From contig NZ_JAVJSQ010000003.1 in assembly GCF_040219335.1 (NCBI RefSeq), forward strand, positions 1-64,000: 64,000 nt of DNA. The letters run 5' to 3'. Below, piece by piece: positions 1-64,000 of the stretch. Within the stretch, counting starts at the first letter, position 1, and each line of letters opens with the position of its first letter. The translations under genes were made by a program, and so were the position numbers. Source of the stretch: Gimesia sp. GTDB taxonomy: Bacteria > Planctomycetota > Planctomycetia > Planctomycetales > Planctomycetaceae. The notes beneath the pieces were generated by a model. The model had not been told where the DNA came from. It saw only the letters and a program-made list of their open reading frames with translations, and did no database searches.

Positions 1-1305
1 CGGCCAGGTCCTGGAAGTCAGTCCCCGGATTGAAGGTAAAACTGCCATCTCCGTTTGAAGAAGCAGTTCCTTCACTCGGCTGAGCGGTGATTGCATAGAC
101 CAGGCTGTTGGCGTCGTCGTCACTGTCCACATCATCGGCCAGCACGCTCGTGGATACCGTACCACCATCTTCGGTCGCTGCAATGCCTTCGTCGGCGGCG
201 ATCGGGGCGTCGTTAATGCCATGAATCCTGATGGTGTAGGTGCCTCCATCCGTACCACCGTTGCCATCAGAGATTTTATACGTAAATGCTTCGTCGTAAA
301 AATCACCAACGGCTAGAAAGTCATAGCTATCGTTCGGGTCAAATGTGAAACTGCCGTCTGCATTCGCAGTCAGCAACCCTCCGAGTCCGATGGAAATTGT
401 AGCGCCCACATTCCCGACAGCGCCATTAATTTCCGTTATCAGCAGGGAATCGTCTTCCGCATCAGTGGCAAATTCAAAAATCGCCCCGGCGGGAACGCTT
501 ACAGGATTATCTTCATCTGCGCCTACCGTCAGAATTGTATTGGGATTGGCGACAGGATCATCATTCACACCGGTAATGGAGATCGTCACGGTCGCGGTAT
601 CGGTGCCGCCGTTTCCATCGCTGAGGGTGTAGGTAAAGGTTTCGGTCGCGGTCTCACCGAGAGCCAGATAGTCAAACACCCCATTGGGTTGATAAGAAAT
701 AAACCCACCGCTGAACAGTGTCAACGATGCACCGGAAGCCAGCACAACCTCATTACCCACATTGGCTGCGCTACCATTGACGGCCGTTACCTCAATACTG
801 TCGCTACTATCGGGATCGTAGTCCACACCATTGCCGTTACTGCTGATCACACTGTGGTGATTCATGTTCAGGGTTTCGTTCTGAGTGATCGTAAAGTCAT
901 CGTCAGCAGCGACCGGAGGATCGTTCACACCGTGAATCGTAATCGTGACGGTCGCGGTGTCCGAGGTAACCAGCAGCCCGGTTCCATCGTCGATAGTGTA
1001 GGTAAAGCTTTCCGTTGCTGATTCTCCGACTGCCAGATAGTTAAACACGCCAGTAGGATCATAGGTAAACGTACCATCGGAATTCAGTGTCAGTAACGCA
1101 CCGGAACCGAGTGCAATCTGATTGCCGACGTCACCTGCCACCCCGTTGACTTCCGTTACGGTCAGCGTATTGTTCTCAACATCGGAATCAGCTGTCGTAG
1201 GGTTTGCAGCAAGCACATTGCTGGCACCATTGAGGACTGTTTCTTCATCTGTGCTGAAACTGTCGTCGACAGCTACCGGGGCGTCATTAAGTGCATTGAC
1301 TGTCA
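1..1305 (-). repeat. Tandem about 118-aa cadherin/VCBS-like coding repeats
   Basis: Four repeat starts can be read on the minus strand at about 1300, 940, 585 and 230, giving a period of about 355-360 bp. Each starts with [IV]NDxPVA and ends with a DTATVTI-like strand. Shared internal phrases include 'VGN' about 50 residues in and a 'DGxFxYxPxxxFxYLA' strand. The array continues past the left edge. Confidence 0.75.
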
Positions 1306-2629
1306 CAGTGAACGTATTCGACAGCACAGTATTCCCGGCGACGTCGATGGCCCGAATCACAATATCCGCCGACCCACTCACATCCTGCCGGGAAGTCAAA
1401 ATGAGTTCTTCTGTGGCGAAATTAAAATTGAGAATGGCATTGGTAATGGAATCAACACTGTAGCTGAGCGGGGTTCCCCCGTTCTGATTAAAGAAATCAG
1501 TGAACGGGCCCAGGTTGAAGCTGCCGAAATCTTCGTTGAGTGTCTGGTTCCCGATTGGAGTCGCTGTGGTAGGCGCAATCGTATCCAGTTCAAAATTGAC
1601 ATCGAAGGCACCAGCCGGGCTGACATTATCATGTTCATCCACAGTCATGAAGTGCAGGGTATGAGTGCCCCCTTCCAGCGAACCGCCACCGTTCAGGTTC
1701 GTTTCCAGCCAGCCGCGTGTCAGCGTGAATGAACCACCGTTGGCGCCGCCGGAGAGCAGACCAAAGATATCCACATAGCTGCCCCCATCCAGGGCGACTT
1801 TGAACTGGGCAATCAGGCTTTCATCAGAGACAGTACCGATAATCGTCAAATCGTTGGTGATGCCGTCCGAATTGGAAACTCCGGAATCCGTCTGCAGGCC
1901 GGCTACCACAGCCGGCGCATCCTGGTCCCCAATCAGTTCCAGTTGCACCGTGGGTACGTTGCGGTTGTTGTTCATCATCTGCAGGTCGTAGTTGTCGATG
2001 TCACCATCTTTGTCACCGTCCTGCTCTTCCGAGTAATAATTCTGATTCGGATTCAGACCCATCGACAGAATCATCTGCGAAGTGAAATGATTAAATCCGA
2101 ACAGATGCTGGTAAGAGGCAGCCAGCGCCTGCTGATATTCAGTATCACTGACAGAGCCACTGCCGTCAGAGTCACCCGGCATAAAGATGTCGATGGTGAA
2201 ATTACCGGTGGCTGCTGTCTGGCCCTGGACGAAGATCGAGTAGTCACCAGGAGCCAGTGTGGCCAGGACCAGTGAGCTGGACGTGCCAGCATGATCGTGT
2301 TCAGCCAGTTGCAGTGGAACCACAGCATTGGTGTTCGCATCCAGAATCTGGACCGCAGCCGGATTAAATGCAGAGCCGGGAGAGGCATGAACCTCAAATC
2401 CCAAAGTCGGCGAGCTGCCGGCACCAACCGTCAGCAGCAGTTCAGTCGAATCATTTGGCTGGTTTACTGAACTCTCCAGCGACGCCAGAATGTTGCTCGC
2501 CAGCAGGGTCCGGTCTTCCAGACGCTCAACGTGGCTGGCATATCCAATCGGACGAGACATCCGAAAAGGTAAACGACGCTTGAATTTGCGAGTAGAGTTG
2601 CGGCCAAATAATCTCTTGAGGCTCTTCAT
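1..2629 (-). CDS. Giant secreted surface protein with cadherin-like repeats (3' end outside window)
   Basis: The gene reads leftward from an ATG at 2629 and runs off the left edge, so only the N-terminal 876 residues are visible. An Arg/Lys-rich N-terminus is followed near residue 40 by LEDRTLLA, the LEPR-XLL-type motif typical of very large exported planctomycete proteins. A beta-rich stretch follows. Next comes a pair of EF-hand-like calcium loops (residues about 150-165, DSDGSGSVSD, and about 200-215, DGDKDGDIDN) resembling a split dockerin type I module, then an Ig-like region. From about residue 440 there are tandem cadherin/VCBS-like repeats of about 118 residues, each opening with a variant of VNDAPVA. 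Role inferred: calcium-stabilised adhesion or surface-layer protein. Substrate or partner cannot be told. The repeats are similar but not identical at DNA level. Confidence 0.85.
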   Translation of the reverse strand, partial: MKSLKRLFGRNSTRKFKRRLPFRMSRPIGYASHVERLEDRTLLASNILASLESSVNQPNDSTELLLTVGAGSSPTLGFEVHASPGSAFNPAAVQILDANTNAVVPLQLAEHDHAGTSSSLVLATLAPGDYSIFVQGQTAATGNFTIDIFMPGDSDGSGSVSDTEYQQALAASYQHLFGFNHFTSQMILSMGLNPNQNYYSEEQDGDKDGDIDNYDLQMMNNNRNVPTVQLELIGDQDAPAVVAGLQTDSGVSNSDGITNDLTIIGTVSDESLIAQFKVALDGGSYVDIFGLLSGGANGGSFTLTRGWLETNLNGGGSLEGGTHTLHFMTVDEHDNVSPAGAFDVNFELDTIAPTTATPIGNQTLNEDFGSFNLGPFTDFFNQNGGTPLSYSVDSITNAILNFNFATEELILTSRQDVSGSADIVIRAIDVAGNTVLSNTFTVTVNALNDAPVAVDDSFSTDEETVLNGASNVLAANPTTADSDVENNTLTVTEVNGVAGDVGNQIALGSGALLTLNSDGTFTYDPTGVFNYLAVGESATESFTYTIDDGTGLLVTSDTATVTITIHGVNDPPVAADDDFTITQNETLNMNHHSVISSNGNGVDYDPDSSDSIEVTAVNGSAANVGNEVVLASGASLTLFSGGFISYQPNGVFDYLALGETATETFTYTLSDGNGGTDTATVTISITGVNDDPVANPNTILTVGADEDNPVSVPAGAIFEFATDAEDDSLLITEINGAVGNVGATISIGLGGLLTANADGSFTFDPNDSYDFLAVGDFYDEAFTYKISDGNGGTDGGTYTIRIHGINDAPIAADEGIAATEDGGTVSTSVLADDVDSDDDANSLVYAITAQPSEGTASSNGDGSFTFNPGTDFQDLA

Positions 2630-3417
2630 AGTGTTTTTACTCGTATTGGATTGGATCGTGGTCAAAGAATATACAGGTATGGCAGATGAGGATATTTACT
2701 GTCGAAATAGACACATACTTTGACGATTAAGCTAATTAAACCTAACAGTCAGCCACTTGCTCGAAATACGTTTTTTTCTTTTTGAGTACGCATTTTTAGC
2801 TCAAGTTTTCAGCTAATAATGCAATTTATGAAATATCTTTGCCTACGCGTGAAGGAATTGCAATTAATAAAAAGGCAATCTGGAATGTTTAGGAGATCTA
2901 GTTCAGGTTGTAGGACCTTCGTAAAGATCAGCGCAAAAATGAGTTTCATGTTCAGTAGGGGGGATAGGACATGCTGATGCCTTAACTCAACAAGAAAGTT
3001 TCATTTAGGCAACACGCTTGATAAGAAACCTGAACAAAACCCAAAAAGAGATCAACAGATTCCGATACGTGACACACAGGGACCTTCAGGCATGATCTTT
3101 CCCCGTAAAATAGGCAATCCAGAGGGAAAGTTAACGTTTGCAACCGAAAATCAGTATGAAGAGACCTGTTCAGCTCTAAATTGATTCGCCAGAGCTGATC
3201 CCACATACCGAACTAGAGTGAAGAAGAGTGATTATGACTCTCCCGCGGGATTTCTACCTCTATCGAGGCCTGAATCCAGGGAGTCAGGTCATTCTGTTTT
3301 ACAAATACATTGTTTGAGCTGAATCGGTTCGTCCTGACATCCTGCAGCTGGATTCAGGGAAAAAATCAACGACAGGTCTGCAGATAAACAATCTGGTGAT
3401 CGCACGAGTTGGAAAAC
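2630..3417. other. Intergenic region between divergent surface genes
   Basis: About 790 bp, AT-rich around 2740-2880, with no credible gene. It must hold the promoters of the giant surface protein (leftward) and of the porin (rightward). I could not place a convincing -35/-10 pair. The only clear structure is the inverted repeat listed separately at 3269-3358. Confidence 0.5.
3269..3358. promoter_or_regulatory. 11-bp perfect inverted repeat upstream of the porin gene
   Basis: CCTGAATCCAG at 3269-3279 is the exact reverse complement of CTGGATTCAGG at 3348-3358, with 68 bases between. The right arm ends 59 bases before the porin ATG. It could be a paired operator for a looping repressor or, if transcribed, the base of a leader hairpin. 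Function is inferred from position only. Confidence 0.4.
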
Positions 3418-4851
3418 ATGCGAATGAATAAATTTTCACAATGGATTGTGGTTGCTCTCGCGATCAGTACGCACGGTATCGTGTTCGGTGGAGAAACTTA
3501 CCCGGAACCCGGTTACCTGGGCGAATCGGCTCCAGCCACGGAGGAGAGCCTGTACCAGCCGATCTCGCTAAACGTAGCAGAGGAAGCAGTTTGCGCCCCT
3601 GATACCATGGCCGCTCAGGACTGCGTGAATCAGATCTGCCTGCCCGAATGCCAGTGCTGCAATTTCCTCGAGCAGTTTCTGATGCGTCACTCGCCGATCT
3701 ACCCTTCGATGAACTCTCAGCGGGTTCGCGTTGGCGGCTGGTTGGACCAGGGTTTCACAGGCAACTTCCAGAAACCATCAAACAACTTCAACCTGCCTGT
3801 CACCTTCAACGACCGCTCTAACGAATACCAGATGAATCAGCTGTACCTGTTCGTCGAGCGTCCCGTTGACTTCGGCGGCGATGAGTTCGACTGGGGTTTC
3901 CGGGGAGACCTGCTCTACGGTACTGACTACTTTTATACAACCGCCCTCGGTCTGGAAACCCGCTCTGATGGAGCCCCTCACTGGAACAGCTCCAACGGAC
4001 CTCGGAGCAGCGGCGGATATAATTATGCCATGTACGGCCTGGCGATGCCTCAGTTATATGCAGAATTCTATCTGCCCTTCCTGTCTGGCGTCAGCTTCAA
4101 AGCTGGTCACTTTTATACGCCCATCGGTTATGAAAGCGTGATGGCCCCGAAGAACTTCTTCTACTCGCACTCTTATAGCATGCAGTATGGTGAGCCCTTC
4201 ACTCATACCGGTGTACTGGGCACAGTGCAGATCAATGAACAACTACAGGTACTTGCCGGTGTCGCTCGGGGCTGGGACGCCTGGGAAGATCCGAATGACG
4301 ATGGGGAACTGCTGGCAGGTATCGGCTGGAACAGCGCTAATGAAGACACCAGCATCAACCTGACCCTGACTTCAGGCGATCAGGACAACGGATTCAGCAA
4401 TACCGCCAACCGGACCCTGCTCAGCTTCGTGTTGTCGCACGACTTCACCGATTGCCTGACCTACGTCTTCCAGAGCGATTTCGGGATTCAGGACAACGGA
4501 ACTATCAACAACCAGTTCCAGGTCGTTCCTGCCAAATGGTACTCCTTTAATCAATACCTGTTCTACGACATCACCGACAAATTTGCCGTGGGTGCCCGCT
4601 TCGAATACTTCCGGGACCAGAACTTCTCACGGGTCCTGCAGGTACCTGAGTTCCTGGCCACCGGCGGAAACTATTATGGTCTGACCGTGGGTGCCAACTG
4701 GCGACCACATCCCTGCGTCACTGTTCGACCGGAACTGCGGTTCGACTGGTCTGATACCCGGGCTCCTCTGCTCAACGTTCAGGGACCTTACCGCAACTTC
4801 CAGTCTGATTACCAGGTCCTGCTGGGTGGCGACGTGATCATCCGCTTCTAA
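3418..4851 (+). CDS. Outer-membrane beta-barrel porin (BBP2/OmpL-like)
   Basis: The 477-residue protein has a signal peptide (hydrophobic residues about 7-22, cleavage likely near VFGG). A short cysteine-rich N-terminal segment carries six Cys between about residues 60 and 85. The rest is rich in alternating aromatic and hydrophobic beta-strands with 'GHFYTPIGYE' and 'PELRFDWSD'. It ends in a classic outer-membrane C-terminal signature, IIRF with terminal Phe. Composition and layout match the BBP2 (OmpL-like) putative porin family. The expected role is passive diffusion of small solutes across the outer membrane. Start: ATG 3418 is preferred (GGA 5 bases upstream); ATG 3424 and an upstream TTG at 3409 are possible. 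It is transcribed alone and divergently from the giant surface protein. Confidence 0.8.
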   Translation: MRMNKFSQWIVVALAISTHGIVFGGETYPEPGYLGESAPATEESLYQPISLNVAEEAVCAPDTMAAQDCVNQICLPECQCCNFLEQFLMRHSPIYPSMNSQRVRVGGWLDQGFTGNFQKPSNNFNLPVTFNDRSNEYQMNQLYLFVERPVDFGGDEFDWGFRGDLLYGTDYFYTTALGLETRSDGAPHWNSSNGPRSSGGYNYAMYGLAMPQLYAEFYLPFLSGVSFKAGHFYTPIGYESVMAPKNFFYSHSYSMQYGEPFTHTGVLGTVQINEQLQVLAGVARGWDAWEDPNDDGELLAGIGWNSANEDTSINLTLTSGDQDNGFSNTANRTLLSFVLSHDFTDCLTYVFQSDFGIQDNGTINNQFQVVPAKWYSFNQYLFYDITDKFAVGARFEYFRDQNFSRVLQVPEFLATGGNYYGLTVGANWRPHPCVTVRPELRFDWSDTRAPLLNVQGPYRNFQSDYQVLLGGDVIIRF

Positions 4852-4889
4852 TTCAGGAAGCGGATGAGAGGCAAGTACCCGAAGACCCG

Positions 4890-5885
4890 TTAATGGTCAT
4901 CTTCGTAGTACGGCTCGACGTGCACCACAACCTCCCGCACGGAAGGCCAGTCGTGCTGAATCTGCTGGCGGACCTGCTGGGCCGTCAGATGGGCCTGATC
5001 GACGGTTTCGTTCGGGTTGACTTCAATGTCGATATTCACATGTGCGTCAGGCCCTGCAGTCTGAATCCGGACCTTTTCTACATCCAGCACCCCTGTTACC
5101 TTCAGGGCTGAGGCCCGCACCTGATCAAAATACTTCTGATCGGGAATCTTATCGGTCAGCTCGTGCAGGTTCTCCCGGGCAGCGACCCAGCCCAGGTAGA
5201 TCATGATTAACGCCAGCAGCATTGCTGTGATGTGATCGATCAAATGGCCGTAACCGGGGATCCAGCTGGCTATCAGCAGCCCGAGGGCCGCCAGGAAGCT
5301 GGTCAGGGCATCGGTTCGATAATGATAAGCTTCGGCTATCATCGCGGAGCTCTTCTCCTGACGGGCCATACGGAGTACCACCCGACAGGTCACTTCCAGT
5401 AGTACGGCAGCAAACAGGGGAATCGTCCAACTCACCCAGCCGATCACTTCGTACTGAACGTGGCTGAATGCTGCTACCAGCTGATAGAAAAACGTGCCGG
5501 TCCCGACCACCAGAATCAAGATGCCCAGCTGGAACCCTGCCAGCGGCTCATAACGACCATGTCCGAAAGGATGGTCCTCATCGGGAGGCTGTTCTGCCAG
5601 GCGAATCGCGAACAGAATTGCCAGCGAAGTAAAAACATCAGCACAGCTCGCCAGGGCATCGACCAGCAGGACCGAGTGTCCCAGAAACCAGAGCCCCACC
5701 AGCTCCATCACGATCACGAACAGGCGGACATTGATCCCCACCCAGGCCACTTTCATGAGCCGGGAAGTTCTGCGGCGACGAATCCGCGTGACATCGTCCG
5801 ACAATTCCAGCGGTTCCGGAAATTCCTCCAGCAGGGGAGCCGGGGAAGGCTCATTCGAATTACCAGCACTGTCAGCAGCTGCCAT
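4890..5885 (-). CDS. Cation diffusion facilitator (CDF) metal transporter
   Basis: A 331-residue CDF-family inner-membrane antiporter, probably exporting Zn, Mn, Fe or Co in exchange for protons. Six hydrophobic segments lie within about residues 45-220. TM2 carries the D-x6-D metal pair (DALASCAD) followed by the family phrase 'DHPFGHGRYE'. TM5 carries H-x3-D (HYRTD). The C-terminal about 85 residues form the cytoplasmic ferredoxin-like domain ('HVNIDIEVNP', 'HVEP'). The C-terminal tail YYEDDH is acidic and His-ending. TM2 has Ala where many zinc transporters have His, so the metal is uncertain. No clear ribosome-binding site: ATG 5885 is chosen, but a GTG at 5897 would add four residues. 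It lies downstream of the M24-fold gene on the same strand and convergent with the porin gene (38-bp gap). Confidence 0.85.
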   Translation of the reverse strand: MAAADSAGNSNEPSPAPLLEEFPEPLELSDDVTRIRRRRTSRLMKVAWVGINVRLFVIVMELVGLWFLGHSVLLVDALASCADVFTSLAILFAIRLAEQPPDEDHPFGHGRYEPLAGFQLGILILVVGTGTFFYQLVAAFSHVQYEVIGWVSWTIPLFAAVLLEVTCRVVLRMARQEKSSAMIAEAYHYRTDALTSFLAALGLLIASWIPGYGHLIDHITAMLLALIMIYLGWVAARENLHELTDKIPDQKYFDQVRASALKVTGVLDVEKVRIQTAGPDAHVNIDIEVNPNETVDQAHLTAQQVRQQIQHDWPSVREVVVHVEPYYEDDH

Positions 5886-6063
5886 ACCAGTCAACACACA
5901 TCAATGAGGATCAGGATTGTAGGAGAGTAGTCCGCTGCAGGTTTACAGTGAACACCATCATCACCGCATCTTGATTGGATTGAGGCAGTTTGACAAGAGC
6001 GAAACGAGTCAAAGCGTGATCGGGAACCGATTTGAGAGCAGTTTATCGCAGCCGGTGCGGGCC

Positions 6064-7233
6064 TCAGTCTGCGTCAGGCAGAATCAGAATATCGGGCAGG
6101 CTCAGCTGGTTTTCCTTCACCATGATCTTGGCCGCAGGCCATTGCTCCATCGGCGTAATCATGATGGTCTCATTCTCTTCGATCAGAATGGTATCCCCCG
6201 TCATCGCAGGACCAACGGAGGGATGCCAGAATGCAGCCATGCCGGGCTGAAACTTGAACTCACTATTGATCAGAATTGAGGTCTCAGCCGACTGATACCC
6301 CATGATGTCCGCCTGGTCGGCGTGCTGCCATTCATCGGGGCAATCGTATTTCTCGTAGATGCGTTTCACCCGGTTCCACGTATCAAACAGAGCCCAGTCC
6401 GGCTTGGAAAAATACATTCCCGTCGCCTGCATGAGCAGTGCCAGATGATGAGATTTGATGATAGTGGAAGGAGGTTTTCCCAGAGATACGGTGCGTGTCG
6501 CAGCCGCATGCAGACCGTTTTGGGAACCGACGGCAGAGATTACACAGTAACGCTCGAGGCGGTCTTCACCATAGCCCCAGTGTCGATAACGGATACTCTG
6601 TCCGTCTGCCATCACCTGTAACCGCCGGGGGTTGACGCCATGTTTCAACAGACGATGTGAAAGGCAGCCGGCGATTTCCTGTTCGGTATTTCCCCGTTCG
6701 ACCCGGCGGGCAGTCGCTTCAACCGCATGCGAAACCAGTTTCCCCAGTTCACGGATGCGTTCCCCTTCCAGTTCGGTAAACGGAAACCGCAGGGTCCTTA
6801 TTTCGTTGGAGAGATTCAGCGTCCCCTCGACTCCGGTGTCACTGGCGACATTCCGTCCTTTGCACAGGTCCCGCACCAGTTGTGACAAGGGTTCATGCCA
6901 GGGGCGGGTTTTGATCTGAAAGCCCAGCCCTGGAATGGCACGGTCAAAAATCTGATTCGCGTCGACATTGCTGCAGGCAATCAAGCGGGCATCCGGGGTA
7001 ATGAAGACCGCAGCACAGGGATCGTTCGATCCGGTTCGGGTCAGCTCGGCTCCCGCGGTGAACCAGGCCATATTTTCGGGGGACTGCAGCAGCAGCGCAT
7101 CGAGGTTATGAGCCTCCAGCAGCGAGATCAGCTGTTGCTGCTTGTATTCCACATCGGTGGCACGCCGGGGGTCTGACGTGGGAATTTCTCCGGAAGAGAT
7201 TGGTGCATGAGCATTCACTGCTACGATCGTCAT
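6064..7233 (-). CDS. M24 (aminopeptidase P/creatinase)-fold protein lacking the metal ligands
   Basis: A 389-residue protein with an N-terminal creatinase-type domain (about 20-160, including 'ENMAWFTAG') and a C-terminal pita-bread domain (about 170-380). The domain order and phrases match aminopeptidase P homologues. The dinuclear-metal ligands are not in their expected places. The D-x-G/S-D-x-T-R-T region reads SAVGSQNGLHAAATRT (about residues 230-247), so both Asp are Ala. The GHGIG...HE region reads ADIMGYQSAE. The PGM...EP Glu is His (PGMAAFWHP). It may therefore be a metal-independent hydrolase, as creatinase is, or a non-enzymatic protein. Start chosen at ATG 7233 because GGGGAG sits 6 bases upstream. 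An open frame extends to 7362 but has no such site. Confidence 0.75.
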   Translation of the reverse strand: MTIVAVNAHAPISSGEIPTSDPRRATDVEYKQQQLISLLEAHNLDALLLQSPENMAWFTAGAELTRTGSNDPCAAVFITPDARLIACSNVDANQIFDRAIPGLGFQIKTRPWHEPLSQLVRDLCKGRNVASDTGVEGTLNLSNEIRTLRFPFTELEGERIRELGKLVSHAVEATARRVERGNTEQEIAGCLSHRLLKHGVNPRRLQVMADGQSIRYRHWGYGEDRLERYCVISAVGSQNGLHAAATRTVSLGKPPSTIIKSHHLALLMQATGMYFSKPDWALFDTWNRVKRIYEKYDCPDEWQHADQADIMGYQSAETSILINSEFKFQPGMAAFWHPSVGPAMTGDTILIEENETIMITPMEQWPAAKIMVKENQLSLPDILILPDAD

Positions 7234-7645
7234 AGAGGACTCCCCGCTGGTACTACAACAAACAATCTTCCCAACACACGATTGTGACCCTCTGAAATTT
7301 GTCTGATATGAAGTCAGTGTCAATAAATGAGTTTTGTATTTAAAATAGCTGAAGTCAAGCATTTCCCGCTGATCTCAGCGGCAAAATACAGGTTTTATCT
7401 TCATAGAAACGATTAACGGATTTTTCAGCACCGGTTCTACCGCTGCAGACAGACAGAGATGATTTGTTGAGGACAGGAGGGTGCAGCCAGAAAAGGCAGA
7501 TAAAGAGAATAAACGCATCCTGCAACGCACTCCGTACCTAGCATTAATCATATCAGGATATGAAAGAAATCAAGGGCATTTTCGATCAGCAGTCGGGGGC
7601 ACGCCCTTCCATAGCCCGAAAATACGACATTCTGTCGCCCTGACA
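7234..7645. other. Intergenic, no gene recognised
   Basis: About 410 bp between two leftward genes, moderately AT-rich (around 7260-7420). It should carry the promoter of the M24-fold gene. A small minus-strand hairpin (CGACA-GAA-TGTCG, 7625-7637) followed by TATTTTC lies just beyond the TIGR03545 stop codon and might be a weak terminator. Confidence 0.4.
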
Positions 7646-9379
7646 TCAACGCAACAGGCTGCGAATGTTCAGTGACCGTCCAGAGACTTTCTGAATGACC
7701 GACTGCACCCGGGTTTCTTCTTTTTCCAGGTCAGCAATCACTTCCGAGTACTGGCGATTCAGCTTTTCTATCAGCTGATCCCGCTCCTGCTGGGCCAGCT
7801 GTTCAATCTGTTGGGCCAGTGCCTGCTTCTGACGACCGATTTCCGCCTGGCAGGCCAGCTTCAACCCACGGGCAATCTGCTCGCCGGTTTCCGATTCCAG
7901 CCGCCAGACAGGCTGGCTGTAACTTCCCGATCCCTCCAGGGTCGCCGAAATGGAATCGATGGTGGAGAGCGCCTGGGCGACGACTTGTGTCAGAGGCTTG
8001 ATGCCCGCCTGCTCAGAATCGAACTGAAACCGCACGGGAGTCTGTTTAAATTCCACCCGGCACGTGAAATCATTTTCCCGAAACGAAATCCGCGACTCAC
8101 ACTCAGTCTGATCCGCGATCAGTGCCAGCGATAACTTATCGGAATTCTCAAGTTGAATCGTTTTCTGTTTCGGCAGGTCAAACTTGACCAGAAAGTCGTG
8201 CGTGGGCTGCTGCTCATAAAATTTGAGTTCTCCCGCGAGCCTGACTTCCCCTTCCGCCTCGACGCGTGCCTGCAGCTGAATCGGCCGGCGATACGCTGTC
8301 GGCTCAGAAGAGAGTTCCCGCACGAGTGCCTGAAATGGATATTTCTGTTGATTCACACGCGCGCTTCCACTCACTTTGATCTGCCTGAATAACACATTCG
8401 GCAGTGCATCCGCCGGTCGGAAGTCAATCCACTCTCCCTGCATCCGCTCCGGTTCGGGTTCGTCGCGCATGGTGTTCACAGTCTGAAAGATCATACTCGA
8501 CCAGCCGGTCATCTCTTCCAGTTGTGCTGTGAGTTCTTCACCAATCAGGGCATGCAGAATTTTCTCTGGATCGGGCGAGACGGAGTCCATCAGCGAATCG
8601 AGTTGCGCCAGATCCTGATCTTTGGCGTCTTCGATCCGCTGGAAATCGCGCTGTGCCAGTTGAGGCAGGTTATTGAGTTCCTCCCGCATCTGCTTGCCTT
8701 CCTTGACCAGCAGATCGACACGTTCAGCCGACTCCGCGTAGGTTTTGATTCGATCCAGGGTCTTACCCTCGGCGGTTTTGACCGAATCCTGAACCGAATC
8801 CAGTTCCAGCTTCACCTGGTCCACCCTCGATTCATACTGTGCGAAACGCTGCTTCCACTCCAGTTGGACCTGCTTTGAAACCTGTACGGTTGCCAGACGA
8901 TCGGGATCCAGCTGCTCGACAGCAGACTGCTTCAAAACATCCAGCCAGCTCTTACCCAGTTGTTTTGACTTTTTACGAAAGGGAGCGAAATTCAGATGAA
9001 AGTGACTGCCCGGCTCCGAATTTTCTTCTCCAGTTGCAAAAGTGGAACGTGGCGGATTGAATTCCATTCCCAGAATGGCCGCCTCTTCGACAATCAGGTT
9101 CCGCTGCAGCAACGGGCGTCCCGCGAGTTTCAGTTCCATCTCAGAAAACGTGGCGATGTAGCTCTTATCTTTCGCCGGACTGGCGATTGCCACCGGCCCG
9201 GTCTTGATCGCCGGGGGAAAGAAACCGGTTTTGAGATCGTAAATTTCCACCTGCGTTCCCGTCACGGATTGACTCACTTGAATCAGGCCGGAGCGCACGA
9301 GCGGATCGAAGGCGAAGGCAAAAAAGACCCAGATAATCGCTGCCAGGGTCAGACGAGGGAGCAGGTAATTCCACTTCAT
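7646..9379 (-). CDS. TIGR03545 family membrane-anchored protein
   Basis: A 577-residue protein of unknown function. The N-terminus has one membrane segment (about 8-28), preceded by MKWNYLLPR, and the rest is predicted outside the cytoplasmic face. A beta-rich AsmA-like stretch ('TGTQVEI', 'FSEMELKLAGRPLL') lies at about 30-110. Long Gln/Glu/Lys-rich helices follow at about 150-290 and again at about 500-570. I recognise the pattern as the TIGR03545 family, which is normally found next to TIGR03546. That is the case here: the start codon overlaps the stop of the upstream TIGR03546 gene by 4 bases (ATGA), so the two are probably translationally coupled. The AsmA-like start suggests an envelope-lipid or membrane-biogenesis role, but this is inference. 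Confidence 0.75.
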   Translation of the reverse strand: MKWNYLLPRLTLAAIIWVFFAFAFDPLVRSGLIQVSQSVTGTQVEIYDLKTGFFPPAIKTGPVAIASPAKDKSYIATFSEMELKLAGRPLLQRNLIVEEAAILGMEFNPPRSTFATGEENSEPGSHFHLNFAPFRKKSKQLGKSWLDVLKQSAVEQLDPDRLATVQVSKQVQLEWKQRFAQYESRVDQVKLELDSVQDSVKTAEGKTLDRIKTYAESAERVDLLVKEGKQMREELNNLPQLAQRDFQRIEDAKDQDLAQLDSLMDSVSPDPEKILHALIGEELTAQLEEMTGWSSMIFQTVNTMRDEPEPERMQGEWIDFRPADALPNVLFRQIKVSGSARVNQQKYPFQALVRELSSEPTAYRRPIQLQARVEAEGEVRLAGELKFYEQQPTHDFLVKFDLPKQKTIQLENSDKLSLALIADQTECESRISFRENDFTCRVEFKQTPVRFQFDSEQAGIKPLTQVVAQALSTIDSISATLEGSGSYSQPVWRLESETGEQIARGLKLACQAEIGRQKQALAQQIEQLAQQERDQLIEKLNRQYSEVIADLEKEETRVQSVIQKVSGRSLNIRSLLR

Positions 9380-9888
9380 GAAACCTCTCCCATCACCGTA
9401 CCGACTTCGGTTCCCCAGAGCAGTTTGACAATCCAGTACTTTTTCAGCCGCTCAGCCATGATCGGCGTGTACTTTTCGAAGAGGGGGCGCGTCAGTCGAA
9501 AAGCCGGATAGAACAGACAGAGCCCCAGCAACAGGCTGCCCATCACGACGGTATTATTGAAATCGGTCCAGGGAGCCAGCGGGAGTTCATACACGCTTTG
9601 CCAGAATCCCTGTAACGACGGCGCGCTGAGGACATTTTTCCCCAGCAGATGACTCAATGGATCGAGCAAAATACCCAGCCAGGAAAAGACGAGGGTCGCC
9701 AGGGAAGCGGAGCAGAGATTGACCTTGGAACTCGCCAGAATGAACAGCAGCATCAAGGCGATGAGATTATCTTTGGGAACCAGACCGATCACCATGCCCA
9801 TACTGAACCCGAGGGCCAGTTGACGCGGTGAGGAAACGCCAGTGAAGGCGCTGGCCAGAAATCGCAGAGAGCGAAGCCAGTAAGACAT
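9376..9888 (-). CDS. TIGR03546 family small membrane protein
   Basis: A 170-residue integral membrane protein with about four hydrophobic segments (about 28-50, 58-80, 112-130, 150-165) and the Gly-rich phrase 'LALGFSMGMVIGLVPKDN', reminiscent of DUF2062-type membrane proteins. The function is unknown. It is the upstream partner of the TIGR03545 gene and overlaps it by 4 bases, so both products are probably made in fixed ratio and may form a complex. The family assignment rests on the gene pairing as well as sequence. Confidence 0.7.
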   Translation of the reverse strand: MSYWLRSLRFLASAFTGVSSPRQLALGFSMGMVIGLVPKDNLIALMLLFILASSKVNLCSASLATLVFSWLGILLDPLSHLLGKNVLSAPSLQGFWQSVYELPLAPWTDFNNTVVMGSLLLGLCLFYPAFRLTRPLFEKYTPIMAERLKKYWIVKLLWGTEVGTVMGEVS

Positions 9889-9925
9889 TTCGGGGTGAAC
9901 TCCGTTATATCATTGGAGTTAAAAG

Positions 9926-9968
9926 GAATAAAAATTCTGCCTGCCTGCGTAAGAAGGTCAGGCAGAAT
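9926..9968 (-). terminator. Intrinsic terminator after the HEAT-PQQ-CrcB run
   Basis: A perfect 10-bp stem (ATTCTGCCTG at 9934-9943 with CAGGCAGAAT at 9959-9968) closes a 15-base loop. Read on the minus strand it is followed immediately by TTTTTATT. It lies about 180 bases beyond crcB and just before the TIGR03546 gene, so it separates the two transcription units. Confidence 0.65.
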
Positions 9969-10149
9969 CCCCCCTGTTAAGCCTAAGTATCGGCTGAAAG
10001 CGTCGCGCGTCTTAATCGTTATAATCAGAAATTCTTAACATTCGCGGAGATATTACTTAGTGTCACTACTGATTTGAGGCGGTCGAACAGTTCGAAATGG
10101 TATCAGAAAGGCTGAGGAATCCTGGATTTCCCCCCTGTACCGGCCCAGA

Positions 10150-10545
10150 TTATTTCTGAATCCAGAGCATGACGAGCGACCAGCCCAGCCAGACAGCGAA
10201 CAGGCCGACCAGCAGGTTCCCGGCGATGTTGATCAACGCATGATGCATCTCTGCATTCCGCAGCAGACTGACGGTTTCATGGCCGAACGTGGAAAAGGTG
10301 GTCAGTGAGCCCAACATGCCCGTGATCAGAAACAGGCTCACATGTTTATGCACCCACACTGAAGAGTGGATCTGCTTATGCGAGACAATCGCCATCAGAA
10401 TGCCGATCAACAGGCAGCCTGTCGCATTCACCACGAAGGTACCCGCGGGAAATCCGGGGTACTTTCGTGACATGAATTCCGTGATACTGTAGCGCGCAAT
10501 CGCTCCGAAAAATCCACCCAGTCCAACGGCCAGCAGTTGTGACAC
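10150..10545 (-). CDS. crcB: Fluoride ion channel CrcB/FluC
   Basis: A 131-residue protein with four membrane helices and the family signatures GGFFGAIARY (about 10-19), GTFVVNATGC (about 35-45) and GSLTTFSTFGHE (about 78-90). Fluc proteins are dual-topology dimers that let fluoride leave the cytoplasm; the single full-length copy here fits a homodimer. It is the last gene of a leftward run behind a PQQ propeller (71-bp gap). I found no fluoride riboswitch in the gap. Confidence 0.93.
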   Translation of the reverse strand: MSQLLAVGLGGFFGAIARYSITEFMSRKYPGFPAGTFVVNATGCLLIGILMAIVSHKQIHSSVWVHKHVSLFLITGMLGSLTTFSTFGHETVSLLRNAEMHHALINIAGNLLVGLFAVWLGWSLVMLWIQK

Positions 10546-10616
10546 CTGTTATCCCTTTTTTCAGTCTGCTCAGCCTGCTGACACAGGCGTACGAATCGGT
10601 TTGAGTTCTCGGAAGC

Positions 10617-11825
10617 CTACTTGGAAGAGATCTTCCACAGGTGCTTGTCGCTGCGCAGGAACAGAGCGTTATCCGCAATCGCGGGCGTGGCAAGAATCGT
10701 CTCCTTCAGATCGATTTCGCCCGTCTCTTTGCCTTCGTCTGCTCCCACCTGCACCACCTGTAACAGTCCTTTTTCGTTGACCAGATACAGATGCTTGCCG
10801 GCGGCGATCGGAGTCGCACTGAAAGGACCTTTTAACCGCAGACGCCAGATCACTTCGCCATCTTCCGGATTCGCAGAGGTCAATACGCCTGCCCGGTTCA
10901 CGGTGAAGACCTTCTTCTCATACACCAGGGGACTGGCCGTCGCGGGAGAGAGCTTCTGTTCCTGCCAGAGAACCTTGGGAGGCTCGCTGCTGGACCCGGG
11001 TACGAGTGCGGTGAGACCGTTGGAAGGAATATACAGCGTATTGTCTCCGACCGTGGTCGAAGGAATACGGCCGGCTCCCTGCTCGTAGCTCCACGCGGTA
11101 TCTCCCGTTTCGGGATAAATCGCATCCACGCCTTCACTCGACTGCAACAGCACCAGGGTTTCGGCGCTGTCAGAGGCTTTCAGAATCGCGGGCGACGTCC
11201 AGTTGGCAACCCGGGGACGTTTGATTTTCCAGCGGGAGATGCCGGTTTTCACATCCAGGCCGGTGGTGAAAGAATCGTCGTCATTCTCGACGGGTACGAT
11301 CAGGGTCTCACCCACCACGATGGGTGAAGAGGCCATTCCCAGGCTGTTACTCGCATTGGGGAAATCGTGTGACAGTCCGCGGATCCAGAGCAGGTTTCCG
11401 TCCATATCCAGACAGACGACATCATTACTCGAGAATGTGGCGAAAACCCGCTTGCCATCACTGGCGGGAGTCGGCGTTGCCACGCACATTTTGTTATGAC
11501 ACTGTGTCCGTCCCGTTGCCCAGAACTGACGGTCCCACAGCTGCTTGCCGGTCTTCGCATCGAAACAGAGTACGTGCAACTGGTCCTGTTTGAAACCGGT
11601 GGTGCTGGTCAGAAAGACCTTGTCTCCCACGATGATCGGTCCCGAAGCCCCCCGACCTTCCAGATCAGCGGTCCAGGCAATACTCTCCTGGTCGACCAGG
11701 GTCGGCGGTGTATCCGACGTCGCCACATTGTTGGTCAGCGGACCCCGGAACTGCGGCCAGTCGGCTCCACAACACAGACCGATGGCAATCAGAGGCATCA
11801 CAAGTTGAAAGGCACTCTTATTCAT
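10617..11825 (-). CDS. Secreted PQQ-type beta-propeller protein
   Basis: A 402-residue protein with a signal peptide (about 1-20, cleavage near CCGADWPQFRG) followed by repeated propeller blades with 'GKQLWDRQF', 'GNLLWIRG', 'GDTAWSYEQ', 'DGEVIWRLR' tryptophan-docking motifs. The mature start 'DWPQFRGP' is a hallmark of planctomycete propellers annotated as outer membrane protein assembly/PQQ-binding-like. These usually lack dehydrogenase catalytic residues, so a scaffold or binding role in the periplasm is likely. It lies 57 bp downstream of the HEAT-repeat gene and 71 bp upstream of crcB; the three may share a transcript. Confidence 0.8.
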   Translation of the reverse strand: MNKSAFQLVMPLIAIGLCCGADWPQFRGPLTNNVATSDTPPTLVDQESIAWTADLEGRGASGPIIVGDKVFLTSTTGFKQDQLHVLCFDAKTGKQLWDRQFWATGRTQCHNKMCVATPTPASDGKRVFATFSSNDVVCLDMDGNLLWIRGLSHDFPNASNSLGMASSPIVVGETLIVPVENDDDSFTTGLDVKTGISRWKIKRPRVANWTSPAILKASDSAETLVLLQSSEGVDAIYPETGDTAWSYEQGAGRIPSTTVGDNTLYIPSNGLTALVPGSSSEPPKVLWQEQKLSPATASPLVYEKKVFTVNRAGVLTSANPEDGEVIWRLRLKGPFSATPIAAGKHLYLVNEKGLLQVVQVGADEGKETGEIDLKETILATPAIADNALFLRSDKHLWKISSK

Positions 11826-11882
11826 AATTTTAACCTGTCAGGAAAGTATGTTTGAATTCGAGGAGAAACTGCAGATCGACAG

Positions 11883-13028
11883 TTACGGCGTTAACTGCGT
11901 CGTTGCCTCTGGTTTTTCGGAAAGTACACCAGTCCCGGAAGGACGGGCGATGCGTAATTGGAACTGGTAGCGTTGTGCCCAGCTTTCGGTCTGCTCGTTT
12001 TGACAGAGTTTCAGCAGAATCACATTTTTCCCCGGTTTGAATGTCACGGGCACACTGTATTGATCCATGATCATCCCGCGGTGATATTCATTGCGGGCAA
12101 ACAGCAACTTGCCATTCACCCAGATTTTCCAGGCATTGGGAGTTCCCAGGCGAATCTCCAGTTCCTGTTCCCCCGGGCTATAGAAGTCAGCCGCACAATA
12201 CATCACGGCCCCTTTGTAGGGAGAAATCTCTTTCGCGATGTCGAAGATGCCGTAATCGTCTTCTGTATTCACCGACTTCCAGTTCACTTCCCCTTCCTTG
12301 CCTTTCAGGGCCGAGGAGAAGTCCAGATTTTTCTCGGGTGGGTAGGCCGTATCGTATCCCTTCAGTTCCCGGTTATCGAAGGGGCCGATGATCTTCCAGT
12401 CCGACAGGAAGCCAAAGTGCTTCTGCAGATCGATCTTCTCGCCCAGGCCTCGCAGCGGTTTGACAATCGCTTTCACCTGGTCGTCATCGGTCGCGCCGCT
12501 CAGCGCCTGCTCGTAGGCCTGTTTGGCTGCGTCTTTCTTGCCGTCTTTTTCCAGTTTCTTTGCCTGATCAATCAGTCGCTGCACGGCATCGCGTCTGAGT
12601 GTCACACTCGGGTCGTTGATCATCCCGGGAATGATGCGTTCGCTGGCACTCGCGTCTACTTTGATGAGCGTTTCGTAAGCCAGTCGTCGTGCCCGGGGAT
12701 TGTTGGATTTGTCCAGAATGAACTTTTCGAGTTCCGCTTTGGGCAGCTTGCCCTGCTGAATCGCGTTCGACGCGACTGCTTCAAATGCCCCGCACAGCCA
12801 GTTGACCGCCAGAGGATTCGCCCCCTTGAAACTGGACAGAATCGGAATCAGTGCCGACGCATCTGCCTGGGAAAGCGATTGAACCGCCTGGGAGGCAGCC
12901 TGATTTCCCTGCCCCTCTTTTTGAACCTGTTTGATTCTGGCGATCTGTTGTTCCACATCATCCGCCCGCACGCTGCTCAGTACGCTGAACAGACACAAAC
13001 AGCAGAAAAGAAAACGACTTCGCTGCAT
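11883..13028 (-). CDS. Secreted HEAT-repeat protein with C-terminal beta domain
   Basis: A 381-residue protein. Signal peptide 'MQRSRFLFCCLCLFSVLSSVRA' region about 1-21; helical HEAT/Armadillo-type repeats about 25-200 ('RRLAYETLIKVD', 'SVTLRRDAVQRLI'); then a beta domain from about 225 to 365. That domain starts with 'DWKIIGPFDN' and includes 'WKIWVNGKLLFARNE', a carbohydrate-binding-like jelly-roll seen in many planctomycete secreted proteins. Start at ATG 13028 is supported by GGGAG 6 bases upstream; the longer open frame to 13202 has no such site and would bury the signal peptide. First gene of the run with the propeller and crcB. Ligand unknown. Confidence 0.75.
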   Translation of the reverse strand: MQRSRFLFCCLCLFSVLSSVRADDVEQQIARIKQVQKEGQGNQAASQAVQSLSQADASALIPILSSFKGANPLAVNWLCGAFEAVASNAIQQGKLPKAELEKFILDKSNNPRARRLAYETLIKVDASASERIIPGMINDPSVTLRRDAVQRLIDQAKKLEKDGKKDAAKQAYEQALSGATDDDQVKAIVKPLRGLGEKIDLQKHFGFLSDWKIIGPFDNRELKGYDTAYPPEKNLDFSSALKGKEGEVNWKSVNTEDDYGIFDIAKEISPYKGAVMYCAADFYSPGEQELEIRLGTPNAWKIWVNGKLLFARNEYHRGMIMDQYSVPVTFKPGKNVILLKLCQNEQTESWAQRYQFQLRIARPSGTGVLSEKPEATTQLTP

Positions 13029-13315
13029 GAGAATCTCCCGACTTTCAAAATTGTTCTGAATCAGCAATCTCCGCTGCCTGGAGATCGCGTCGTTGAGTAG
13101 AGTCAAGTGCCTGCGATTGTACCAGTTTCCTTCCCGCACCAACAAGTATGCAGACAAATTTCCCTGGGAAGCCCCAATCACGGAATGCTGCCTGTCAGCC
13201 AATTCAAACGAACTTCCTGCATTCCCTTCGTGTCTTGGCTGAATCTGAGTCTTGCCTGTGATATAATTCCCGTACGAATCAGATTGACTACTTTTGAGCC
13301 CCAGGAACTTCTCGT

Positions 13316-14347
13316 ATGTCTTTAATTCTCAGCCAGACTCTGAATCGACTGCTCGAGGGAGAGAATCTGGAGAGTGAAGCGACCCGCCAGGTCATCTCCT
13401 CGATCATGCAGGGAGAATGCAGCGATGCCCAGATTGCCGCGTTGCTCACAGCACTCCGCATGAAAGGCGAAACGTCAGACGAACTCGTCGGCGCCGCCCA
13501 GGCGATGCACGCCAAGGCGCTTGCGATCCCCACGAACAGGCAAGGCCTGCTGGATACCTGTGGCACCGGCGGCGATCAGCTGCACACCTTCAACATCAGC
13601 ACGACAGTCGCCCTGGTCGCGGCTGCAGCCGGTATCCCTGTCGCCAAGCATGGCAACCGCAGCGTCTCCAGTTCCAGCGGGTCGTCAGATGTCCTCGAAG
13701 CACTCGGCGTCCGACTCGACCTGACACCTGAACAAATCGGCCAGTGTCTGGAGACGACCGGCATTGGGTTCTGCTTCGCGCCCCTGCTCCATTCCGCGAT
13801 GAAATATGTTGCCCCGGTCCGGAGGGAACTCGGCATTCGCACCATCTTCAATTACCTGGGGCCTTTAACGAATCCGGCCAGCGCCGAGTACCAGTTGCTG
13901 GGGGCCAATTCGGTAGAGGCTGCGGAAAAAATTGCTCAAGCCCTGTTAAAATTAGGTCGAAAACATGCATTGGTTGTCTGTGGCAACGGAGAACTGGATG
14001 AGGTCAGCCTCTGGGGAAAAACGACCGTTTTCGAAGTGACGGGGTCCAACCTGAATCGCTTCGAATGGACGGCTGCCGACTTCGGGTTACCCGAATGCGA
14101 CGTAAGTCAGTTGACAGTCGAATCCTCCGAGCAAAGTGCCAATATCATCCGCGAGATCCTGAATGGTGAACAGGGCCCGGCCCGTAACATGGTCGTCGCC
14201 AATGCTTCAGCTGCTTTACTGGCTGCTGAACAGGCTTCCGATCTGATGCAGGCTGTTCAAAAGGTCGCTCAACTGATCGATGAGGGAAAAGTACGCGAAA
14301 AACTCCAACAACTCATCGACTTTAGCAGTAGTAGAGGAGGAGAATAA
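13316..14347 (+). CDS. trpD: Anthranilate phosphoribosyltransferase
   Basis: A 343-residue enzyme of tryptophan biosynthesis that joins anthranilate to PRPP in the cytoplasm. It shows the N-terminal helical domain (about 1-70), the PRPP-binding GTGGD (about 82-86) followed by TFNIST, and KHGNRSVSSSSGSSDVLEALG (KHGNR and S-rich loop) with the downstream DE of 'NGELDE'. The length is normal. No other trp genes lie in the window, so the pathway is scattered, as is common in planctomycetes. A DUF2203 gene follows on the same strand after 156 bp. Confidence 0.95.
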   Translation: MSLILSQTLNRLLEGENLESEATRQVISSIMQGECSDAQIAALLTALRMKGETSDELVGAAQAMHAKALAIPTNRQGLLDTCGTGGDQLHTFNISTTVALVAAAAGIPVAKHGNRSVSSSSGSSDVLEALGVRLDLTPEQIGQCLETTGIGFCFAPLLHSAMKYVAPVRRELGIRTIFNYLGPLTNPASAEYQLLGANSVEAAEKIAQALLKLGRKHALVVCGNGELDEVSLWGKTTVFEVTGSNLNRFEWTAADFGLPECDVSQLTVESSEQSANIIREILNGEQGPARNMVVANASAALLAAEQASDLMQAVQKVAQLIDEGKVREKLQQLIDFSSSRGGE

Positions 14348-14503
14348 ATAAGACGAAATTCCACGCGGGTCTAATAAAAAACGAATGCTTTCGTCAGGTT
14401 GACTTGCCGAATCTGGACTGACTCTTATAATTCCTCAAAACAATGTCACCCCGACCAGAGACCATGTTCAGTGGTTTCTGGCAAAAATAAAGGTCTCACC
14501 ATT

Positions 14504-14971
14504 ATGAATGCTGAAGCACAACGCAAACTGATTTTCAATCCGGATGAGGCCAATCTCCGTTTACCGCTCGTACGGGCCATCGTCAAAGACATTATCGCGC
14601 TGTACGAAAATCTGCATGACCGCCAGGAACGGATCGAAGAGATCAAGCATCTCCCCGGCTCCACCACGCGCGATGAAGACTCCGTCTACAGCGAAGAGCT
14701 GCTGCAGGCTGAGCTGGATATCGAGAACGATAAAGAGCAGCTGAAAACCTACGAAGACGAACTGCTCGAACTGGGTGTTGAGCTGGAAGATCCTGCTCTG
14801 GGTGTCGTCAACTTCCCGACCCTCCGCGAAGGCAAAGAAGTTTACCTCTGCTGGAGACTGGGTGAAGAGGAAGTCGGCCACTGGCACTCCCTCGACGAAA
14901 CCTACTCAGATCGCCGTTCGCTGCTCGAAGAGTCCATCGACAACGATGACCACAACGACATGCTGATGTAA
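14504..14971 (+). CDS. DUF2203 family protein
   Basis: A 155-residue soluble protein. It has the family's opening 'FNPDEANLRLPLVRAIV', a helical, charged middle (about 25-90) and the C-terminal signature 'GVVNFPTLREGKEVYLCWRLGEEEVGHWHS'. DUF2203 proteins have no established function. ATG 14504 is chosen because the family motif starts right after it; the frame is open back to 14399 but the upstream part is not family-like and the gap contains TATAAT-like sequence (14426-14431). It follows trpD and converges on a sulfatase gene (9-bp gap). Confidence 0.8.
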   Translation: MNAEAQRKLIFNPDEANLRLPLVRAIVKDIIALYENLHDRQERIEEIKHLPGSTTRDEDSVYSEELLQAELDIENDKEQLKTYEDELLELGVELEDPALGVVNFPTLREGKEVYLCWRLGEEEVGHWHSLDETYSDRRSLLEESIDNDDHNDMLM

Positions 14972-14980
14972 GCTCAATGC

Positions 14981-16345
14981 TTACTCAGCCTGCACCCGTT
15001 GTTCCCACGCTGCGTACGCTGCTTTCATCTGTTTAGCAATCTTCGGCTTCTGGTCTGCGAGGTCGGTTGTCTCGCTCAGGTCCTGATCCAGATCAAACAG
15101 CATGAAGGGCTTGTCGGGATTCGTCCGCAACAGTTTATAATTTGCATGCCGCACTGCTGCGTATTTCCGGTACTGGAAAAAGAACGTCCGCGGCTCTGCC
15201 ACTTCCGGATGCTCCAGTACCGGCAGCATATTCGTTCCATCCAGCGTTCGATCTGCAGGGCGCTCTCCTCCGGAGACCGCTATCAGGGTCGGCAGGATGT
15301 CCAGGCTGATCAGCGGACTGCTGTTAACAGAGCCTGCTTCAATGCGACCGGGATAACGCACGATCGCCGGCACGCGGATGCCCCCCTCCCATAAAGTGAC
15401 GCCGCCGTCTCGCAGGGGTTTGTTGGAAGCGACTTCCAGTCCGCGGTCCTTGAGCATGAAGGCACCGTTGTCCGAATACCAGATCACCAATGTATTGTCC
15501 CGCAATCCGCAGGTGTCCAGCTGATCCAGCACGCGGCCGATTGCCGTGTCCAGGGCAGTTACAACGGCGCGATAGCGTTTCCGGGGGTCTTTGGTCTCGG
15601 GTGAATAGCCATAGGCAGCAAAGGCACTGTCCGGCGCCTGCCATTCATTGCCTTGTCCCGGTTGCTTGTTGCGTTTGCTGGGAAAATGCGGTGCATTAAA
15701 AGGCAGATAGATGAAAAACGGACGCTTTTGATTCTCAGTGATGAAACGACACGCCTCATCGGCAAACAGCTCCGTAGAATAGCCTTTCTCAAAGACTTCA
15801 TTGACACCACGCCACAGATCGTGCCGCCCGGCGTAGTAGTGGTGATAATAGTCGATGTTCCCGGCTGCGAATCCAAAGAACTCGTCAAAGCCCCGCTCTG
15901 TCGGTCGGCTGCCTTTGGAAAAACCGACATTCCATTTGCCGAAGCAGGCCGTCCGGTATCCTTGCGGCTTGAGATACTGCGGAATCAGCCGCTCACTCTG
16001 TCGCAGGCCATCTGCATAATTTTCATCTGCACTCAACTGGTGATTCAGGCCGATCCGCTGCGGATAGCGGCCCGTGAGCAGCGTCGCCCGCGAAACCGTA
16101 CAGGTGGGGGAAGCCGTATAAAAATCGGTCAGCCGCGCCCCTTCCCGCGCCAGTTGATCCAGGCGGGGAGTCTGCATGACCTTGTTTCCATAGCAGCCCA
16201 GATCACCGTAACCCAGATTGTCCGCTGTGATCAACAGGATATTGGGCCGCTGCTGTTTATCCTGCTGCGCTGCCACCGGATGCGACGTTAGACACAGACC
16301 TATAAAACAGAAACTCAACAGACAGAACAGACGGCGAATCATCAC
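14981..16345 (-). CDS. Secreted sulfatase with variant CTVSR active-site motif
   Basis: A 454-residue sulfatase (alkaline-phosphatase superfamily) with a signal peptide (about 1-26). The metal-binding opening is 'NILLITADNLGYGDLG' (Asn replaces the usual second Asp of DD). The formylglycine motif region reads C-T-V-S-R-A-T-L-L-T-G-R at about residue 80, where Pro or Ala is usual in the third position. Other conserved parts are 'GKWNVG' (usual GKWHLG; His is Asn), 'YSDNGAF' and 'DGGVTLWEGGIRVP'. Expected to hydrolyse sulfate esters of polysaccharides or other organosulfates in the periplasm. The several substitutions at metal/catalytic positions leave activity uncertain. Confidence 0.85.
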   Translation of the reverse strand: MMIRRLFCLLSFCFIGLCLTSHPVAAQQDKQQRPNILLITADNLGYGDLGCYGNKVMQTPRLDQLAREGARLTDFYTASPTCTVSRATLLTGRYPQRIGLNHQLSADENYADGLRQSERLIPQYLKPQGYRTACFGKWNVGFSKGSRPTERGFDEFFGFAAGNIDYYHHYYAGRHDLWRGVNEVFEKGYSTELFADEACRFITENQKRPFFIYLPFNAPHFPSKRNKQPGQGNEWQAPDSAFAAYGYSPETKDPRKRYRAVVTALDTAIGRVLDQLDTCGLRDNTLVIWYSDNGAFMLKDRGLEVASNKPLRDGGVTLWEGGIRVPAIVRYPGRIEAGSVNSSPLISLDILPTLIAVSGGERPADRTLDGTNMLPVLEHPEVAEPRTFFFQYRKYAAVRHANYKLLRTNPDKPFMLFDLDQDLSETTDLADQKPKIAKQMKAAYAAWEQRVQAE

Positions 16346-16464
16346 GGCTTCTCCAGATCACTCTCAACAGGTGGTTAGCTCGGTAACTTTGCGTAGCGCT
16401 GAGACCTGTGCCAGGCCCCGGTTCCATCACAACATGTTAAGCGCCGCCTGTCAATCGAGGGCCG

Positions 16465-18519
16465 TTAACTGAGCTGCCGGATCAGATACAGATATTCCAG
16501 GGCGCTGTGCATTGCCTCCTGCTGCTGGTTCGCCGTCCCTTTGTGGCCCCCTTCGATATTCTCATAATAAAAATAGTCATACCCCAGTTGATCCATGCGG
16601 GCCGCCATCTTTCGCGCATGCCCGGGATGCACGCGGTCGTCCTTGGTCGAAGTAAAGAAGTAAACCCGGGGATATGACTGCCCCGGCTTCAGATTCTGCA
16701 GCGGCGAATACTGGCTGATGAACTCCCACTGCTCGGGAAGATCGGGATTTCCGTACTCCGCCATCCAACTGGCGCCTGCCAGCAGCTTATTGAAACGCTT
16801 CATATCCAGCAGCGGTACACCGCAGACGATGGCATTGAACAGATCCGGGCGTTGTGTCAGCGTCACTCCCATCAAGAGTCCGCCGTTACTCCGACCCATC
16901 GCTCCATAATGTTTCGGCGAACTTACTCCCTGATGCTGTACCGCTTCGGCAACCGCGAAAAAGTCATCATAGGCGCGCTGCCGGTTCTCCTGCAGTGCCG
17001 CTTCGTGCCAGCGGGGACCGTATTCCCCACCGCCGCGAATGTTGGCCAGCACATACGCGCCCCCCTTCTCCAGCCAGAGTTTTCCCATCAACGGACTGTA
17101 GTGCGGCAGGATCGAAATTTCGAAACCACCATAGCCGTACTGTAAGACGGGCGTGGAATGATCCAGCGGGATCTCTTCACGGTGCACCAGGAAATACGGG
17201 ACTTTCGTTCCGTCGCGACTGACGGCAAATGACTTTTTCACCGTCAGACCTTTCGTATCAAAGCGGGCCGGCGTCGATTGCAGCAGTGTCTCGGTCCCCT
17301 CCTGAAAGTTGACATAATACAGGCTGCCCGGCTGCAGAAAACCGTCGCGTGACATCAGGAGATCATTACTGCTGCTGTCAGAAGAACTGATGGAGATTAC
17401 ATCTCCCTCTCCCCAGGGAAGCACGCGCCCCTGCCAGGCGTTGTCTGCAAGTTTGAATTCGCGGATCTGACTCGAAACATGTTCGATTCCGGTCACATAA
17501 ACCGCATCCCGCGCAGAGCGGACCTGAGAAATCGTTCCACTCTGGCCAGGATCATATACGGACAAGATGTCTGCAATCTCCCCCGTCCTGGCAAACTCGG
17601 ACAGGGAGAAACTCACCAGGGCTCCCGCTGAGAAGTCGCGCCAGTCCTCTTTCAGTTCCACCAGCAACTGATCCTGGAACAGGCTCGACAGACTGCATTT
17701 CTGTGGCAGCGGCAGCTGCTGCAGTGTTCCCTCCGCAGTCACCAGGTAAAAGGTAAAGTGATAAAAATCATGCCCCCGCATTACGACACAGCTCTGTCGG
17801 CCGTTGTGTTTCAGATTGACGGGGTACACTAAGGTCTCGTCTTCGCCCGTTTCCAGCATGGTCTCCGCTGCCGAGAGTGGCGTCCCCCGCTGCCAGCGTT
17901 TCAGAATGCGGGCATAACCGGATGAGTTCAGGCTGCCTGGACCCCAGTCGGTTGCAATCAGCAGATGATCGCGGTCTTCCCAGCAGAGATTACTCTTCGC
18001 CTGCGGCACAGAAAAGCCCCCCTGCACGAACGACCGCGAAGGAAGATCGAATTCACGATAGACGGCCGAATCCGTTCCGCCCGGTGCCAGTTCCACCAGG
18101 CAGCGGTCGTGATCCGGAGCCAAACAGTCGACGCCTTTGTAGATCCAGTTTTCCGCTTCTTCTTTGGCCAGCTGATCCACGTCGAGCAGCAGTTCCCACT
18201 CTTTCGATTTCTGCTGGTACTGCTCCCGGGGCATGCGACGCCAGATTCCCCGCACGTGCTGCGGATCGCGCCAGAAGTTATAGACGAAATCTCCCCGCAG
18301 GGTCCCGTAAGTAATCCGGTCGGCGGCAGTCAGAATTTCCAGGGCTTCCCGTTCATACTGCTGATAACGGGGATCGCTGGTCAGCACCTGCAGGGTCTCG
18401 GCATTCTGTCGCTTCACCCAGTCCAGGGCCTGCTCCCCCTCAATTTCTTCCAGCCAGAGCAGCGACTGTTCATCCTTATGCTCTGAATCCTGCTGATCGG
18501 AATTTTCTGCTGCATCCAT
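16465..18519 (-). CDS. Prolyl oligopeptidase family serine peptidase (S9A)
   Basis: A 684-residue cytoplasmic-looking enzyme without signal peptide. The N-terminal seven-bladed propeller (about 65-420) is followed by an alpha/beta hydrolase domain (about 425-684). The triad is visible: Ser in GRSNGG (about 542), Asp in DDRVHP (about 626) and His in EGGHKG (about 656). 'YGYGGFEIS' and 'ANIRGGGEYG' are typical of S9A. It is expected to cut short peptides after proline. It carries the S9A start 'LWLEEIEGEQALDWV'. AGGAG 8 bases before ATG 18519 supports the start. It stands alone, with a sulfatase gene 119 bp downstream. Confidence 0.92.
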   Translation of the reverse strand: MDAAENSDQQDSEHKDEQSLLWLEEIEGEQALDWVKRQNAETLQVLTSDPRYQQYEREALEILTAADRITYGTLRGDFVYNFWRDPQHVRGIWRRMPREQYQQKSKEWELLLDVDQLAKEEAENWIYKGVDCLAPDHDRCLVELAPGGTDSAVYREFDLPSRSFVQGGFSVPQAKSNLCWEDRDHLLIATDWGPGSLNSSGYARILKRWQRGTPLSAAETMLETGEDETLVYPVNLKHNGRQSCVVMRGHDFYHFTFYLVTAEGTLQQLPLPQKCSLSSLFQDQLLVELKEDWRDFSAGALVSFSLSEFARTGEIADILSVYDPGQSGTISQVRSARDAVYVTGIEHVSSQIREFKLADNAWQGRVLPWGEGDVISISSSDSSSNDLLMSRDGFLQPGSLYYVNFQEGTETLLQSTPARFDTKGLTVKKSFAVSRDGTKVPYFLVHREEIPLDHSTPVLQYGYGGFEISILPHYSPLMGKLWLEKGGAYVLANIRGGGEYGPRWHEAALQENRQRAYDDFFAVAEAVQHQGVSSPKHYGAMGRSNGGLLMGVTLTQRPDLFNAIVCGVPLLDMKRFNKLLAGASWMAEYGNPDLPEQWEFISQYSPLQNLKPGQSYPRVYFFTSTKDDRVHPGHARKMAARMDQLGYDYFYYENIEGGHKGTANQQQEAMHSALEYLYLIRQLS

Positions 18520-19029
18520 CCTGCTTGCTCCTGAAATAACGGCACTGTTCGGTTTGAGAACTATTGTAGAGGATTACTTGAGCCTGACTTAAGTCATCTG
18601 GTTCGATTTGTCAGCTTTTTCGGCAACGGACCTCTGAAATGAGATATTCTCTGAAAATCCCGATTCAGGGGCTGTATTTAGCGGAGACCGCTGATACAAT
18701 TCCACTCCGATGAGGAGCCAGATGGTCCGTCTACCGGTACGGTGACCGACCCGCTCTGAGCTGATCTCCAGAATCTCTTTCATAAAGAGCCGGCTGTTTG
18801 CCCTCTTTTCGTGTTGTTTTTGCTACATTTTGCCGAAATCCTGAGACAGGGGTTTCGCTTCTGACCGTAGCAGTGGGGTGATACGAAGCAGAGCTTCGAG
18901 GAGAGCGCTGTCCAGACCGTCGTCTGTTCATGCCCCCTGAGTCGATAGGGATCGACTCTCACACCATGTTCTTTTTTACGCGACGCATGCCTCACCTGCG
19001 GGATGAAGGTGCGTCAAAAGGCTGATTAT
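18520..19029. other. Long intergenic/leader region before the DEAD-box helicase gene
   Basis: About 510 bp between divergent genes and no credible gene. At 18775-18808 the sequence CTCTTT-CAT-AAAGAG-N13-CTCTTT allows the central AAAGAG to pair with either CTCTTT copy. The second copy is followed by TCGTGTTGTTTTTG. Such alternatives could act in a leader, but no promoter was located, so this is only a possibility. Confidence 0.35.
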
Positions 19030-20793
19030 ATGTCAACTGATGTCTCTGAGCAGACAAAATTCACTGATTTTGCGCTTGCACAACCCATTCTCGCTGCACT
19101 TGAGACGCTGGGCTACCAGACACCCACCCCGATTCAGGCACAGACGATCCCGCATCTGCTGGAGGGTCGTGACCTGGTAGGTCAGGCACAGACGGGAACC
19201 GGCAAAACAGCCGCGTTCGCACTCCCCCTGCTCTCAAATATCGACCTGGAAGTCAAAGCTCCCCAGGTTCTGGTGCTGGCTCCGACCCGGGAACTGGCGA
19301 TCCAGGTCTCTGAGTCGTTCAAAGATTACGGTTCAGAACTGCAGGGGCTGCAGGTACTCCCCATCTACGGAGGCGCCAGCTTCCGCGACCAGCTGCAACC
19401 CCTGAAACGGGGCGTGCATGTCGTAGTGGGAACCCCCGGACGCGTCATGGACCACATGCGTCGTGGTACTCTGAAAATGGACCAGCTCCGCTGTCTTGTG
19501 CTCGATGAAGCAGACGAAATGCTGCGTATGGGCTTCATTGACGACGTGGAATGGATTCTGGAACAGACCCCCGAGAACCATCAGACCACACTCTTTTCCG
19601 CCACGATGCCCGATGCCATCCGTCGCATCGCAGTCAACTACCTGCAGTCGCCGGAAGAGATTACCGTTAAAGTCAAAACTCGTACCGCCGATACAATTCA
19701 TCAGCGATTCTGGCTCGCGAAAGGGCACCACAAAATGGATGCTCTGACCCGCATCCTGGAAGTGGAAGAAACTGATGGCGTGATCATCTTTGTCCGTACC
19801 AAGAGCATCACCACTGAGCTGGCTGAAAAACTGGAAGCCCGCGGCTTCCTGTCGGCTCCATTGAATGGTGATATCCCTCAAAGGCAGCGTGAACTCACTG
19901 TCGGCAGACTGAAAGCCGGCCATGTCAACATTGTCATCGCTACCGATGTCGCTGCCCGCGGACTGGATGTAGACCGTATCAGCCACGTGATCAACTACGA
20001 TCTGCCAGGGGACTCTGAAGCCTACGTGCACCGCATCGGACGAACGGGACGTGCCGGCCGAACCGGCCACGCGATCACTTTCGTTTCCCCGCGTGAAACC
20101 CGCTCGCTGTCCAACATTGAACGGGCCATCAAACATAAACTGGAACGCATGGACCTGCCCACGATCGAGGCGATCAATGAACGTCGCACCGCTCGTTTCA
20201 AGGAATCCATCACCAGCGCTATGAGTGCTCCCGATTTTGACATGTTCCGCAAGCTGCTCAGCGAACACCAGGCTGACACCAGCTGTTCGGAAATCGAAAT
20301 CGCCGCTGCCCTGGCCTGCCTGCATCAGGGCAAACGCCCTCTGTTTCTTCAGGAAACAACCCGGCAGGAAACACGCAAACCGCGCGAGACCGAAGGTCAC
20401 AAACCACCTCAAGGCGAACGTCGTTTCAACAAAGACAAAGACCGTCCGGAGCGCCCTCGCAAACGGGAATTCAGCGATTCACCGGAAGAGGGTATGGAAC
20501 GCTACAAGCTGCAGGTGGGTCACAACCATGGCGTCAAACCAGGCAACATCGTTGGTGCCATCGCTAACGAAGCCAACCTGGATAGCCAGTACATCGGCCG
20601 CATCAATATCTTTGATGAATTCAGTACGGTCGATCTTCCCGAAGGGATGCCCCGGAATATCTTCCGTGCTTTGAAGAACGTCTGGGTGGCTGGTCAGCAG
20701 TTACGGATCTCCCGCTGGGAATCACCCGAAACCTTCGCCGGTAAGAAGAAACGTTTCAAAGGCAAACTGAAACACAAGCAACAGAAAGCCTAA
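19030..20793 (+). CDS. deaD: DEAD-box ATP-dependent RNA helicase (DeaD/CsdA type)
   Basis: A 587-residue RNA helicase. Q motif 'FTDFALAQPI...PTPIQAQ' at the start, Walker A AQTGTGKT (about 50), PTRELA, DEAD (about 158-161), SAT (about 191), ARGLD and HRIGRTGRAGR (about 330). A Lys/Arg/Glu-rich linker (about 430-490) leads to a C-terminal DbpA/CsdA RNA-binding domain ('YKLQVGHNHGVKPGNIVGAI', about 495-570) and a basic tail. It should unwind structured RNA in ribosome assembly and mRNA turnover. ATG 19030 is chosen (AAAGG 8 bases upstream); an ATG at 19003 lacks a site. A strong terminator follows. Confidence 0.93.
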   Translation: MSTDVSEQTKFTDFALAQPILAALETLGYQTPTPIQAQTIPHLLEGRDLVGQAQTGTGKTAAFALPLLSNIDLEVKAPQVLVLAPTRELAIQVSESFKDYGSELQGLQVLPIYGGASFRDQLQPLKRGVHVVVGTPGRVMDHMRRGTLKMDQLRCLVLDEADEMLRMGFIDDVEWILEQTPENHQTTLFSATMPDAIRRIAVNYLQSPEEITVKVKTRTADTIHQRFWLAKGHHKMDALTRILEVEETDGVIIFVRTKSITTELAEKLEARGFLSAPLNGDIPQRQRELTVGRLKAGHVNIVIATDVAARGLDVDRISHVINYDLPGDSEAYVHRIGRTGRAGRTGHAITFVSPRETRSLSNIERAIKHKLERMDLPTIEAINERRTARFKESITSAMSAPDFDMFRKLLSEHQADTSCSEIEIAAALACLHQGKRPLFLQETTRQETRKPRETEGHKPPQGERRFNKDKDRPERPRKREFSDSPEEGMERYKLQVGHNHGVKPGNIVGAIANEANLDSQYIGRINIFDEFSTVDLPEGMPRNIFRALKNVWVAGQQLRISRWESPETFAGKKKRFKGKLKHKQQKA

Positions 20794-20803
20794 GCTGTGG
20801 ATA

Positions 20804-20846
20804 CAAAAAAACCGCTGTCCTGAGTAATCGGGACAGCGGTTTTTTA
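20804..20846. terminator. Bidirectional intrinsic terminator
   Basis: The perfect stem ACCGCTGTCC (20811-20820)/GGACAGCGGT (20831-20840) has a 10-base loop and is flanked by A7 on the left and T5 on the right. It lies between the convergent DEAD-box helicase gene (stop 20793) and the coiled-coil gene (stop 20871) and can serve both. Confidence 0.9.
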
Positions 20847-20870
20847 TTTTGAGATCAGTGTGTCAGCCGT

Positions 20871-22370
20871 TTATTTGCCGGCTCCACCAAAGACATTCGA
20901 AGTCTGACCGGAAGAGGTCTGCTGCTTCAATCGTTTGCTGCGGGTGAAGACTCCGGAAACCTGTCCTGAAGAACTGGCACTCACGCCGGTTTTCTTGGCT
21001 CCCGCTTTGATCGGAGAGGCAATCCCAGAACCGGGAGTATGCAGGCGACGCTGTGGCTTGTAACCGATGTAGCTCAGGAAGTCGTTGATACCGATCACGC
21101 GGACTGCTTTCAGACGGGCTTCTTCACGAATTTCTTTCATCTTCGCGAGAACCTGCTGCATCTTGTCGCGCTGTTCATCGGTCTTGGCAGAATCCACATC
21201 GGGAGACTCACCAATCACGAGGAACTTGGTGTGTACGGTCAGGCCGTTACCGGTCCGCTCGCCATTTTCGGTCACGATGTTATCGATCTTGGCGTTCGCA
21301 TTCTCGATGATCCGCTGCAGCAGATCCATATCGGACTTGCCATCACCATCCAGGTCGATGATACCTGAAATTGCGAAGGTTTCAGGACGACCGACACCCC
21401 AGAGCGGTGTGTAAATCGGATCGCCGGGGCTGATTGGCTGGTAGATGTCATCAGAAACAATGCGTGCTTCAGAGAGGTGTGGTCCGAGGATCTTGGTGAC
21501 TTCGATGGCACCAATGATGTCTTCTTCACCACGACCGATTCCCTGGTGGGCTTTACGATAGACGCTGAATGTCATCTGCTTGGGCAGACGGTCTGCCTCA
21601 CCCAGGTTGATCCAGACCACGCCAGTGCTGTTATCAACAGTTCGAATTACGCCATCCGGTTTTTCAAAGCTGACCTTTTGAACTTCAGTCAATCGGCTAC
21701 GCAGGGTATCAATCAGGCTGGCGTAGGTATTGTTTTTGTTTTCGAGGTCTTTAATTGTTTTCGCGTTGGTTTCACGCAACTGGTCCAGCTCGATCAGGAT
21801 TTCTTCGTTTTCCTTCTGCAGGGCAGCGATCTGCTGATCTTTGGCGGAAACTTCTTCTTCTTTGACTTTCTGAGTGTCAGCCAGATCCTTTTCTGCTCCG
21901 TCGCGGGCAGTCCGGTGCTGGTCAACAACTTTATCCAGCTCACCTTTGAGAGCCAGGAACTGGGCTTCGAGTTTGTTTTTGTCGGCCTGTTCCTGTGCCA
22001 GCTGATTCTTGGTCTGGTTGAGCTGAGTGGAGAGCTTGATCAGGGTGTTTTTAATCGTGGGCTCTGCCAGAACGTCAGCATGGGTCTTGATATCCTGCTC
22101 GGTCGCACCAATGACGGTGTTCGGAGTTTTGTTATCAAGGCCGATTTCATCCTGCTCGTTCCCGATCAGCTTTTTCAAAGCCTGCAGTTCTTCGTCCAGC
22201 TTGCGTACTGCGGCATCGCTGGTACGAGCGTTTGACTCAGCCTGATTCAGCTTGGCGTTGGCTTCTGCCAGATCTTTATAGTTCAGGTAAGCCATCACGC
22301 CACAGATCAGTGTGAGCATGACGAAAAAGATTAATGAGAAGTGAACAGCAGTTGGTTTACTGGCAGCCAT
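20871..22370 (-). CDS. Membrane-anchored coiled-coil protein, function unknown
   Basis: A 499-residue protein that I do not recognise by function. A short N-terminus precedes one membrane helix (about 10-29). A long coiled coil follows (about 32-230, Ala/Glu/Gln/Lys-rich, e.g. 'AQEQADKNKLEAQFLALKGEL'). A globular beta-containing part (about 240-410) includes 'VDNSTGVVWINLGEADRL' and 'SPGDPIYTPLWG', which suggests an SH3-like or barrel domain. The C-terminal tail (about 440-499) is basic and Ser/Gly/Lys-rich, low complexity. Architecture (TM anchor plus coiled coil) resembles planctomycete-specific envelope-spanning proteins. Single gene, divergent from polA. Confidence 0.75.
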   Translation of the reverse strand: MAASKPTAVHFSLIFFVMLTLICGVMAYLNYKDLAEANAKLNQAESNARTSDAAVRKLDEELQALKKLIGNEQDEIGLDNKTPNTVIGATEQDIKTHADVLAEPTIKNTLIKLSTQLNQTKNQLAQEQADKNKLEAQFLALKGELDKVVDQHRTARDGAEKDLADTQKVKEEEVSAKDQQIAALQKENEEILIELDQLRETNAKTIKDLENKNNTYASLIDTLRSRLTEVQKVSFEKPDGVIRTVDNSTGVVWINLGEADRLPKQMTFSVYRKAHQGIGRGEEDIIGAIEVTKILGPHLSEARIVSDDIYQPISPGDPIYTPLWGVGRPETFAISGIIDLDGDGKSDMDLLQRIIENANAKIDNIVTENGERTGNGLTVHTKFLVIGESPDVDSAKTDEQRDKMQQVLAKMKEIREEARLKAVRVIGINDFLSYIGYKPQRRLHTPGSGIASPIKAGAKKTGVSASSSGQVSGVFTRSKRLKQQTSSGQTSNVFGGAGK

Positions 22371-22889
22371 TTTTTCTAACCTTAAGGATTTTCAAGTGAC
22401 AATCGTGGTTAACGAAGCACCGTGGCGGTGATGGTCGATATGTCAAACTATCTTCAGCAATGCCCGGCCGTCTGCCATGACAACCTGCAGGAAGACCAGA
22501 AGAGGTGGTTCTGAGAATTCTGAAGAACAGCGTCCTGCTATCTATCATTCTAAGTTCAGGAATAGCAGTGTCAAGCAGCTTCTCTGAACCTCCCCCCTCT
22601 GTCGATAAACAGTTTCCGATATACCGGCAGGCTTGCCCCACCTGCCAGGCTACACAAAGTATCAGTAAACTGCGTTCCCGCAGTCTGACTGACAAAAGAT
22701 TTCATTGAGTTCCGACTTCGGCCCGCCTGTACATGGCGATTCGCGACTGTCTCCCCAATAATGAGACTCTCACGAGTCGATTTCCTGCAGATTCGCGAAC
22801 AGCAGGTCCTCATGCCGGGCCCGTAAAATCTCCTCATGTTTCCAGTTTCGGCTATCTCATTTCAAAATTTCAGGTAAAGCTAAATCTTT
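22371..22889. other. Intergenic, no gene recognised
   Basis: About 520 bp between the divergent coiled-coil gene and polA. The reading frames present are short and do not resemble proteins. It should hold both promoters; none could be placed with confidence. AGGTAAAG at 22872-22879 may serve as ribosome-binding site for polA. Confidence 0.4.
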
Positions 22890-25586
22890 ATGAAAGAAAC
22901 ACTTTACATCATTGATACGTTTTCTCTGGTATTTCAGGTTTTTCATGCTGTGCCGGCCATGACCAGTCCTGCGGGTCAACCGACCAATGCCATCTTTGGC
23001 ATTACGCGGGACATTCTGAACATCATCAAGAGCCAGGCCCCCGACTACCTGATCTTCGCCATGGATTCCAGCGGACCGGGCACCCGGAATGATGTGTATC
23101 CCGAATATAAAGCGAATCGCACCGAGATGCCGGAAGACCTCCGGCCCCAGATTCCGCACATCATGGATGTCGTGCGGGGATTTCAGGTTCCGATTATCGA
23201 ATGTCCGGGTTGGGAAGCTGATGACGTTTTTGCCACAATCGCCCGCCAGGCCCGGGAAAAAGGCCTCGATACGGTGATCGTCACCAACGACAAGGATGCC
23301 CGCCAGCTGATTAATGAAGCCGTACGACTCTACAACATTCGTAAAAACAAGTTCATGGACGCCCAGGCCGTCGAAGACGACTGGGGCGTGCGACCGGATC
23401 AGGTTATCGATTTCCAGTCACTCGTGGGAGACAGCGTCGACAATATCCCAGGTGTCCCCCTCGTCGGTCCCAAGAAGGCACAAACCCTGATCGAGCAGTT
23501 CGGCTCCCTGGAAGAGGTGCTCGCCAATGCAGATAAAGCCAAAGGCCCCAAACTGCAGCAGAACCTGAAAGAATTCGCCGACCAGGCCCGCATGTCCCGC
23601 GAGCTGGTAACACTGAATCAGAACCTGGACCTCAGCGTTGACTGGGAAGCCTCCCGCCTGACACATCCCGACCGGGAACGACTGCACGAGCTGTTCATGG
23701 ATTTCGGCTTCCGTCGCTTCGCCGAGGAGATGAAAGAAGACTTCACCAAACCAGAGGAAGTCGAGCCCCAGGAACGCATCCGGGAGACCGTCGACACTGA
23801 AGCCGCCTTCGAGAAATTCGTGGCACTGCTCAAGGAACAGGATGAATTCTGCGTCGACCTGGAAACCACCGGACTGAAACCGGCCGAAGCTGAAATCGTC
23901 GGCTGGGCCATCAGCTGGGAAAAGCACAGCGGCTATTACATTCCCGTCGAAGGCCCTCCGGGGCAGCCGGCCCTCGATCCTCAACTGGTGCTCAGCCAGC
24001 TCAAACCACTGCTGGAAGACCCCGAGATTCAGATTACGAATCAGAACATCAAGTACGATATGGTCGTGCTGATGCGGGCCGGCGTCTTTCTGCAGGGCGT
24101 CAGTATCGATCCGATGGTCGCTTCCTACCTGCTCAATGCAGGCGAACGGGGACACAGCCTGGACAAGCTGTCCGAACGCTATCTGCAGCACACCATGATT
24201 CCCATTTCGGAACTGATTGGCTCTGGAAAACAGCAGAAAAAGATGTTCGAAGTCGAGATCAACAAGGTCGCTGAATACGCGGTCGAAGATGCTGAGATCG
24301 CCTGGCAACTCTCCCGGATTCTCAAGGATGAACTGCAGCAACACAACCTGTGGGACCTGTACTGGGACCTGGAACGTCCGCTGATTCCGATCCTCGCCGA
24401 GATGGAATTCACCGGCATCCGCGTCGACATCGATGAACTCAAGCAGCAGAGCCAGGCGCTGGACGAACGACTGATGACACTCATCGAAGAGATCCATTCA
24501 CTGGCCGGCCATGAATTCAACATCGCCTCTCCGCTGCAGCTCCGCACGGTGCTGTTCGAAGAACTGAATCTGCCCGTCGTCAAGAAAACCAAAACCGGCC
24601 CCAGTACCGATCAGAGCGTATTGGAGAAGCTGGCTCCGTTACACGAGCTGCCTGCGAAAATCACCGAACACCGGCACCTCTCCAAGTTGAAGAGTACCTA
24701 CCTCGATGCCCTGCCCGGGCTGGTCAATCCGGAAACCGGACGCATTCACGCGAGCTTCAACCAGGTGGTCGCCGCCACCGGTCGTCTGAGTTCCAGTGAC
24801 CCGAATCTGCAGAACATCCCGATTCGCACACCGGAAGGGCGCCTGATACGCAAAGCTTTCATTCCTCAGGACGAAACCTGGCGGCTGCTCTGTGCGGACT
24901 ATTCGCAGATCGAACTCCGCGTGCTGGCTCATCTCAGTCAGGACGAGGCCCTCAGCCAGGCCTTCCGGGAAGGAGCCGACATTCATACCGCGGTTGCCGC
25001 CGACATCTTCCGCGTCACCCTGGATGACGTCGACAGTGACATGCGGCGGACCGCCAAAGCAGTGAACTTCGGTGTGATTTACGGTCAGAGTCCCTTCGGT
25101 CTCTCCGAAGCGATCGGCATCCCTCAGAACGAAGCAGCCGGCTTCATCGACGATTACTTTGATCGTTACCAGGGTGTCCGGGAATTCCTGGACCAGATTC
25201 TGGAGGATTGTGCCAGTAAAAATTACGTCACGACCATCTGTGGCAGAAAACGTGAGATCCAGGGCGTGCGGGGCGGCGTCCAGAAACAGTTGAATATGCC
25301 CGAACGGACCGCCATCAATACCGTCATTCAGGGATCAGCCGCCGACCTGATCAAGCAGGCAATGATCAACGTCAGCCAGCGACTCAAAGACGAAGCACAT
25401 CCCGGCCGGATGCTGATGCAGATTCATGACGAACTGGTCTTCGAAGTTCCGGTGGGCGAACTGGAATCACTGGGAGAAATTGTACAGTGCGAGATGGAAT
25501 CAGCCATGGATCTGGAGGTGCCTCTGATCGTCGATATGTCGTCCGGACTGAACTGGCTGGAACAGACGTCTCTGGGAATTGACTGA
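22890..25586 (+). CDS. polA: DNA polymerase I
   Basis: An 898-residue protein with all three domains: 5'-3' nuclease (about 1-290; 'DSSGPGTRNDVYPEYKANR', 'GWEADDVFAT', 'GDSVDNIPG'), 3'-5' exonuclease (about 305-490) and family A polymerase (about 510-898). The proofreading site looks intact (DLETTG near 322, NIKYD, and YAVEDA). Polymerase motifs are ADYSQIELR (A, near 670), RRTAKAVNFGVIYG (B) and QIHDELVFEV (C, near 845). It fills gaps left after Okazaki primer removal and in repair. Single gene; the coaE-rho-ribH-nusB genes follow on the same strand after 315 bp. Confidence 0.97.
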   Translation: MKETLYIIDTFSLVFQVFHAVPAMTSPAGQPTNAIFGITRDILNIIKSQAPDYLIFAMDSSGPGTRNDVYPEYKANRTEMPEDLRPQIPHIMDVVRGFQVPIIECPGWEADDVFATIARQAREKGLDTVIVTNDKDARQLINEAVRLYNIRKNKFMDAQAVEDDWGVRPDQVIDFQSLVGDSVDNIPGVPLVGPKKAQTLIEQFGSLEEVLANADKAKGPKLQQNLKEFADQARMSRELVTLNQNLDLSVDWEASRLTHPDRERLHELFMDFGFRRFAEEMKEDFTKPEEVEPQERIRETVDTEAAFEKFVALLKEQDEFCVDLETTGLKPAEAEIVGWAISWEKHSGYYIPVEGPPGQPALDPQLVLSQLKPLLEDPEIQITNQNIKYDMVVLMRAGVFLQGVSIDPMVASYLLNAGERGHSLDKLSERYLQHTMIPISELIGSGKQQKKMFEVEINKVAEYAVEDAEIAWQLSRILKDELQQHNLWDLYWDLERPLIPILAEMEFTGIRVDIDELKQQSQALDERLMTLIEEIHSLAGHEFNIASPLQLRTVLFEELNLPVVKKTKTGPSTDQSVLEKLAPLHELPAKITEHRHLSKLKSTYLDALPGLVNPETGRIHASFNQVVAATGRLSSSDPNLQNIPIRTPEGRLIRKAFIPQDETWRLLCADYSQIELRVLAHLSQDEALSQAFREGADIHTAVAADIFRVTLDDVDSDMRRTAKAVNFGVIYGQSPFGLSEAIGIPQNEAAGFIDDYFDRYQGVREFLDQILEDCASKNYVTTICGRKREIQGVRGGVQKQLNMPERTAINTVIQGSAADLIKQAMINVSQRLKDEAHPGRMLMQIHDELVFEVPVGELESLGEIVQCEMESAMDLEVPLIVDMSSGLNWLEQTSLGID

Positions 25587-25901
25587 GGCTTGATTCTTCG
25601 CAAAATCCAGCATTTTCCGGATCGTGGAGCCGACAAACTGTCACCCATCAAAAAGGGCTGATCCGGCAGTTCAACAGTCTTGTAAAGAAAGGATAAATTT
25701 TAAGCTGAAAACAGTGAACTTTCCTTTTTTTTGTTGACAACCAGTCAGGTATTGGTAACGATATTAATGCACGCCTATGTGTCTCATCTACCTGTTGCTA
25801 AGGGATTCAGCAATCATAAGCCTCCTGTGTGGTACGTTTCTGTTGCAAAGGAATGTGTAAGAAAACCATTTTCCACCATTGCAAGTTAGCACAACCACCT
25901 T
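25587..25901. other. Intergenic region before coaE
   Basis: 315 bp. A 7-bp inverted repeat (CCGGATC 25617-25623 and GATCCGG 25660-25666) lies just after polA and might help end its transcript. An AT-rich block at 25675-25735 precedes a perfect TTGACA (25734-25739), listed separately. No gene was seen. Confidence 0.4.
25734..25762 (+). promoter_or_regulatory. Possible sigma-70 promoter for the coaE-rho region
   Basis: A consensus -35 TTGACA at 25734-25739 is preceded by a T-rich stretch (25721-25732) resembling an UP element. The matching -10 is weak (TAACGA at 25756-25761, 16-base spacer). The leader to coaE would be about 135 bases. Confidence 0.35.
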
Positions 25902-26549
25902 GTGTCTTGTCATAAAGTCATCCCTACGATTTCTCTGATTGGAGGAATCGGATCAGGTAAAAGTGCAGTAGCCAAAACAGTAAATTCATTTCGACCGATC
26001 AGAGTCATCGATGCCGACAAGATCGGACACGAAGTACTTGATTTCCCCGAAGTTCAACAGAAAATACGAGCCCGTTTCGGGTCTGTGGTGTTCAATGAAC
26101 AGGGGATAATAATACGTAAAGAACTCGCCAGACTCGTTTTTGGAGAAACAAAGCAACACCAGGAAGCATTAGACGCACTTGAAAAGATCGTCCATCCCGA
26201 GATTCATCGGAGGTTGGAACAGGAAATTGTGGCAGCCCGGTCTGAAGGACAGGTAGATGCCATCCTGGTAGACGCCGCCGTGATTCTGGAAGCGGGATGG
26301 CAAAAGCTGTGTGATCACATCGTTTTTATTGAGTGTCCCTTTGAGCAACGCCTGCACAGAGTGACTGAGAATCGAGGGTGGTCAGCAGCAGAATTAACCA
26401 AACGGGAGAATCAACAGTTGCCTCTCTCAGAAAAGCGTAAACTGGCAACCAGCGTGATTCACAATGATCAGGACCTGGAATCAGCAGGTCTTCAATTATC
26501 CAGATTCATCGATTCAATACTGCCAACAGAAAAAGAGACAATTCAATGA
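25902..26549 (+). CDS. coaE: Dephospho-CoA kinase
   Basis: A 215-residue enzyme for the last step of coenzyme A synthesis, phosphorylating the ribose 3'-OH of dephospho-CoA. It shows the P-loop GGIGSGKS (about 13-20), 'VIDADKIGHEVL' with the catalytic DxD-H region (about 35-45), and 'FIECPFEQRLHRV...RGWS' in the lid region. Start is GTG at 25902, the only start codon before the P-loop in this frame; no ribosome-binding site is obvious, so the start is uncertain. Codon choice is more AT-rich than in its neighbours polA and rho. Rho follows after 228 bp. Confidence 0.88.
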   Translation: MSCHKVIPTISLIGGIGSGKSAVAKTVNSFRPIRVIDADKIGHEVLDFPEVQQKIRARFGSVVFNEQGIIIRKELARLVFGETKQHQEALDALEKIVHPEIHRRLEQEIVAARSEGQVDAILVDAAVILEAGWQKLCDHIVFIECPFEQRLHRVTENRGWSAAELTKRENQQLPLSEKRKLATSVIHNDQDLESAGLQLSRFIDSILPTEKETIQ

Positions 26550-26777
26550 TTTGAGGATATCCCATTCACATCCTCAGTCTGACACATATAATAATTTCGT
26601 CTTCAACCTGAGACAGCTGACTCGCCGCTGATTCAACCGAAACCAGTTGATGCCTTTTCAAATGTAACCTGACCTTTCCAGAGGTTCAAAATTCTTCGCG
26701 TTCAACCCATCTGCTTTACTCCCAGAAACTCCACTCGATTTCATCTCACTATTTAGCAATTCGGAAAGTATTTGATC

Positions 26778-28211
26778 ATGGCCAAATCCATAAAACTTCA
26801 GACCTCTGAAAATGACGGGCTTGTGGCTTCAGAAAATATAGACGGGTTAGACTCGAACGGTAAAGCGGGCAAAACCGCGACGCGCGATCAGCGCGCGGAT
26901 GCCATCTCCAAAGCGGCAGATGAACGCTACGAAAAAATCAAGCAGAGCGAAATCCACATCGCCGATCTGCAGCGACTGACCATGAAGGAACTCATGCAGC
27001 TCGCCAAGGAAGAAAACCTCACCGAATACACCGGGCTCAAAAAACAGGACCTGATCTTCAAGATCCTGAAAGAACGAACCAAGGTCAACGGACTCATGTT
27101 CGGCGAAGGAACTCTCGAGATCCTGCCGGACGGCTTCGGCTTCCTCCGCAGCCCCGATTACCACTACCTCCCCTGCCCGGACGACATTTACGTCTCGCCC
27201 AGTCAGATCCGACGCTTCGGATTACGCACCGGTGCGATCGTGGCAGGGCAGATTCGTCCGCCCAAAGAAAACGAACGTTACTTCGCACTGCTGCGAGTCG
27301 AAGCGGTCAACGGTTGTGACCCCGAAATCCTCACGACCAAAGTCTTCTTCGATGACCTGACCCCGCTGCACCCGAAAGAACGGCTCCGCCTCTCTTCACC
27401 TGCCGGCAACCTGAGCACGCGCATTGTCGATCTCGTGGCCCCCGTCGGTATGGGACAGCGTGGTCTGATCGTATCGCCTCCACGTGCCGGTAAAACGGTC
27501 ATGCTGCAGGAGATGGCCAAGTGCGTTCTCGCCAGCCATCCCAGCGCGTACGTGTTCATCCTGCTGATTGACGAGCGACCGGAAGAGGTCACCGACATGG
27601 AACGACAGGTCGGCGGCGACCGCTGTGAAGTCGTCTCCAGTACATTCGACGAGCCGCCGAGCCGACACATTCAGGTTTCGGAAATGGTCATTGAAAAAGC
27701 CAAACGCATGGTGGAATACGGTGAAGACGTTGTCATCTTCCTGGATTCCATCACCCGCCTGGCCCGTGCCTGGAACACCGAAGTCCCGCACTCTGGTAAG
27801 ATCCTCTCCGGTGGTGTAGACGCAAACGCGCTGCAGCACCCCAAACGGTTCTTCGGTGCTGCCCGTAACGTGGAAGAAGGGGGCAGCCTGACAATCGTTG
27901 CAACCGCCCTTGTCGATACCGGCAGCCGCATGGATGAAGTGATCTTCGAAGAATTCAAAGGGACCGGTAACACCGAACTGCACCTCGACCGTAGAATGGT
28001 CGAAAAGCGTATCTGGCCGGCAATCGATGTCAACAAGTCGGGTACCCGTCGCGAAGAACTGCTGATGGACGAAGAAGAACTCCGTCGCGTCTGGATCCTC
28101 AGACGGGTTCTCAACGATATGAATCCGGTTGATGCGATGGAACTGTTGACCAACCGGATGCGACGTTCTAAAACGAACGAAGAATTTCTGCTGAGCATGA
28201 ACCTGGGATAA
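26778..28211 (+). CDS. rho: Transcription termination factor Rho
   Basis: A 477-residue hexameric RNA-dependent ATPase. A Lys-rich extension (about 1-60) precedes the Rho N-terminal helical domain ('[29 protein letters not shown]' region, about 68-100). The cold-shock RNA-binding domain follows ('[27 protein letters not shown]'). The ATPase core has PPRAGKT (about 235), [10 protein letters not shown] and '[15 protein letters not shown]', and ends with '[10 protein letters not shown]'. Start ATG 26778 has GGAAAG about 9 bases upstream; the preceding TTG at 26772 is less likely. ribH follows after 89 bp. Confidence 0.97.
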
Positions 28212-28223
28212 TCAGCAATGCAA

Positions 28224-28245
28224 AGTAGTCTCAAAACAGACTGCT
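28224..28245 (+). promoter_or_regulatory. Small hairpin in the rho-ribH gap
   Basis: AGTAGTCT (28224-28231) and AGACTGCT (28238-28245) can form an 8-bp stem with one G-T pair and a 6-base loop. An alternative pairing joins TCAGCA (28212-28217) and TGCTGA (28242-28247). There is no T-run, so it is not a standard terminator, and it does not match an FMN riboswitch. Confidence 0.3.
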
Positions 28246-28300
28246 GACTCTCCCGGATCTGTCATTTTTATCCACCTGGCTATTTGAAATAACGACCTCG

Positions 28301-28789
28301 ATGAACCACAAACTGATTGAAGGCAACCTGCTGGCCCGCGATGCGAACTATGCAATTGTTGTATCCCGCTGGAATGAACTGATTACCCGCCGTCTGCTGG
28401 ATGGCGCACTGGAAACATTCCGTCGTCACGGTGGTTCCGAAGAGAAAATTTCTGTCTACTGGGTGCCTGGTTCCTTCGAGCTGCCGCTCGTCGCTGATAA
28501 ACTGGCCAAAAGTGGACGCTTTCAGGCAGTCTGCTGCCTCGGCGCCGTCATTCAGGGCAGCACCATGCACCACGATTACATCAATCACCAGGTGGCTGCA
28601 GGTATTATGCGCAGCAGCCAGGAGAGCGGAATTCCCGTTCTGTTTGGTGTTTTAACCTGCGAAACAATGGAACAGGCCATGGACCGGGCCGGTGGAAAAG
28701 TCGGCAATAAAGGGAGTGAAGCCGCTCTGGCTGCTATTGAGATGGTCAATCTGTTAGACTCGATTGATCAGGATCAGCCATCCGCCTGA
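28301..28789 (+). CDS. ribH: 6,7-dimethyl-8-ribityllumazine synthase
   Basis: A 162-residue enzyme for the penultimate step of riboflavin synthesis. Conserved segments are 'VVSRWNELITRRLLDGA', 'VPGSFELPL', 'CLGAVIQGSTMHHDYINHQVA' (active-site His of the TxHxDY region, with Gln where many family members have Arg in IRG) and 'GNKGSEAALAAIEM'. It normally assembles into pentamers or icosahedra. It is followed by nusB after 72 bp; ribH-nusB adjacency is widely conserved in bacteria. Confidence 0.96.
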   Translation: MNHKLIEGNLLARDANYAIVVSRWNELITRRLLDGALETFRRHGGSEEKISVYWVPGSFELPLVADKLAKSGRFQAVCCLGAVIQGSTMHHDYINHQVAAGIMRSSQESGIPVLFGVLTCETMEQAMDRAGGKVGNKGSEAALAAIEMVNLLDSIDQDQPSA

Positions 28790-28861
28790 TAATCAGGCCC
28801 TGATCCGCTTCCCCGGACAAACCGGATTTTTCTGTCTCCAGACTGTAGTTGTGATACCCCT

Positions 28862-29377
28862 ATGTCTCTCCGAAAACAGGCACGACAGCTGGTCGTGCAA
28901 ATGCTTTACCAGATCGACCTCAACTCTGACATCACTGCGGAAGAGATTCGCGCAATGATCGATGAGCATGGTCGCAGCAAAACAGTTCGCGCTTTCGCCT
29001 GGGAACTGTTTACCGGAGTGATGGAGTTCAAACAGCAGATCGACGCGGAAATCGTCCACGTTGCAGAGAACTGGTCCTTGAAGCGGATGGCGGTCACCGA
29101 CCGTAACATCCTGAGACTGGGAACCTACGAGCTGCTGCATACCGACACGCCGTCCGCGGTCATTATCGACGAAGCCGTCGAACTGGCTCGTGAATTCGGC
29201 AGTGCTCAGTCATCCCAGTTCGTTAACGGGATCCTGGATAAGCTCGTCCCCGGACGACACGACGAAAATCGTGCCGCCCCTCCTCTGCCAACTGAGCCCG
29301 CTCCTCAACCACCGGTGGAAGAGGATCCTGAAGAAGAAGATCCTCCACTAAAGCCGGGCAGTCCCTGGGCTACTTAA
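28862..29377 (+). CDS. nusB: Transcription antitermination factor NusB with acidic tail
   Basis: A 171-residue protein. The all-helical NusB fold covers about 1-140, with family features 'RKQARQLVVQMLYQIDLN' at the N-terminus and 'DRNILRLGTYELLHTDTPSAVIIDEAVELAREFG' and 'FVNGILDKL' towards the C-terminus. NusB binds boxA RNA with NusE/S10 in ribosomal RNA antitermination. An unusual Pro/Glu/Asp-rich tail of about 35 residues follows. The last 8 bases overlap the 3' end of the convergent SDR gene. Confidence 0.93.
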   Translation: MSLRKQARQLVVQMLYQIDLNSDITAEEIRAMIDEHGRSKTVRAFAWELFTGVMEFKQQIDAEIVHVAENWSLKRMAVTDRNILRLGTYELLHTDTPSAVIIDEAVELAREFGSAQSSQFVNGILDKLVPGRHDENRAAPPLPTEPAPQPPVEEDPEEEDPPLKPGSPWAT

Positions 29378-30503
29378 CGCCGAACCGGTGGGGCGTACGA
29401 TCGTTCCAGCTGAAGTTCATATCAATCGCCACCTGCGACAGATGCAGCAGCAGATCGCGATCCACGTGCGGACAAGGCAGGTGCGGTGCAGCTTCTTGTG
29501 TGTTGGAACTGTCGAAGACCGGATCATCGCGCCAGTAAGAGTTGTACACCCGGATGTGATCGTAGAACAACCGTTCCCCTTCATTGGGGTCAGTCAGTTC
29601 CACGCCAGCCCCTGCAAACCGGGAACCATAGAACTTGCAGGCCGTCGAAAGCACATCGTGCACCAGGCGGGACTGAACCGGATGCAGCGGAGTCAGATGG
29701 TACGTTTTGCCATGATGCTTGGGATGCGTAATGATGTATGACATCACTGCGGAAACCCAGTCGACGGGAATCAGGTTCTTGGATTCATCCCCATTCAGCG
29801 TGAACCGGGAGCTGGCATACAGCAGGCCCGTTTCATCCCGGGACTGCATCTGCATCAGGGTGTGTCCCAGCTGCAGAGCGGCATAGAATCCGTGGAAGGT
29901 GTTCGTGAATCCGGTTTTGGAATCCCCAATAATGATCGCCGGACGGAAGACGGTCAGCGATTCAAACTGATCAGAGCCGCGAACCATCAGTTCTGCTTCG
30001 AGTTTGCTCCGTTCGTAATCGTTTCCTGATTCCTGCCCTACATCGACGTCGCTTTCCATGATCCGACCGGTTCGTAAACCACAGACATACGCGGTCGAAA
30101 CGTGGGCAAACTTTTTGATGTCCGCGGTTTTACAGAACTCAAGCACTTTTTTCGCACCGCCCACATTGGAACGCCAGGGCTCACTTTCATGGCTGGTGCT
30201 GTAGAATGAGAGGCTGGCGGCGGAATGAATCATGTAATCCACATTCGCAGTGGCCCACTTCAGGTCCTCTTCGCTCAAACCCAGATTCTCTTCATTGATG
30301 TTGCCTTCCAGCACGACAGGTCGCGGCAGTTCACGGCCCAGCTGATCATCCCAGAAGCCCATGATCATGTCGATCCGCTGGTCTGCTGTCATCCGTCGGG
30401 TAGGTCGCACCAGCACCGCCAGCGGGACTCCCGCCATGGATAAATCTCGAATTAAGTATCTTCCCAGTAAGCCGGTGGCACCTGTGATCAGATGGTATCC
30501 CAT
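29370..30503 (-). CDS. Extended SDR / fatty acyl (thioester) reductase-like protein
   Basis: A 377-residue extended short-chain dehydrogenase of the NAD-binding_4 (male-sterility/thioester reductase) type. The Rossmann motif GATGLLGRYL is at about 8-16. 'VDYMIHSAASLSF' and 'STAYVCG' follow, and the catalytic YxxxK reads YERSK (about 165-170). 'VFRPAIIIGDSKTG' is typical of acyl-CoA/ACP reductases. It probably uses NADPH to reduce an acyl thioester or modify a lipid or sugar precursor. It lies 260 bp beyond an RND/MMPL transporter on the same strand, so a link to lipid export is possible. It converges with nusB (8-bp overlap). Confidence 0.8.
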   Translation of the reverse strand: MGYHLITGATGLLGRYLIRDLSMAGVPLAVLVRPTRRMTADQRIDMIMGFWDDQLGRELPRPVVLEGNINEENLGLSEEDLKWATANVDYMIHSAASLSFYSTSHESEPWRSNVGGAKKVLEFCKTADIKKFAHVSTAYVCGLRTGRIMESDVDVGQESGNDYERSKLEAELMVRGSDQFESLTVFRPAIIIGDSKTGFTNTFHGFYAALQLGHTLMQMQSRDETGLLYASSRFTLNGDESKNLIPVDWVSAVMSYIITHPKHHGKTYHLTPLHPVQSRLVHDVLSTACKFYGSRFAGAGVELTDPNEGERLFYDHIRVYNSYWRDDPVFDSSNTQEAAPHLPCPHVDRDLLLHLSQVAIDMNFSWNDRTPHRFGVK

Positions 30504-30762
30504 TTTGATATCCGCTATGAACCTGTAGTTAAAAAAAGAAGTGCTGAATAGCTCTGTTTGTTATCTCTGTTTTCTGGCCGGTCCTATCCAGCTGGCATCG
30601 CTGCAGCACAGAAACGCTGCAGACCGGTCCCTCGCCGACACAGAAAAGATGCTGTTTTTCAGGCGAAAGTCAATGATAATGAACTGGCTTCATATATCAA
30701 TCAACGGGTACGGAAAAGCGAAGAGATTGACCGACGAATTCAGGCAATTGCACTAAAAGGAA

Positions 30763-32988
30763 CTATGCAACTGCTTTGTCTGACTGATCTTTCGCTCCCT
30801 GTTGCGACTGCTTGAGAAAATGCGGACTCCGAGGTCGGGACTCATCTGTCTCAGCACCACTGTCTTTGTGATCAGATCCATCCGGCTGGTCGACATTCCG
30901 TGGTCGCAGGGCCAGCAGACAGGGCAGCAGGATCAAATCTCCCACCAGTGCTGCTACCAGCAGTGAAGTCATCATATAGCCAAACCGCGCGGTCGGCACG
31001 AAGTTGCTGAGCGTTAATGCCAGCATACCGGCCCCGGTAATCACCGCAGCCGTAAAGATCGGTTCACCGGTCATCAGCAGAGAATCGCGGGAAGCCTGAG
31101 CCGAATTACGGGAAAGACGAAACTGCTCCTGGTATCGCACCAGGAAGTGGAACGTCCCGTCGACGGCGATGCCCAGTGCGATACTGGCGGTCATCATGAT
31201 CCCGATGTCGATCGGAATCTGGTACCAGCCCAGGATGCCGAACACGATGCAGATCGGCGTCAGGTTGGGAACCATGGCCACCAGTCCCGCCTTGATGGAA
31301 CGCAGCGAGACAATCATCACGATCGTAATGATCACAAACGCCATCGAAAAGCTTTCCCAGAACCCGGTAAAGATCTGGTTCTGAGCCCGTCTCAACAACG
31401 GAGCCACGCCGGTTAAAACGACCTGCGGGTCATTGATCATCGCCGACAGTTCATCGTAAATCTGATCCTGAGGCAGCTCTGCATCACTGCTGATACGAGC
31501 TGAGATCCGCCACAGCCGTTCCCCGTCAGAAACGAAGTCATTCTCTCCATGCTTCGACTGTGCCTTTGACAACAGCCGGGCTGTCTCGAACGGACTTTCG
31601 GGAAACTGATTCGGGAAGAAGCTCGCCAGCGACATGGTGTGTCTGACAGCAGGATGCTGCTGGATCACTTTTTCCAGCTCGCGGACACGCTCTACTTTTT
31701 CGATAAACGGCTTGTCGTCATCGCCAAAATCGACAATCGCTTCGACGGAATCGAGTTCGGTCAGATTCTCCTGAACCGCTCTCACATCCTGAATCACACG
31801 TCCTTCCGCGGGCAGAAAATCGAGTGGATCGATTTTTGTCTTGAGACTGAACAACCCTACGCCGGTAATCATCACCAGCACGATTGTCGCCAGCGACACA
31901 CGTCCGGAATGATCGATCAACCAGTTGGCACATTTCTGGAAGTTCCAGCGGGATTCCGCGGCGTGGATGGTTTTCGGATCAATGGGCCAGATGGTCAACA
32001 CCGCGGGAGTGAGCCCGAGTCCGGTAATCAGGGAGACGAACGTTCCCAGTGAGGCGGCATAGCCGAACTGGGTGACTGGTCCGATTTCGCTGATCGTCAG
32101 CGAATACAGGCCGATCGTCGTTGTCAGAGTCGCCAGAAAACAGGGTTTCCAGGCAATTTTGAGTGCGGAAGACAAGGGATCGGGTTGATCGATGCAGCTG
32201 GCGACATAGTGATGCACGTGAATCGAAATGGCGAGTGTGAATACCAGCACCATCACCGACAGGGCACCGAGAATGAAGTTCATCTCACCGCCGCCCAGGT
32301 AGATCAGAGCGGTGGTCAGGTTGATGGCCCAGATCGTCAGCCCCAGTGTGGCCAGTGTTTTCTTCCATTCGCGGAAGGAGTAATACAGGAGACACAGGCT
32401 GATCAGCAGTGTGATGATGAAAAACTTCTTATTGGATTTCTGACTGCCCAGGCGATCCAGTTCTGCAATCACCACCGGCGCTCCCGCCAGCTTGACCTCA
32501 CGTCCGGTTAACTGGTTGTACTCCAGCTTTTCACGAATCCCGGCGACCGTTCCTGCCCGGTCTTTAATCCCCTCGTCTGAGAGTAATACCAGAATCCCGG
32601 CCATGTTATGCTGCTTGTTCATCAACAGACCGTCCAGACGACGGTTGACCTCTGCTGGTTCTACCTGGAATTCATTCAGAATATTTTTCAGTCGATCGGG
32701 GGTCCAGCACTCTCTGACTGAAGCTAAGGTTTCGATCCGCCCTGCGGTGCCTTCAATCAGTGCCGGCTGATCCAAACCCTTCTCTACCGCCACCAGAATG
32801 ACTTCTTCTGCACCGAACTCCGCCTTGAAGCGATCGTAAACAATGCGAACATCCGAATCCTTGGGCAACCAGGTTTCGATATCATTGTTGGAAGGCAGCA
32901 GCTCTGCCATGAAGGCCAGAATCGGCAGCGTGCAGAACACACCCCAGATCAGGCAACGACTGTATTTTTGATAGAAAGATGAGATCAT
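30763..32988 (-). CDS. RND/MMPL superfamily transporter
   Basis: A 741-residue inner-membrane protein with the duplicated MMPL layout. TM1 (about 12-30) is followed by a large periplasmic loop (about 35-190), then five or six helices (about 195-375), including 'GALSVMVLVFTLAISIHVHHYV'. A second loop (about 390-560) and second helix bundle (about 565-700), with 'GIMMTASIALGIAVDGTFHFLVRYQEQ', complete it. The duplicated GxxxD-type sequences match the proton-relay helices of RND exporters. Candidate substrates are lipids or hydrophobic compounds. The polar C-terminal tail (about 705-741) is low complexity. No membrane-fusion partner lies next to it. It is divergent from the PilZ gene. Confidence 0.85.
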   Translation of the reverse strand: MISSFYQKYSRCLIWGVFCTLPILAFMAELLPSNNDIETWLPKDSDVRIVYDRFKAEFGAEEVILVAVEKGLDQPALIEGTAGRIETLASVRECWTPDRLKNILNEFQVEPAEVNRRLDGLLMNKQHNMAGILVLLSDEGIKDRAGTVAGIREKLEYNQLTGREVKLAGAPVVIAELDRLGSQKSNKKFFIITLLISLCLLYYSFREWKKTLATLGLTIWAINLTTALIYLGGGEMNFILGALSVMVLVFTLAISIHVHHYVASCIDQPDPLSSALKIAWKPCFLATLTTTIGLYSLTISEIGPVTQFGYAASLGTFVSLITGLGLTPAVLTIWPIDPKTIHAAESRWNFQKCANWLIDHSGRVSLATIVLVMITGVGLFSLKTKIDPLDFLPAEGRVIQDVRAVQENLTELDSVEAIVDFGDDDKPFIEKVERVRELEKVIQQHPAVRHTMSLASFFPNQFPESPFETARLLSKAQSKHGENDFVSDGERLWRISARISSDAELPQDQIYDELSAMINDPQVVLTGVAPLLRRAQNQIFTGFWESFSMAFVIITIVMIVSLRSIKAGLVAMVPNLTPICIVFGILGWYQIPIDIGIMMTASIALGIAVDGTFHFLVRYQEQFRLSRNSAQASRDSLLMTGEPIFTAAVITGAGMLALTLSNFVPTARFGYMMTSLLVAALVGDLILLPCLLALRPRNVDQPDGSDHKDSGAETDESRPRSPHFLKQSQQGAKDQSDKAVA

Positions 32989-33511
32989 AAGATTTGGTAG
33001 ATCAATCTGCTTTCGCTTGCTCGAGCCATTTCAAGTACTCACACCCCTGGTAATCAACATTATTCTGAACTCAGGATCCAGGCCCGGCTGAGTCATCAGT
33101 CAAATGATCGATTACTGAGACCACCCCAATTTCATATCGAACCGACTTGAAACAATGCGTCAAACGGTTTTTCCAAACGACAGGCGGTATAGCAGAATCA
33201 GCTGATTTCTTTCGTACGACTGTTATAACTCGTACCTTCAAGGGGTGAAATACCGTCACAACCGGTAGATTTGAAACAGCCGGTGCCATCATTCTGACTC
33301 ACACAAAAGTCAGCGGTTACCCCGTTCGCAGGGACCGACTGTGGTGAGCTCAGTTATTCTCCTCAATTTACAGGCTCTCTGTTCCAGCAAACTCTGTAAT
33401 CTGGCATGAAATCAGGCACTGTTCTCGATTTGTATTCTATATTTCTATATCAGTCAGAACTGAACCCACATACAAACTCGAAATACAGACTTCTAATCCG
33501 GGAGTAATTCA
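32989..33511. other. Intergenic, no gene recognised
   Basis: About 520 bp between the divergent RND gene and the PilZ gene. The reading frames here are short and not protein-like. An AT-rich block with TATATTTCTATAT at 33436-33448 could be part of the PilZ gene promoter. GGGAG at 33500-33504 is its ribosome-binding site. Confidence 0.4.
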
Positions 33512-33862
33512 ATGGAAGAAACGCCATGGAGCCGTCCTTCAATGGAGGACCTGAAACACGTACTGGCCAGCTTCGGTAATCAGGATGCCGTCAATGTCCG
33601 TGACGTGGATCGCCTGGAACTCTCCGTACCCGCAGAGATCAAAACTTCACGGGGGAATACCATTTCAGCCATGACTCGCGAAATCAGCCGTCAAGGACTC
33701 GGACTGCTGCACAAAGGGATGATCAATCCGGGCGAAGTAACTGTCAAACTGGCCAGCGAAACGCGTGAATTTGAATACCGCGTCAAGATCATGTGGTGCA
33801 CGCCTTGCGATAACGGTATGTTCATCAGCGGTGGTGAATTTCTCACGAAACCGGAAAACTAA
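33512..33862 (+). CDS. PilZ domain protein (putative c-di-GMP receptor)
   Basis: A 116-residue single-domain protein. The c-di-GMP-binding RxxxR motif is RDVDR (about 30-34) and the second motif (usually D/N-x-S-x-x-G) reads EISRQG (about 55-60), with Glu for Asp/Asn. A beta-barrel follows, with 'EVTVKLASETREFEYRVKIMWC' and 'FISGGEFL'. Such proteins change motility, adhesion or secretion when c-di-GMP binds. GGGAG seven bases before ATG 33512 supports the start. Single gene. Confidence 0.85.
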   Translation: MEETPWSRPSMEDLKHVLASFGNQDAVNVRDVDRLELSVPAEIKTSRGNTISAMTREISRQGLGLLHKGMINPGEVTVKLASETREFEYRVKIMWCTPCDNGMFISGGEFLTKPEN

Positions 33863-33961
33863 ACAGACGCTGATACCAGATCCATCCAGAAGAGACCGCT
33901 CGCAGGAGAGGTCGACTGCTGCCCGCTTGCTGCCCCATAACTGAAGTACGTGATCAGTCCA

Positions 33962-35824
33962 TCAGGAGGCAGAGGTTCCACGTCGCAGCAGAACGATGAT
34001 GATCCCGGACAGCAGAAAGATGATCACCCCACCTGCGACCAGTAACAGGGTTGTCAGACTTCCCCAGCCGCTTTTGACTTCGGGGCGTTTCTGCTCTGCC
34101 AGATCCCATTCAATCTCATCCAGTTGCAGACTCGTCCCTGTCTGCCCTGCTTCCGCTTGCACTTCTTCCAGTTTCTGCTCGACAAAGGGAGATGGTTCCG
34201 CGCCACGATCCTGAATCCGCGAGCGAAACTTCACGGGTGCCGTCTGGGTACTGCGGTGGCGCCCCGTCTGTGACGTCTGATCACCGGGAACAGAAGGCAG
34301 TTTCGGTAACATCAGCTGAGGCCCCGGCCCAGCAGCAGGCTTCTGGTCCTGCTTTTCAACAGTCTGAGACGGTTGCACCGGAGCAGCCGCTGGTTTCGTC
34401 TCTTTCAGCTCAATCCGAGCTGGCGCTTCGACTGGTACTTCTTCCAGTTCCAGTTTGACAGACGGTTCCTGCGGTACGGGCTGTTCCCGTCGCTGGATCG
34501 GCTGTTCGATCGGCGGCAGTTCTTCGGGAGCCTCGAGAGTTGGTTCAAAACTCGGAGGTTCGAGAGAGAGACTTCCGGCGGAACTTTTCTGCCTGATGGG
34601 TTGTTGTGGCTGAACAGGAGTCGTCCCCATGTTACGAGGTACGATCAGAGGTAACTCATCACTCGCAGAACCGGGTGAAGTCGGTTGAACAGGACGCGTT
34701 TTCACCGGTTCAGGTTGCTGAGGAGGTGTAGCACGTCGTTTCAAGGGATGAACCCTTGAGGGACGGAAGTTGGGAACTTTCTGACCGCCATTAGACTGTA
34801 CCTGCGGTTCTGAATGACCTGTCTGTTTCAATTCGGCTGGCTGCTGGGCTGACAGTTCTTCTTTGATCTGCTGCAGCAGCATCTGTGGAGAGACTTCATC
34901 CAGACCAAAGGCGACATGCCCGCGATAGCTGGTTTCCAGAGCCTGTTCCGCCAGGAACTGGGCGTATTCATAGTTCTTCTGTTTCAATTCACGCCGGGCA
35001 CGCTCCATGATCGAACTGATCTGCAGTCTTCGCATTTCCTGTGACACATCTTCGAAGACGGGATTCGTCTGCTGCAGATCCCGCTCTAATTCCTGACCGA
35101 GTTGTTTCAGCTGAGGATCAGCTGACTGCTGCTGATCGGCCTGATCTAAATAGCGACTGAGCTCGTCCGATCGAAAAACATCATCTGCCGTTTGTTCGAA
35201 ATTTGGTTCCTCTTGGGGAGGTTCCTGCGGTGTGACAGCTTTTTCCTGCGTAGTGGATTCCGGCTGCGAGGTTCCCGCCAGACGCCGAATCCCTTGTGAA
35301 AATTCCCTGCTGATCGAACCGGAAGCCTGTTGAATCCGTTCGGAGTTCTGCTGACAGGCGTCCATCAGCTTTGAGGGATATTTCCTGGCCGAAGCGATCA
35401 GTGATTTCGAGCGCCAGTCGTCAGTATCGGCAGGGCTGCGTTTGACCGGTTTGTTTTGAGCTGCTGCTTCTGCTTCCTGTCGCTGGCGTTCCGCATCCTC
35501 AAAAGCAGCCTGGCTGATTTTCACAGGCCCCGGTTGCATCGCCTCTGATTTGTGTTCCGCTTGAGCAATCTGCTGTTCCGGCACTGAGGTCGGCGCCCCC
35601 AGCTTCACACGGCCCGGCCTGTCTGGAACAGAAACTTTCTTTTTTTGCTCAAAAAAGTTAAAGCTGGAGCTGTTACTGGCTGTGATCAACGGGTTGTCTG
35701 ATTTCTGATTCGACTGGGAGATCACGTCCGCAGGCTGGCGCAGACATCCCACGGTCAGATAACCGAAGAGTGCCAGCAATAAATAAACCGTTGTCAGTTT
35801 TCGTGTTAACAGACCGATCTTCAC
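33962..35824 (-). CDS. Proline/glutamine-rich putative lipoprotein with C-terminal membrane helix
   Basis: A 620-residue protein without recognised function. The N-terminus is a signal peptide ending at a Cys in a lipobox-like TVGC (about 24-27; Thr at -3 is unusual). A long low-complexity region rich in Gln, Pro, Glu and Ser follows (about 50-580), with one helical island (about 255-320, 'LQISSIMERARRELKQKNYEYAQFLAEQ') that may be a TPR-like or coiled segment. The C-terminus has a strong membrane helix (about 590-613, 'LLLVAGGVIIFLLSGIIIVLL') and RRGTSAS tail. Start is GTG 35824 with AGGA 9 bases upstream. Single gene. Confidence 0.65.
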   Translation of the reverse strand: MKIGLLTRKLTTVYLLLALFGYLTVGCLRQPADVISQSNQKSDNPLITASNSSSFNFFEQKKKVSVPDRPGRVKLGAPTSVPEQQIAQAEHKSEAMQPGPVKISQAAFEDAERQRQEAEAAAQNKPVKRSPADTDDWRSKSLIASARKYPSKLMDACQQNSERIQQASGSISREFSQGIRRLAGTSQPESTTQEKAVTPQEPPQEEPNFEQTADDVFRSDELSRYLDQADQQQSADPQLKQLGQELERDLQQTNPVFEDVSQEMRRLQISSIMERARRELKQKNYEYAQFLAEQALETSYRGHVAFGLDEVSPQMLLQQIKEELSAQQPAELKQTGHSEPQVQSNGGQKVPNFRPSRVHPLKRRATPPQQPEPVKTRPVQPTSPGSASDELPLIVPRNMGTTPVQPQQPIRQKSSAGSLSLEPPSFEPTLEAPEELPPIEQPIQRREQPVPQEPSVKLELEEVPVEAPARIELKETKPAAAPVQPSQTVEKQDQKPAAGPGPQLMLPKLPSVPGDQTSQTGRHRSTQTAPVKFRSRIQDRGAEPSPFVEQKLEEVQAEAGQTGTSLQLDEIEWDLAEQKRPEVKSGWGSLTTLLLVAGGVIIFLLSGIIIVLLRRGTSAS

Positions 35825-36040
35825 AACGAAAAATCCTGTTTCTGCATGCAGATATCGTTACGGGAACGAGATCTCTGCCTGGGTCGCGGGGAGCAGCCTC
35901 AATGGGGCGTTGAGGTGCAGGCGAGACATGACACAGGCGCGCAACAGCACCCGACACTTCGCCTGTTACCCTTTATCGACTGGGCGAAATTGATGGCATG
36001 AGAGGGTATTTCGGATTTTAGCAGTCTTTGAGAAAATCGT

Positions 36041-36898
<858 letters not shown>

Positions 36899-37167
36899 GA
36901 TTCTCTTTCCGGAAAATATTGATGTTCTTCGCTGCGCCCGGTCTCAATTGCGGACGGGATCGCTTTCATCAGCGAACCTGCAGTATAGGCGTTCGAAGCG
37001 ATCCCTTCCAGCGATGCCCCGCTCACACTCGTATTTCACGAATTCAATCGAGATTTCATGGGCAGTGGTTTCCCGAAGCGTTACAATCGATGAGCCGCGG
37101 ATTCACTCCGGTCCCGGCAACGGCACTGTGTATTCAAATCGATTCGCTCATCGAAGAGGAAACCAGC

Positions 37168-38595
37168 ATGCGTTTGATCGTCTCCCTGTTTCTACTCAGT
37201 TTCATCCTGTCCCCCGTGGCTACAGATCCCTGCCTGCGGGCAGCAGAACAGCCCAACATCATCATTCTACTCGCCGATGACCTGGGTTACGGAGAACTGG
37301 GTTGCCAGGGAAATCCGCAGATTCCCACGCCTCATATCGACTCACTGGCGCAAGAAGGAATTCGTTTTACACAGGCTTACGTGACCGCGCCCAACTGCAG
37401 TCCGTCACGGGCCGGACTGCTGACGGGTAAAATCCCGACTCGCTTCGGTTATGAATTCAATCCCATCGGTGCCCGCAACGAAAATCCAGGTACGGGGCTG
37501 CCTCGAGCAGAAAAGACGCTGGCCGAACTCCTACACGACCAGGGTTATACGACCGGCCTGATCGGTAAATGGCACCTGGGGGGCGCTGCCGACTATCATC
37601 CGTACCGCCATGGATTCGACGAATTCTTCGGCTTCATGCACGAGGGGCATTACTTCGTCCCGCCGCCGTATCAGGGTGTGACCACCATGCTGCGTCGCAA
37701 GACACTCCCCGGTGGTGGCAAGGGGCGCTGGATTGGTGGTCAGCTGATTTATTCAACGCATCTGGGATACGATGAACCTGACTACGACGCCAACAACCCC
37801 ATCATTCGCGGCGGACAACCGATTGTGGAAACGGAATACCTGACCGATGCGTTCACGCGGGAAGCGGTCAGCTTTATTGATCGTCACCAGGACAAACCCT
37901 TTTTTCTCTATCTGGCGTACAACGCAGTTCACAGCCCCCTGCAGGGGAAACAGGCGGACATGCAGCGTTTTCAAAACATTGACGATGTGCACCGACGCGT
38001 CTTTGCCGCAATGCTTTCTTCACTGGATCAAAGTGTCGGCCAGATTCTGAAGCAGGTCCGAAAAGCCAAACTGGATCGCAACACGTTGATTGTCTTTCTG
38101 AGTGACAACGGAGGTCCCACGCGCGAACTCACGTCCAGCAATCTGCCCCTGCGGGGCGAAAAGGGATCCATGTACGAAGGAGGACTGCGGGTTCCCTTTC
38201 TGATGCGCTGGACAGGCAAGCTGCCTGCTGGCCAAACCTATTCGCAGCCAGTCAGCAGTATGGATCTTTTCAGTACGTCGGCAGCTCTCTCCGGTGCACC
38301 GCTGCCGGACGACCTGGATGGTGAAAACCTGATGCCGTACCTGTTGAAAGAAAAAGAGGGCACGCCGCATCACGAGTTTTTCTGGCGTCAGGGTAAGCGA
38401 GCTGCACTCCGACTGGGGGACTGGAAAATTGTCAAAATGCGCGGTAAATCCGACATCAAACACTGGGAGCTGTACCACATCACAGAGGATCTGTCGGAAC
38501 AGACCAATCTCGCCAGCGAGCGGCAGGACAAACTGCAGGAACTGCTCACCCGCTGGAACGAACTGAATTCACAGATGAAGCCGGCTCTGTTTTAA
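37168..38595 (+). CDS. Secreted sulfatase (canonical CSPSR)
   Basis: A 475-residue sulfatase with signal peptide (about 1-24, cleavage near CLRAAEQPN). It has the metal site 'ILLADDLGYGELG', the formylglycine motif C-S-P-S-R-A-G-L-L-T-G at about residue 77, 'GKWHLGG' and 'LSDNGG'. The expected reaction is hydrolysis of sulfate esters in the periplasm after Cys-to-formylglycine conversion by an FGE enzyme, which is not in this window. ATG 37168 is chosen because of the ribosome-binding site AGAGGA 8 bases upstream and the signal peptide right after it; the frame is open back to 36919. It is convergent with the next sulfatase, the two stop codons being adjacent. Confidence 0.92.
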   Translation: MRLIVSLFLLSFILSPVATDPCLRAAEQPNIIILLADDLGYGELGCQGNPQIPTPHIDSLAQEGIRFTQAYVTAPNCSPSRAGLLTGKIPTRFGYEFNPIGARNENPGTGLPRAEKTLAELLHDQGYTTGLIGKWHLGGAADYHPYRHGFDEFFGFMHEGHYFVPPPYQGVTTMLRRKTLPGGGKGRWIGGQLIYSTHLGYDEPDYDANNPIIRGGQPIVETEYLTDAFTREAVSFIDRHQDKPFFLYLAYNAVHSPLQGKQADMQRFQNIDDVHRRVFAAMLSSLDQSVGQILKQVRKAKLDRNTLIVFLSDNGGPTRELTSSNLPLRGEKGSMYEGGLRVPFLMRWTGKLPAGQTYSQPVSSMDLFSTSAALSGAPLPDDLDGENLMPYLLKEKEGTPHHEFFWRQGKRAALRLGDWKIVKMRGKSDIKHWELYHITEDLSEQTNLASERQDKLQELLTRWNELNSQMKPALF

Positions 38596-40164
38596 TTACT
38601 TCTCTACAGATGCAACGGCACCGGGTCGGCTGCTTCCCTGCTCGATCAGATCGGCCAGCTGTTTTTTCAACCCCTGTGCGAGTTCCGGATGCGCTTCGAT
38701 GACGTTCTGCTTTTCTGCAGGATCCTGCTCTAGATCGAACAACTGATACTGGGGGACGTTGGTATTTGACAGCTGCTGCTCGACGATGATATTGCGGGCG
38801 GTCTGTTTGTCGTACCGCTGTAATTTCCATTTCCCGGTTCGCAAAGCATACGTGCCGTTGTTCCCGTTGTTCTGTTGCACGAGATGCGAGCGTCCTGCAG
38901 CGTCCGGTTTCCCCAGCAACGCATCCAACACATTGAAGCTGTCGCGACAGGCATCCTTAGGCAGTTTCTGTCCGGTCAATGTTGCCAGGCTGGTTGGCAA
39001 ATCGATGGTACAGACCAGTTCATCACTGACACCAGGCGGGATACGTCCTTTCCAGCGGGTAATAAAGGGAGTTCGGGTTCCCCCTTCATAGACACTGTAC
39101 TTGCCCCCGGAATACGGTCCAGCTGCGCGGTGATCTCCGACTTTCTCCAACGCGCCATCTTTGTAACCATCATCCATCACGGGACCGTTATCGGAACAGA
39201 ATACGACGAGCGTGTTCTCAGCCAGTTGGAGACGATCGAGTGTTTTCATCAGCTCGCCCACACACCAGTCGAGTTGGACAATCGAATCGCCGCGATAACC
39301 GAGTGATGTTTTCCCCTGAAACCGTTCATGGGGCATGCGGGGCACATGAATATCATGCGAGGCGAAGAACAGAAAAAAGGGCTGATCTTTGTTGGCTTCG
39401 ATAAATTCGACCGACTTCTCGACCCACTTATCGGCCAGATCCTCATCGCGGAAACGAGCCGCATGCCCGCCTGTATAAAAGCCGATGCGGCTGATTCCAT
39501 TGTGAATCGTTGAATTATGCCCGTGTGACCAGTCCATCTTGAGCGTATCACGGTGTGTGAGGCCGGTCGGATGATCGGGGCTCGGCTTCTTGTTCCCCAC
39601 CCAGAGGGGATCTGCCGGATCGAGATTGAGAACCCGGTGATCTTTCACATAAACCTGGGGAACCCGGTCATTGGTTGTCGGCAACAGGAAGCAGGTATCA
39701 AAACCGATCTCCAGTGGCCCCGGCTTCAGATCTCCGTTCCAGTCCGGTCCCGCTTCTCCCCCGAGCCCGAGGTGCCATTTACCGATGACAGCCGTAGCGT
39801 AGCCAGCATGTTTCAACAGGGAAGCGACGGTCTCTGTTCCCGGCTTAATAATGGCCGGTGCATTTGGCGGCGCAATCCCGGTCCGTTTTCCCCGAAAGGC
39901 ATAGGTCCCGGTCAGGAACGAATAGCGGGTCGGCGTGCACGTCGAAGCGGAACAGTACCCACTGGTAAACCGCAGTCCGTCAGCTGCCAGTTGATCAATG
40001 TGAGGTGTCTTGAGCGCTGTCGCCCCATAACAGGAAACGTCCCCGTACCCGAGGTCATCGGCCATGATTACGATCACATTGGGTTTTTCGGCCCGGAGCT
40101 GAGAATGACCGTGCAGGAGGCAAACCAGGAACAGCGTCAGCAGTGAGCAGATTCGAAATGACAT
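38596..40164 (-). CDS. Secreted arylsulfatase (CTPTR)
   Basis: A 522-residue sulfatase with signal peptide (about 1-25, HSQLRAEKPN). Metal site 'VIMADDLGYGDVSCYG', active-site motif C-T-P-T-R-Y-S-F-L-T-G at about 75, 'GKWHLGLGGEAGPDWNG', 'ASHDIHVPR' and 'FCSDNGPV'. It belongs to the long arylsulfatase branch common in planctomycetes. It is the last gene of the minus-strand run permease, ABC-like, HD, DUF3124, sulfatase, but the 55-bp gap and different theme make co-transcription uncertain. Confidence 0.92.
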   Translation of the reverse strand: MSFRICSLLTLFLVCLLHGHSQLRAEKPNVIVIMADDLGYGDVSCYGATALKTPHIDQLAADGLRFTSGYCSASTCTPTRYSFLTGTYAFRGKRTGIAPPNAPAIIKPGTETVASLLKHAGYATAVIGKWHLGLGGEAGPDWNGDLKPGPLEIGFDTCFLLPTTNDRVPQVYVKDHRVLNLDPADPLWVGNKKPSPDHPTGLTHRDTLKMDWSHGHNSTIHNGISRIGFYTGGHAARFRDEDLADKWVEKSVEFIEANKDQPFFLFFASHDIHVPRMPHERFQGKTSLGYRGDSIVQLDWCVGELMKTLDRLQLAENTLVVFCSDNGPVMDDGYKDGALEKVGDHRAAGPYSGGKYSVYEGGTRTPFITRWKGRIPPGVSDELVCTIDLPTSLATLTGQKLPKDACRDSFNVLDALLGKPDAAGRSHLVQQNNGNNGTYALRTGKWKLQRYDKQTARNIIVEQQLSNTNVPQYQLFDLEQDPAEKQNVIEAHPELAQGLKKQLADLIEQGSSRPGAVASVEK

Positions 40165-40219
40165 GAGAGCGCTTTCAATGATGATGAATTAAAAATGAAT
40201 CCAGGATTCGGGGCGGTCT

Positions 40220-40843
40220 TTAATCCCCTGTTTTAGCAGCAGGAATCGGCACACCGCTCCGGGTGAAGGCGATTGCCCGCGAACCGGAAGCCCCCACCAT
40301 GACGGATTCAACCAGAGGCGGTGCAACCTGCTCCTCGGCCATCCAGTTCACGAGAAAATTCGCACCGGAGCCTCCCGTGCTGTCTTTTTCTTCCACCAGG
40401 AATTCAATCGTCTGAAACGGGGCAAGCCTGATTGGCTGGTCCAGATAGACCTTGATCGACTCCCCGTCAGTATCGACATACTTGACTCCGGTGAGGTAGA
40501 CGGGCTGATCCTGATTGATGTTCCGGATACTCAGAGTCGTTTCCAGAAGCAACGGCGATCCGCCATGATAATAGATGTGAGAATAACAGGGGGCATAGAT
40601 CGAACCGCTGCGCGTCATTTTTTCTGAGTCGATTTCGCCTGCCTGGTAACTGGCAAGATCGGGCGGTTCATAGCTGCGCGGCGGTACGAACTTCAATTCG
40701 TGCTCGAAGCGTTCGAAGCGGGTATCGAGGTACACTGCCCCCGCGATCAGCACTAAGGTCACGACTCCCAGCAACAGAAACAGGACGAACCATTTGTCCC
40801 ACAACCACAAAAACCAGTCGGGATATTCGCCTTTATTTCCCAT
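40220..40843 (-). CDS. DUF3124 family membrane-anchored protein
   Basis: A 207-residue protein. One N-terminal membrane helix (about 20-40) is followed by a soluble beta-rich domain (about 60-200) with the DUF3124 phrases 'YSHIYYHGGSPLLLETTLSIRNINQ', 'KVYLDQPIRLAPFQTIEFLVEE', 'SGANFLVNW' and the end 'AIAFTRSGVPI'. No function is established. It sits between the HD protein (149-bp gap) and a sulfatase (55-bp gap) on the same strand. Confidence 0.8.
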   Translation of the reverse strand: MGNKGEYPDWFLWLWDKWFVLFLLLGVVTLVLIAGAVYLDTRFERFEHELKFVPPRSYEPPDLASYQAGEIDSEKMTRSGSIYAPCYSHIYYHGGSPLLLETTLSIRNINQDQPVYLTGVKYVDTDGESIKVYLDQPIRLAPFQTIEFLVEEKDSTGGSGANFLVNWMAEEQVAPPLVESVMVGASGSRAIAFTRSGVPIPAAKTGD

Positions 40844-40992
40844 CGCACACGCTTCCCCTGTGACAATTATTGTTTCATTTCCGGCAGCGCGCCTGAAAAT
40901 TCTGGTTCAGACGAATGAGACACTTTCTGTCGGCTGATGTATTAAACACTACCTCAGCCCGCATGAAAAGTCACCCCGACTGACAGTGTCGA

Positions 40993-41580
40993 CTATGGCA
41001 TCTGTTTCTGTAACTCATCCAGGCGTGACAGGCAGTTTTTTACCAGCGGGACCAGTCGTTCATCCGACTGACCGGCGGCCTCGATCATGGAATGGTAATA
41101 CTGCACAATCTCTTCCGGCGAGGCGCCGAAGTGCCCCCAGAATTCAGCGCGGTCTTCGGTCTGCAGATCAAACAGCATCGCTTCCAGGTTATGCAGTTTG
41201 TCTGCGAGCTCAATCGCCCGCGCACCGAGCGATGCCTGCTGCATCACTTCAATATGATCCCGCTTGCGATCACGCCAGTTCCGCTTTGCGCCCTCCTGAG
41301 TTTCCTTCTCTTCGGTCATCTCCCTGACGTACTGCAGAACCTCATCTGAAAAGGTTCCCTCCAGATCCTCAAAAGTCAGCGCGGTATCTTCGATCACATC
41401 ATGCAGGGCGGCAGCTGCCAGGATGGATTCCTCATGAAAGCCGGCTTTCACCAGGATCAGACAGACCCCCATCGGATGTGCGATGTAAGGAATTCCGGAC
41501 GACTTGCGTTTTTGAGATTTATGTGCTTCCGCGGCAACCCGAATGGCGTTCTCGACTACCGGAGAGTGAAGTGTATCCAT
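40993..41580 (-). CDS. HD domain protein, small (p)ppGpp hydrolase-like
   Basis: A 195-residue protein with an HD fold of the RelA/SpoT hydrolase type: 'AHKSQKRKSSGIPYIAHPMGV' (His ligand), 'ALHDVIEDT' (His-Asp pair and ED), and 'LADKLHNLEAM' (Asp ligand). No synthetase, TGS or ACT domain is present, so it is a stand-alone small alarmone hydrolase (MESH1-type) candidate that would remove the 3'-pyrophosphate of (p)ppGpp. It starts 15 bp after the ABC-exporter-like gene on the same strand, so the two are very likely co-transcribed. No other alarmone gene lies in the window. Confidence 0.82.
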   Translation of the reverse strand: MDTLHSPVVENAIRVAAEAHKSQKRKSSGIPYIAHPMGVCLILVKAGFHEESILAAAALHDVIEDTALTFEDLEGTFSDEVLQYVREMTEEKETQEGAKRNWRDRKRDHIEVMQQASLGARAIELADKLHNLEAMLFDLQTEDRAEFWGHFGASPEEIVQYYHSMIEAAGQSDERLVPLVKNCLSRLDELQKQMP

Positions 41581-41595
41581 GCTGCAAACTCTGGT

Positions 41596-43713
41596 TTAAC
41601 GTTGTTCGATCGGAGTATCCTGTGAGTGCCGGAACTGGTTAAATCGTGTGTACTCCCAGTGACGATACAGGGCGGATTTCTTCAACAGGTTCGATTGACT
41701 GTCGACCGCTTCCACTTTGCCTTCGTGAATCATGACGACCTGATCGACGCGTCGCAGGGTCGTGATACGGGAAGGAATGACCAGCACGGTCCGGTTCTGG
41801 AAAATCCGGGAGTAGGCATCTTCGAGCAGCGTTTTGGTATCTTCGTCGAGCGGCCCTTCCGGTTCTTCGATGATCATCAGAGCCGGCTTTCGCAACAGGG
41901 CGCGGGCCAGTCCTAACCGGAAACACTCACCCGTTGTCAGATCTTCCCCGTGCTGCCCCAGAACGGTTTCGTAACCTTGAGGCAGCCCCTGGATAAACTG
42001 ATGCGCGTGTGATTCTTTGGAAGCCGCAATGACTTCCTGCAGCGAATACCGTTCATCGCCACAGCGAATGTTGTCCTTGACGGTTCCGGTGAGACAGGGA
42101 TCGTTACCGCTCACAAAAATCGCTTCCGCCCGCAGAGACTCCAGGGTCACCCACGCCGTGTCTTCGCCGTCGATCAGGACCCGGCCCGAGCGGGGCTCAA
42201 TAAAGCGGGGTACCAGGAAACTGACAGCGCGTGGGGCGAGTTTCTCCAGCGATACCAGTGCGGTTGTCGAACCGGCGGGAATTTTCAGATCAAAGCCATT
42301 CAAGATCGGAGGTGAACCAGGCGTGAGACTGTAAGTGACGTTTTCGAACTGTAGTGCTGTCGACATTGGCTCCAGAAATTTCGCACCGACTGCCTGCCCG
42401 ACTTCGGGGATCAGGTTCAGATAACGATAAATCGAGCTGGCAGCCACAGTGGATTCTTCGCGCACACGGAACAGTTCATGCAAACCATTGACCGGCAGGT
42501 AGAAGAAGCCGAAGATTCCCACCACCAGCACCGCAGCAGAGAGCGGCAGACTATCCGGATTCACGAGGACTTTATACCCCACCAGAAAGACAACCAGGCA
42601 CGAACAGAAGACGGCCAGGCCTCGGGCGATACGATGTCCCCAGCCTTCAACGCGTTTCAGCTTTTCCAGGTTTTCGGTGTATTTCGCCAGATGCTTCTGA
42701 AACTGTTCATGCTCCGGGTTTTCCATTCCATAGCCGCGAACCAGGCGTGTGCTCCGCAGATTTTCAGCCAGCAGGGAAAGTTCGGTATCGATGGTGACCA
42801 GTGTTCTGGCATGCTGCAAATCATAATCTTTGCGATGCTGCATCAGAAAATACCAGGCTGCGGCCAGTGGAATGATGCACTGCAGCGTTAAACGCCAGTC
42901 GATGGAAACGGCAATCAACAGCAGAATCGCCAGCGTCATAGTGTGCCGCGTCAAACCGTAGACCCAGTGGAAGACACCGTTCTGTACGGTTCCCACATCC
43001 TGAATGAACAGGTGAAACGCCTGATCGGTCTCTTTCCCCGACAGATCCCCGGGCCCCAGGCGGAGCGCCTGGCGATGAATCATATTGCGTAACGTTGTCG
43101 AAATATGATGGGAAACTTTCAGGCTCCTCAGTCGGCATCGCCAGCGGATCAACACCCGGATGCTGGCCACAACCAGCGCGACTAAAATCAGTGTGAATAA
43201 CGCGGACTGATTCTGCTGCAGCAAGGGGACACGCTGATACACGCTTTTCATGATCCCCAGATGGTATTTGGAATGCGTCCACCAGACGGAGGGCAGAATC
43301 CCCGTATCAGCAAGAATCAAGCGATCTGGAGGAGTCGCTGGTTGTGCGTCCGCGGGAGCCGCTTTCGGCTCTGGTTCGGGCGCGGGCTTTTCTTCCGCGG
43401 CGGCAACTTCGTCAGTATCGGCTTTCGGCTCAGCCGGTTCCTCGGATGGTTCGGTGGCTTCAGCAGGTGCTTCGGGTTCGGGACTGGCCAGGATTTCCTG
43501 CAGTTGCTGAACCCGCTCTACCCCCTGCACCGAAATCCGCCCACGATGATCCAGCAGATCCAGGATCAGAAAAAACAGGATGAGCAGAAACGCCAGCAAG
43601 AGGCCATTGATGAACGACCAGAACACAACGGATCTGGCAGACCCACGAAAAAACTCCCGCGCGGGGAACGCGCGATGGAATGCGTTGGGCTGACGATTTG
43701 ACACAGGACCCAC
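41596..43713 (-). CDS. ABC exporter-like protein with degenerate nucleotide-binding domain
   Basis: A 705-residue protein with the layout of a half-ABC exporter: TM1 (about 30-50), then an extracytoplasmic Pro/Glu/Ala-rich insert (about 70-135), five further helices (about 170-430) and a nucleotide-binding domain (about 445-690). The fold is clearly kept: FENVTY, 'SGRVLIDGEDT', 'LTGTVKDNI', 'LGLARALLRKP'. The catalytic motifs are not. Walker A reads SLEKLAPRA instead of GxxGxGK(S/T); the Q-loop Gln is Gly (SGND); the LSGGQ signature is LTTGE; Walker B ends IIEEP rather than LDEP; and the H-loop His is Ser (PSRIT). The start is GTG 43713, the only candidate before TM1. It follows an ABC-2 permease by 46 bp and precedes the HD gene by 15 bp. 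See findings. Confidence 0.85.
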   Translation of the reverse strand: MGPVSNRQPNAFHRAFPAREFFRGSARSVVFWSFINGLLLAFLLILFFLILDLLDHRGRISVQGVERVQQLQEILASPEPEAPAEATEPSEEPAEPKADTDEVAAAEEKPAPEPEPKAAPADAQPATPPDRLILADTGILPSVWWTHSKYHLGIMKSVYQRVPLLQQNQSALFTLILVALVVASIRVLIRWRCRLRSLKVSHHISTTLRNMIHRQALRLGPGDLSGKETDQAFHLFIQDVGTVQNGVFHWVYGLTRHTMTLAILLLIAVSIDWRLTLQCIIPLAAAWYFLMQHRKDYDLQHARTLVTIDTELSLLAENLRSTRLVRGYGMENPEHEQFQKHLAKYTENLEKLKRVEGWGHRIARGLAVFCSCLVVFLVGYKVLVNPDSLPLSAAVLVVGIFGFFYLPVNGLHELFRVREESTVAASSIYRYLNLIPEVGQAVGAKFLEPMSTALQFENVTYSLTPGSPPILNGFDLKIPAGSTTALVSLEKLAPRAVSFLVPRFIEPRSGRVLIDGEDTAWVTLESLRAEAIFVSGNDPCLTGTVKDNIRCGDERYSLQEVIAASKESHAHQFIQGLPQGYETVLGQHGEDLTTGECFRLGLARALLRKPALMIIEEPEGPLDEDTKTLLEDAYSRIFQNRTVLVIPSRITTLRRVDQVVMIHEGKVEAVDSQSNLLKKSALYRHWEYTRFNQFRHSQDTPIEQR

Positions 43714-43759
43714 CGAATCTGTTTTAAGTGATTAAATTAAAAGGCCTGTCCCCTGTCTG

Positions 43760-44686
43760 TCAGGCAAGGTCCCGGTCTTCGAAAAGGATGAAGGCAACCA
43801 GAATCGCAATTCCGGAATAGAGCAGGCAGCTTAATGCGGAATGACCGATATAGACTGGTGGAACCACGGTTCCCGTTGCGACCGCTGGTGACATATTGAA
43901 GTTATCCAGGTTGGGCAGAATCGTAGCAATCAGCTGCCCGGTAAACTTCACGAATTCCAGCCCCTCTGCCTTGGCCTGAACCAGATTGGGAGTGAGGTGG
44001 CCAATGATATAGACGCCAAAACAGATAATCATGTTGACCATCATGGGCAGACGGGTCGAGATCGCCACGCTGATGGCGGCCAGAATGGCGACTTCCATAT
44101 AGATCAGCAGAATCCCGGGCAGAATCAGCCAGACCGCAGCCATCCGCTCGGCGTGCGTTGGTGGTTCCTGGGCCGCTTCGCGGGCATCATAGCCGACTTT
44201 GAAATAAACCAGCAGCAGGAAAGTAATCACCATGGGCAACATCAGCCAGACGACGGCCTTCAGAATTCCCAGGTATTTCCCGACGATAAACTGACGACGG
44301 TTGATCGGCTTTGACAACAGCGTCATGGCCGTCTTACCTTCAATTTCATCAGCGATGCTGGTACTCGCCGACCACACGGCCAGCAACAGACTGCAGATCA
44401 GGATCGTTGCAAGACCACAGTCCATCAGCATCTTGACGTCATCCCCCATCGAAAAGAACGGGAGAAACGTATTTAACAGCAGCAGGATTAAACCGAGTGC
44501 CATCAGCAAGAGGAACACGGGCTGGCGAATGGCTTCCTTCGTGGTCGCCCTGGCGATTACCCCCGCCTGGGTCATCGAAGTCACACCGAACAGGAGTACA
44601 AAATAGATTGCAACTCCGATTCCGGTAATCCACCATTGCACTGTCAGATTTGTCGTCTCAGCAGCCAATACCAGCAGGTTTCCCAT
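43760..44686 (-). CDS. ABC-2 type transporter permease
   Basis: A 308-residue membrane protein with six to eight hydrophobic segments (about 15-40, 55-75, 85-105, 145-170, 190-215, 220-240, 280-300). The phrase 'STSIADEIEGKTAMTLLSKPINRRQFIVGKYLGIL' (about 107-140) is the hallmark of ABC-2 permeases. The partner ATPase is unknown: the adjacent downstream ABC-like protein has no intact ATP-binding motifs, and the only intact ABC ATPase in the window lies 11 kb away with its own permease. First gene of the leftward run. Confidence 0.83.
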   Translation of the reverse strand: MGNLLVLAAETTNLTVQWWITGIGVAIYFVLLFGVTSMTQAGVIARATTKEAIRQPVFLLLMALGLILLLLNTFLPFFSMGDDVKMLMDCGLATILICSLLLAVWSASTSIADEIEGKTAMTLLSKPINRRQFIVGKYLGILKAVVWLMLPMVITFLLLVYFKVGYDAREAAQEPPTHAERMAAVWLILPGILLIYMEVAILAAISVAISTRLPMMVNMIICFGVYIIGHLTPNLVQAKAEGLEFVKFTGQLIATILPNLDNFNMSPAVATGTVVPPVYIGHSALSCLLYSGIAILVAFILFEDRDLA

Positions 44687-45077
44687 TGTTTATGTACCGT
44701 CTTTAAAATAATGCATCAAAAAGTCAGTGCTCGCAGCTGACACCTGAGTGCGCAACTACACTTGCATCATACGAATGAAGTCTGCTCCGATGTTGGTTTT
44801 ATTTTTGAACTTCTGAAAAAAGAAAGAGAATTCAGAATTCGCAGACCATCGTCGGAAAGTAACAGCTACTTTACCGAGAACCGGTGGCGAAAGTAAAGAA
44901 AACAGACCCAAACGCCCCGCGTTTTCCCCAATCTGACAGGCAGCTTCGCTATAACTTGCCAAATTGCTGCCATGCTCACGGCAAATGGTGAGGGGGAGTC
45001 TGCTCCTGTTGAACAGCAAAGCGGGTTTTGACTGATCGAAACCTGGCGTGTCGGTGATCCAGCAGGGATCGGAGCGC
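44687..45077. other. Intergenic, no gene recognised
   Basis: About 390 bp between acylphosphatase and the ABC-2 permease, both leftward. It likely contains the promoter of the permease-ABC-HD run. Frames here overlap the acylphosphatase gene and are not protein-like. AT-rich at 44795-44830. Confidence 0.35.
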
Positions 45078-45389
45078 TCAATATTCGATGGTGAAACTTT
45101 GACGATCAGAATCGGCCGGGGCCCCTTGAATCGATACATCCGTCACATTCGTTGCGAATGTCAGCATCATATCGTCGAAAAACCGATCGAGCACTGACTG
45201 ATCACGGGCCTGCGCGACCAGTTCCACGGTTCCATCGGGTAGATTTTTGACGAATCCGGTAACAGGGTAACGCTCCGCCAACTGAGTTGTGCGATATCGA
45301 AACCCGACGCCCTGCACCCGCCCCGCATAAATCGCGCGTAGACTGATCAGATCCGTCGAAGAACCGGACTGATGAGGATCAGCACACAT
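45078..45389 (-). CDS. acyP: Acylphosphatase
   Basis: A 103-residue enzyme that hydrolyses acyl-phosphates such as acetyl- or carbamoyl-phosphate. The signature [10 protein letters not shown] (about 22-31) has the catalytic Arg, and '[16 protein letters not shown]' carries the catalytic Asn. The C-terminus 'QSFTIEY' is typical. ATG 45389 has GAGAGGA about 10 bases upstream; a TTG at 45410 would add seven residues. It lies 122 bp downstream of csrA on the same strand. Confidence 0.93.
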
Positions 45390-45511
45390 GGCCGATATCC
45401 TCTCTATCAAGAGACCGTAAATTAATGAGCGAAAAAACGTTGATCGGAGACAGTACGATCAGAAGGGACTTTAAGCCCTGAGAAATGAATAGAGACTTCG
45501 GTCACACTGCT

Positions 45512-45715
45512 TTAATGCGAAGAAGGCTCTTCAGTCAACTGGCCTGATTCCGGCAAGTCTGAAAAGTCGATACACAATTCTTCGCGAACAATGCTCATGC
45601 TGCGCGGAGCATCAATTCCTAATCGCACAGAATTGGGACCAATTCGAACAATCGTCAGGGTTACGTCATCGCCAATCCGAATCCGCTCGCCGGGCTTACG
45701 TGATAATACAAGCAT
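45512..45715 (-). CDS. csrA: Carbon storage regulator CsrA
   Basis: A 67-residue RNA-binding protein that represses translation at GGA motifs. The full family start MLVLSRKPGERIRIGDD, the RIGPNSVRLGIDAPR core and the 'IVREEL' strand are present. In many flagellated bacteria and planctomycetes CsrA controls motility and carbon storage. The short acidic tail is normal. Its own leader holds several GGA sites (next entry), so autoregulation is likely. AAGGA is 10-11 bases before the ATG. Confidence 0.95.
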   Translation of the reverse strand: MLVLSRKPGERIRIGDDVTLTIVRIGPNSVRLGIDAPRSMSIVREELCIDFSDLPESGQLTEEPSSH

Positions 45716-45785
45716 TTCTTTTCGAATCCTTCGTTTTCTGTTCCCTCATACTTCCCTGTAACCTTCCAGGAAGGTCGAAAGCATT
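45716..45785 (-). promoter_or_regulatory. GGA-rich csrA leader (possible CsrA autoregulation)
   Basis: Read toward csrA, the leader has four GGA-containing sites within 55 bases: one in the loop-like centre of a near-palindrome CCTTCC-T-GGAAGG (revcomp at about 45761-45774), AGGGAAG (45751-45757 area), AGGGAAC (45740-45746) and AAGGATT (45725-45731) that doubles as the ribosome-binding site. This spacing is what CsrA dimers bridge. Confidence 0.5.
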
Positions 45786-46341
45786 GTGCAGGATGAGGGT
45801 AGTTCAAGAGTACTCATCTCGACAATTCACTGAAACCAGCCAGCAAACTGCCATCACTACGATGTCGACATCAGTATGATAACAGCTTTTGAATTATCAT
45901 GTCCAGCCCAGACTGAAAAATAACGTCACGACCCGCACAACCGCCAATAACCGCCCCGAAACCACTCTTTTTACCCAAAATCGTGCCCAAAAATCAGGCA
46001 CAACCACCCCTGCACAATAAACAGGCACGATCAGTGCCATCGTCAGAGCTCTCATAACCAGACAATTTCCTCTCAGCCCGCTGACCGGTGCCCAGCTCGC
46101 AGTCAATTTCCAGTATAGTGGATGCCGCAGGCTCTACTGAAATACAGTCCGTACGCTGGAAAATAATTTCAAAATTTCTTTCTCTCCTCTCAGCCGGTTA
46201 CCGGTTGGCGATGGTGAATGCAGATGCAAAAGAAGACGGAAAACCAGCGGGGAACCGCTTGACGATTCCCACTTTGATCGTCAGTCTTTAGCAACAGTGT
46301 TAACTAACTCAGAATTTCTGCCTCGCTATCAGGGGAACATC
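45786..46341. other. Intergenic region between csrA and an oxidoreductase gene
   Basis: About 555 bp. It should include promoters for csrA (leftward) and the Gfo/Idh/MocA gene (rightward). A short hydrophobic frame on the minus strand (45897-46106) is not supported by a ribosome-binding site or codon pattern and is not called. AGGGGA at 46331-46336 is the oxidoreductase ribosome-binding site. Confidence 0.35.
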
Positions 46342-47403
46342 ATGGTTCGTATCGGAATAATCGGCGTCGGTTTTATGGGAATGGCTCACTACGAAGGAGC
46401 CAAAAAGCTCAAAGGAGCCAAGGTCACTGCGATCTCAACGCGCGATCCCAAGAAACTGTCTGGCGACTGGAGCAGCATCGAAGGCAACTTCGGTCCTCGC
46501 GGAGGTCAGGTCGATCTCTCCAAGGTAAAACAGTACAGTGATTACCATGAACTGCTGGCAGACCCCGATATTGATCTGGTCGATATCTGTCTTCCCACCG
46601 AAATGCATGAGAAAGTCGCCATGGATTCCATCCAGGCCGGCAAACACACACTGGTCGAAAAGCCGATTGCCATCGACCTCAAGGCCGCCAACCGGATGGT
46701 GAAGGCAGCCGAAAAAGCGGGCGTACAGTTCATGGTAGCCCAGGTCCTTCCCTTCTTCCCGGAATTTCAGTTTGCCGTTGAATGTGTTCGCAGCCAGAAA
46801 TATGGAAAACTGCTGGCCGCACACTTCCGCCGTGTGATGGCTCCTCCCAAATGGTCAGAGAATATTGAAGACTTCCAGAAACTGGGGGGCTGGGGCATCG
46901 ACCTGCACATTCATGACAACCACCTGATCAGCCTGATGTGTGGCGTTCCCCAGAAAGTGACCTCTCGCGGTATCGAAAACAAGGGTTACATCAACCACGT
47001 GCATACCGTTTATGACTATGAAGACCCGAACCTGGCGATCAGTTGTGTCAGTGGTGGCATCGCGACGCGCGGCCTCGAATTCGCCCACGGCTTTGAACTC
47101 TACTTCGAAGAAGCCACCGTTCTCTTCGGAGCCGGAACCATGGGTGTCGGCAAAAATAAGGAATGGGTTGTCAGCCAGCCGCTGACATTGATCACCAAAT
47201 CCGGTCAGCTGAAACATCCAAAACTCAAAGGGGGCAACGAATGGTGTGCCGCCTTCACGCTGGAACTGCAGGCAGCCGTCAATGCGATTCAGTCGGGTGA
47301 AGACCCCGAGGCACTCTCCGGCGCCCTGGCCCGCGATGCTCTGAAAATCTGTTACGCGGAAGCAAAAAGTATTCAGACAGGGCGATCCATTCCTGTCAAA
47401 TAA
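46342..47403 (+). CDS. Gfo/Idh/MocA family oxidoreductase (cytoplasmic)
   Basis: A 353-residue NAD(P)-dependent oxidoreductase. The Rossmann start is 'VRIGIIGVGFMGMAHYEGA' (GxGxxG) and the second family motif reads 'EKPIAIDLKAANRM' (EKP). The C-terminal alpha/beta domain has 'WGIDLHIHDNHLI' with the conserved D-x-H-x2-D/H active-site pattern. No signal peptide, so it acts in the cytoplasm, probably on a sugar or cyclitol. ATG 46342 is preferred over the upstream start at 46297 because AGGGGA sits 5 bases before it. Single gene followed by a hairpin. Confidence 0.9.
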   Translation: MVRIGIIGVGFMGMAHYEGAKKLKGAKVTAISTRDPKKLSGDWSSIEGNFGPRGGQVDLSKVKQYSDYHELLADPDIDLVDICLPTEMHEKVAMDSIQAGKHTLVEKPIAIDLKAANRMVKAAEKAGVQFMVAQVLPFFPEFQFAVECVRSQKYGKLLAAHFRRVMAPPKWSENIEDFQKLGGWGIDLHIHDNHLISLMCGVPQKVTSRGIENKGYINHVHTVYDYEDPNLAISCVSGGIATRGLEFAHGFELYFEEATVLFGAGTMGVGKNKEWVVSQPLTLITKSGQLKHPKLKGGNEWCAAFTLELQAAVNAIQSGEDPEALSGALARDALKICYAEAKSIQTGRSIPVK

Positions 47404-47408
47404 GTGTC

Positions 47409-47487
47409 ACTTCATCTGTTGAAGTACACATTATTAGATTCACACCGCCGATTCTCGAATCGTTCTCGAAAACCGGCGGTGTATTTC
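47409..47487 (+). terminator. Tandem hairpins after the Gfo/Idh/MocA gene
   Basis: ACTTCA/TGAAGT (47409-47425) is followed by a 9-bp perfect stem ACACCGCCG (47442-47450)/CGGCGGTGT (47474-47482) with a 23-base loop, then ATTTCTT. They begin a few bases past the stop codon. The T-run is short, so termination efficiency is uncertain. Confidence 0.5.
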
Positions 47488-47632
47488 TTGGTATACTGCT
47501 GAAAATGAAGTAATCTGAGCCTGATTCCCGGGCAATTGAGCCCGAATCTTTAATCACTCCGACCTGAACCGGTAACAATAAGCGGTCCGGTTCTGAAAAA
47601 CGGCTCTGCCCAGTCTCTGATAAGCTAAGCTC

Positions 47633-48472
47633 ATGCTCGAAAATCTGCCTCTCCAATCAGTAAAATATAAGGGACTCACCATCGAGGGGTATTCCCGCGC
47701 TGCAGTACAGAGTTACTGGAGGATTCCCGAGCTGAAACTTGGCTTTGACCTGGGGGCCAGCCCCTGGTCGTTTATGGGAACGTCGGTGTATTTCATTTCT
47801 CATGCGCATCTGGATCACATGGCAGCGCTGCCCGCGTACGTGGCCCGACGGCGGATGATGAAAATGAGTCCGCCCACAATCTATCTGCCCGAAGAAGTCG
47901 TCGATCCCGTCTGGAAAATGCTCCGCAGCTGGCACAAACTGGACCGGGGCCGCATGGACTGTGAACTCATCGGCATGAAAGACGGCGAAGACATTCAGCT
48001 GACCCGCGAACATGCAGTCACTGCATTTCAGACCAAGCACACGGTCCCTTCGATCGGATTCCAGGTCTGGGACTGTCGTAAAAAGCTCAAGCCGGAATTC
48101 ATGGGTAAACCGGAAACCGAAATTCGCGATGCGCGGATGGCGGGAGTCGAAGTCAGTGAAGAAATCCGGGTGCCCCTGGTCTGCTACACGGGCGATACCG
48201 CTCCTGCAGGACTGGACCATTTCGAAACCGCTTATGAATCAAAAGTCCTGATCACCGAGATGACGTTCCACCGTCCGGAACATCGGCGGGAACGAATTCA
48301 TAAGTTCGGGCACATGCACCTGGATGATATCATCGAACGCGCCGACCGTTTTAAGAACGAGTTACTGATTCTCGCGCATTTCAGTACGCGCTACCACGAT
48401 AATCAGGTGCTCAACGCGGTCAAAAAACGGGTTCCCGAGGATTTACTCGAGCGCATCCATCTCTGGCTGTAA
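47633..48472 (+). CDS. Metallo-beta-lactamase-fold RNase Z-like protein (plant TRZ1-type)
   Basis: A 279-residue MBL-fold hydrolase. The metal motif HAHLDH is at about 58-63, and the later ligands appear in '[14 protein letters not shown]', 'CYTGDTAP', 'EMTFH', 'FGHMHLDDI' and 'LAHFSTRY' (final His). Length and phrases such as '[19 protein letters not shown]' and '[27 protein letters not shown]' resemble short plant tRNase Z (TRZ1-like) more than the usual bacterial RNase Z. A role in tRNA 3'-end processing is therefore plausible but not proven. Single gene, ending at a shared terminator. Confidence 0.8.
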
Positions 48473-48517
48473 TTTACCCGGCCTCGATTGACTGTGAGAC
48501 TCTGACAGCAGATCTGT

Positions 48518-48557
48518 AAAAAAAGGCCTGGAAGGGATCGCCCCTCCAGGCCTTTTC
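48518..48557. terminator. Bidirectional intrinsic terminator
   Basis: A near-perfect 12-bp stem (GGCCTGGAAGGG, one A-C mismatch) with an ATCG loop at 48525-48552 is flanked by A6-7 on the left and TTTTC on the right. It sits between the RNase Z-like gene (stop 48472) and the convergent oxidoreductase gene (stop 48572). Confidence 0.88.
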
Positions 48558-48571
48558 TGTGCAGTCAACGT

Positions 48572-49945
48572 TTATGCGTTGATTTCGTAGCCTTTCCGCT
48601 GCTCACGGCTCTGCCACTGGTTGGCTTCATCATCGCCAATGATCTGTTCCGTCTGGGGATCCCATTTCAACGATCGATTCAGGCGAATCGCAATGTTGGC
48701 CAGGTGACAGGTGGTGATTGCGCGGTGGTGCGTCATCACATCTGAGATTGGCTGCTCACGGGCATCGACACATTCATAGAAGTTCCGCATGTGATCGCCG
48801 GGCTGGCGTCCTTTATAGAGTTCCTTGATAGTATCGCTGGAAAGTGGATTGTCTTTCAGGTCTTCCACCGGCTTTCCGGTCAGATCGCCGCGGCTGACAA
48901 ACATCCGCCCCTTGGTTCCGCTAAACAGAATTCCGTTGCGGCCATCGCTTTTGATCGTCATCTTCACATCATTCGGGAAGGTCGCCTGAACTTCAAACTT
49001 GGAAGCCACATTGTATTCATCATCCTTGGTCGGCATACCGTCTTTGAGAGGAACCGGATGCACTGCGGAAATCGGTACGACCTGGGTCGGTCCGGAATGA
49101 TCCATGCCAATCCCCCACTGGGCGATATCCACATGATGTGCGCCCCAGTCGGTCATTTTGCCACCGGAATACTCATACCACCAGCGGAATTCGTAATGGC
49201 AACGGGTTTTAGGACGTCCGTCGGCTGATTTCCAGCGGTAATCCGTCATAGGTGCCTGGCCCAGCCATTTGTCCCAGTTCAGAGTTTTGGGAACTTCGGC
49301 CACGGGAATGGAACCGCTGGGGTCGATGCCACCAATCACACATTCCACTTCGGTGATGTCACCCAGGCGCCCTTCCTTGATGATTGCCAGTGCGTTCAGG
49401 AACCGCTGATTCATTTCGCTCCGCTGTTGGGTACCGACCTGGAAGACCCGGCCTGTTTCCTTGAGCACTTTGATGATCTGCTTGCCTTCATCAATCGTCA
49501 GAGTCAGCGGTTTTTCACAATAAACGTCCTTGCCGGCTTTCATTGCTTCAATGGCAATTTTGGTGTGCCAGTGGTCGGTCGTTACGATCGTCACGATATC
49601 GATCTCGGGATTTTCCAGGACTTTCTGGTAGTCTTCGAAGACCGCGATTTCTTTGTTGTTGCCTTTTTTCCCCTGAATTTCTTTAACCTTGTCGTGTGCT
49701 TTACCGGCGTGTGCTGCATCCACGTCGCAAACGGCAATCACGTCACCGTACTTCATCGCATTCGGACCAACGGCGTTCCAGCGGCTTCCGGTACCGATAC
49801 AGCCTACAACGGGGCGATCATTGGCCGCTTTGAATTTGTAGGCGCTGGCAGGATCAACGCTGAACCAGAAGGGAACGCTGCTTCCCGCGACTGCGGCTGC
49901 TGAGGTTTTCAAAAAGTCGCGACGATTCTGCTTGGAATTACTCAC
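48572..49945 (-). CDS. Tat-exported Gfo/Idh/MocA family oxidoreductase
   Basis: A 457-residue oxidoreductase with a twin-arginine signal ([15 protein letters not shown], about 7-22). The Rossmann domain starts '[13 protein letters not shown]', the second motif is CEKPLTLT (EKP, about 140-147), and the C-terminal domain holds '[18 protein letters not shown]'. Tat export means it folds and binds NAD(P) in the cytoplasm, then acts in the periplasm or another compartment. Such enzymes are numerous in planctomycetes and are thought to act on sugars released by polysaccharide breakdown. Single gene, divergent from dinB. Confidence 0.92.
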
Positions 49946-50222
49946 TGAAGACTCCTTATCTACATGGAAGGGTGCGCGCCGATTTCAGGAATGGAATCAC
50001 GCAGGTGCAGGATGATTGATCAATAGATCCATTATAAGGAACTCGGAATCGGCAATGCAAAGATCAAGACTGCTTTATGTCTGTTTTCTTCATACGACTT
50101 GTCCGGGGTTCCTGATAGAATGAAAGTATCAAAAAGTGCCGTCACCTCGCTTTTACTGATCGAACGTGGCGATCCCGGTTTTATAAAAGACCCTAACATA
50201 TTTTCTTGCCTGAAACGGTAGC

Positions 50223-51416
50223 ATGCGCACCATCCTGCACGTGGATATGGACGCCTTTTACGCGTCCATCGAAGAACGGGACCACCCGGAACTCAAAGGG
50301 CAGCCGATTATTGTCGGCGGTCGGGCCGAGTCACGTGGTGTCGTTTCCGCTGCCAACTATGCAGCGCGCAAATTCGGCGTTCACAGTGCCATGCCGATGA
50401 AAACCGCCCGCTCACTCTGCCCCCACGCACACTATTTTCCGGTCCGGATGAAAGATTATGCAGCCGTCTCCCATACACTGCAGCAGATCTTCCAGCGTTT
50501 TACACCCCTGGTTGAACCGTTGTCCCTGGATGAAGCATTCCTGGATGTGACGGGAAGTGAACTGCTCTTCGGCACGGGGGCAGAAATAGCGCGCACGATC
50601 AAGCGCGAAGTTCAGGAAACGTTACACCTGATCGCGTCCGTGGGAGTCGCACCGAACAAATTCCTCGCGAAAATTGCCAGCGATGCGGACAAACCGGATG
50701 GTCTGGTGATTGTCGCGCCTGACCGCATTCATGAATTTCTCGATCCACTCCCCATTTCCCGCATCTGGGGCATTGGGAAGGTCGCCACCCGCCGCTTTAA
50801 CCAACTGGGAATTCAAACCGTCGCTCAATTACGGGCCCTCGAACCGAAATTACTCACGGAACTGTTCGGCGAACAGGGTGCGCACCTCTGGAAGCTGTCA
50901 CAGGGGCACGATGAGCGTCCCGTGGTGCCGGAACGCCAGGCCAAATCCATTTCGCGCGAAACCACTTTTTCCCGCGATGTGACCGATCTGGAAATCCTCA
51001 AGTCCGTTCTGATTGAACTGGTAGAAGACGTGGCTCGTCGGCTCCGTAAAAACCAGTTGCGCGGAAAAACGATTCAGCTCAAAATCAGGTATGATGACTT
51101 CTCGACCTTTACGCGGGCATCGACCATTGCGCAACCGACGGACATCACCCGCGATATCCAGTCCGCCGCTCTGCAGATGCTGGAACACCGACTGCCGGCC
51201 CGCCGGCTGTCAATTCGACTGATTGGAGTCGGCGTTTCCGGTTTCGATCAGAGCGCCGTTCAGCAGCGCAGTCTGTTTGATGAAGAGGATCAACAGAAGC
51301 ACTCCCGACTGGACCAGATCAAAGATCAGATCGCCGACCGTTTCGGAATGGATTCACTGAAACGCGGCAATCGCATTTTAAATGATATGCAAGATGAATC
51401 AGCGGAAGCGGACTGA
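50223..51416 (+). CDS. dinB: DNA polymerase IV (Y-family, DinB)
   Basis: A 397-residue translesion polymerase. The start 'ILHVDMDAFYASIE' contributes the first metal Asp, 'LSLDEAFLDVT' (about 100-110) the second metal centre, and 'ASVGVAPNKFLAKIASD' is the family core. The HhH region 'ISRIWGIGKVATRRFNQLGI' and a little-finger domain follow. Near the C-terminus QRSLF is a sliding-clamp-binding motif. Cytoplasmic. It converges with a sulfatase gene (21-bp gap). I found no obvious LexA box upstream, though LexA boxes vary in planctomycetes. Confidence 0.95.
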   Translation: MRTILHVDMDAFYASIEERDHPELKGQPIIVGGRAESRGVVSAANYAARKFGVHSAMPMKTARSLCPHAHYFPVRMKDYAAVSHTLQQIFQRFTPLVEPLSLDEAFLDVTGSELLFGTGAEIARTIKREVQETLHLIASVGVAPNKFLAKIASDADKPDGLVIVAPDRIHEFLDPLPISRIWGIGKVATRRFNQLGIQTVAQLRALEPKLLTELFGEQGAHLWKLSQGHDERPVVPERQAKSISRETTFSRDVTDLEILKSVLIELVEDVARRLRKNQLRGKTIQLKIRYDDFSTFTRASTIAQPTDITRDIQSAALQMLEHRLPARRLSIRLIGVGVSGFDQSAVQQRSLFDEEDQQKHSRLDQIKDQIADRFGMDSLKRGNRILNDMQDESAEAD

Positions 51417-51437
51417 GCTCGAATTCCGTTTGTTTCT

Positions 51438-52991
51438 TCAATCTTTGACTGGTGCCCAGCGCAACTTTTGAGTTGTCTTGAATTCGACTTGTCCGTCATT
51501 TTGACTTTGCTGGTCTGGTCGACTGCTGCCCCGGTCGATCAATGCCTGCAGGTCGGCTGTCATCTGTCTGACCCGTTCCGGATGTTTCTGTGACAGATCC
51601 TGCTCCTCCGCAATGTCCGCTTGCAGGTGATAGAGCTCTGCGATGGTCGGCTTGCCGCGCGATTTTTCCAGATTGCGTCCGCCCAGTTTATACACCAGTT
51701 TCCAGGGACCGTCCCGGTAGGCAAATTCACCAAAGTTCGAGTGATTGACCACTGACGCACGTGAGCCGCCTGACGCTTTTCCCTGCAGTGCGGGGAAAAA
51801 GCTGAGACTGTCTTCTGCGCCGGTTGTGGGTAACTTTGTTCCCAACAGATCGGCACTGGTTGCCAGCAGATCCGTCAGGCAGATCAACTGGTCACTGCTG
51901 CTGCCCGCCTGTACTTTTCCGGGCCAGCGTACAACCAGTGGAACACGGTGTCCCCCCTCCCAGACATCGCCTTTATGTCCGCGATAAGGACCGCTGGGGA
52001 GATGACCGGCTTTGATCAAATCTTTCCAGCCCGTATAATGCGAATGGCCATTGTCTGCAGTGAAGATCACTACAGTGTTCTCGCCGAGTCCCGCTCGGTC
52101 AATGGCCTGAATGACCTGACCTGCGGACCAGTCTGTTTCCATCACAAAATCGGCCACGGGGGCGATGCCGCTTTTTCCACGGAAAGGGGGCGAGGGAACG
52201 ACAGGCTCATGAGGAGAGGTCAGCGAAAAATAGAGAAAGAATGGTTCCTGCTGTGCCGCGCGCTGTTCGATGTACTTGACTGCCCGCCGGGTTAATTCGG
52301 GAAGAATTTCCTGCATTTTCCAGCCGGGTGCCGCTGGAGCGCCGGTAAACGCTTTGGGCAGGACAATTCCCTCTGCGGGATCGGGTTGAAATTTGGCCGT
52401 GGGCTGTGGAAAGACCCGGTCGTTTTCAATAAAGGTAAACGGAGGCAGATTCGGCAGATCGACGCCGAAAAAATAATCGAAGCCCCGGTCAACCGGTCCC
52501 CCCGAAATTGGCTTGGTGAAGTCCCATCTCAGTTGCCACTGGCCGTTGCGTTTCTCCGTCATCTGGCTGGGCTGTGGTCCGGGCCAGTTCCAGCCCAGAT
52601 GCCACTTTCCGATGCAGGCGGTTGTGTACCCCTGCGATTTGAGAAATCCGGGGTAGGTGAGCCGATCGGCAGCGATCAGCGGAGGTTCGTAAGCGGCGAT
52701 GACCCATTCCTGCAATCGCGTTCGCCAGGCATAGCGGCCCGTGAGGAGTCCATAGCGGGTAGGAGTACAGACCGCCGAACCACTGTGGGCGTCGGTAAAG
52801 CTCATCCCCTGCTTTACCAGGCGGTCGAGATACGGCGTTGGAATTTTGTTGTCCGGATAGTGTGCCTGGATATCACCCACACCGAAATCATCGGCCAGGA
52901 TGACCACGATATTCGGTTGCTGCTGTTCAGCTGCCGAAAGCAATCCGGGGCTCAGACATAACAAGAGACAACAGACAAGCGGGCGCAACAT
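51438..52991 (-). CDS. Secreted arylsulfatase (CTPTR)
   Basis: A 517-residue sulfatase with signal peptide (about 1-20). Metal site 'VILADDFGVGDIQ', active-site motif C-T-P-T-R-Y-G-L-L-T-G-R at about 74, 'GKWHLGWNWPG', 'SPHEP' and 'TADNGHSHYTGW'. It ends with a low-complexity tail. ATG 52991 has GAGGAG 6 bases upstream and is followed by the signal peptide; the frame is open to 53039 but without a site. Single gene, convergent with dinB. Confidence 0.92.
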   Translation of the reverse strand: MLRPLVCCLLLCLSPGLLSAAEQQQPNIVVILADDFGVGDIQAHYPDNKIPTPYLDRLVKQGMSFTDAHSGSAVCTPTRYGLLTGRYAWRTRLQEWVIAAYEPPLIAADRLTYPGFLKSQGYTTACIGKWHLGWNWPGPQPSQMTEKRNGQWQLRWDFTKPISGGPVDRGFDYFFGVDLPNLPPFTFIENDRVFPQPTAKFQPDPAEGIVLPKAFTGAPAAPGWKMQEILPELTRRAVKYIEQRAAQQEPFFLYFSLTSPHEPVVPSPPFRGKSGIAPVADFVMETDWSAGQVIQAIDRAGLGENTVVIFTADNGHSHYTGWKDLIKAGHLPSGPYRGHKGDVWEGGHRVPLVVRWPGKVQAGSSSDQLICLTDLLATSADLLGTKLPTTGAEDSLSFFPALQGKASGGSRASVVNHSNFGEFAYRDGPWKLVYKLGGRNLEKSRGKPTIAELYHLQADIAEEQDLSQKHPERVRQMTADLQALIDRGSSRPDQQSQNDGQVEFKTTQKLRWAPVKD

Positions 52992-53127
52992 GTTAGACTC
53001 CTCAAGACGATCCAGGACAATGAAGCAGGAGATTGCCAACTGCAGCTCGTTGTGAAGCTGACAGAAATTCTCTTATTTATCCTACCGGTTATAAAACGAC
53101 AGCGAAAGCAGGACTGACAGAAAAGTG

Positions 53128-55359
53128 TTAACCAGCTGTCGGGGGAGTGACGCCGACCAGTGACTCGTCTGTCTTCTGGCTCCGGCTACTGAAATGAATC
53201 AGCGCGAATCCGACAACGATGAAACAGAGGGAAACGATCAGCCAGAATAGGGGTAGATGCTTCTGGTCCTGCAGGTTCATGTCCCATTGTGAGAAATATT
53301 GCTGATAGCTGGCGAAGGTGATCAGCAAGCCGTTGTGCAACATGTGCAGCACGATCCCGGGAATCACGCTTCGCGAGAGGACGTTGACATATCCCAAAGA
53401 GATTCCCATGAAGAAGCTGGGAAAAAACCGTTCGATAAACAGGGAATCACGCACGATGACGTGGAACAGCGCGAACAGAAACGCTGAAATGAAGATCGAT
53501 TTGGTACTCGAAAATCGGTTCAACAGACCGCTCAACAGGTAACCACGGAAGAAGAGCTCTTCGCAGATCGCGGGGAGTACCGCCAGGCTGATCAGCTTGA
53601 TCCAGAGAGGTACCAGCTCCAGTTCCAGCTTCATCGAATCGAATAGTTTCGTGAGAACTTCAATGCGATAGTCGGTCAGGGCGAAGATCTCAATCTCGTA
53701 AGCCATCGGCCAGAGCGTGAACCCCAGCAGGACCGCGCCCACGCAGGCCAGCGGTCGGGGGCGATTCCAGCGAAAGCCGGACTTCAGATTCACACCTCCC
53801 AGCCAGGCAAACAACAGCGGGATCAGCAGGAACAGACAGAAGGTGAGTGTACCTGATGCCAGCAGTCGCATCGCCATGGAAAGTTCCTGCAGCCGACTGA
53901 TAAATGCAGCCGACAGGATGAACACCGGAAACAACACCGCCAGACAGAGCACTGCATTATTCAATGCGGGGGCAGCATGGGTTTTGGTGGAACGCTTAAA
54001 AAAATCGCTCCAGGAAGCTTCACTCTGATACAGAATCGTGTCGGTCCCGAAAATCCGGGCGGCCAGACTGAGGGCAACCACGCCGTAGAAGACCGTGGAA
54101 AAGACGGAAACAAAAAACAGAGTGGGTTGTGCCTGATGCAGTAAAAAATCGCGACTGAGCAGTACGATATTCGCCAGGGGAATCACCGCCCAGAGCAGCG
54201 TCATTTTGAGATCGGGCACCAGGCCGATGACCCCGGGGGCCATCGAGATCAGCATCAGGGGAATCAGGTAGGCCTGTGCTTCTTTGAAGCTGCGGGCAAA
54301 GCTGGTGATACAGAGCAGGACCGCAGAGAAGAAGGCGGCGAAGATCAACAGGAGTAACAGAATCTGCAGTAACACGACCGGGGTCAGCCCCTCGCCGAAC
54401 AGCATCCCCTCTAGACCGTTTGCATAAGCGGTCGCGAGCATCGCCACCATATTGACAATGGCCGTCAGCGTCGCCACTGCCAGGACGGCGAAAAACTTGG
54501 AACACAGAATCCACATGCGGGGTAACGGTGCGGCCATTAAGGTTTCCAGTGTTCCGCGTTCGCGTTCGCCGGCTGTCAGGTCAATCGCGGGATAGACGGC
54601 GCCGGTCATCGTCATCAACAGCAGAATCATGGGGACGAACGTCACCAGGGAAGCCCCCTGTCGCATCTCGGACTTTACCGGTTCAAATGTCGCGATGAAC
54701 GGCACGGTGTCGCTTTTTCCCATTTCTGTCAGCAGCTGGTCGCGGTAATTCCAGCGCACGACCTGCAGACGCTTCTCGACATATTCCGCGGCCCGTCGAG
54801 AGTGAGGCGACTGTGCGCCGTAGATAATCTGAAAACGGCCACTGTGTCTTTCGTGGGTCTGATCTGCCTGCGCCGTGTCGATGGGAATATAGCGTACTCC
54901 CACGTCAACCTGACCATCGCGGACCAGTTTGGGAATATTTTGATTTTCACCGGAACTCTCGGCAATCAGAAACTTGATTACCGGGTCGACTTTTTGAAAG
55001 CGGGCCAGGGGCTGCTCGTCGTCAGCTGATTTCTGTTCTACAGGCGACATGCCGGGATTGGTTGCCAGCAGACGGTTCCCCTTGGTGAGCAGGGCGCGAA
55101 ACAGCTGCCCCTCTGATTCGTTGGAGAGAATAATCCGGTATTCCACTTTGCCCAGCTGGCTCATCTGGCTCAAAAAAAACTTCTGCAGCAGTAATCCGAG
55201 CAGTGGATAGACCAGCAGCGGCATCAGGATCAGGGTGATCACAGTCCGGCGGTCGCGAAGAATTTCCCGCAGTTCTTTCTTCAAGAGACCCGAAAAGCGA
55301 AAACCGGTCGTAGGAGTATAGATCCGGTGATCCGAGCCCTGATCGTAGGGCGACACCAT
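53128..55359 (-). CDS. ABC-2 permease (NatB-like) fused to a CPBP intramembrane protease
   Basis: A 743-residue membrane protein with two parts. The first (about 1-490) is an ABC-2/NatB-type permease: cytoplasmic 'LLKKELREILRDRRTVITLILMPL', a periplasmic domain (about 60-225), then six helices including 'AGERERGTLETLMAAPLPRMWILCSKF'. The second part (about 510-730) is a CPBP (CAAX-type) membrane protease with its motifs EELFFRG, FALFH and HMLHNG. ATG 55359 shares one base with the TAA stop of the upstream ATPase gene (TAATG), so translation is coupled. A longer start at 55461 would overlap the ATPase gene and is rejected. Na+ or antibiotic/peptide export is a guess from the Nat-like architecture. 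Confidence 0.85.
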   Translation of the reverse strand: MVSPYDQGSDHRIYTPTTGFRFSGLLKKELREILRDRRTVITLILMPLLVYPLLGLLLQKFFLSQMSQLGKVEYRIILSNESEGQLFRALLTKGNRLLATNPGMSPVEQKSADDEQPLARFQKVDPVIKFLIAESSGENQNIPKLVRDGQVDVGVRYIPIDTAQADQTHERHSGRFQIIYGAQSPHSRRAAEYVEKRLQVVRWNYRDQLLTEMGKSDTVPFIATFEPVKSEMRQGASLVTFVPMILLLMTMTGAVYPAIDLTAGERERGTLETLMAAPLPRMWILCSKFFAVLAVATLTAIVNMVAMLATAYANGLEGMLFGEGLTPVVLLQILLLLLIFAAFFSAVLLCITSFARSFKEAQAYLIPLMLISMAPGVIGLVPDLKMTLLWAVIPLANIVLLSRDFLLHQAQPTLFFVSVFSTVFYGVVALSLAARIFGTDTILYQSEASWSDFFKRSTKTHAAPALNNAVLCLAVLFPVFILSAAFISRLQELSMAMRLLASGTLTFCLFLLIPLLFAWLGGVNLKSGFRWNRPRPLACVGAVLLGFTLWPMAYEIEIFALTDYRIEVLTKLFDSMKLELELVPLWIKLISLAVLPAICEELFFRGYLLSGLLNRFSSTKSIFISAFLFALFHVIVRDSLFIERFFPSFFMGISLGYVNVLSRSVIPGIVLHMLHNGLLITFASYQQYFSQWDMNLQDQKHLPLFWLIVSLCFIVVGFALIHFSSRSQKTDESLVGVTPPTAG

Positions 55360-56135
55360 TAAAGCAGTTCCCCCTGTGCCGCGGCGACTGTTTCCGATGT
55401 TGTCACAGGCGCATCCAGCAGTTGCAGGAAGATCTGGGTTAATGTCTGACAGGATGTGCATTGCTGCAGCTCTTCCAGTGTGCCCTCGTAGCTTTTCTTA
55501 CCCTGGTACAGGAGCCCGAACCGATCGCAGAGCTGCTCGGCTTCATCCAGGCGATGTGTGCAGACGATGACGGCCTTGCCTTCATCGCGGAGATGATCGA
55601 TGTAATCGAAGATCACTTTGCTGCCGACCACATCCAGACCACGCGTCGGTTCATCCATCAGCATCACCGGCGGATCGTGTATCAGGGAACGGGCCAGGTT
55701 CACGCGTTGCTTCTGACCGGTACTCAAAGTGGCAGACCGACGATCGAGGAACTCGGAGAGCCGAAACAGTTCGGACAGTCGCGCGATACGGTCTTCCGCC
55801 TGCGCTGCGGAGACGCCGTAGACGTCGGCGAAAAAAGAGAGGATCTCGCGGGGTGTCAACCACTGGTACAGCCCGGCACTGGTTGAGACGAGGCCGACCC
55901 GCCGTTTGATTTCGTCGGGATGCGTCGAGACGCGAAAGCCTTCGACTTCAGCATCGCCACTGGTCGGTTTGAGCAGGCCGAGAATCATGCGGAGCGTCGT
56001 AGTTTTACCGGCACCATTGGGTCCCAGCAAACCATAGACTTCGCCTGTTTCGACTGCGAACGAAATATGATCGACGGCCAGAACATCCTGTTTTCCGGCT
56101 TCGAAAATACGTGTGAGGTTTTGAACGCGGATCAT
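55359..56135 (-). CDS. ABC transporter ATP-binding protein (NatA-like)
   Basis: A 258-residue ATPase with all motifs intact: Walker [11 protein letters not shown] (about 38-47), Q-loop region '[15 protein letters not shown]' (Gln lies later than usual), signature LSTGQKQRV, Walker [13 protein letters not shown] and switch His in '[10 protein letters not shown]'. It pairs with the fused permease-protease that starts on its stop codon. AAGGG lies upstream of ATG 56135. This is the only complete ABC ATPase in the window. Confidence 0.93.
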
Positions 56136-56589
56136 AACGGCCCTTAGTCCTGATTCTAAAAGAACCCCGGGAGCGCACCAGAGGTATCAATGAGAATTCA
56201 AAGGCGGATCATCGCTTGAATTCATTAGAACCAGAAACACTTGAAACTTCAGATTGGAAGAGCTGGCCTGCCTGAATCATGTTAAATTCACTGGAAGTGC
56301 GAATAGAAATGCTGGCGCATAAATAACCTGATTCGGAACTGGTCCATCTTAACAAATCAAAAGTCAATCTGTCACCTGTGAAAACAGGTTTCCTGAACGG
56401 AAGGCGGGAATGCATCCTCTTCTATGAATATTTGAATATCTACCACCGGGTATTTTAGTAAACAAAACTTTGAAGCCAGACTCTGCTTGCAGACCGTTCT
56501 CATCAAACACACAATAGAACCGAAATACTTACTTCAAGCTGCTCAGATTATCCGTATCATTCCATTCCCGTTTGAAAGCCGTTTCCGAA
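56136..56589. other. Intergenic, no gene recognised
   Basis: About 450 bp between the divergent ABC ATPase gene and a propeller gene; AT-rich at 56420-56530. Frames are short. Promoters for both genes are expected here but could not be placed. Confidence 0.35.
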
Positions 56590-57840
56590 ATGAGATGCTT
56601 CACCCGCCAGATCGTACTGAATCTTCTGTTCTACCTGTTTGCGTCCAGCCTGTTTGCCGCTGATGACTGGCGCGTGTGGCGCGGGCCCACGGGAAACGGG
56701 GTGGCGGCTGCCGGACAAACACCACCAGTCAAGTGGTCGGAAACGGAAAACATTCACTGGAAAACCCCACTGCCCGGACGGGGCCATGCCTCGCCGATTG
56801 TGGTTAACGACCGAGTACTGATTGCGACCGCTGATGAGTCACAGGAAATCCAGTCGGTGGTTTGTCTCGCCCGGGATTCGGGGAGGATTCTCTGGAAGAC
56901 CAACGTCAACCGGGGTGGTTTCGCTCCCAAAATCCATCAGAAGAATACCCACGCTTCTCCCACACTTGCTTCGAATGGCGAACTGGTTTTCGCGGCCTTC
57001 CCGCATCATGAAAGTATTCAACTCACGGCACTCGATCTGGATGGGAAACAGCGCTGGCAGATCCGGGCGGGAGGCTTTCTGCCCAGGGCGTATCAGTTCG
57101 GCTATGGTCCTTCCCCACTTCTCTATGAGAATACTGTGATTGTGGCAGCCGAATATGAAAAGAACGGTTACCTGGCTGCCTTTGATCAACAGACGGGCAA
57201 AGAAGTCTGGCGTCTCGATCGCCCCGAGAAAATTAATTTCTCGACGCCCATTGTTACCCGCATCGCTGGTCGGGACCAGCTGCTGCACAGCGGCAACTCG
57301 CGGGTTGCGAGTTTCGATCCGCGAACTGGTCGCGAGATCTGGTCGGTCCCTGCTCCCTGGATTGTCAGTTGTGGCACCATGGTCTGGGATCAGGAACTTG
57401 TCTTCGCCAGCGGTGGTTTCCCGACGAAGGGAACCATCGCGGTGAAAGCAGATGGTTCGGACAAGGTCGCCTGGACGAACCGCGTTAAATGCTATGAGCA
57501 ATCGATGCTGGCTGCGAATGGATATCTCTACGCGGTCGATGACAACGGCATCGCCTACTGCTGGGATGCACAGACCGGGAAAGAGATGTGGAAGCATCGC
57601 CTGGGCGGGAAAGTCTCTTCCTCACTGGTCCTCGCGAACGGCAATCTGTATCTGACGAACGAACGGGGGACTACGTTTGTCTTTCGTTCGAATCCTCAGA
57701 AATTTGAACTGCTGGCAGAAAACCAGCTTGGCGACGAAGGTTTTGCTTCGCCAGCAATCTGCGGCAGTCAGATCTTTCATCGAGCAGCCGGACGTGCCTC
57801 GGGAGAACGGCAGGACGTGCTCTACTGCATCGGCAAATAG
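56590..57840 (+). CDS. Secreted PQQ-type beta-propeller protein
   Basis: A 416-residue protein with signal peptide (about 1-24, cleavage near FAADDWRVW). Mature start 'DWRVWRGPTGNGV' resembles the other propeller in this window (10617-11825). Blades carry the WxxxxG-type repeats 'GRILWKTNV', 'GKQRWQIRA', 'GKEVWRLDR', 'GREIWSVPA', 'GKEMWKHRL'. The usual PQQ-dehydrogenase catalytic Asp/Glu-Asn set is not evident, so a binding or assembly role is inferred. ATG 56590 is chosen over a TTG at 56572. It converges on the next gene (14-bp gap). Confidence 0.82.
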   Translation: MRCFTRQIVLNLLFYLFASSLFAADDWRVWRGPTGNGVAAAGQTPPVKWSETENIHWKTPLPGRGHASPIVVNDRVLIATADESQEIQSVVCLARDSGRILWKTNVNRGGFAPKIHQKNTHASPTLASNGELVFAAFPHHESIQLTALDLDGKQRWQIRAGGFLPRAYQFGYGPSPLLYENTVIVAAEYEKNGYLAAFDQQTGKEVWRLDRPEKINFSTPIVTRIAGRDQLLHSGNSRVASFDPRTGREIWSVPAPWIVSCGTMVWDQELVFASGGFPTKGTIAVKADGSDKVAWTNRVKCYEQSMLAANGYLYAVDDNGIAYCWDAQTGKEMWKHRLGGKVSSSLVLANGNLYLTNERGTTFVFRSNPQKFELLAENQLGDEGFASPAICGSQIFHRAAGRASGERQDVLYCIGK

Positions 57841-57854
57841 ACTCTGGTCAGACT

Positions 57855-58784
57855 CTATTCTGCCTTAGCGGGCTCGGCTGCTTTCTGTAGTGGTGCCACC
57901 TTTTGATTTGCCGGAACAGGCTGACCAAAGGCTCGAAAGCCGCGCAGCTCCTGGGGTAATCGAAAATAGAAACGGTTGGCGGTGTACGCGTTCGTCCATT
58001 GATAACGGACCTGTCCTTCTTTGGGACGTACGCTCATTTTGGGACTGGTCCAGACTTCTTGCTTGTCGAGTTGAACTGTCGTCGCTGCTGCAGACAGTCG
58101 TGCACAGCCATAGGACCAGGTCTTGCCATCGGTTTCCAGAATCAGGATGACCTCAGGATTGAACCCGCGTTCAAAATAGAACGCCGCGGCATCCGAATTC
58201 TCTGCATCGGTCGGTTGATACTGGTCGAAGGGAGTAGGATGCAGATTCAGAAAGATCTGTTCCCGTCCCAGCATCTCCTCGGCTGAAAATCGAATTGCCA
58301 GCTGCTGCATCTGGTCCAGTCGTTCTTCCGCGGTTGCCGCCGGTTCGGGTGCATCGGGCAACGGTTTGAATTCAATTCCGACCTCCCAGGGTTGCCAGGT
58401 CACACTGGGCCCTTCAATGCGAAATGGTTTTTCGGTCAACGAGAGGAATTCATAAGTGGCGCGTCCTGCAGTTCCTTCCGGGTGATCCATTTCCACAGCG
58501 ATATATGCCCAGGGGCGGCCCGTTGTTCCTAAACGCCAGATCGCACCTTTGGTCACTTTATATTTGGGATCATGATATTTCATGACCGGCTCCTGAACGA
58601 AAGCCAGCGGCGCACTGCGTTCTTCCCTGGTACGAATCGACCAGGCATTGAGCAACTTCCGCATCGTATCGATTTTGGAATCATTGGCCGCCTCTTCTTT
58701 TTCTTCGGCAACGATTGGCACAACGACACAACAGAGTAAAACCGCTGCAAAACTACTGAGAAATGTGATTCTCCGGCGCATCAT
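57855..58784 (-). CDS. Secreted protein of unknown function
   Basis: A 309-residue protein with signal peptide (about 1-26, cleavage near PIVAEEKEE). The mature part is mixed alpha/beta with 'PVMKYHDPKYKVTKGAIWRLGTTGRPWAYIAVEMDHP' and 'NLHPTPFDQYQPT', a pattern seen in planctomycete proteins of unknown role. No catalytic motif is recognised. AAGGA 7 bases before ATG 58784 supports this start over the upstream frame to 58844. Likely periplasmic. Confidence 0.7.
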   Translation of the reverse strand: MMRRRITFLSSFAAVLLCCVVVPIVAEEKEEAANDSKIDTMRKLLNAWSIRTREERSAPLAFVQEPVMKYHDPKYKVTKGAIWRLGTTGRPWAYIAVEMDHPEGTAGRATYEFLSLTEKPFRIEGPSVTWQPWEVGIEFKPLPDAPEPAATAEERLDQMQQLAIRFSAEEMLGREQIFLNLHPTPFDQYQPTDAENSDAAAFYFERGFNPEVILILETDGKTWSYGCARLSAAATTVQLDKQEVWTSPKMSVRPKEGQVRYQWTNAYTANRFYFRLPQELRGFRAFGQPVPANQKVAPLQKAAEPAKAE

Positions 58785-58936
58785 GACGAGTTCCTTATTC
58801 GAGACAGATTCGGTTCGACGTGAACTCATTGTATGAACACACAACCAGTGATCAAATATAAAGTTTGCTAAACGGGCGATTATTTAAGAATGTCTATTAT
58901 TTCTGTCCCGGTTGGCTACCGCTGTCTTTCGCGCAT

Positions 58937-58973
58937 AAAAAAACGGCAGCCCTGTTTTCAGGACTGCCGTTTT
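58937..58973 (-). terminator. Intrinsic terminator after the lipoprotein gene
   Basis: AAAACGGCAG-C-CCTG / CAGG-A-CTGCCGTTTT forms a 14-bp stem with one mismatch and a TTTT loop, flanked by A7 on the left (T-run on the minus strand) and T4 on the right. It lies 23-59 bases beyond the stop of the small lipoprotein gene. Confidence 0.85.
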
Positions 58974-58995
58974 CCATTCCACTGAAAGGAAATCG

Positions 58996-59448
58996 CTACT
59001 TTGCTTTTTTGATATTGGGATTCAACAGACTGTCAGCTGCGGCATCCCCTTTGGCAGACTTCAAAATGATTTTGATTGAATCTCCGCCCCCTTCTGGAAT
59101 CATCACCTGGGTCTCCTGGACTGCAGGTGGAGGATCCATCAGGTTTTCTCCCATATTGCCGAGAACCACACGGTAACTGCCGGGGGCAGCCCCATCCTCT
59201 TCCTCATAGGTTCCCAGCACAAAGGTGCCATCTTCATTCACGTTCGCCCGGGCGGTCCGCACATTTTCTCCACTGGTCAGTGGTAAGAGATCAATGTGAA
59301 TCGGTCCGAACGGTTGATCATCCAATGTCAAAGTTCCGGAAGCTGGTACGGTCTGAACTGTCCGCTTGCTCCCTGAAGCATCCCCGCCTCCACAGCCTGT
59401 CAGACAGATCATCAGGGTTGCCAACAGTACGTTCGCTGAGCGCATCAT
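58996..59448 (-). CDS. Small lipoprotein with carboxypeptidase-regulatory-like fold
   Basis: A 150-residue lipoprotein: lipobox LTGC at about 16-19, then a Gly/Ser linker and a beta-sandwich domain ('ASGTLTLDDQPFGPIHIDLLP', 'NEDGTFVLGTYEEEDGAAPGSYRVVLGN') of the type seen in planctomycete transthyretin-like/CarboxypepD_reg-like proteins. Function unknown. Such genes are commonly found just after DUF1559 genes, as here (99-bp gap with a strong hairpin), which suggests a shared envelope role. Ends at a terminator. Confidence 0.8.
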   Translation of the reverse strand: MMRSANVLLATLMICLTGCGGGDASGSKRTVQTVPASGTLTLDDQPFGPIHIDLLPLTSGENVRTARANVNEDGTFVLGTYEEEDGAAPGSYRVVLGNMGENLMDPPPAVQETQVMIPEGGGDSIKIILKSAKGDAAADSLLNPNIKKAK

Positions 59449-59503
59449 CGTATGTTTGTTTCCTATTCCAAAATGATAAATGAACTTCGGGTCATCAGCA
59501 CGA

Positions 59504-59533
59504 TTTCCTCTCCCGGATCTCCGGGAGAGGAAA
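59504..59533 (-). promoter_or_regulatory. Perfect 13-bp hairpin between DUF1559 and lipoprotein genes
   Basis: TTTCCTCTCCCGG (59504-59516) and CCGGGAGAGGAAA (59521-59533) are exact reverse complements with a 4-base loop. No T-run follows on the minus strand. It probably protects or partially terminates the upstream transcript, so the two genes can be expressed at different levels. Confidence 0.7.
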
Positions 59534-59547
59534 CTGAAAATGGCTGA

Positions 59548-60561
59548 TTAAAACTCACCAACGATACTATCGAAGCGACCGCCGGCAATCGTATTGAGCG
59601 ACATCCAGAGGCTGGGTGCTCCAGCTGACTGGTTGTGATCACCGTGGTAATCGATGTTTTCACTGACAAATCGTACCGAACCATCGGCCATCAGGAAGTG
59701 AGCGCCTCCCTGGTGCACAGAACCCGGTCCCGGCCAGTCTGAGTTCAGACAGTGAGCGGCGATATAAACCGGTCCCCAGGCATAGGGAGCAGTCTTATAA
59801 AATGTGCCGTCTTCGCCAGTGGAAGTACCATCGGGTAACAACAAATTGTTGGCAGCATTGTTCATGACCACGATATGCGTTGAAGCAACGAACGCCATAC
59901 GGTAAACCGCTTCTCCACCTCCATCACGCAAACGACCGGCACCACAAGTCCGTCCGCCTCCGGCGAAACCATTTTGCGGAACTTCCCCGACGGCAATGGT
60001 GGTGGTGGTTCCATCGGTGATGTCGCGAATCCGAACCTTGGATTTCAGCGTGAAGACACCTGTGTGAATCTGGTTAGGACGTTGCCACCAGTCAAAGCCT
60101 TGAGATCCGGCATAGTTGGTGGTCGCAAAACCATCACGGGCGCTGGGATCATGGTCCTGGTCCGACGGACAATGCAGGACAGGGATTTTGGTCGCCTGAA
60201 TTGGTCCTGCCGTTCCTGTCTGGCCGAGAATCGGCGCGGAGAAGTTAATCTGATTATACAGGGGTGCCTGTTCCAGGAATGGTAAAATCAGAGTAATCCA
60301 GCTGTAGTTACGAGCTCCAGGTGAGGAACCGCCTGGATCGTTCGTCCAGACATCGTTGGGAAACATCGAATGTGTTTCATGATAGTTGTGCAGTGCCAAC
60401 CCGATCTGCTTGAGGTTGTTCTTGCAGGTACTTCGACGGGCCGCTTCGCGCGCCTGTTGAACGGCGGGTAGTAGCAGGGCGATCAAAATTGCGATGATCG
60501 CGATGACCACCAGCAATTCAATCAACGTGAAGCCTCTCTTCTTTGAACGCTTGAACTCCAT
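59548..60561 (-). CDS. DUF1559 prepilin-like surface protein
   Basis: A 337-residue protein with a type IV prepilin start: '[33 protein letters not shown]' (Glu5 after the G/F cleavage site), followed by the DUF1559 domain (about 35-330) with '[16 protein letters not shown]', 'CPSD' and the C-terminal '[20 protein letters not shown]'. These are planctomycete-specific, often highly expressed pilin-like proteins processed by a prepilin peptidase. A strong AAAGGAGA lies 6 bases before ATG 60561. It has its own promoter, operator-like palindrome and long leader (listed). Confidence 0.93.
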
Positions 60562-60741
60562 ACTGACTCTCCTTTAAGAATAAGAAAGTGATTATTGAGA
60601 TGATAAAATCAGTCTCTCACAACACGCAGTATCGTTTCTCTCTCAGATGGAAATGAAAGGACATCTGATTGAATGAGAGTATAAATCGTTGCTCAGTACG
60701 CTCGCTTGACACCAGTTCAAAACTGATGTTGCTCGTAGTTA

Positions 60742-60799
60742 GAATTGAGTTCAATTCCGTTACCGGAATATTTAAATGAGTGGAACCCCTGAAATCGGG
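60742..60799 (-). promoter_or_regulatory. Structured leader of the DUF1559 mRNA
   Basis: Two overlapping inverted repeats, GAATTGA-GT-TCAATTC (60742-60757) and ATTCCG-TTAC-CGGAAT (60754-60769), and a nearby CCCC-N7-GGGG (about 60786-60801) lie about 190 to 240 bases upstream of the ATG. The first two share bases, so they are alternatives. A control role is inferred. Confidence 0.4.
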
Positions 60800-60861
60800 G
60801 AGGAGATGCCATAATCTAAACGGATTATTAATGGAAATTAAATAAATAAACACTCTCCGAT

Positions 60862-60895
60862 ACGATTTTAATCGTAGTTTTATAAAATTGTCAAA
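60862..60895 (-). promoter_or_regulatory. DUF1559 sigma-70 promoter with palindrome over the -10 box
   Basis: On the minus strand TTGACA (60890-60895), an 18-base spacer and TAAAAT (60866-60871) form a good housekeeping promoter. The -10 box lies inside the perfect inverted repeat TACGATT-AA-AATCGTA (60862-60877), a likely repressor or activator site. The leader to the ATG would be about 300 bases. Confidence 0.6.
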
Positions 60896-61123
60896 CAAGA
60901 TATTTCGATGTTACGACATTTCGAAATAAGTAAGAATCCTTAATAATAAACAGGATTTCTAAGGAAGATCGACAGGGTCATACAGAGTTATGTTCATACA
61001 GATACGTATTACAGAACTGTAAAATTTCTTCGATGATAAAATTTTCTGCTGCATGACATCATGGATGATATTCCTTCCCGACTCTTTCCTTTTTAACAGT
61101 GACTCAACAACGAATCGCGCTTC

Positions 61124-62197
61124 ATGTTACCACTCAATCATTTTGACTATCTCATCGTCGGCCAGGGACTCGCAGGCACAGCGCTCGGCTGGACGCTGCA
61201 GCAACGTGGCTATCAAACCTTGATCATCGACCGCGGTGAAGAGATCACGTCCTCGAAAATCGCAGCCGGTTTGATTACTCCCATAACGGGACTGCGTCTG
61301 GTGGTCTCCTGGCGACTGGAAGAATTCCTGCCTTCCGCCGTCCGCTTCTATCGCGAAATTGAAGCGCTTACCGGTTCCCGTTTCCTGGAGTTGAACCCAA
61401 TGCTGCGTCTGTTCGCTTCAGAGCAGGAACAGGAACAGTACCAGCAACGATCCCAGACACATTTTCCGGAACTGGTTTCGATTCCCGCGCCTCTGGCGAA
61501 CGAAGCTGAATTCGATCTGTCACAGGGGGGATTCGAAATGCAGAGCGGAGGAAAACTGGATGTTCCCACTTACCTGGAAGCTTCACGAGAGTGGTTTCAA
61601 AAACAAAACGGTTTTTTGAAAGCAGACATCGATCCTCAACAGGATCTGGCATGGGAAGCAGACCAGGTCCAGATCAACCGCCTGGGAGTGAGTGCCGACA
61701 AAATCATTTTCTGCCAGGGGATCCAGGCGCGGCACAATCCCTGGTTTGAAAAAGTGCCTTTTGAGGGCGTCAAAGGAGAAATCCTGACTTTGAAAATTCC
61801 AGGCCTGACAGAGCGACGCGTGGTCAACCGGGGAGTCTGGCTCGCACACTGGCAGGACGACCTGTATCGCGCCGGCTCGACTTATGATCGGGAACACCTC
61901 GACTGCGAACCCACGCCTGCCGGCCGGGAAGAAATCATGCAGCGCCTGACCAAATTTCTGAAAGTTCCGTTTGAAGTTGTCGAGCATCGGGCCGCGGTCC
62001 GTCCGGTCATTCGCGGACGACTGCCTGTCTTGGGACTGCATCCGGAAAACCCGTGCGTCGGATTCTTCAACGGTTTTGCCTCGAAAGGCAGTCTGCAAAC
62101 CCCCTGGATGGCAGCCCATTTTGCCGATGTACTGGAAGACAATGCGACGCCGGAAAAACAACTGGACCTCAGCCGTAAGCTCAAACCAAAATCATGA
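61124..62197 (+). CDS. FAD-dependent oxidoreductase (DAO family), putative MnmL/MnmC1-like
   Basis: A 357-residue D-amino-acid-oxidase-fold protein. The Rossmann motif is 'DYLIVGQGLAGTALGWTL' (GxGxxG, about 9-26), followed by 'IAAGLITPITGLRLVVSWRLEEFLP', typical of small DAO proteins that resemble the FAD domain of MnmC. The C-terminus has 'RPVIRGRLPVLGLH' and 'FFNGFASKGSLQTPWMA' (FAD-binding GxxSKG). Its last 4 bases overlap the start of a YtqB/MnmM-type methyltransferase gene, which suggests oxidative removal of the carboxymethyl group of cmnm5U34 in tRNA before methylation. That role is inferred from the pairing; other amine substrates are possible. Confidence 0.78.
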   Translation: MLPLNHFDYLIVGQGLAGTALGWTLQQRGYQTLIIDRGEEITSSKIAAGLITPITGLRLVVSWRLEEFLPSAVRFYREIEALTGSRFLELNPMLRLFASEQEQEQYQQRSQTHFPELVSIPAPLANEAEFDLSQGGFEMQSGGKLDVPTYLEASREWFQKQNGFLKADIDPQQDLAWEADQVQINRLGVSADKIIFCQGIQARHNPWFEKVPFEGVKGEILTLKIPGLTERRVVNRGVWLAHWQDDLYRAGSTYDREHLDCEPTPAGREEIMQRLTKFLKVPFEVVEHRAAVRPVIRGRLPVLGLHPENPCVGFFNGFASKGSLQTPWMAAHFADVLEDNATPEKQLDLSRKLKPKS

Positions 62198-62763
62198 CAC
62201 GTTTAACTGACCAGGCACACGCACGCATCTCTGATATTCTCCGCGCCGGTGAAACCGCCATCGACGCCACTGCGGGGAACGGGCACGACACCTCTTTTCT
62301 CTGTCAGACCGTTGGTCCCACGGGGCACGTGTATGCGATCGACATTCAAGAGTCGGCTCTGGAGCAGACAGCCGCACAACTCGCGGAGGTGAACTGCTTT
62401 CATTGTGAGCTCATCTGCTGTGATCACAGTCTTCTGGCAGAGATCGTTCCCACCGAGCATCGGGGCGCAACAGGGGCGATCATGTTTAACCTGGGCTACC
62501 TGCCCGGGGGAGATCACAGCCTGATTACGCAGGAGGCGACCTCTGTGCAAGCGCTGGAGGCGGCGATCGATTACCTGCGTCCCGGAGGAATTCTGACGAT
62601 CCTCGCTTATCCGGGACATCCAGGCGGCGAAATGGAAACCAGCGCGATTATGGAATGGATGAACCAGTTGCCTGCCAGCGAATTCATAACGGAAACAATC
62701 CTGGCGCGTTCGTCTGCGCCCACCGCACCGCGTCTGTTGATTGTCACCAGGCAGGAATCCTGA
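62194..62763 (+). CDS. SAM-dependent methyltransferase, YtqB/MnmM family
   Basis: A 189-residue class I methyltransferase. The SAM site 'AIDATAGNGHDTSFL' (about 21-35), 'VYAIDIQ' and the family phrases 'NLGYLPGGDHSLIT' and 'AYPGHPGG' match the rRNA_methylase/YtqB family. The B. subtilis member methylates nm5(s2)U34 in tRNA to mnm5(s2)U34. It overlaps the upstream FAD oxidoreductase by 4 bases (ATGA), so the two are translationally coupled. Full length. Confidence 0.85.
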   Translation: MTRLTDQAHARISDILRAGETAIDATAGNGHDTSFLCQTVGPTGHVYAIDIQESALEQTAAQLAEVNCFHCELICCDHSLLAEIVPTEHRGATGAIMFNLGYLPGGDHSLITQEATSVQALEAAIDYLRPGGILTILAYPGHPGGEMETSAIMEWMNQLPASEFITETILARSSAPTAPRLLIVTRQES

Positions 62764-62770
62764 GACAGAA

Positions 62771-63013
62771 TTATTCCTCTTCAGAGGAATCCTCGTGCGA
62801 TTGCGAAGACTCACGGATTTCGTCAATGATCTGGCGGGCCCGATCTACGTTCGAAGAGACCACATCGACTTTGATCTCAAAAATACCGGTCATCGCGGCC
62901 TGATTTTCATTCTCGAGCAGACAGCGAATGCCTTCCCCTTCCAGCGTCATCTTGATGAATTCCGCTTCCATCACATTCGTCGTTGAATAGACAGTTTCCA
63001 GACTATCACTCAT
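62771..63013 (-). CDS. DUF2007 small protein
   Basis: An 80-residue protein of the DUF2007 (putative signal-transducing) family: 'VYSTTNVMEAEFIKMTLEGEGIRCLLENENQAAMTG' and 'IKVDVVSSNVDRARQIIDEI' form the small alpha/beta unit, and the C-terminal 13 residues are acidic. Function unknown. ATG 63013 has AAGGAA 9 bases upstream; an open frame to 63073 lacks a site. It converges on the methyltransferase gene (7-bp gap). Confidence 0.82.
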   Translation of the reverse strand: MSDSLETVYSTTNVMEAEFIKMTLEGEGIRCLLENENQAAMTGIFEIKVDVVSSNVDRARQIIDEIRESSQSHEDSSEEE

Positions 63014-63280
63014 GGTATTGTGTTCCTTAGACAAACCGTCCCTGAAGAGTGAACTCATCATGGAGCGCTTCACAGTCAGTCAAATATTGGTCTCGTACCC
63101 TGTAAGGCTAACCTGATTCAGTATTAACATCAATATTAAATACACAGTATACGCTTCAGGTCGCTGATGATCCCCAGGAATTTATCAGCAGGGTGAATGG
63201 AATTGAATCTCAGGGTCACCGCCTGCTATTCTGTAAGCGTGCTCTGATTATCATCGCCATCTAACAAGGGATCTCTCCCC

Positions 63281-64000
63281 ATGAACCGCCTGTCACTCCG
63301 AAGTCTTTTCCTGCATTTCCTGACTCCCCTGCTGATCACAGGTGGCCTGATTCCCTGCCCGACTCAAGCGGAGCCCCCTGCACGAAAACCTGTGGTCCTG
63401 ACGGACCGGGCCCGTGAGTTGCATCGGCAATGTCTGGTGGTCGATGGTCACAACGACCTTCCCTGGACGATGCGGGAAAAAGCGGCTTCTTCCTTTAAAC
63501 AGGCTGACATCGCTCAACCACAGCCTCGGTTTCATACCGATATCCCCCGGTTGCGTCAGGGAAATGTCGGAGCCCAGTTCTGGTCTGCTTATGTTCCTGC
63601 TGAGACCAGCCAGGAACGCAGGGCCGCTCATTACACCCTGGAACAGATCGACCTGATTCACCGGATGATCAAGCGTTATCCTGACGTATTCGAAATGGCA
63701 TCCACGGCTGACGATATTGAACGGATACACAAATCGGGCAAGATCGCCTCCATGATCGGTGTCGAAGGGGGACACTCCATTGAAAACTCACTTTCATTGC
63801 TGCGGGTTTTCTACGGTCTGGGAGTCCGTTACATGACACTCACGCACTCAGATACGCTCGACTGGGCCGACTCTGCAACCGATACAGCCAAACATGACGG
63901 CCTTTCCCCGTTCGGCGAGGAGGTTGTCCGTACCATGAACGAACTGGGAATGCTGGTCGATATTTCCCACGTCTCGCAGGCAACTATGGATGATGTGCTG
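63281..64000 (+). CDS. Secreted membrane-type dipeptidase, M19 (3' end outside window)
   Basis: The first 240 residues of a peptidase M19 (renal dipeptidase) homologue. Signal peptide about 1-30 (cleavage near PTQAEPP). The first zinc pair is in 'VDGHNDLPW' (HxD), the bridging Glu in 'GVEGGHSI', and further parts are 'MTLTHS' and 'LVDISHVS' (zinc His). It would split dipeptides in the periplasm. The frame is open at the right edge. An AAGGG (63266-63270) lies about 10 bases before the ATG. Confidence 0.9.
   Translation, partial: MNRLSLRSLFLHFLTPLLITGGLIPCPTQAEPPARKPVVLTDRARELHRQCLVVDGHNDLPWTMREKAASSFKQADIAQPQPRFHTDIPRLRQGNVGAQFWSAYVPAETSQERRAAHYTLEQIDLIHRMIKRYPDVFEMASTADDIERIHKSGKIASMIGVEGGHSIENSLSLLRVFYGLGVRYMTLTHSDTLDWADSATDTAKHDGLSPFGEEVVRTMNELGMLVDISHVSQATMDDVL

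Follow-up and report, generated by a model that had tools for sequence, protein, structure and literature searches.

What an ABC exporter can do once its ATP-binding motifs have been replaced, in a reading frame that has stayed intact, is the question raised by this locus. The window (the whole stretch of 64,000 nucleotides of Gimesia sp. DNA analysed here) carries on its reverse strand an ATP-dead half-ABC exporter (41596..43713) and, directly upstream of it, a gene for an ABC-2 permease. Degenerate ABC sites are known, but in the part of a review available to us they are described beside a working site (PMC7756269), and the accessible portion of the open-access literature contains no description of this exporter family, or of an exporter that has lost both sides of the ATP site; within the same scope, work on transposon essentiality or proteomics in planctomycetes supplied nothing of use for this gene. 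With both sides gone and a nucleotide-binding domain (NBD) about as well conserved as in a functional pump, the family is a natural setting in which to ask what such a domain may do apart from ATP use. Since it recurs beside an ABC-2 permease, a mixed complex can also be tested directly.

The exporter gene and its ATP site

The exporter ORF extends over 705 codons from a GTG, with 0 internal stops, and encodes an ABC_membrane domain (Pfam, E 7e-12) followed by an ABC_tran domain (E 4e-8) in a single chain and in the usual order, the combination that characterizes a half-transporter; the intact half-exporter frame described in an earlier note on this DNA is thereby borne out. The existence of homologues of 702 amino acids suggests that translation may begin three codons downstream of this GTG, possibly at 43704. 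Domain order and NBD core are those of the homodimeric MsbA-type (type IV) exporters, and profile matches of the protein in the PDB include MsbA and Sav1866, ranked below eukaryotic ABCB proteins. In contrast to MsbA-type exporters, however, its ATP-binding motifs are not intact, and its best NCBIfam match, MsbA (TIGR02203), reaches 200.6 bits, far under the family cutoff of 602. NCBI has named homologues ‘multidrug export ATP-binding/permease protein’ or ‘ABC transporter ATP-binding protein’, labels that probably mislead where this family is concerned.

The transmembrane region comprises residues 33-415 (42469..43617, reverse strand), with the Pfam ABC_membrane match at residues 167-389; simple hydropathy recovers five transmembrane segments, against the six of a type IV half-exporter. 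A Pro/Glu/Ala-rich insert after TM1, pointed out in the same note, is real: it occupies residues 59-137 (43303..43539, reverse strand), and 44 of its 79 residues are P, E or A. The pseudo-NBD occupies residues 431-690 (41644..42423, reverse strand).

Alignment with canonical exporters locates the altered positions, all on the reverse strand: Leu at A-loop position 463 (42325..42327), SLEKLAPR in place of GxxGxGK(S/T) at the Walker A position (residues 488-495, 42229..42252), Gly at Q-loop position 536 (42106..42108), LTTGE in place of LSGGQ at the signature position (residues 592-596, 41926..41940), and Ser at H-loop position 648 (41770..41772). In the Walker B region (residues 612-617, 41863..41880), Glu616 stands in place of Asp, next to a retained catalytic Glu617; D-loop Asp623, Arg649 and the second signature glycine, Gly595, are also retained. 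Non-canonical residues thus stand at the A-loop, at Walker A, at the Q-loop, at the signature, at the Walker B Asp and at the H-loop, but the earlier claim of replacement at every motif is slightly too strong: the catalytic glutamate and one glycine of the signature remain, as does the D-loop Asp, and that note mentions none of the three.

Motif loss and selection across the class

To set these changes against the rest of the class, 101 exporter sequences were gathered (95 permease-linked and 6 others), from which 3 motif-less fragments were dropped to leave 98; here and below, the genomes sampled were drawn from larger groups, and families are numbered, f1 being that of the window. Sixteen canonical exporters from planctomycete loci inside and outside the class, which serve as a yardstick because they were picked with their motifs in view and so provide no test, show the canonical residue in 15 or all 16 cases at the motif positions. 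Neither GxxGxGK(S/T) nor LSGGQ is present in any of the 98 informative class sequences, the window's included. At the Walker A position, Gly491 and Gly493 are each kept in 0/98, Lys494 in 32/98 and Ser/Thr495 in 3/98; the A-loop aromatic residue is found in one of 85 family members, against 16/16 canonical exporters. The signature retains Ser in 5/98, the first glycine (Gly594) in 0/98 and the second in 61/98, while the Walker B Asp survives in a single sequence of the 98 and is replaced by Glu in 84, so that the canonical Asp and Glu pair is not found as a family feature. The Q-loop Gln is kept in 37/98 and the H-loop His in 29/98, and the catalytic Glu617 and Arg649 in nearly all (96/98 and 93/98). 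Of 11 further exporter loci, from genomes without the ATP-dead family, the ten read in the right frame have canonical motifs; the eleventh, L285 of G335, was read in a wrong one.

The losses are distributed unevenly among families. Members of f2 keep the Q-loop Gln in 23/26, the H-loop His in 22/26 and the Walker A Lys in 20/26, whereas in f1 the corresponding figures are 0/44, 1/44 and 0/44. This difference in retention suggests that the losses were layered, in which case the phosphate-loop glycines, A-loop and signature would have gone first, with the sensors following later in f1.

In a tree built without the motif columns, 96 family members separate from the 16 canonical exporters with an SH-aLRT value of 100 (short search, no bootstrap); some divergent members of f2, f3 and f5 sit on long branches and are unsurely placed. 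Degenerate motifs are likewise found in 118 of the 120 homologues listed (the best 120 of 347). One exception, P0029, is truncated; the other, P0027 (688 amino acids, on a 4.4 kb contig), is the sole listed homologue with canonical motifs. The membrane half of P0027 is near P0013 (from a cluster named G. maris) and its NBD resembles that of a canonical Gimesia exporter, with the switch near the start of the NBD; it is a probable chimera, a natural domain swap being the alternative.

Comparison of the window genome, which its named relatives also mark as a Gimesia, with G001, G012, G005 and G009 (in the last of which synonymous sites are near saturation) gave dN/dS values of 0.030, 0.034, 0.058 and 0.037 for the exporter NBD. 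The corresponding domain of a canonical paralogue gave, in the same order, 0.041, 0.029, 0.036 and 0.039. The exporter transmembrane region gave 0.009-0.042 in these comparisons, and the ABC-2 permease 0 to 0.016. The Pro/Glu/Ala-rich loop is the fastest-evolving part of the protein (0.20-0.38) and ranges in length from 4 to 91 residues among the f1 rows that cover it; it is therefore not a defining feature. Positions conserved in at least 85% of the family lie mostly in the NBD (for example R503, P507, G510, S526, R528, N548, G580, Y581, R604 and E617-P618). NBD positions distant from the ATP site remain fixed, and several NBD states are specific to the family: E616 (Asp in 16/16 canonical exporters), P618 (Ala in 14/16), K566, H569, D632 and R636. 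Judged from these substitution patterns, the pseudo-NBD is constrained, though not for ATP contact.

The two comparisons proposed in the earlier note, of the motifs across orthologues and of dN/dS, therefore yield shared loss, strong purifying selection and no decay. That note had also named what would undo its reading, namely orthologues that keep the motifs, or a sequencing or assembly error. The orthologues do not keep them, and the identical kind of motif change appears in separately assembled genomes; recurrence in relatives, together with the low NBD dN/dS, rules out both sequencing error and recent decay.

The ABC-2 permease gene and the possible roles of the exporter

The gene lying 46 bp before the exporter start (43760..44686, reverse strand) encodes an ABC-2 permease, which belongs to PF12679 by Pfam score (34.8 bits against a cutoff of 27.2). 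Across 43 loci chosen by exporter hits it is the commonest neighbour, lying directly upstream on the same strand and clustered in 33 genomes; the next most shared neighbour clusters reach 14. Because that set was picked by the exporter itself, 97 usable loci were also fetched by permease hits. In these, the exporter lies directly downstream in 18/20 f1, 20/20 f2 and 17/23 f3 loci, and is linked in 3/34 loci of other families (58/97 overall). The exporter-chosen set has 37/43 linked, which brings the two sets to 95/140, and the exporter is the downstream gene in 95/95. G210 and G229 (f1), G244, G256 and G277 (f3), and three of the four f64 genomes have the two genes at separate places.

A class-wide profile applied to 148 genomes separated ATP-dead exporters, at 520 bits or more, from the other listed matches, at 469 or less; the 520-bit cutoff is conservative, as linked degenerate copies in G055, G252, G296 and G304 score lower. 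Among the matches listed, an exporter above the cutoff is present in at least 101 of the 148 genomes (f1 36/37, f2 34/37, f3 23/32, f4 2/3, f6 1/1, f64 4/4, f70 1/2), and none is found among them in f5 (16 genomes), f7 (3), f65 (2), f66, f67 (6), f68, f69, f71 or f72; the f5 genome G304 has its one copy below the cutoff, linked to the permease. The permease occurs in 144/148 genomes, including all 101 with an exporter above the cutoff, and 43 of the 144 have no exporter above it among the matches listed. Since almost every genome of the class has a permease, its co-presence with the exporter genome by genome says little. The four genomes without a permease at E 1e-10 (G306, G269, G297 and G335, with weak matches of 4e-7 or worse only) are also without the exporter (hypergeometric value 0.009), but three of them come from families without any genome at the exporter cutoff among the matches listed, so that the case for co-loss is that of G306. 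This genome, 99% complete, is alone among the 37 of f1 in lacking the exporter, among the matches listed, and alone in lacking the permease; it has two other exporters, both canonical.

The permease has no sequence match in the PDB at E 1 or better. Its cytoplasmic loop carries the motif E(I/V)(E/D)G(K/R)TA.T.(L/M)SKP in 16/16 aligned orthologues, 11 of which share the exact end FEDRDLA. A loop of this kind is where the ATPase docks in ABC-2 permeases. In contrast to other PF12679 permeases, that of the window has no ABC ATPase gene beside it among the ten window proteins scanned, and no ATPase with canonical motifs lies within three ORFs in the 16 of 20 class loci or the 15 of 20 outside-class loci in which the permease was placed; at L162, one ATPase is encoded four ORFs from the permease, on the other strand. 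Given the conserved loop and the docking role of such loops, an unlinked ATPase and docking of the pseudo-NBD at this loop are both possible.

The explanation we prefer, and to which we give an even chance, is that the exporter, without hydrolysing ATP, serves as an accessory (or structural) subunit in a complex with the ABC-2 permease encoded just upstream, the argument being carried by gene linkage. Exporter and permease would form one complex, in which the pseudo-NBD would offer a surface for docking or regulation instead of acting as a motor; a step driven by ATP would depend on an ATPase encoded elsewhere, unless the complex works without ATP. An ABC exporter fold that serves a different membrane protein has a counterpart in SUR1 of KATP channels, as described in the part of the source available (PMC5790381); SUR1, however, responds to nucleotides, whereas the partner proposed here is an ABC-2 permease and regulation is a proposal. 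The earlier note had offered two interpretations, of which a structural or regulatory ABC protein is the better fit as a predicted role; its other suggestion, half of a heterodimer, is weakened by the loss of the signature and by a companion that is an ABC-2 permease.

That half-exporter reading deserves consideration nonetheless, as the window genome holds two other full-length exporters with canonical motifs, one of which could be the intact partner encoded elsewhere. Non-canonical NBD residues under selection are a trait shared with heterodimeric exporters that have one degenerate site (TM287/288, TAP, TmrAB, BmrCD and, as the extreme, Pdr5); such sites are common in heterodimers, and Pdr5 is changed in all motifs of one site, according to the available part of the review cited above (PMC7756269). 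As far as that part goes, however, the degenerate site of a heterodimer pairs with a canonical site and still binds ATP, and the partner's intact composite site needs the signature of the degenerate half (PMC7756269). The window family has lost the signature side as well as the Walker side, LSGGQ being absent in 98/98, and its linked gene belongs to another permease class. An intact exporter partner next door, where that of a heterodimer usually lies, was sought and seen at one of 43 loci, that of G044, where other exporter-like ORFs, at least one of them canonical, lie nearby; no half-exporter is adjacent in the window, and the conserved neighbour is the ABC-2 permease instead. We regard a heterodimer as improbable. 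Somewhat less so, although still unlikely, is an ATP-independent transporter, in which the dead exporter would carry a substrate of its own, through coupling to protons or by facilitated diffusion, while the pseudo-NBDs hold the dimer together. There is a precedent in MsbA: in the part of the study available, ethidium is still moved, with a pH gradient, by MsbA that lacks the NBD, and a mutant without three acidic membrane residues, one of them in TM1, is inactive (PMC4979069). The exporter keeps Asp52, in or near TM1 at its outer end, in 100/107 aligned homologues, and its transmembrane region is under the strong selection noted above. Class-wide, however, Asp52 is found in 32/46 f1 and 15/23 f3 rows and does not figure among the residues common in f2, no other charged residue in the transmembrane zone reaches 80% in f1, and independent transport leaves the tie to the permease unexplained.

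It is also conceivable, if distinctly improbable, that the pseudo-NBD still has some unusual mode of binding a nucleotide or other ligand and serves as a sensor. Retention of Glu617 and Arg649 in almost all sequences is in keeping with this, as are the Walker A Lys, Q-loop Gln or H-loop His kept by f2 and some f3 members; the loss of both phosphate-loop glycines in 98/98, and of the A-loop aromatic residue in 84/85, argues against it. Decay toward a pseudogene, which the simultaneous alteration of all motifs and the very divergent, long-branched members of f2, f3 and f5 (few in number) might bring to mind, we consider refuted for the window lineage: the frame is intact in relatives, NBD dN/dS is 0.03-0.06, and the loss is common to several families. 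Neither a broken frame nor relaxed selection, the marks of a pseudogene, was found. Beyond the accessory-subunit explanation itself, we put forward tentatively, as a possibility in which we place less than even trust, that a complete exporter abandoned ATP early in the evolution of these planctomycetes and was taken on as a companion by an ABC-2 permease, in a mixed type IV and ABC-2 complex without an ATPase of its own. If true, this would be a class of ABC machinery without a motor, built on a type IV plus ABC-2 membrane complex.

Other genes at the locus and its relatives

Directly downstream of the exporter lies an HD-domain gene (SpoT-like hydrolase region; 40993-41580, reverse strand), found in this position in 11/43 loci, all of f1, and followed by a gene for a DUF3124 protein (40220-40843, reverse strand), in the same place in 6/43 loci. 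Upstream of the permease and on the same strand is an acylphosphatase gene (45078-45410, reverse strand; 14/43 loci), beyond which a 67-amino-acid ORF (45512-45715, reverse strand) resembles CsrA by eye. At L054, the ORF at 9870-10682 encodes an inositol-monophosphatase family protein, whose cluster supplies the gene after the exporter in 4 f3 loci.

Six permeases from f5, f66, f67, f68 and f71 (L152, L240, L159, L170, L163 and L162) have about 200 extra residues separating the first helix from the ABC-2 core, a region without a Pfam match in the three tested; these five families show no exporter above the cutoff among the matches listed. Outside the class, where 20 loci were fetched and 15 placed, six of the placed loci (L259, L260, L263, L265, L268 and L269) show a permease homologue followed on the same strand by a 241-amino-acid protein, which at L259 is a calcineurin-like phosphoesterase by Pfam and in the other five is similar by eye.
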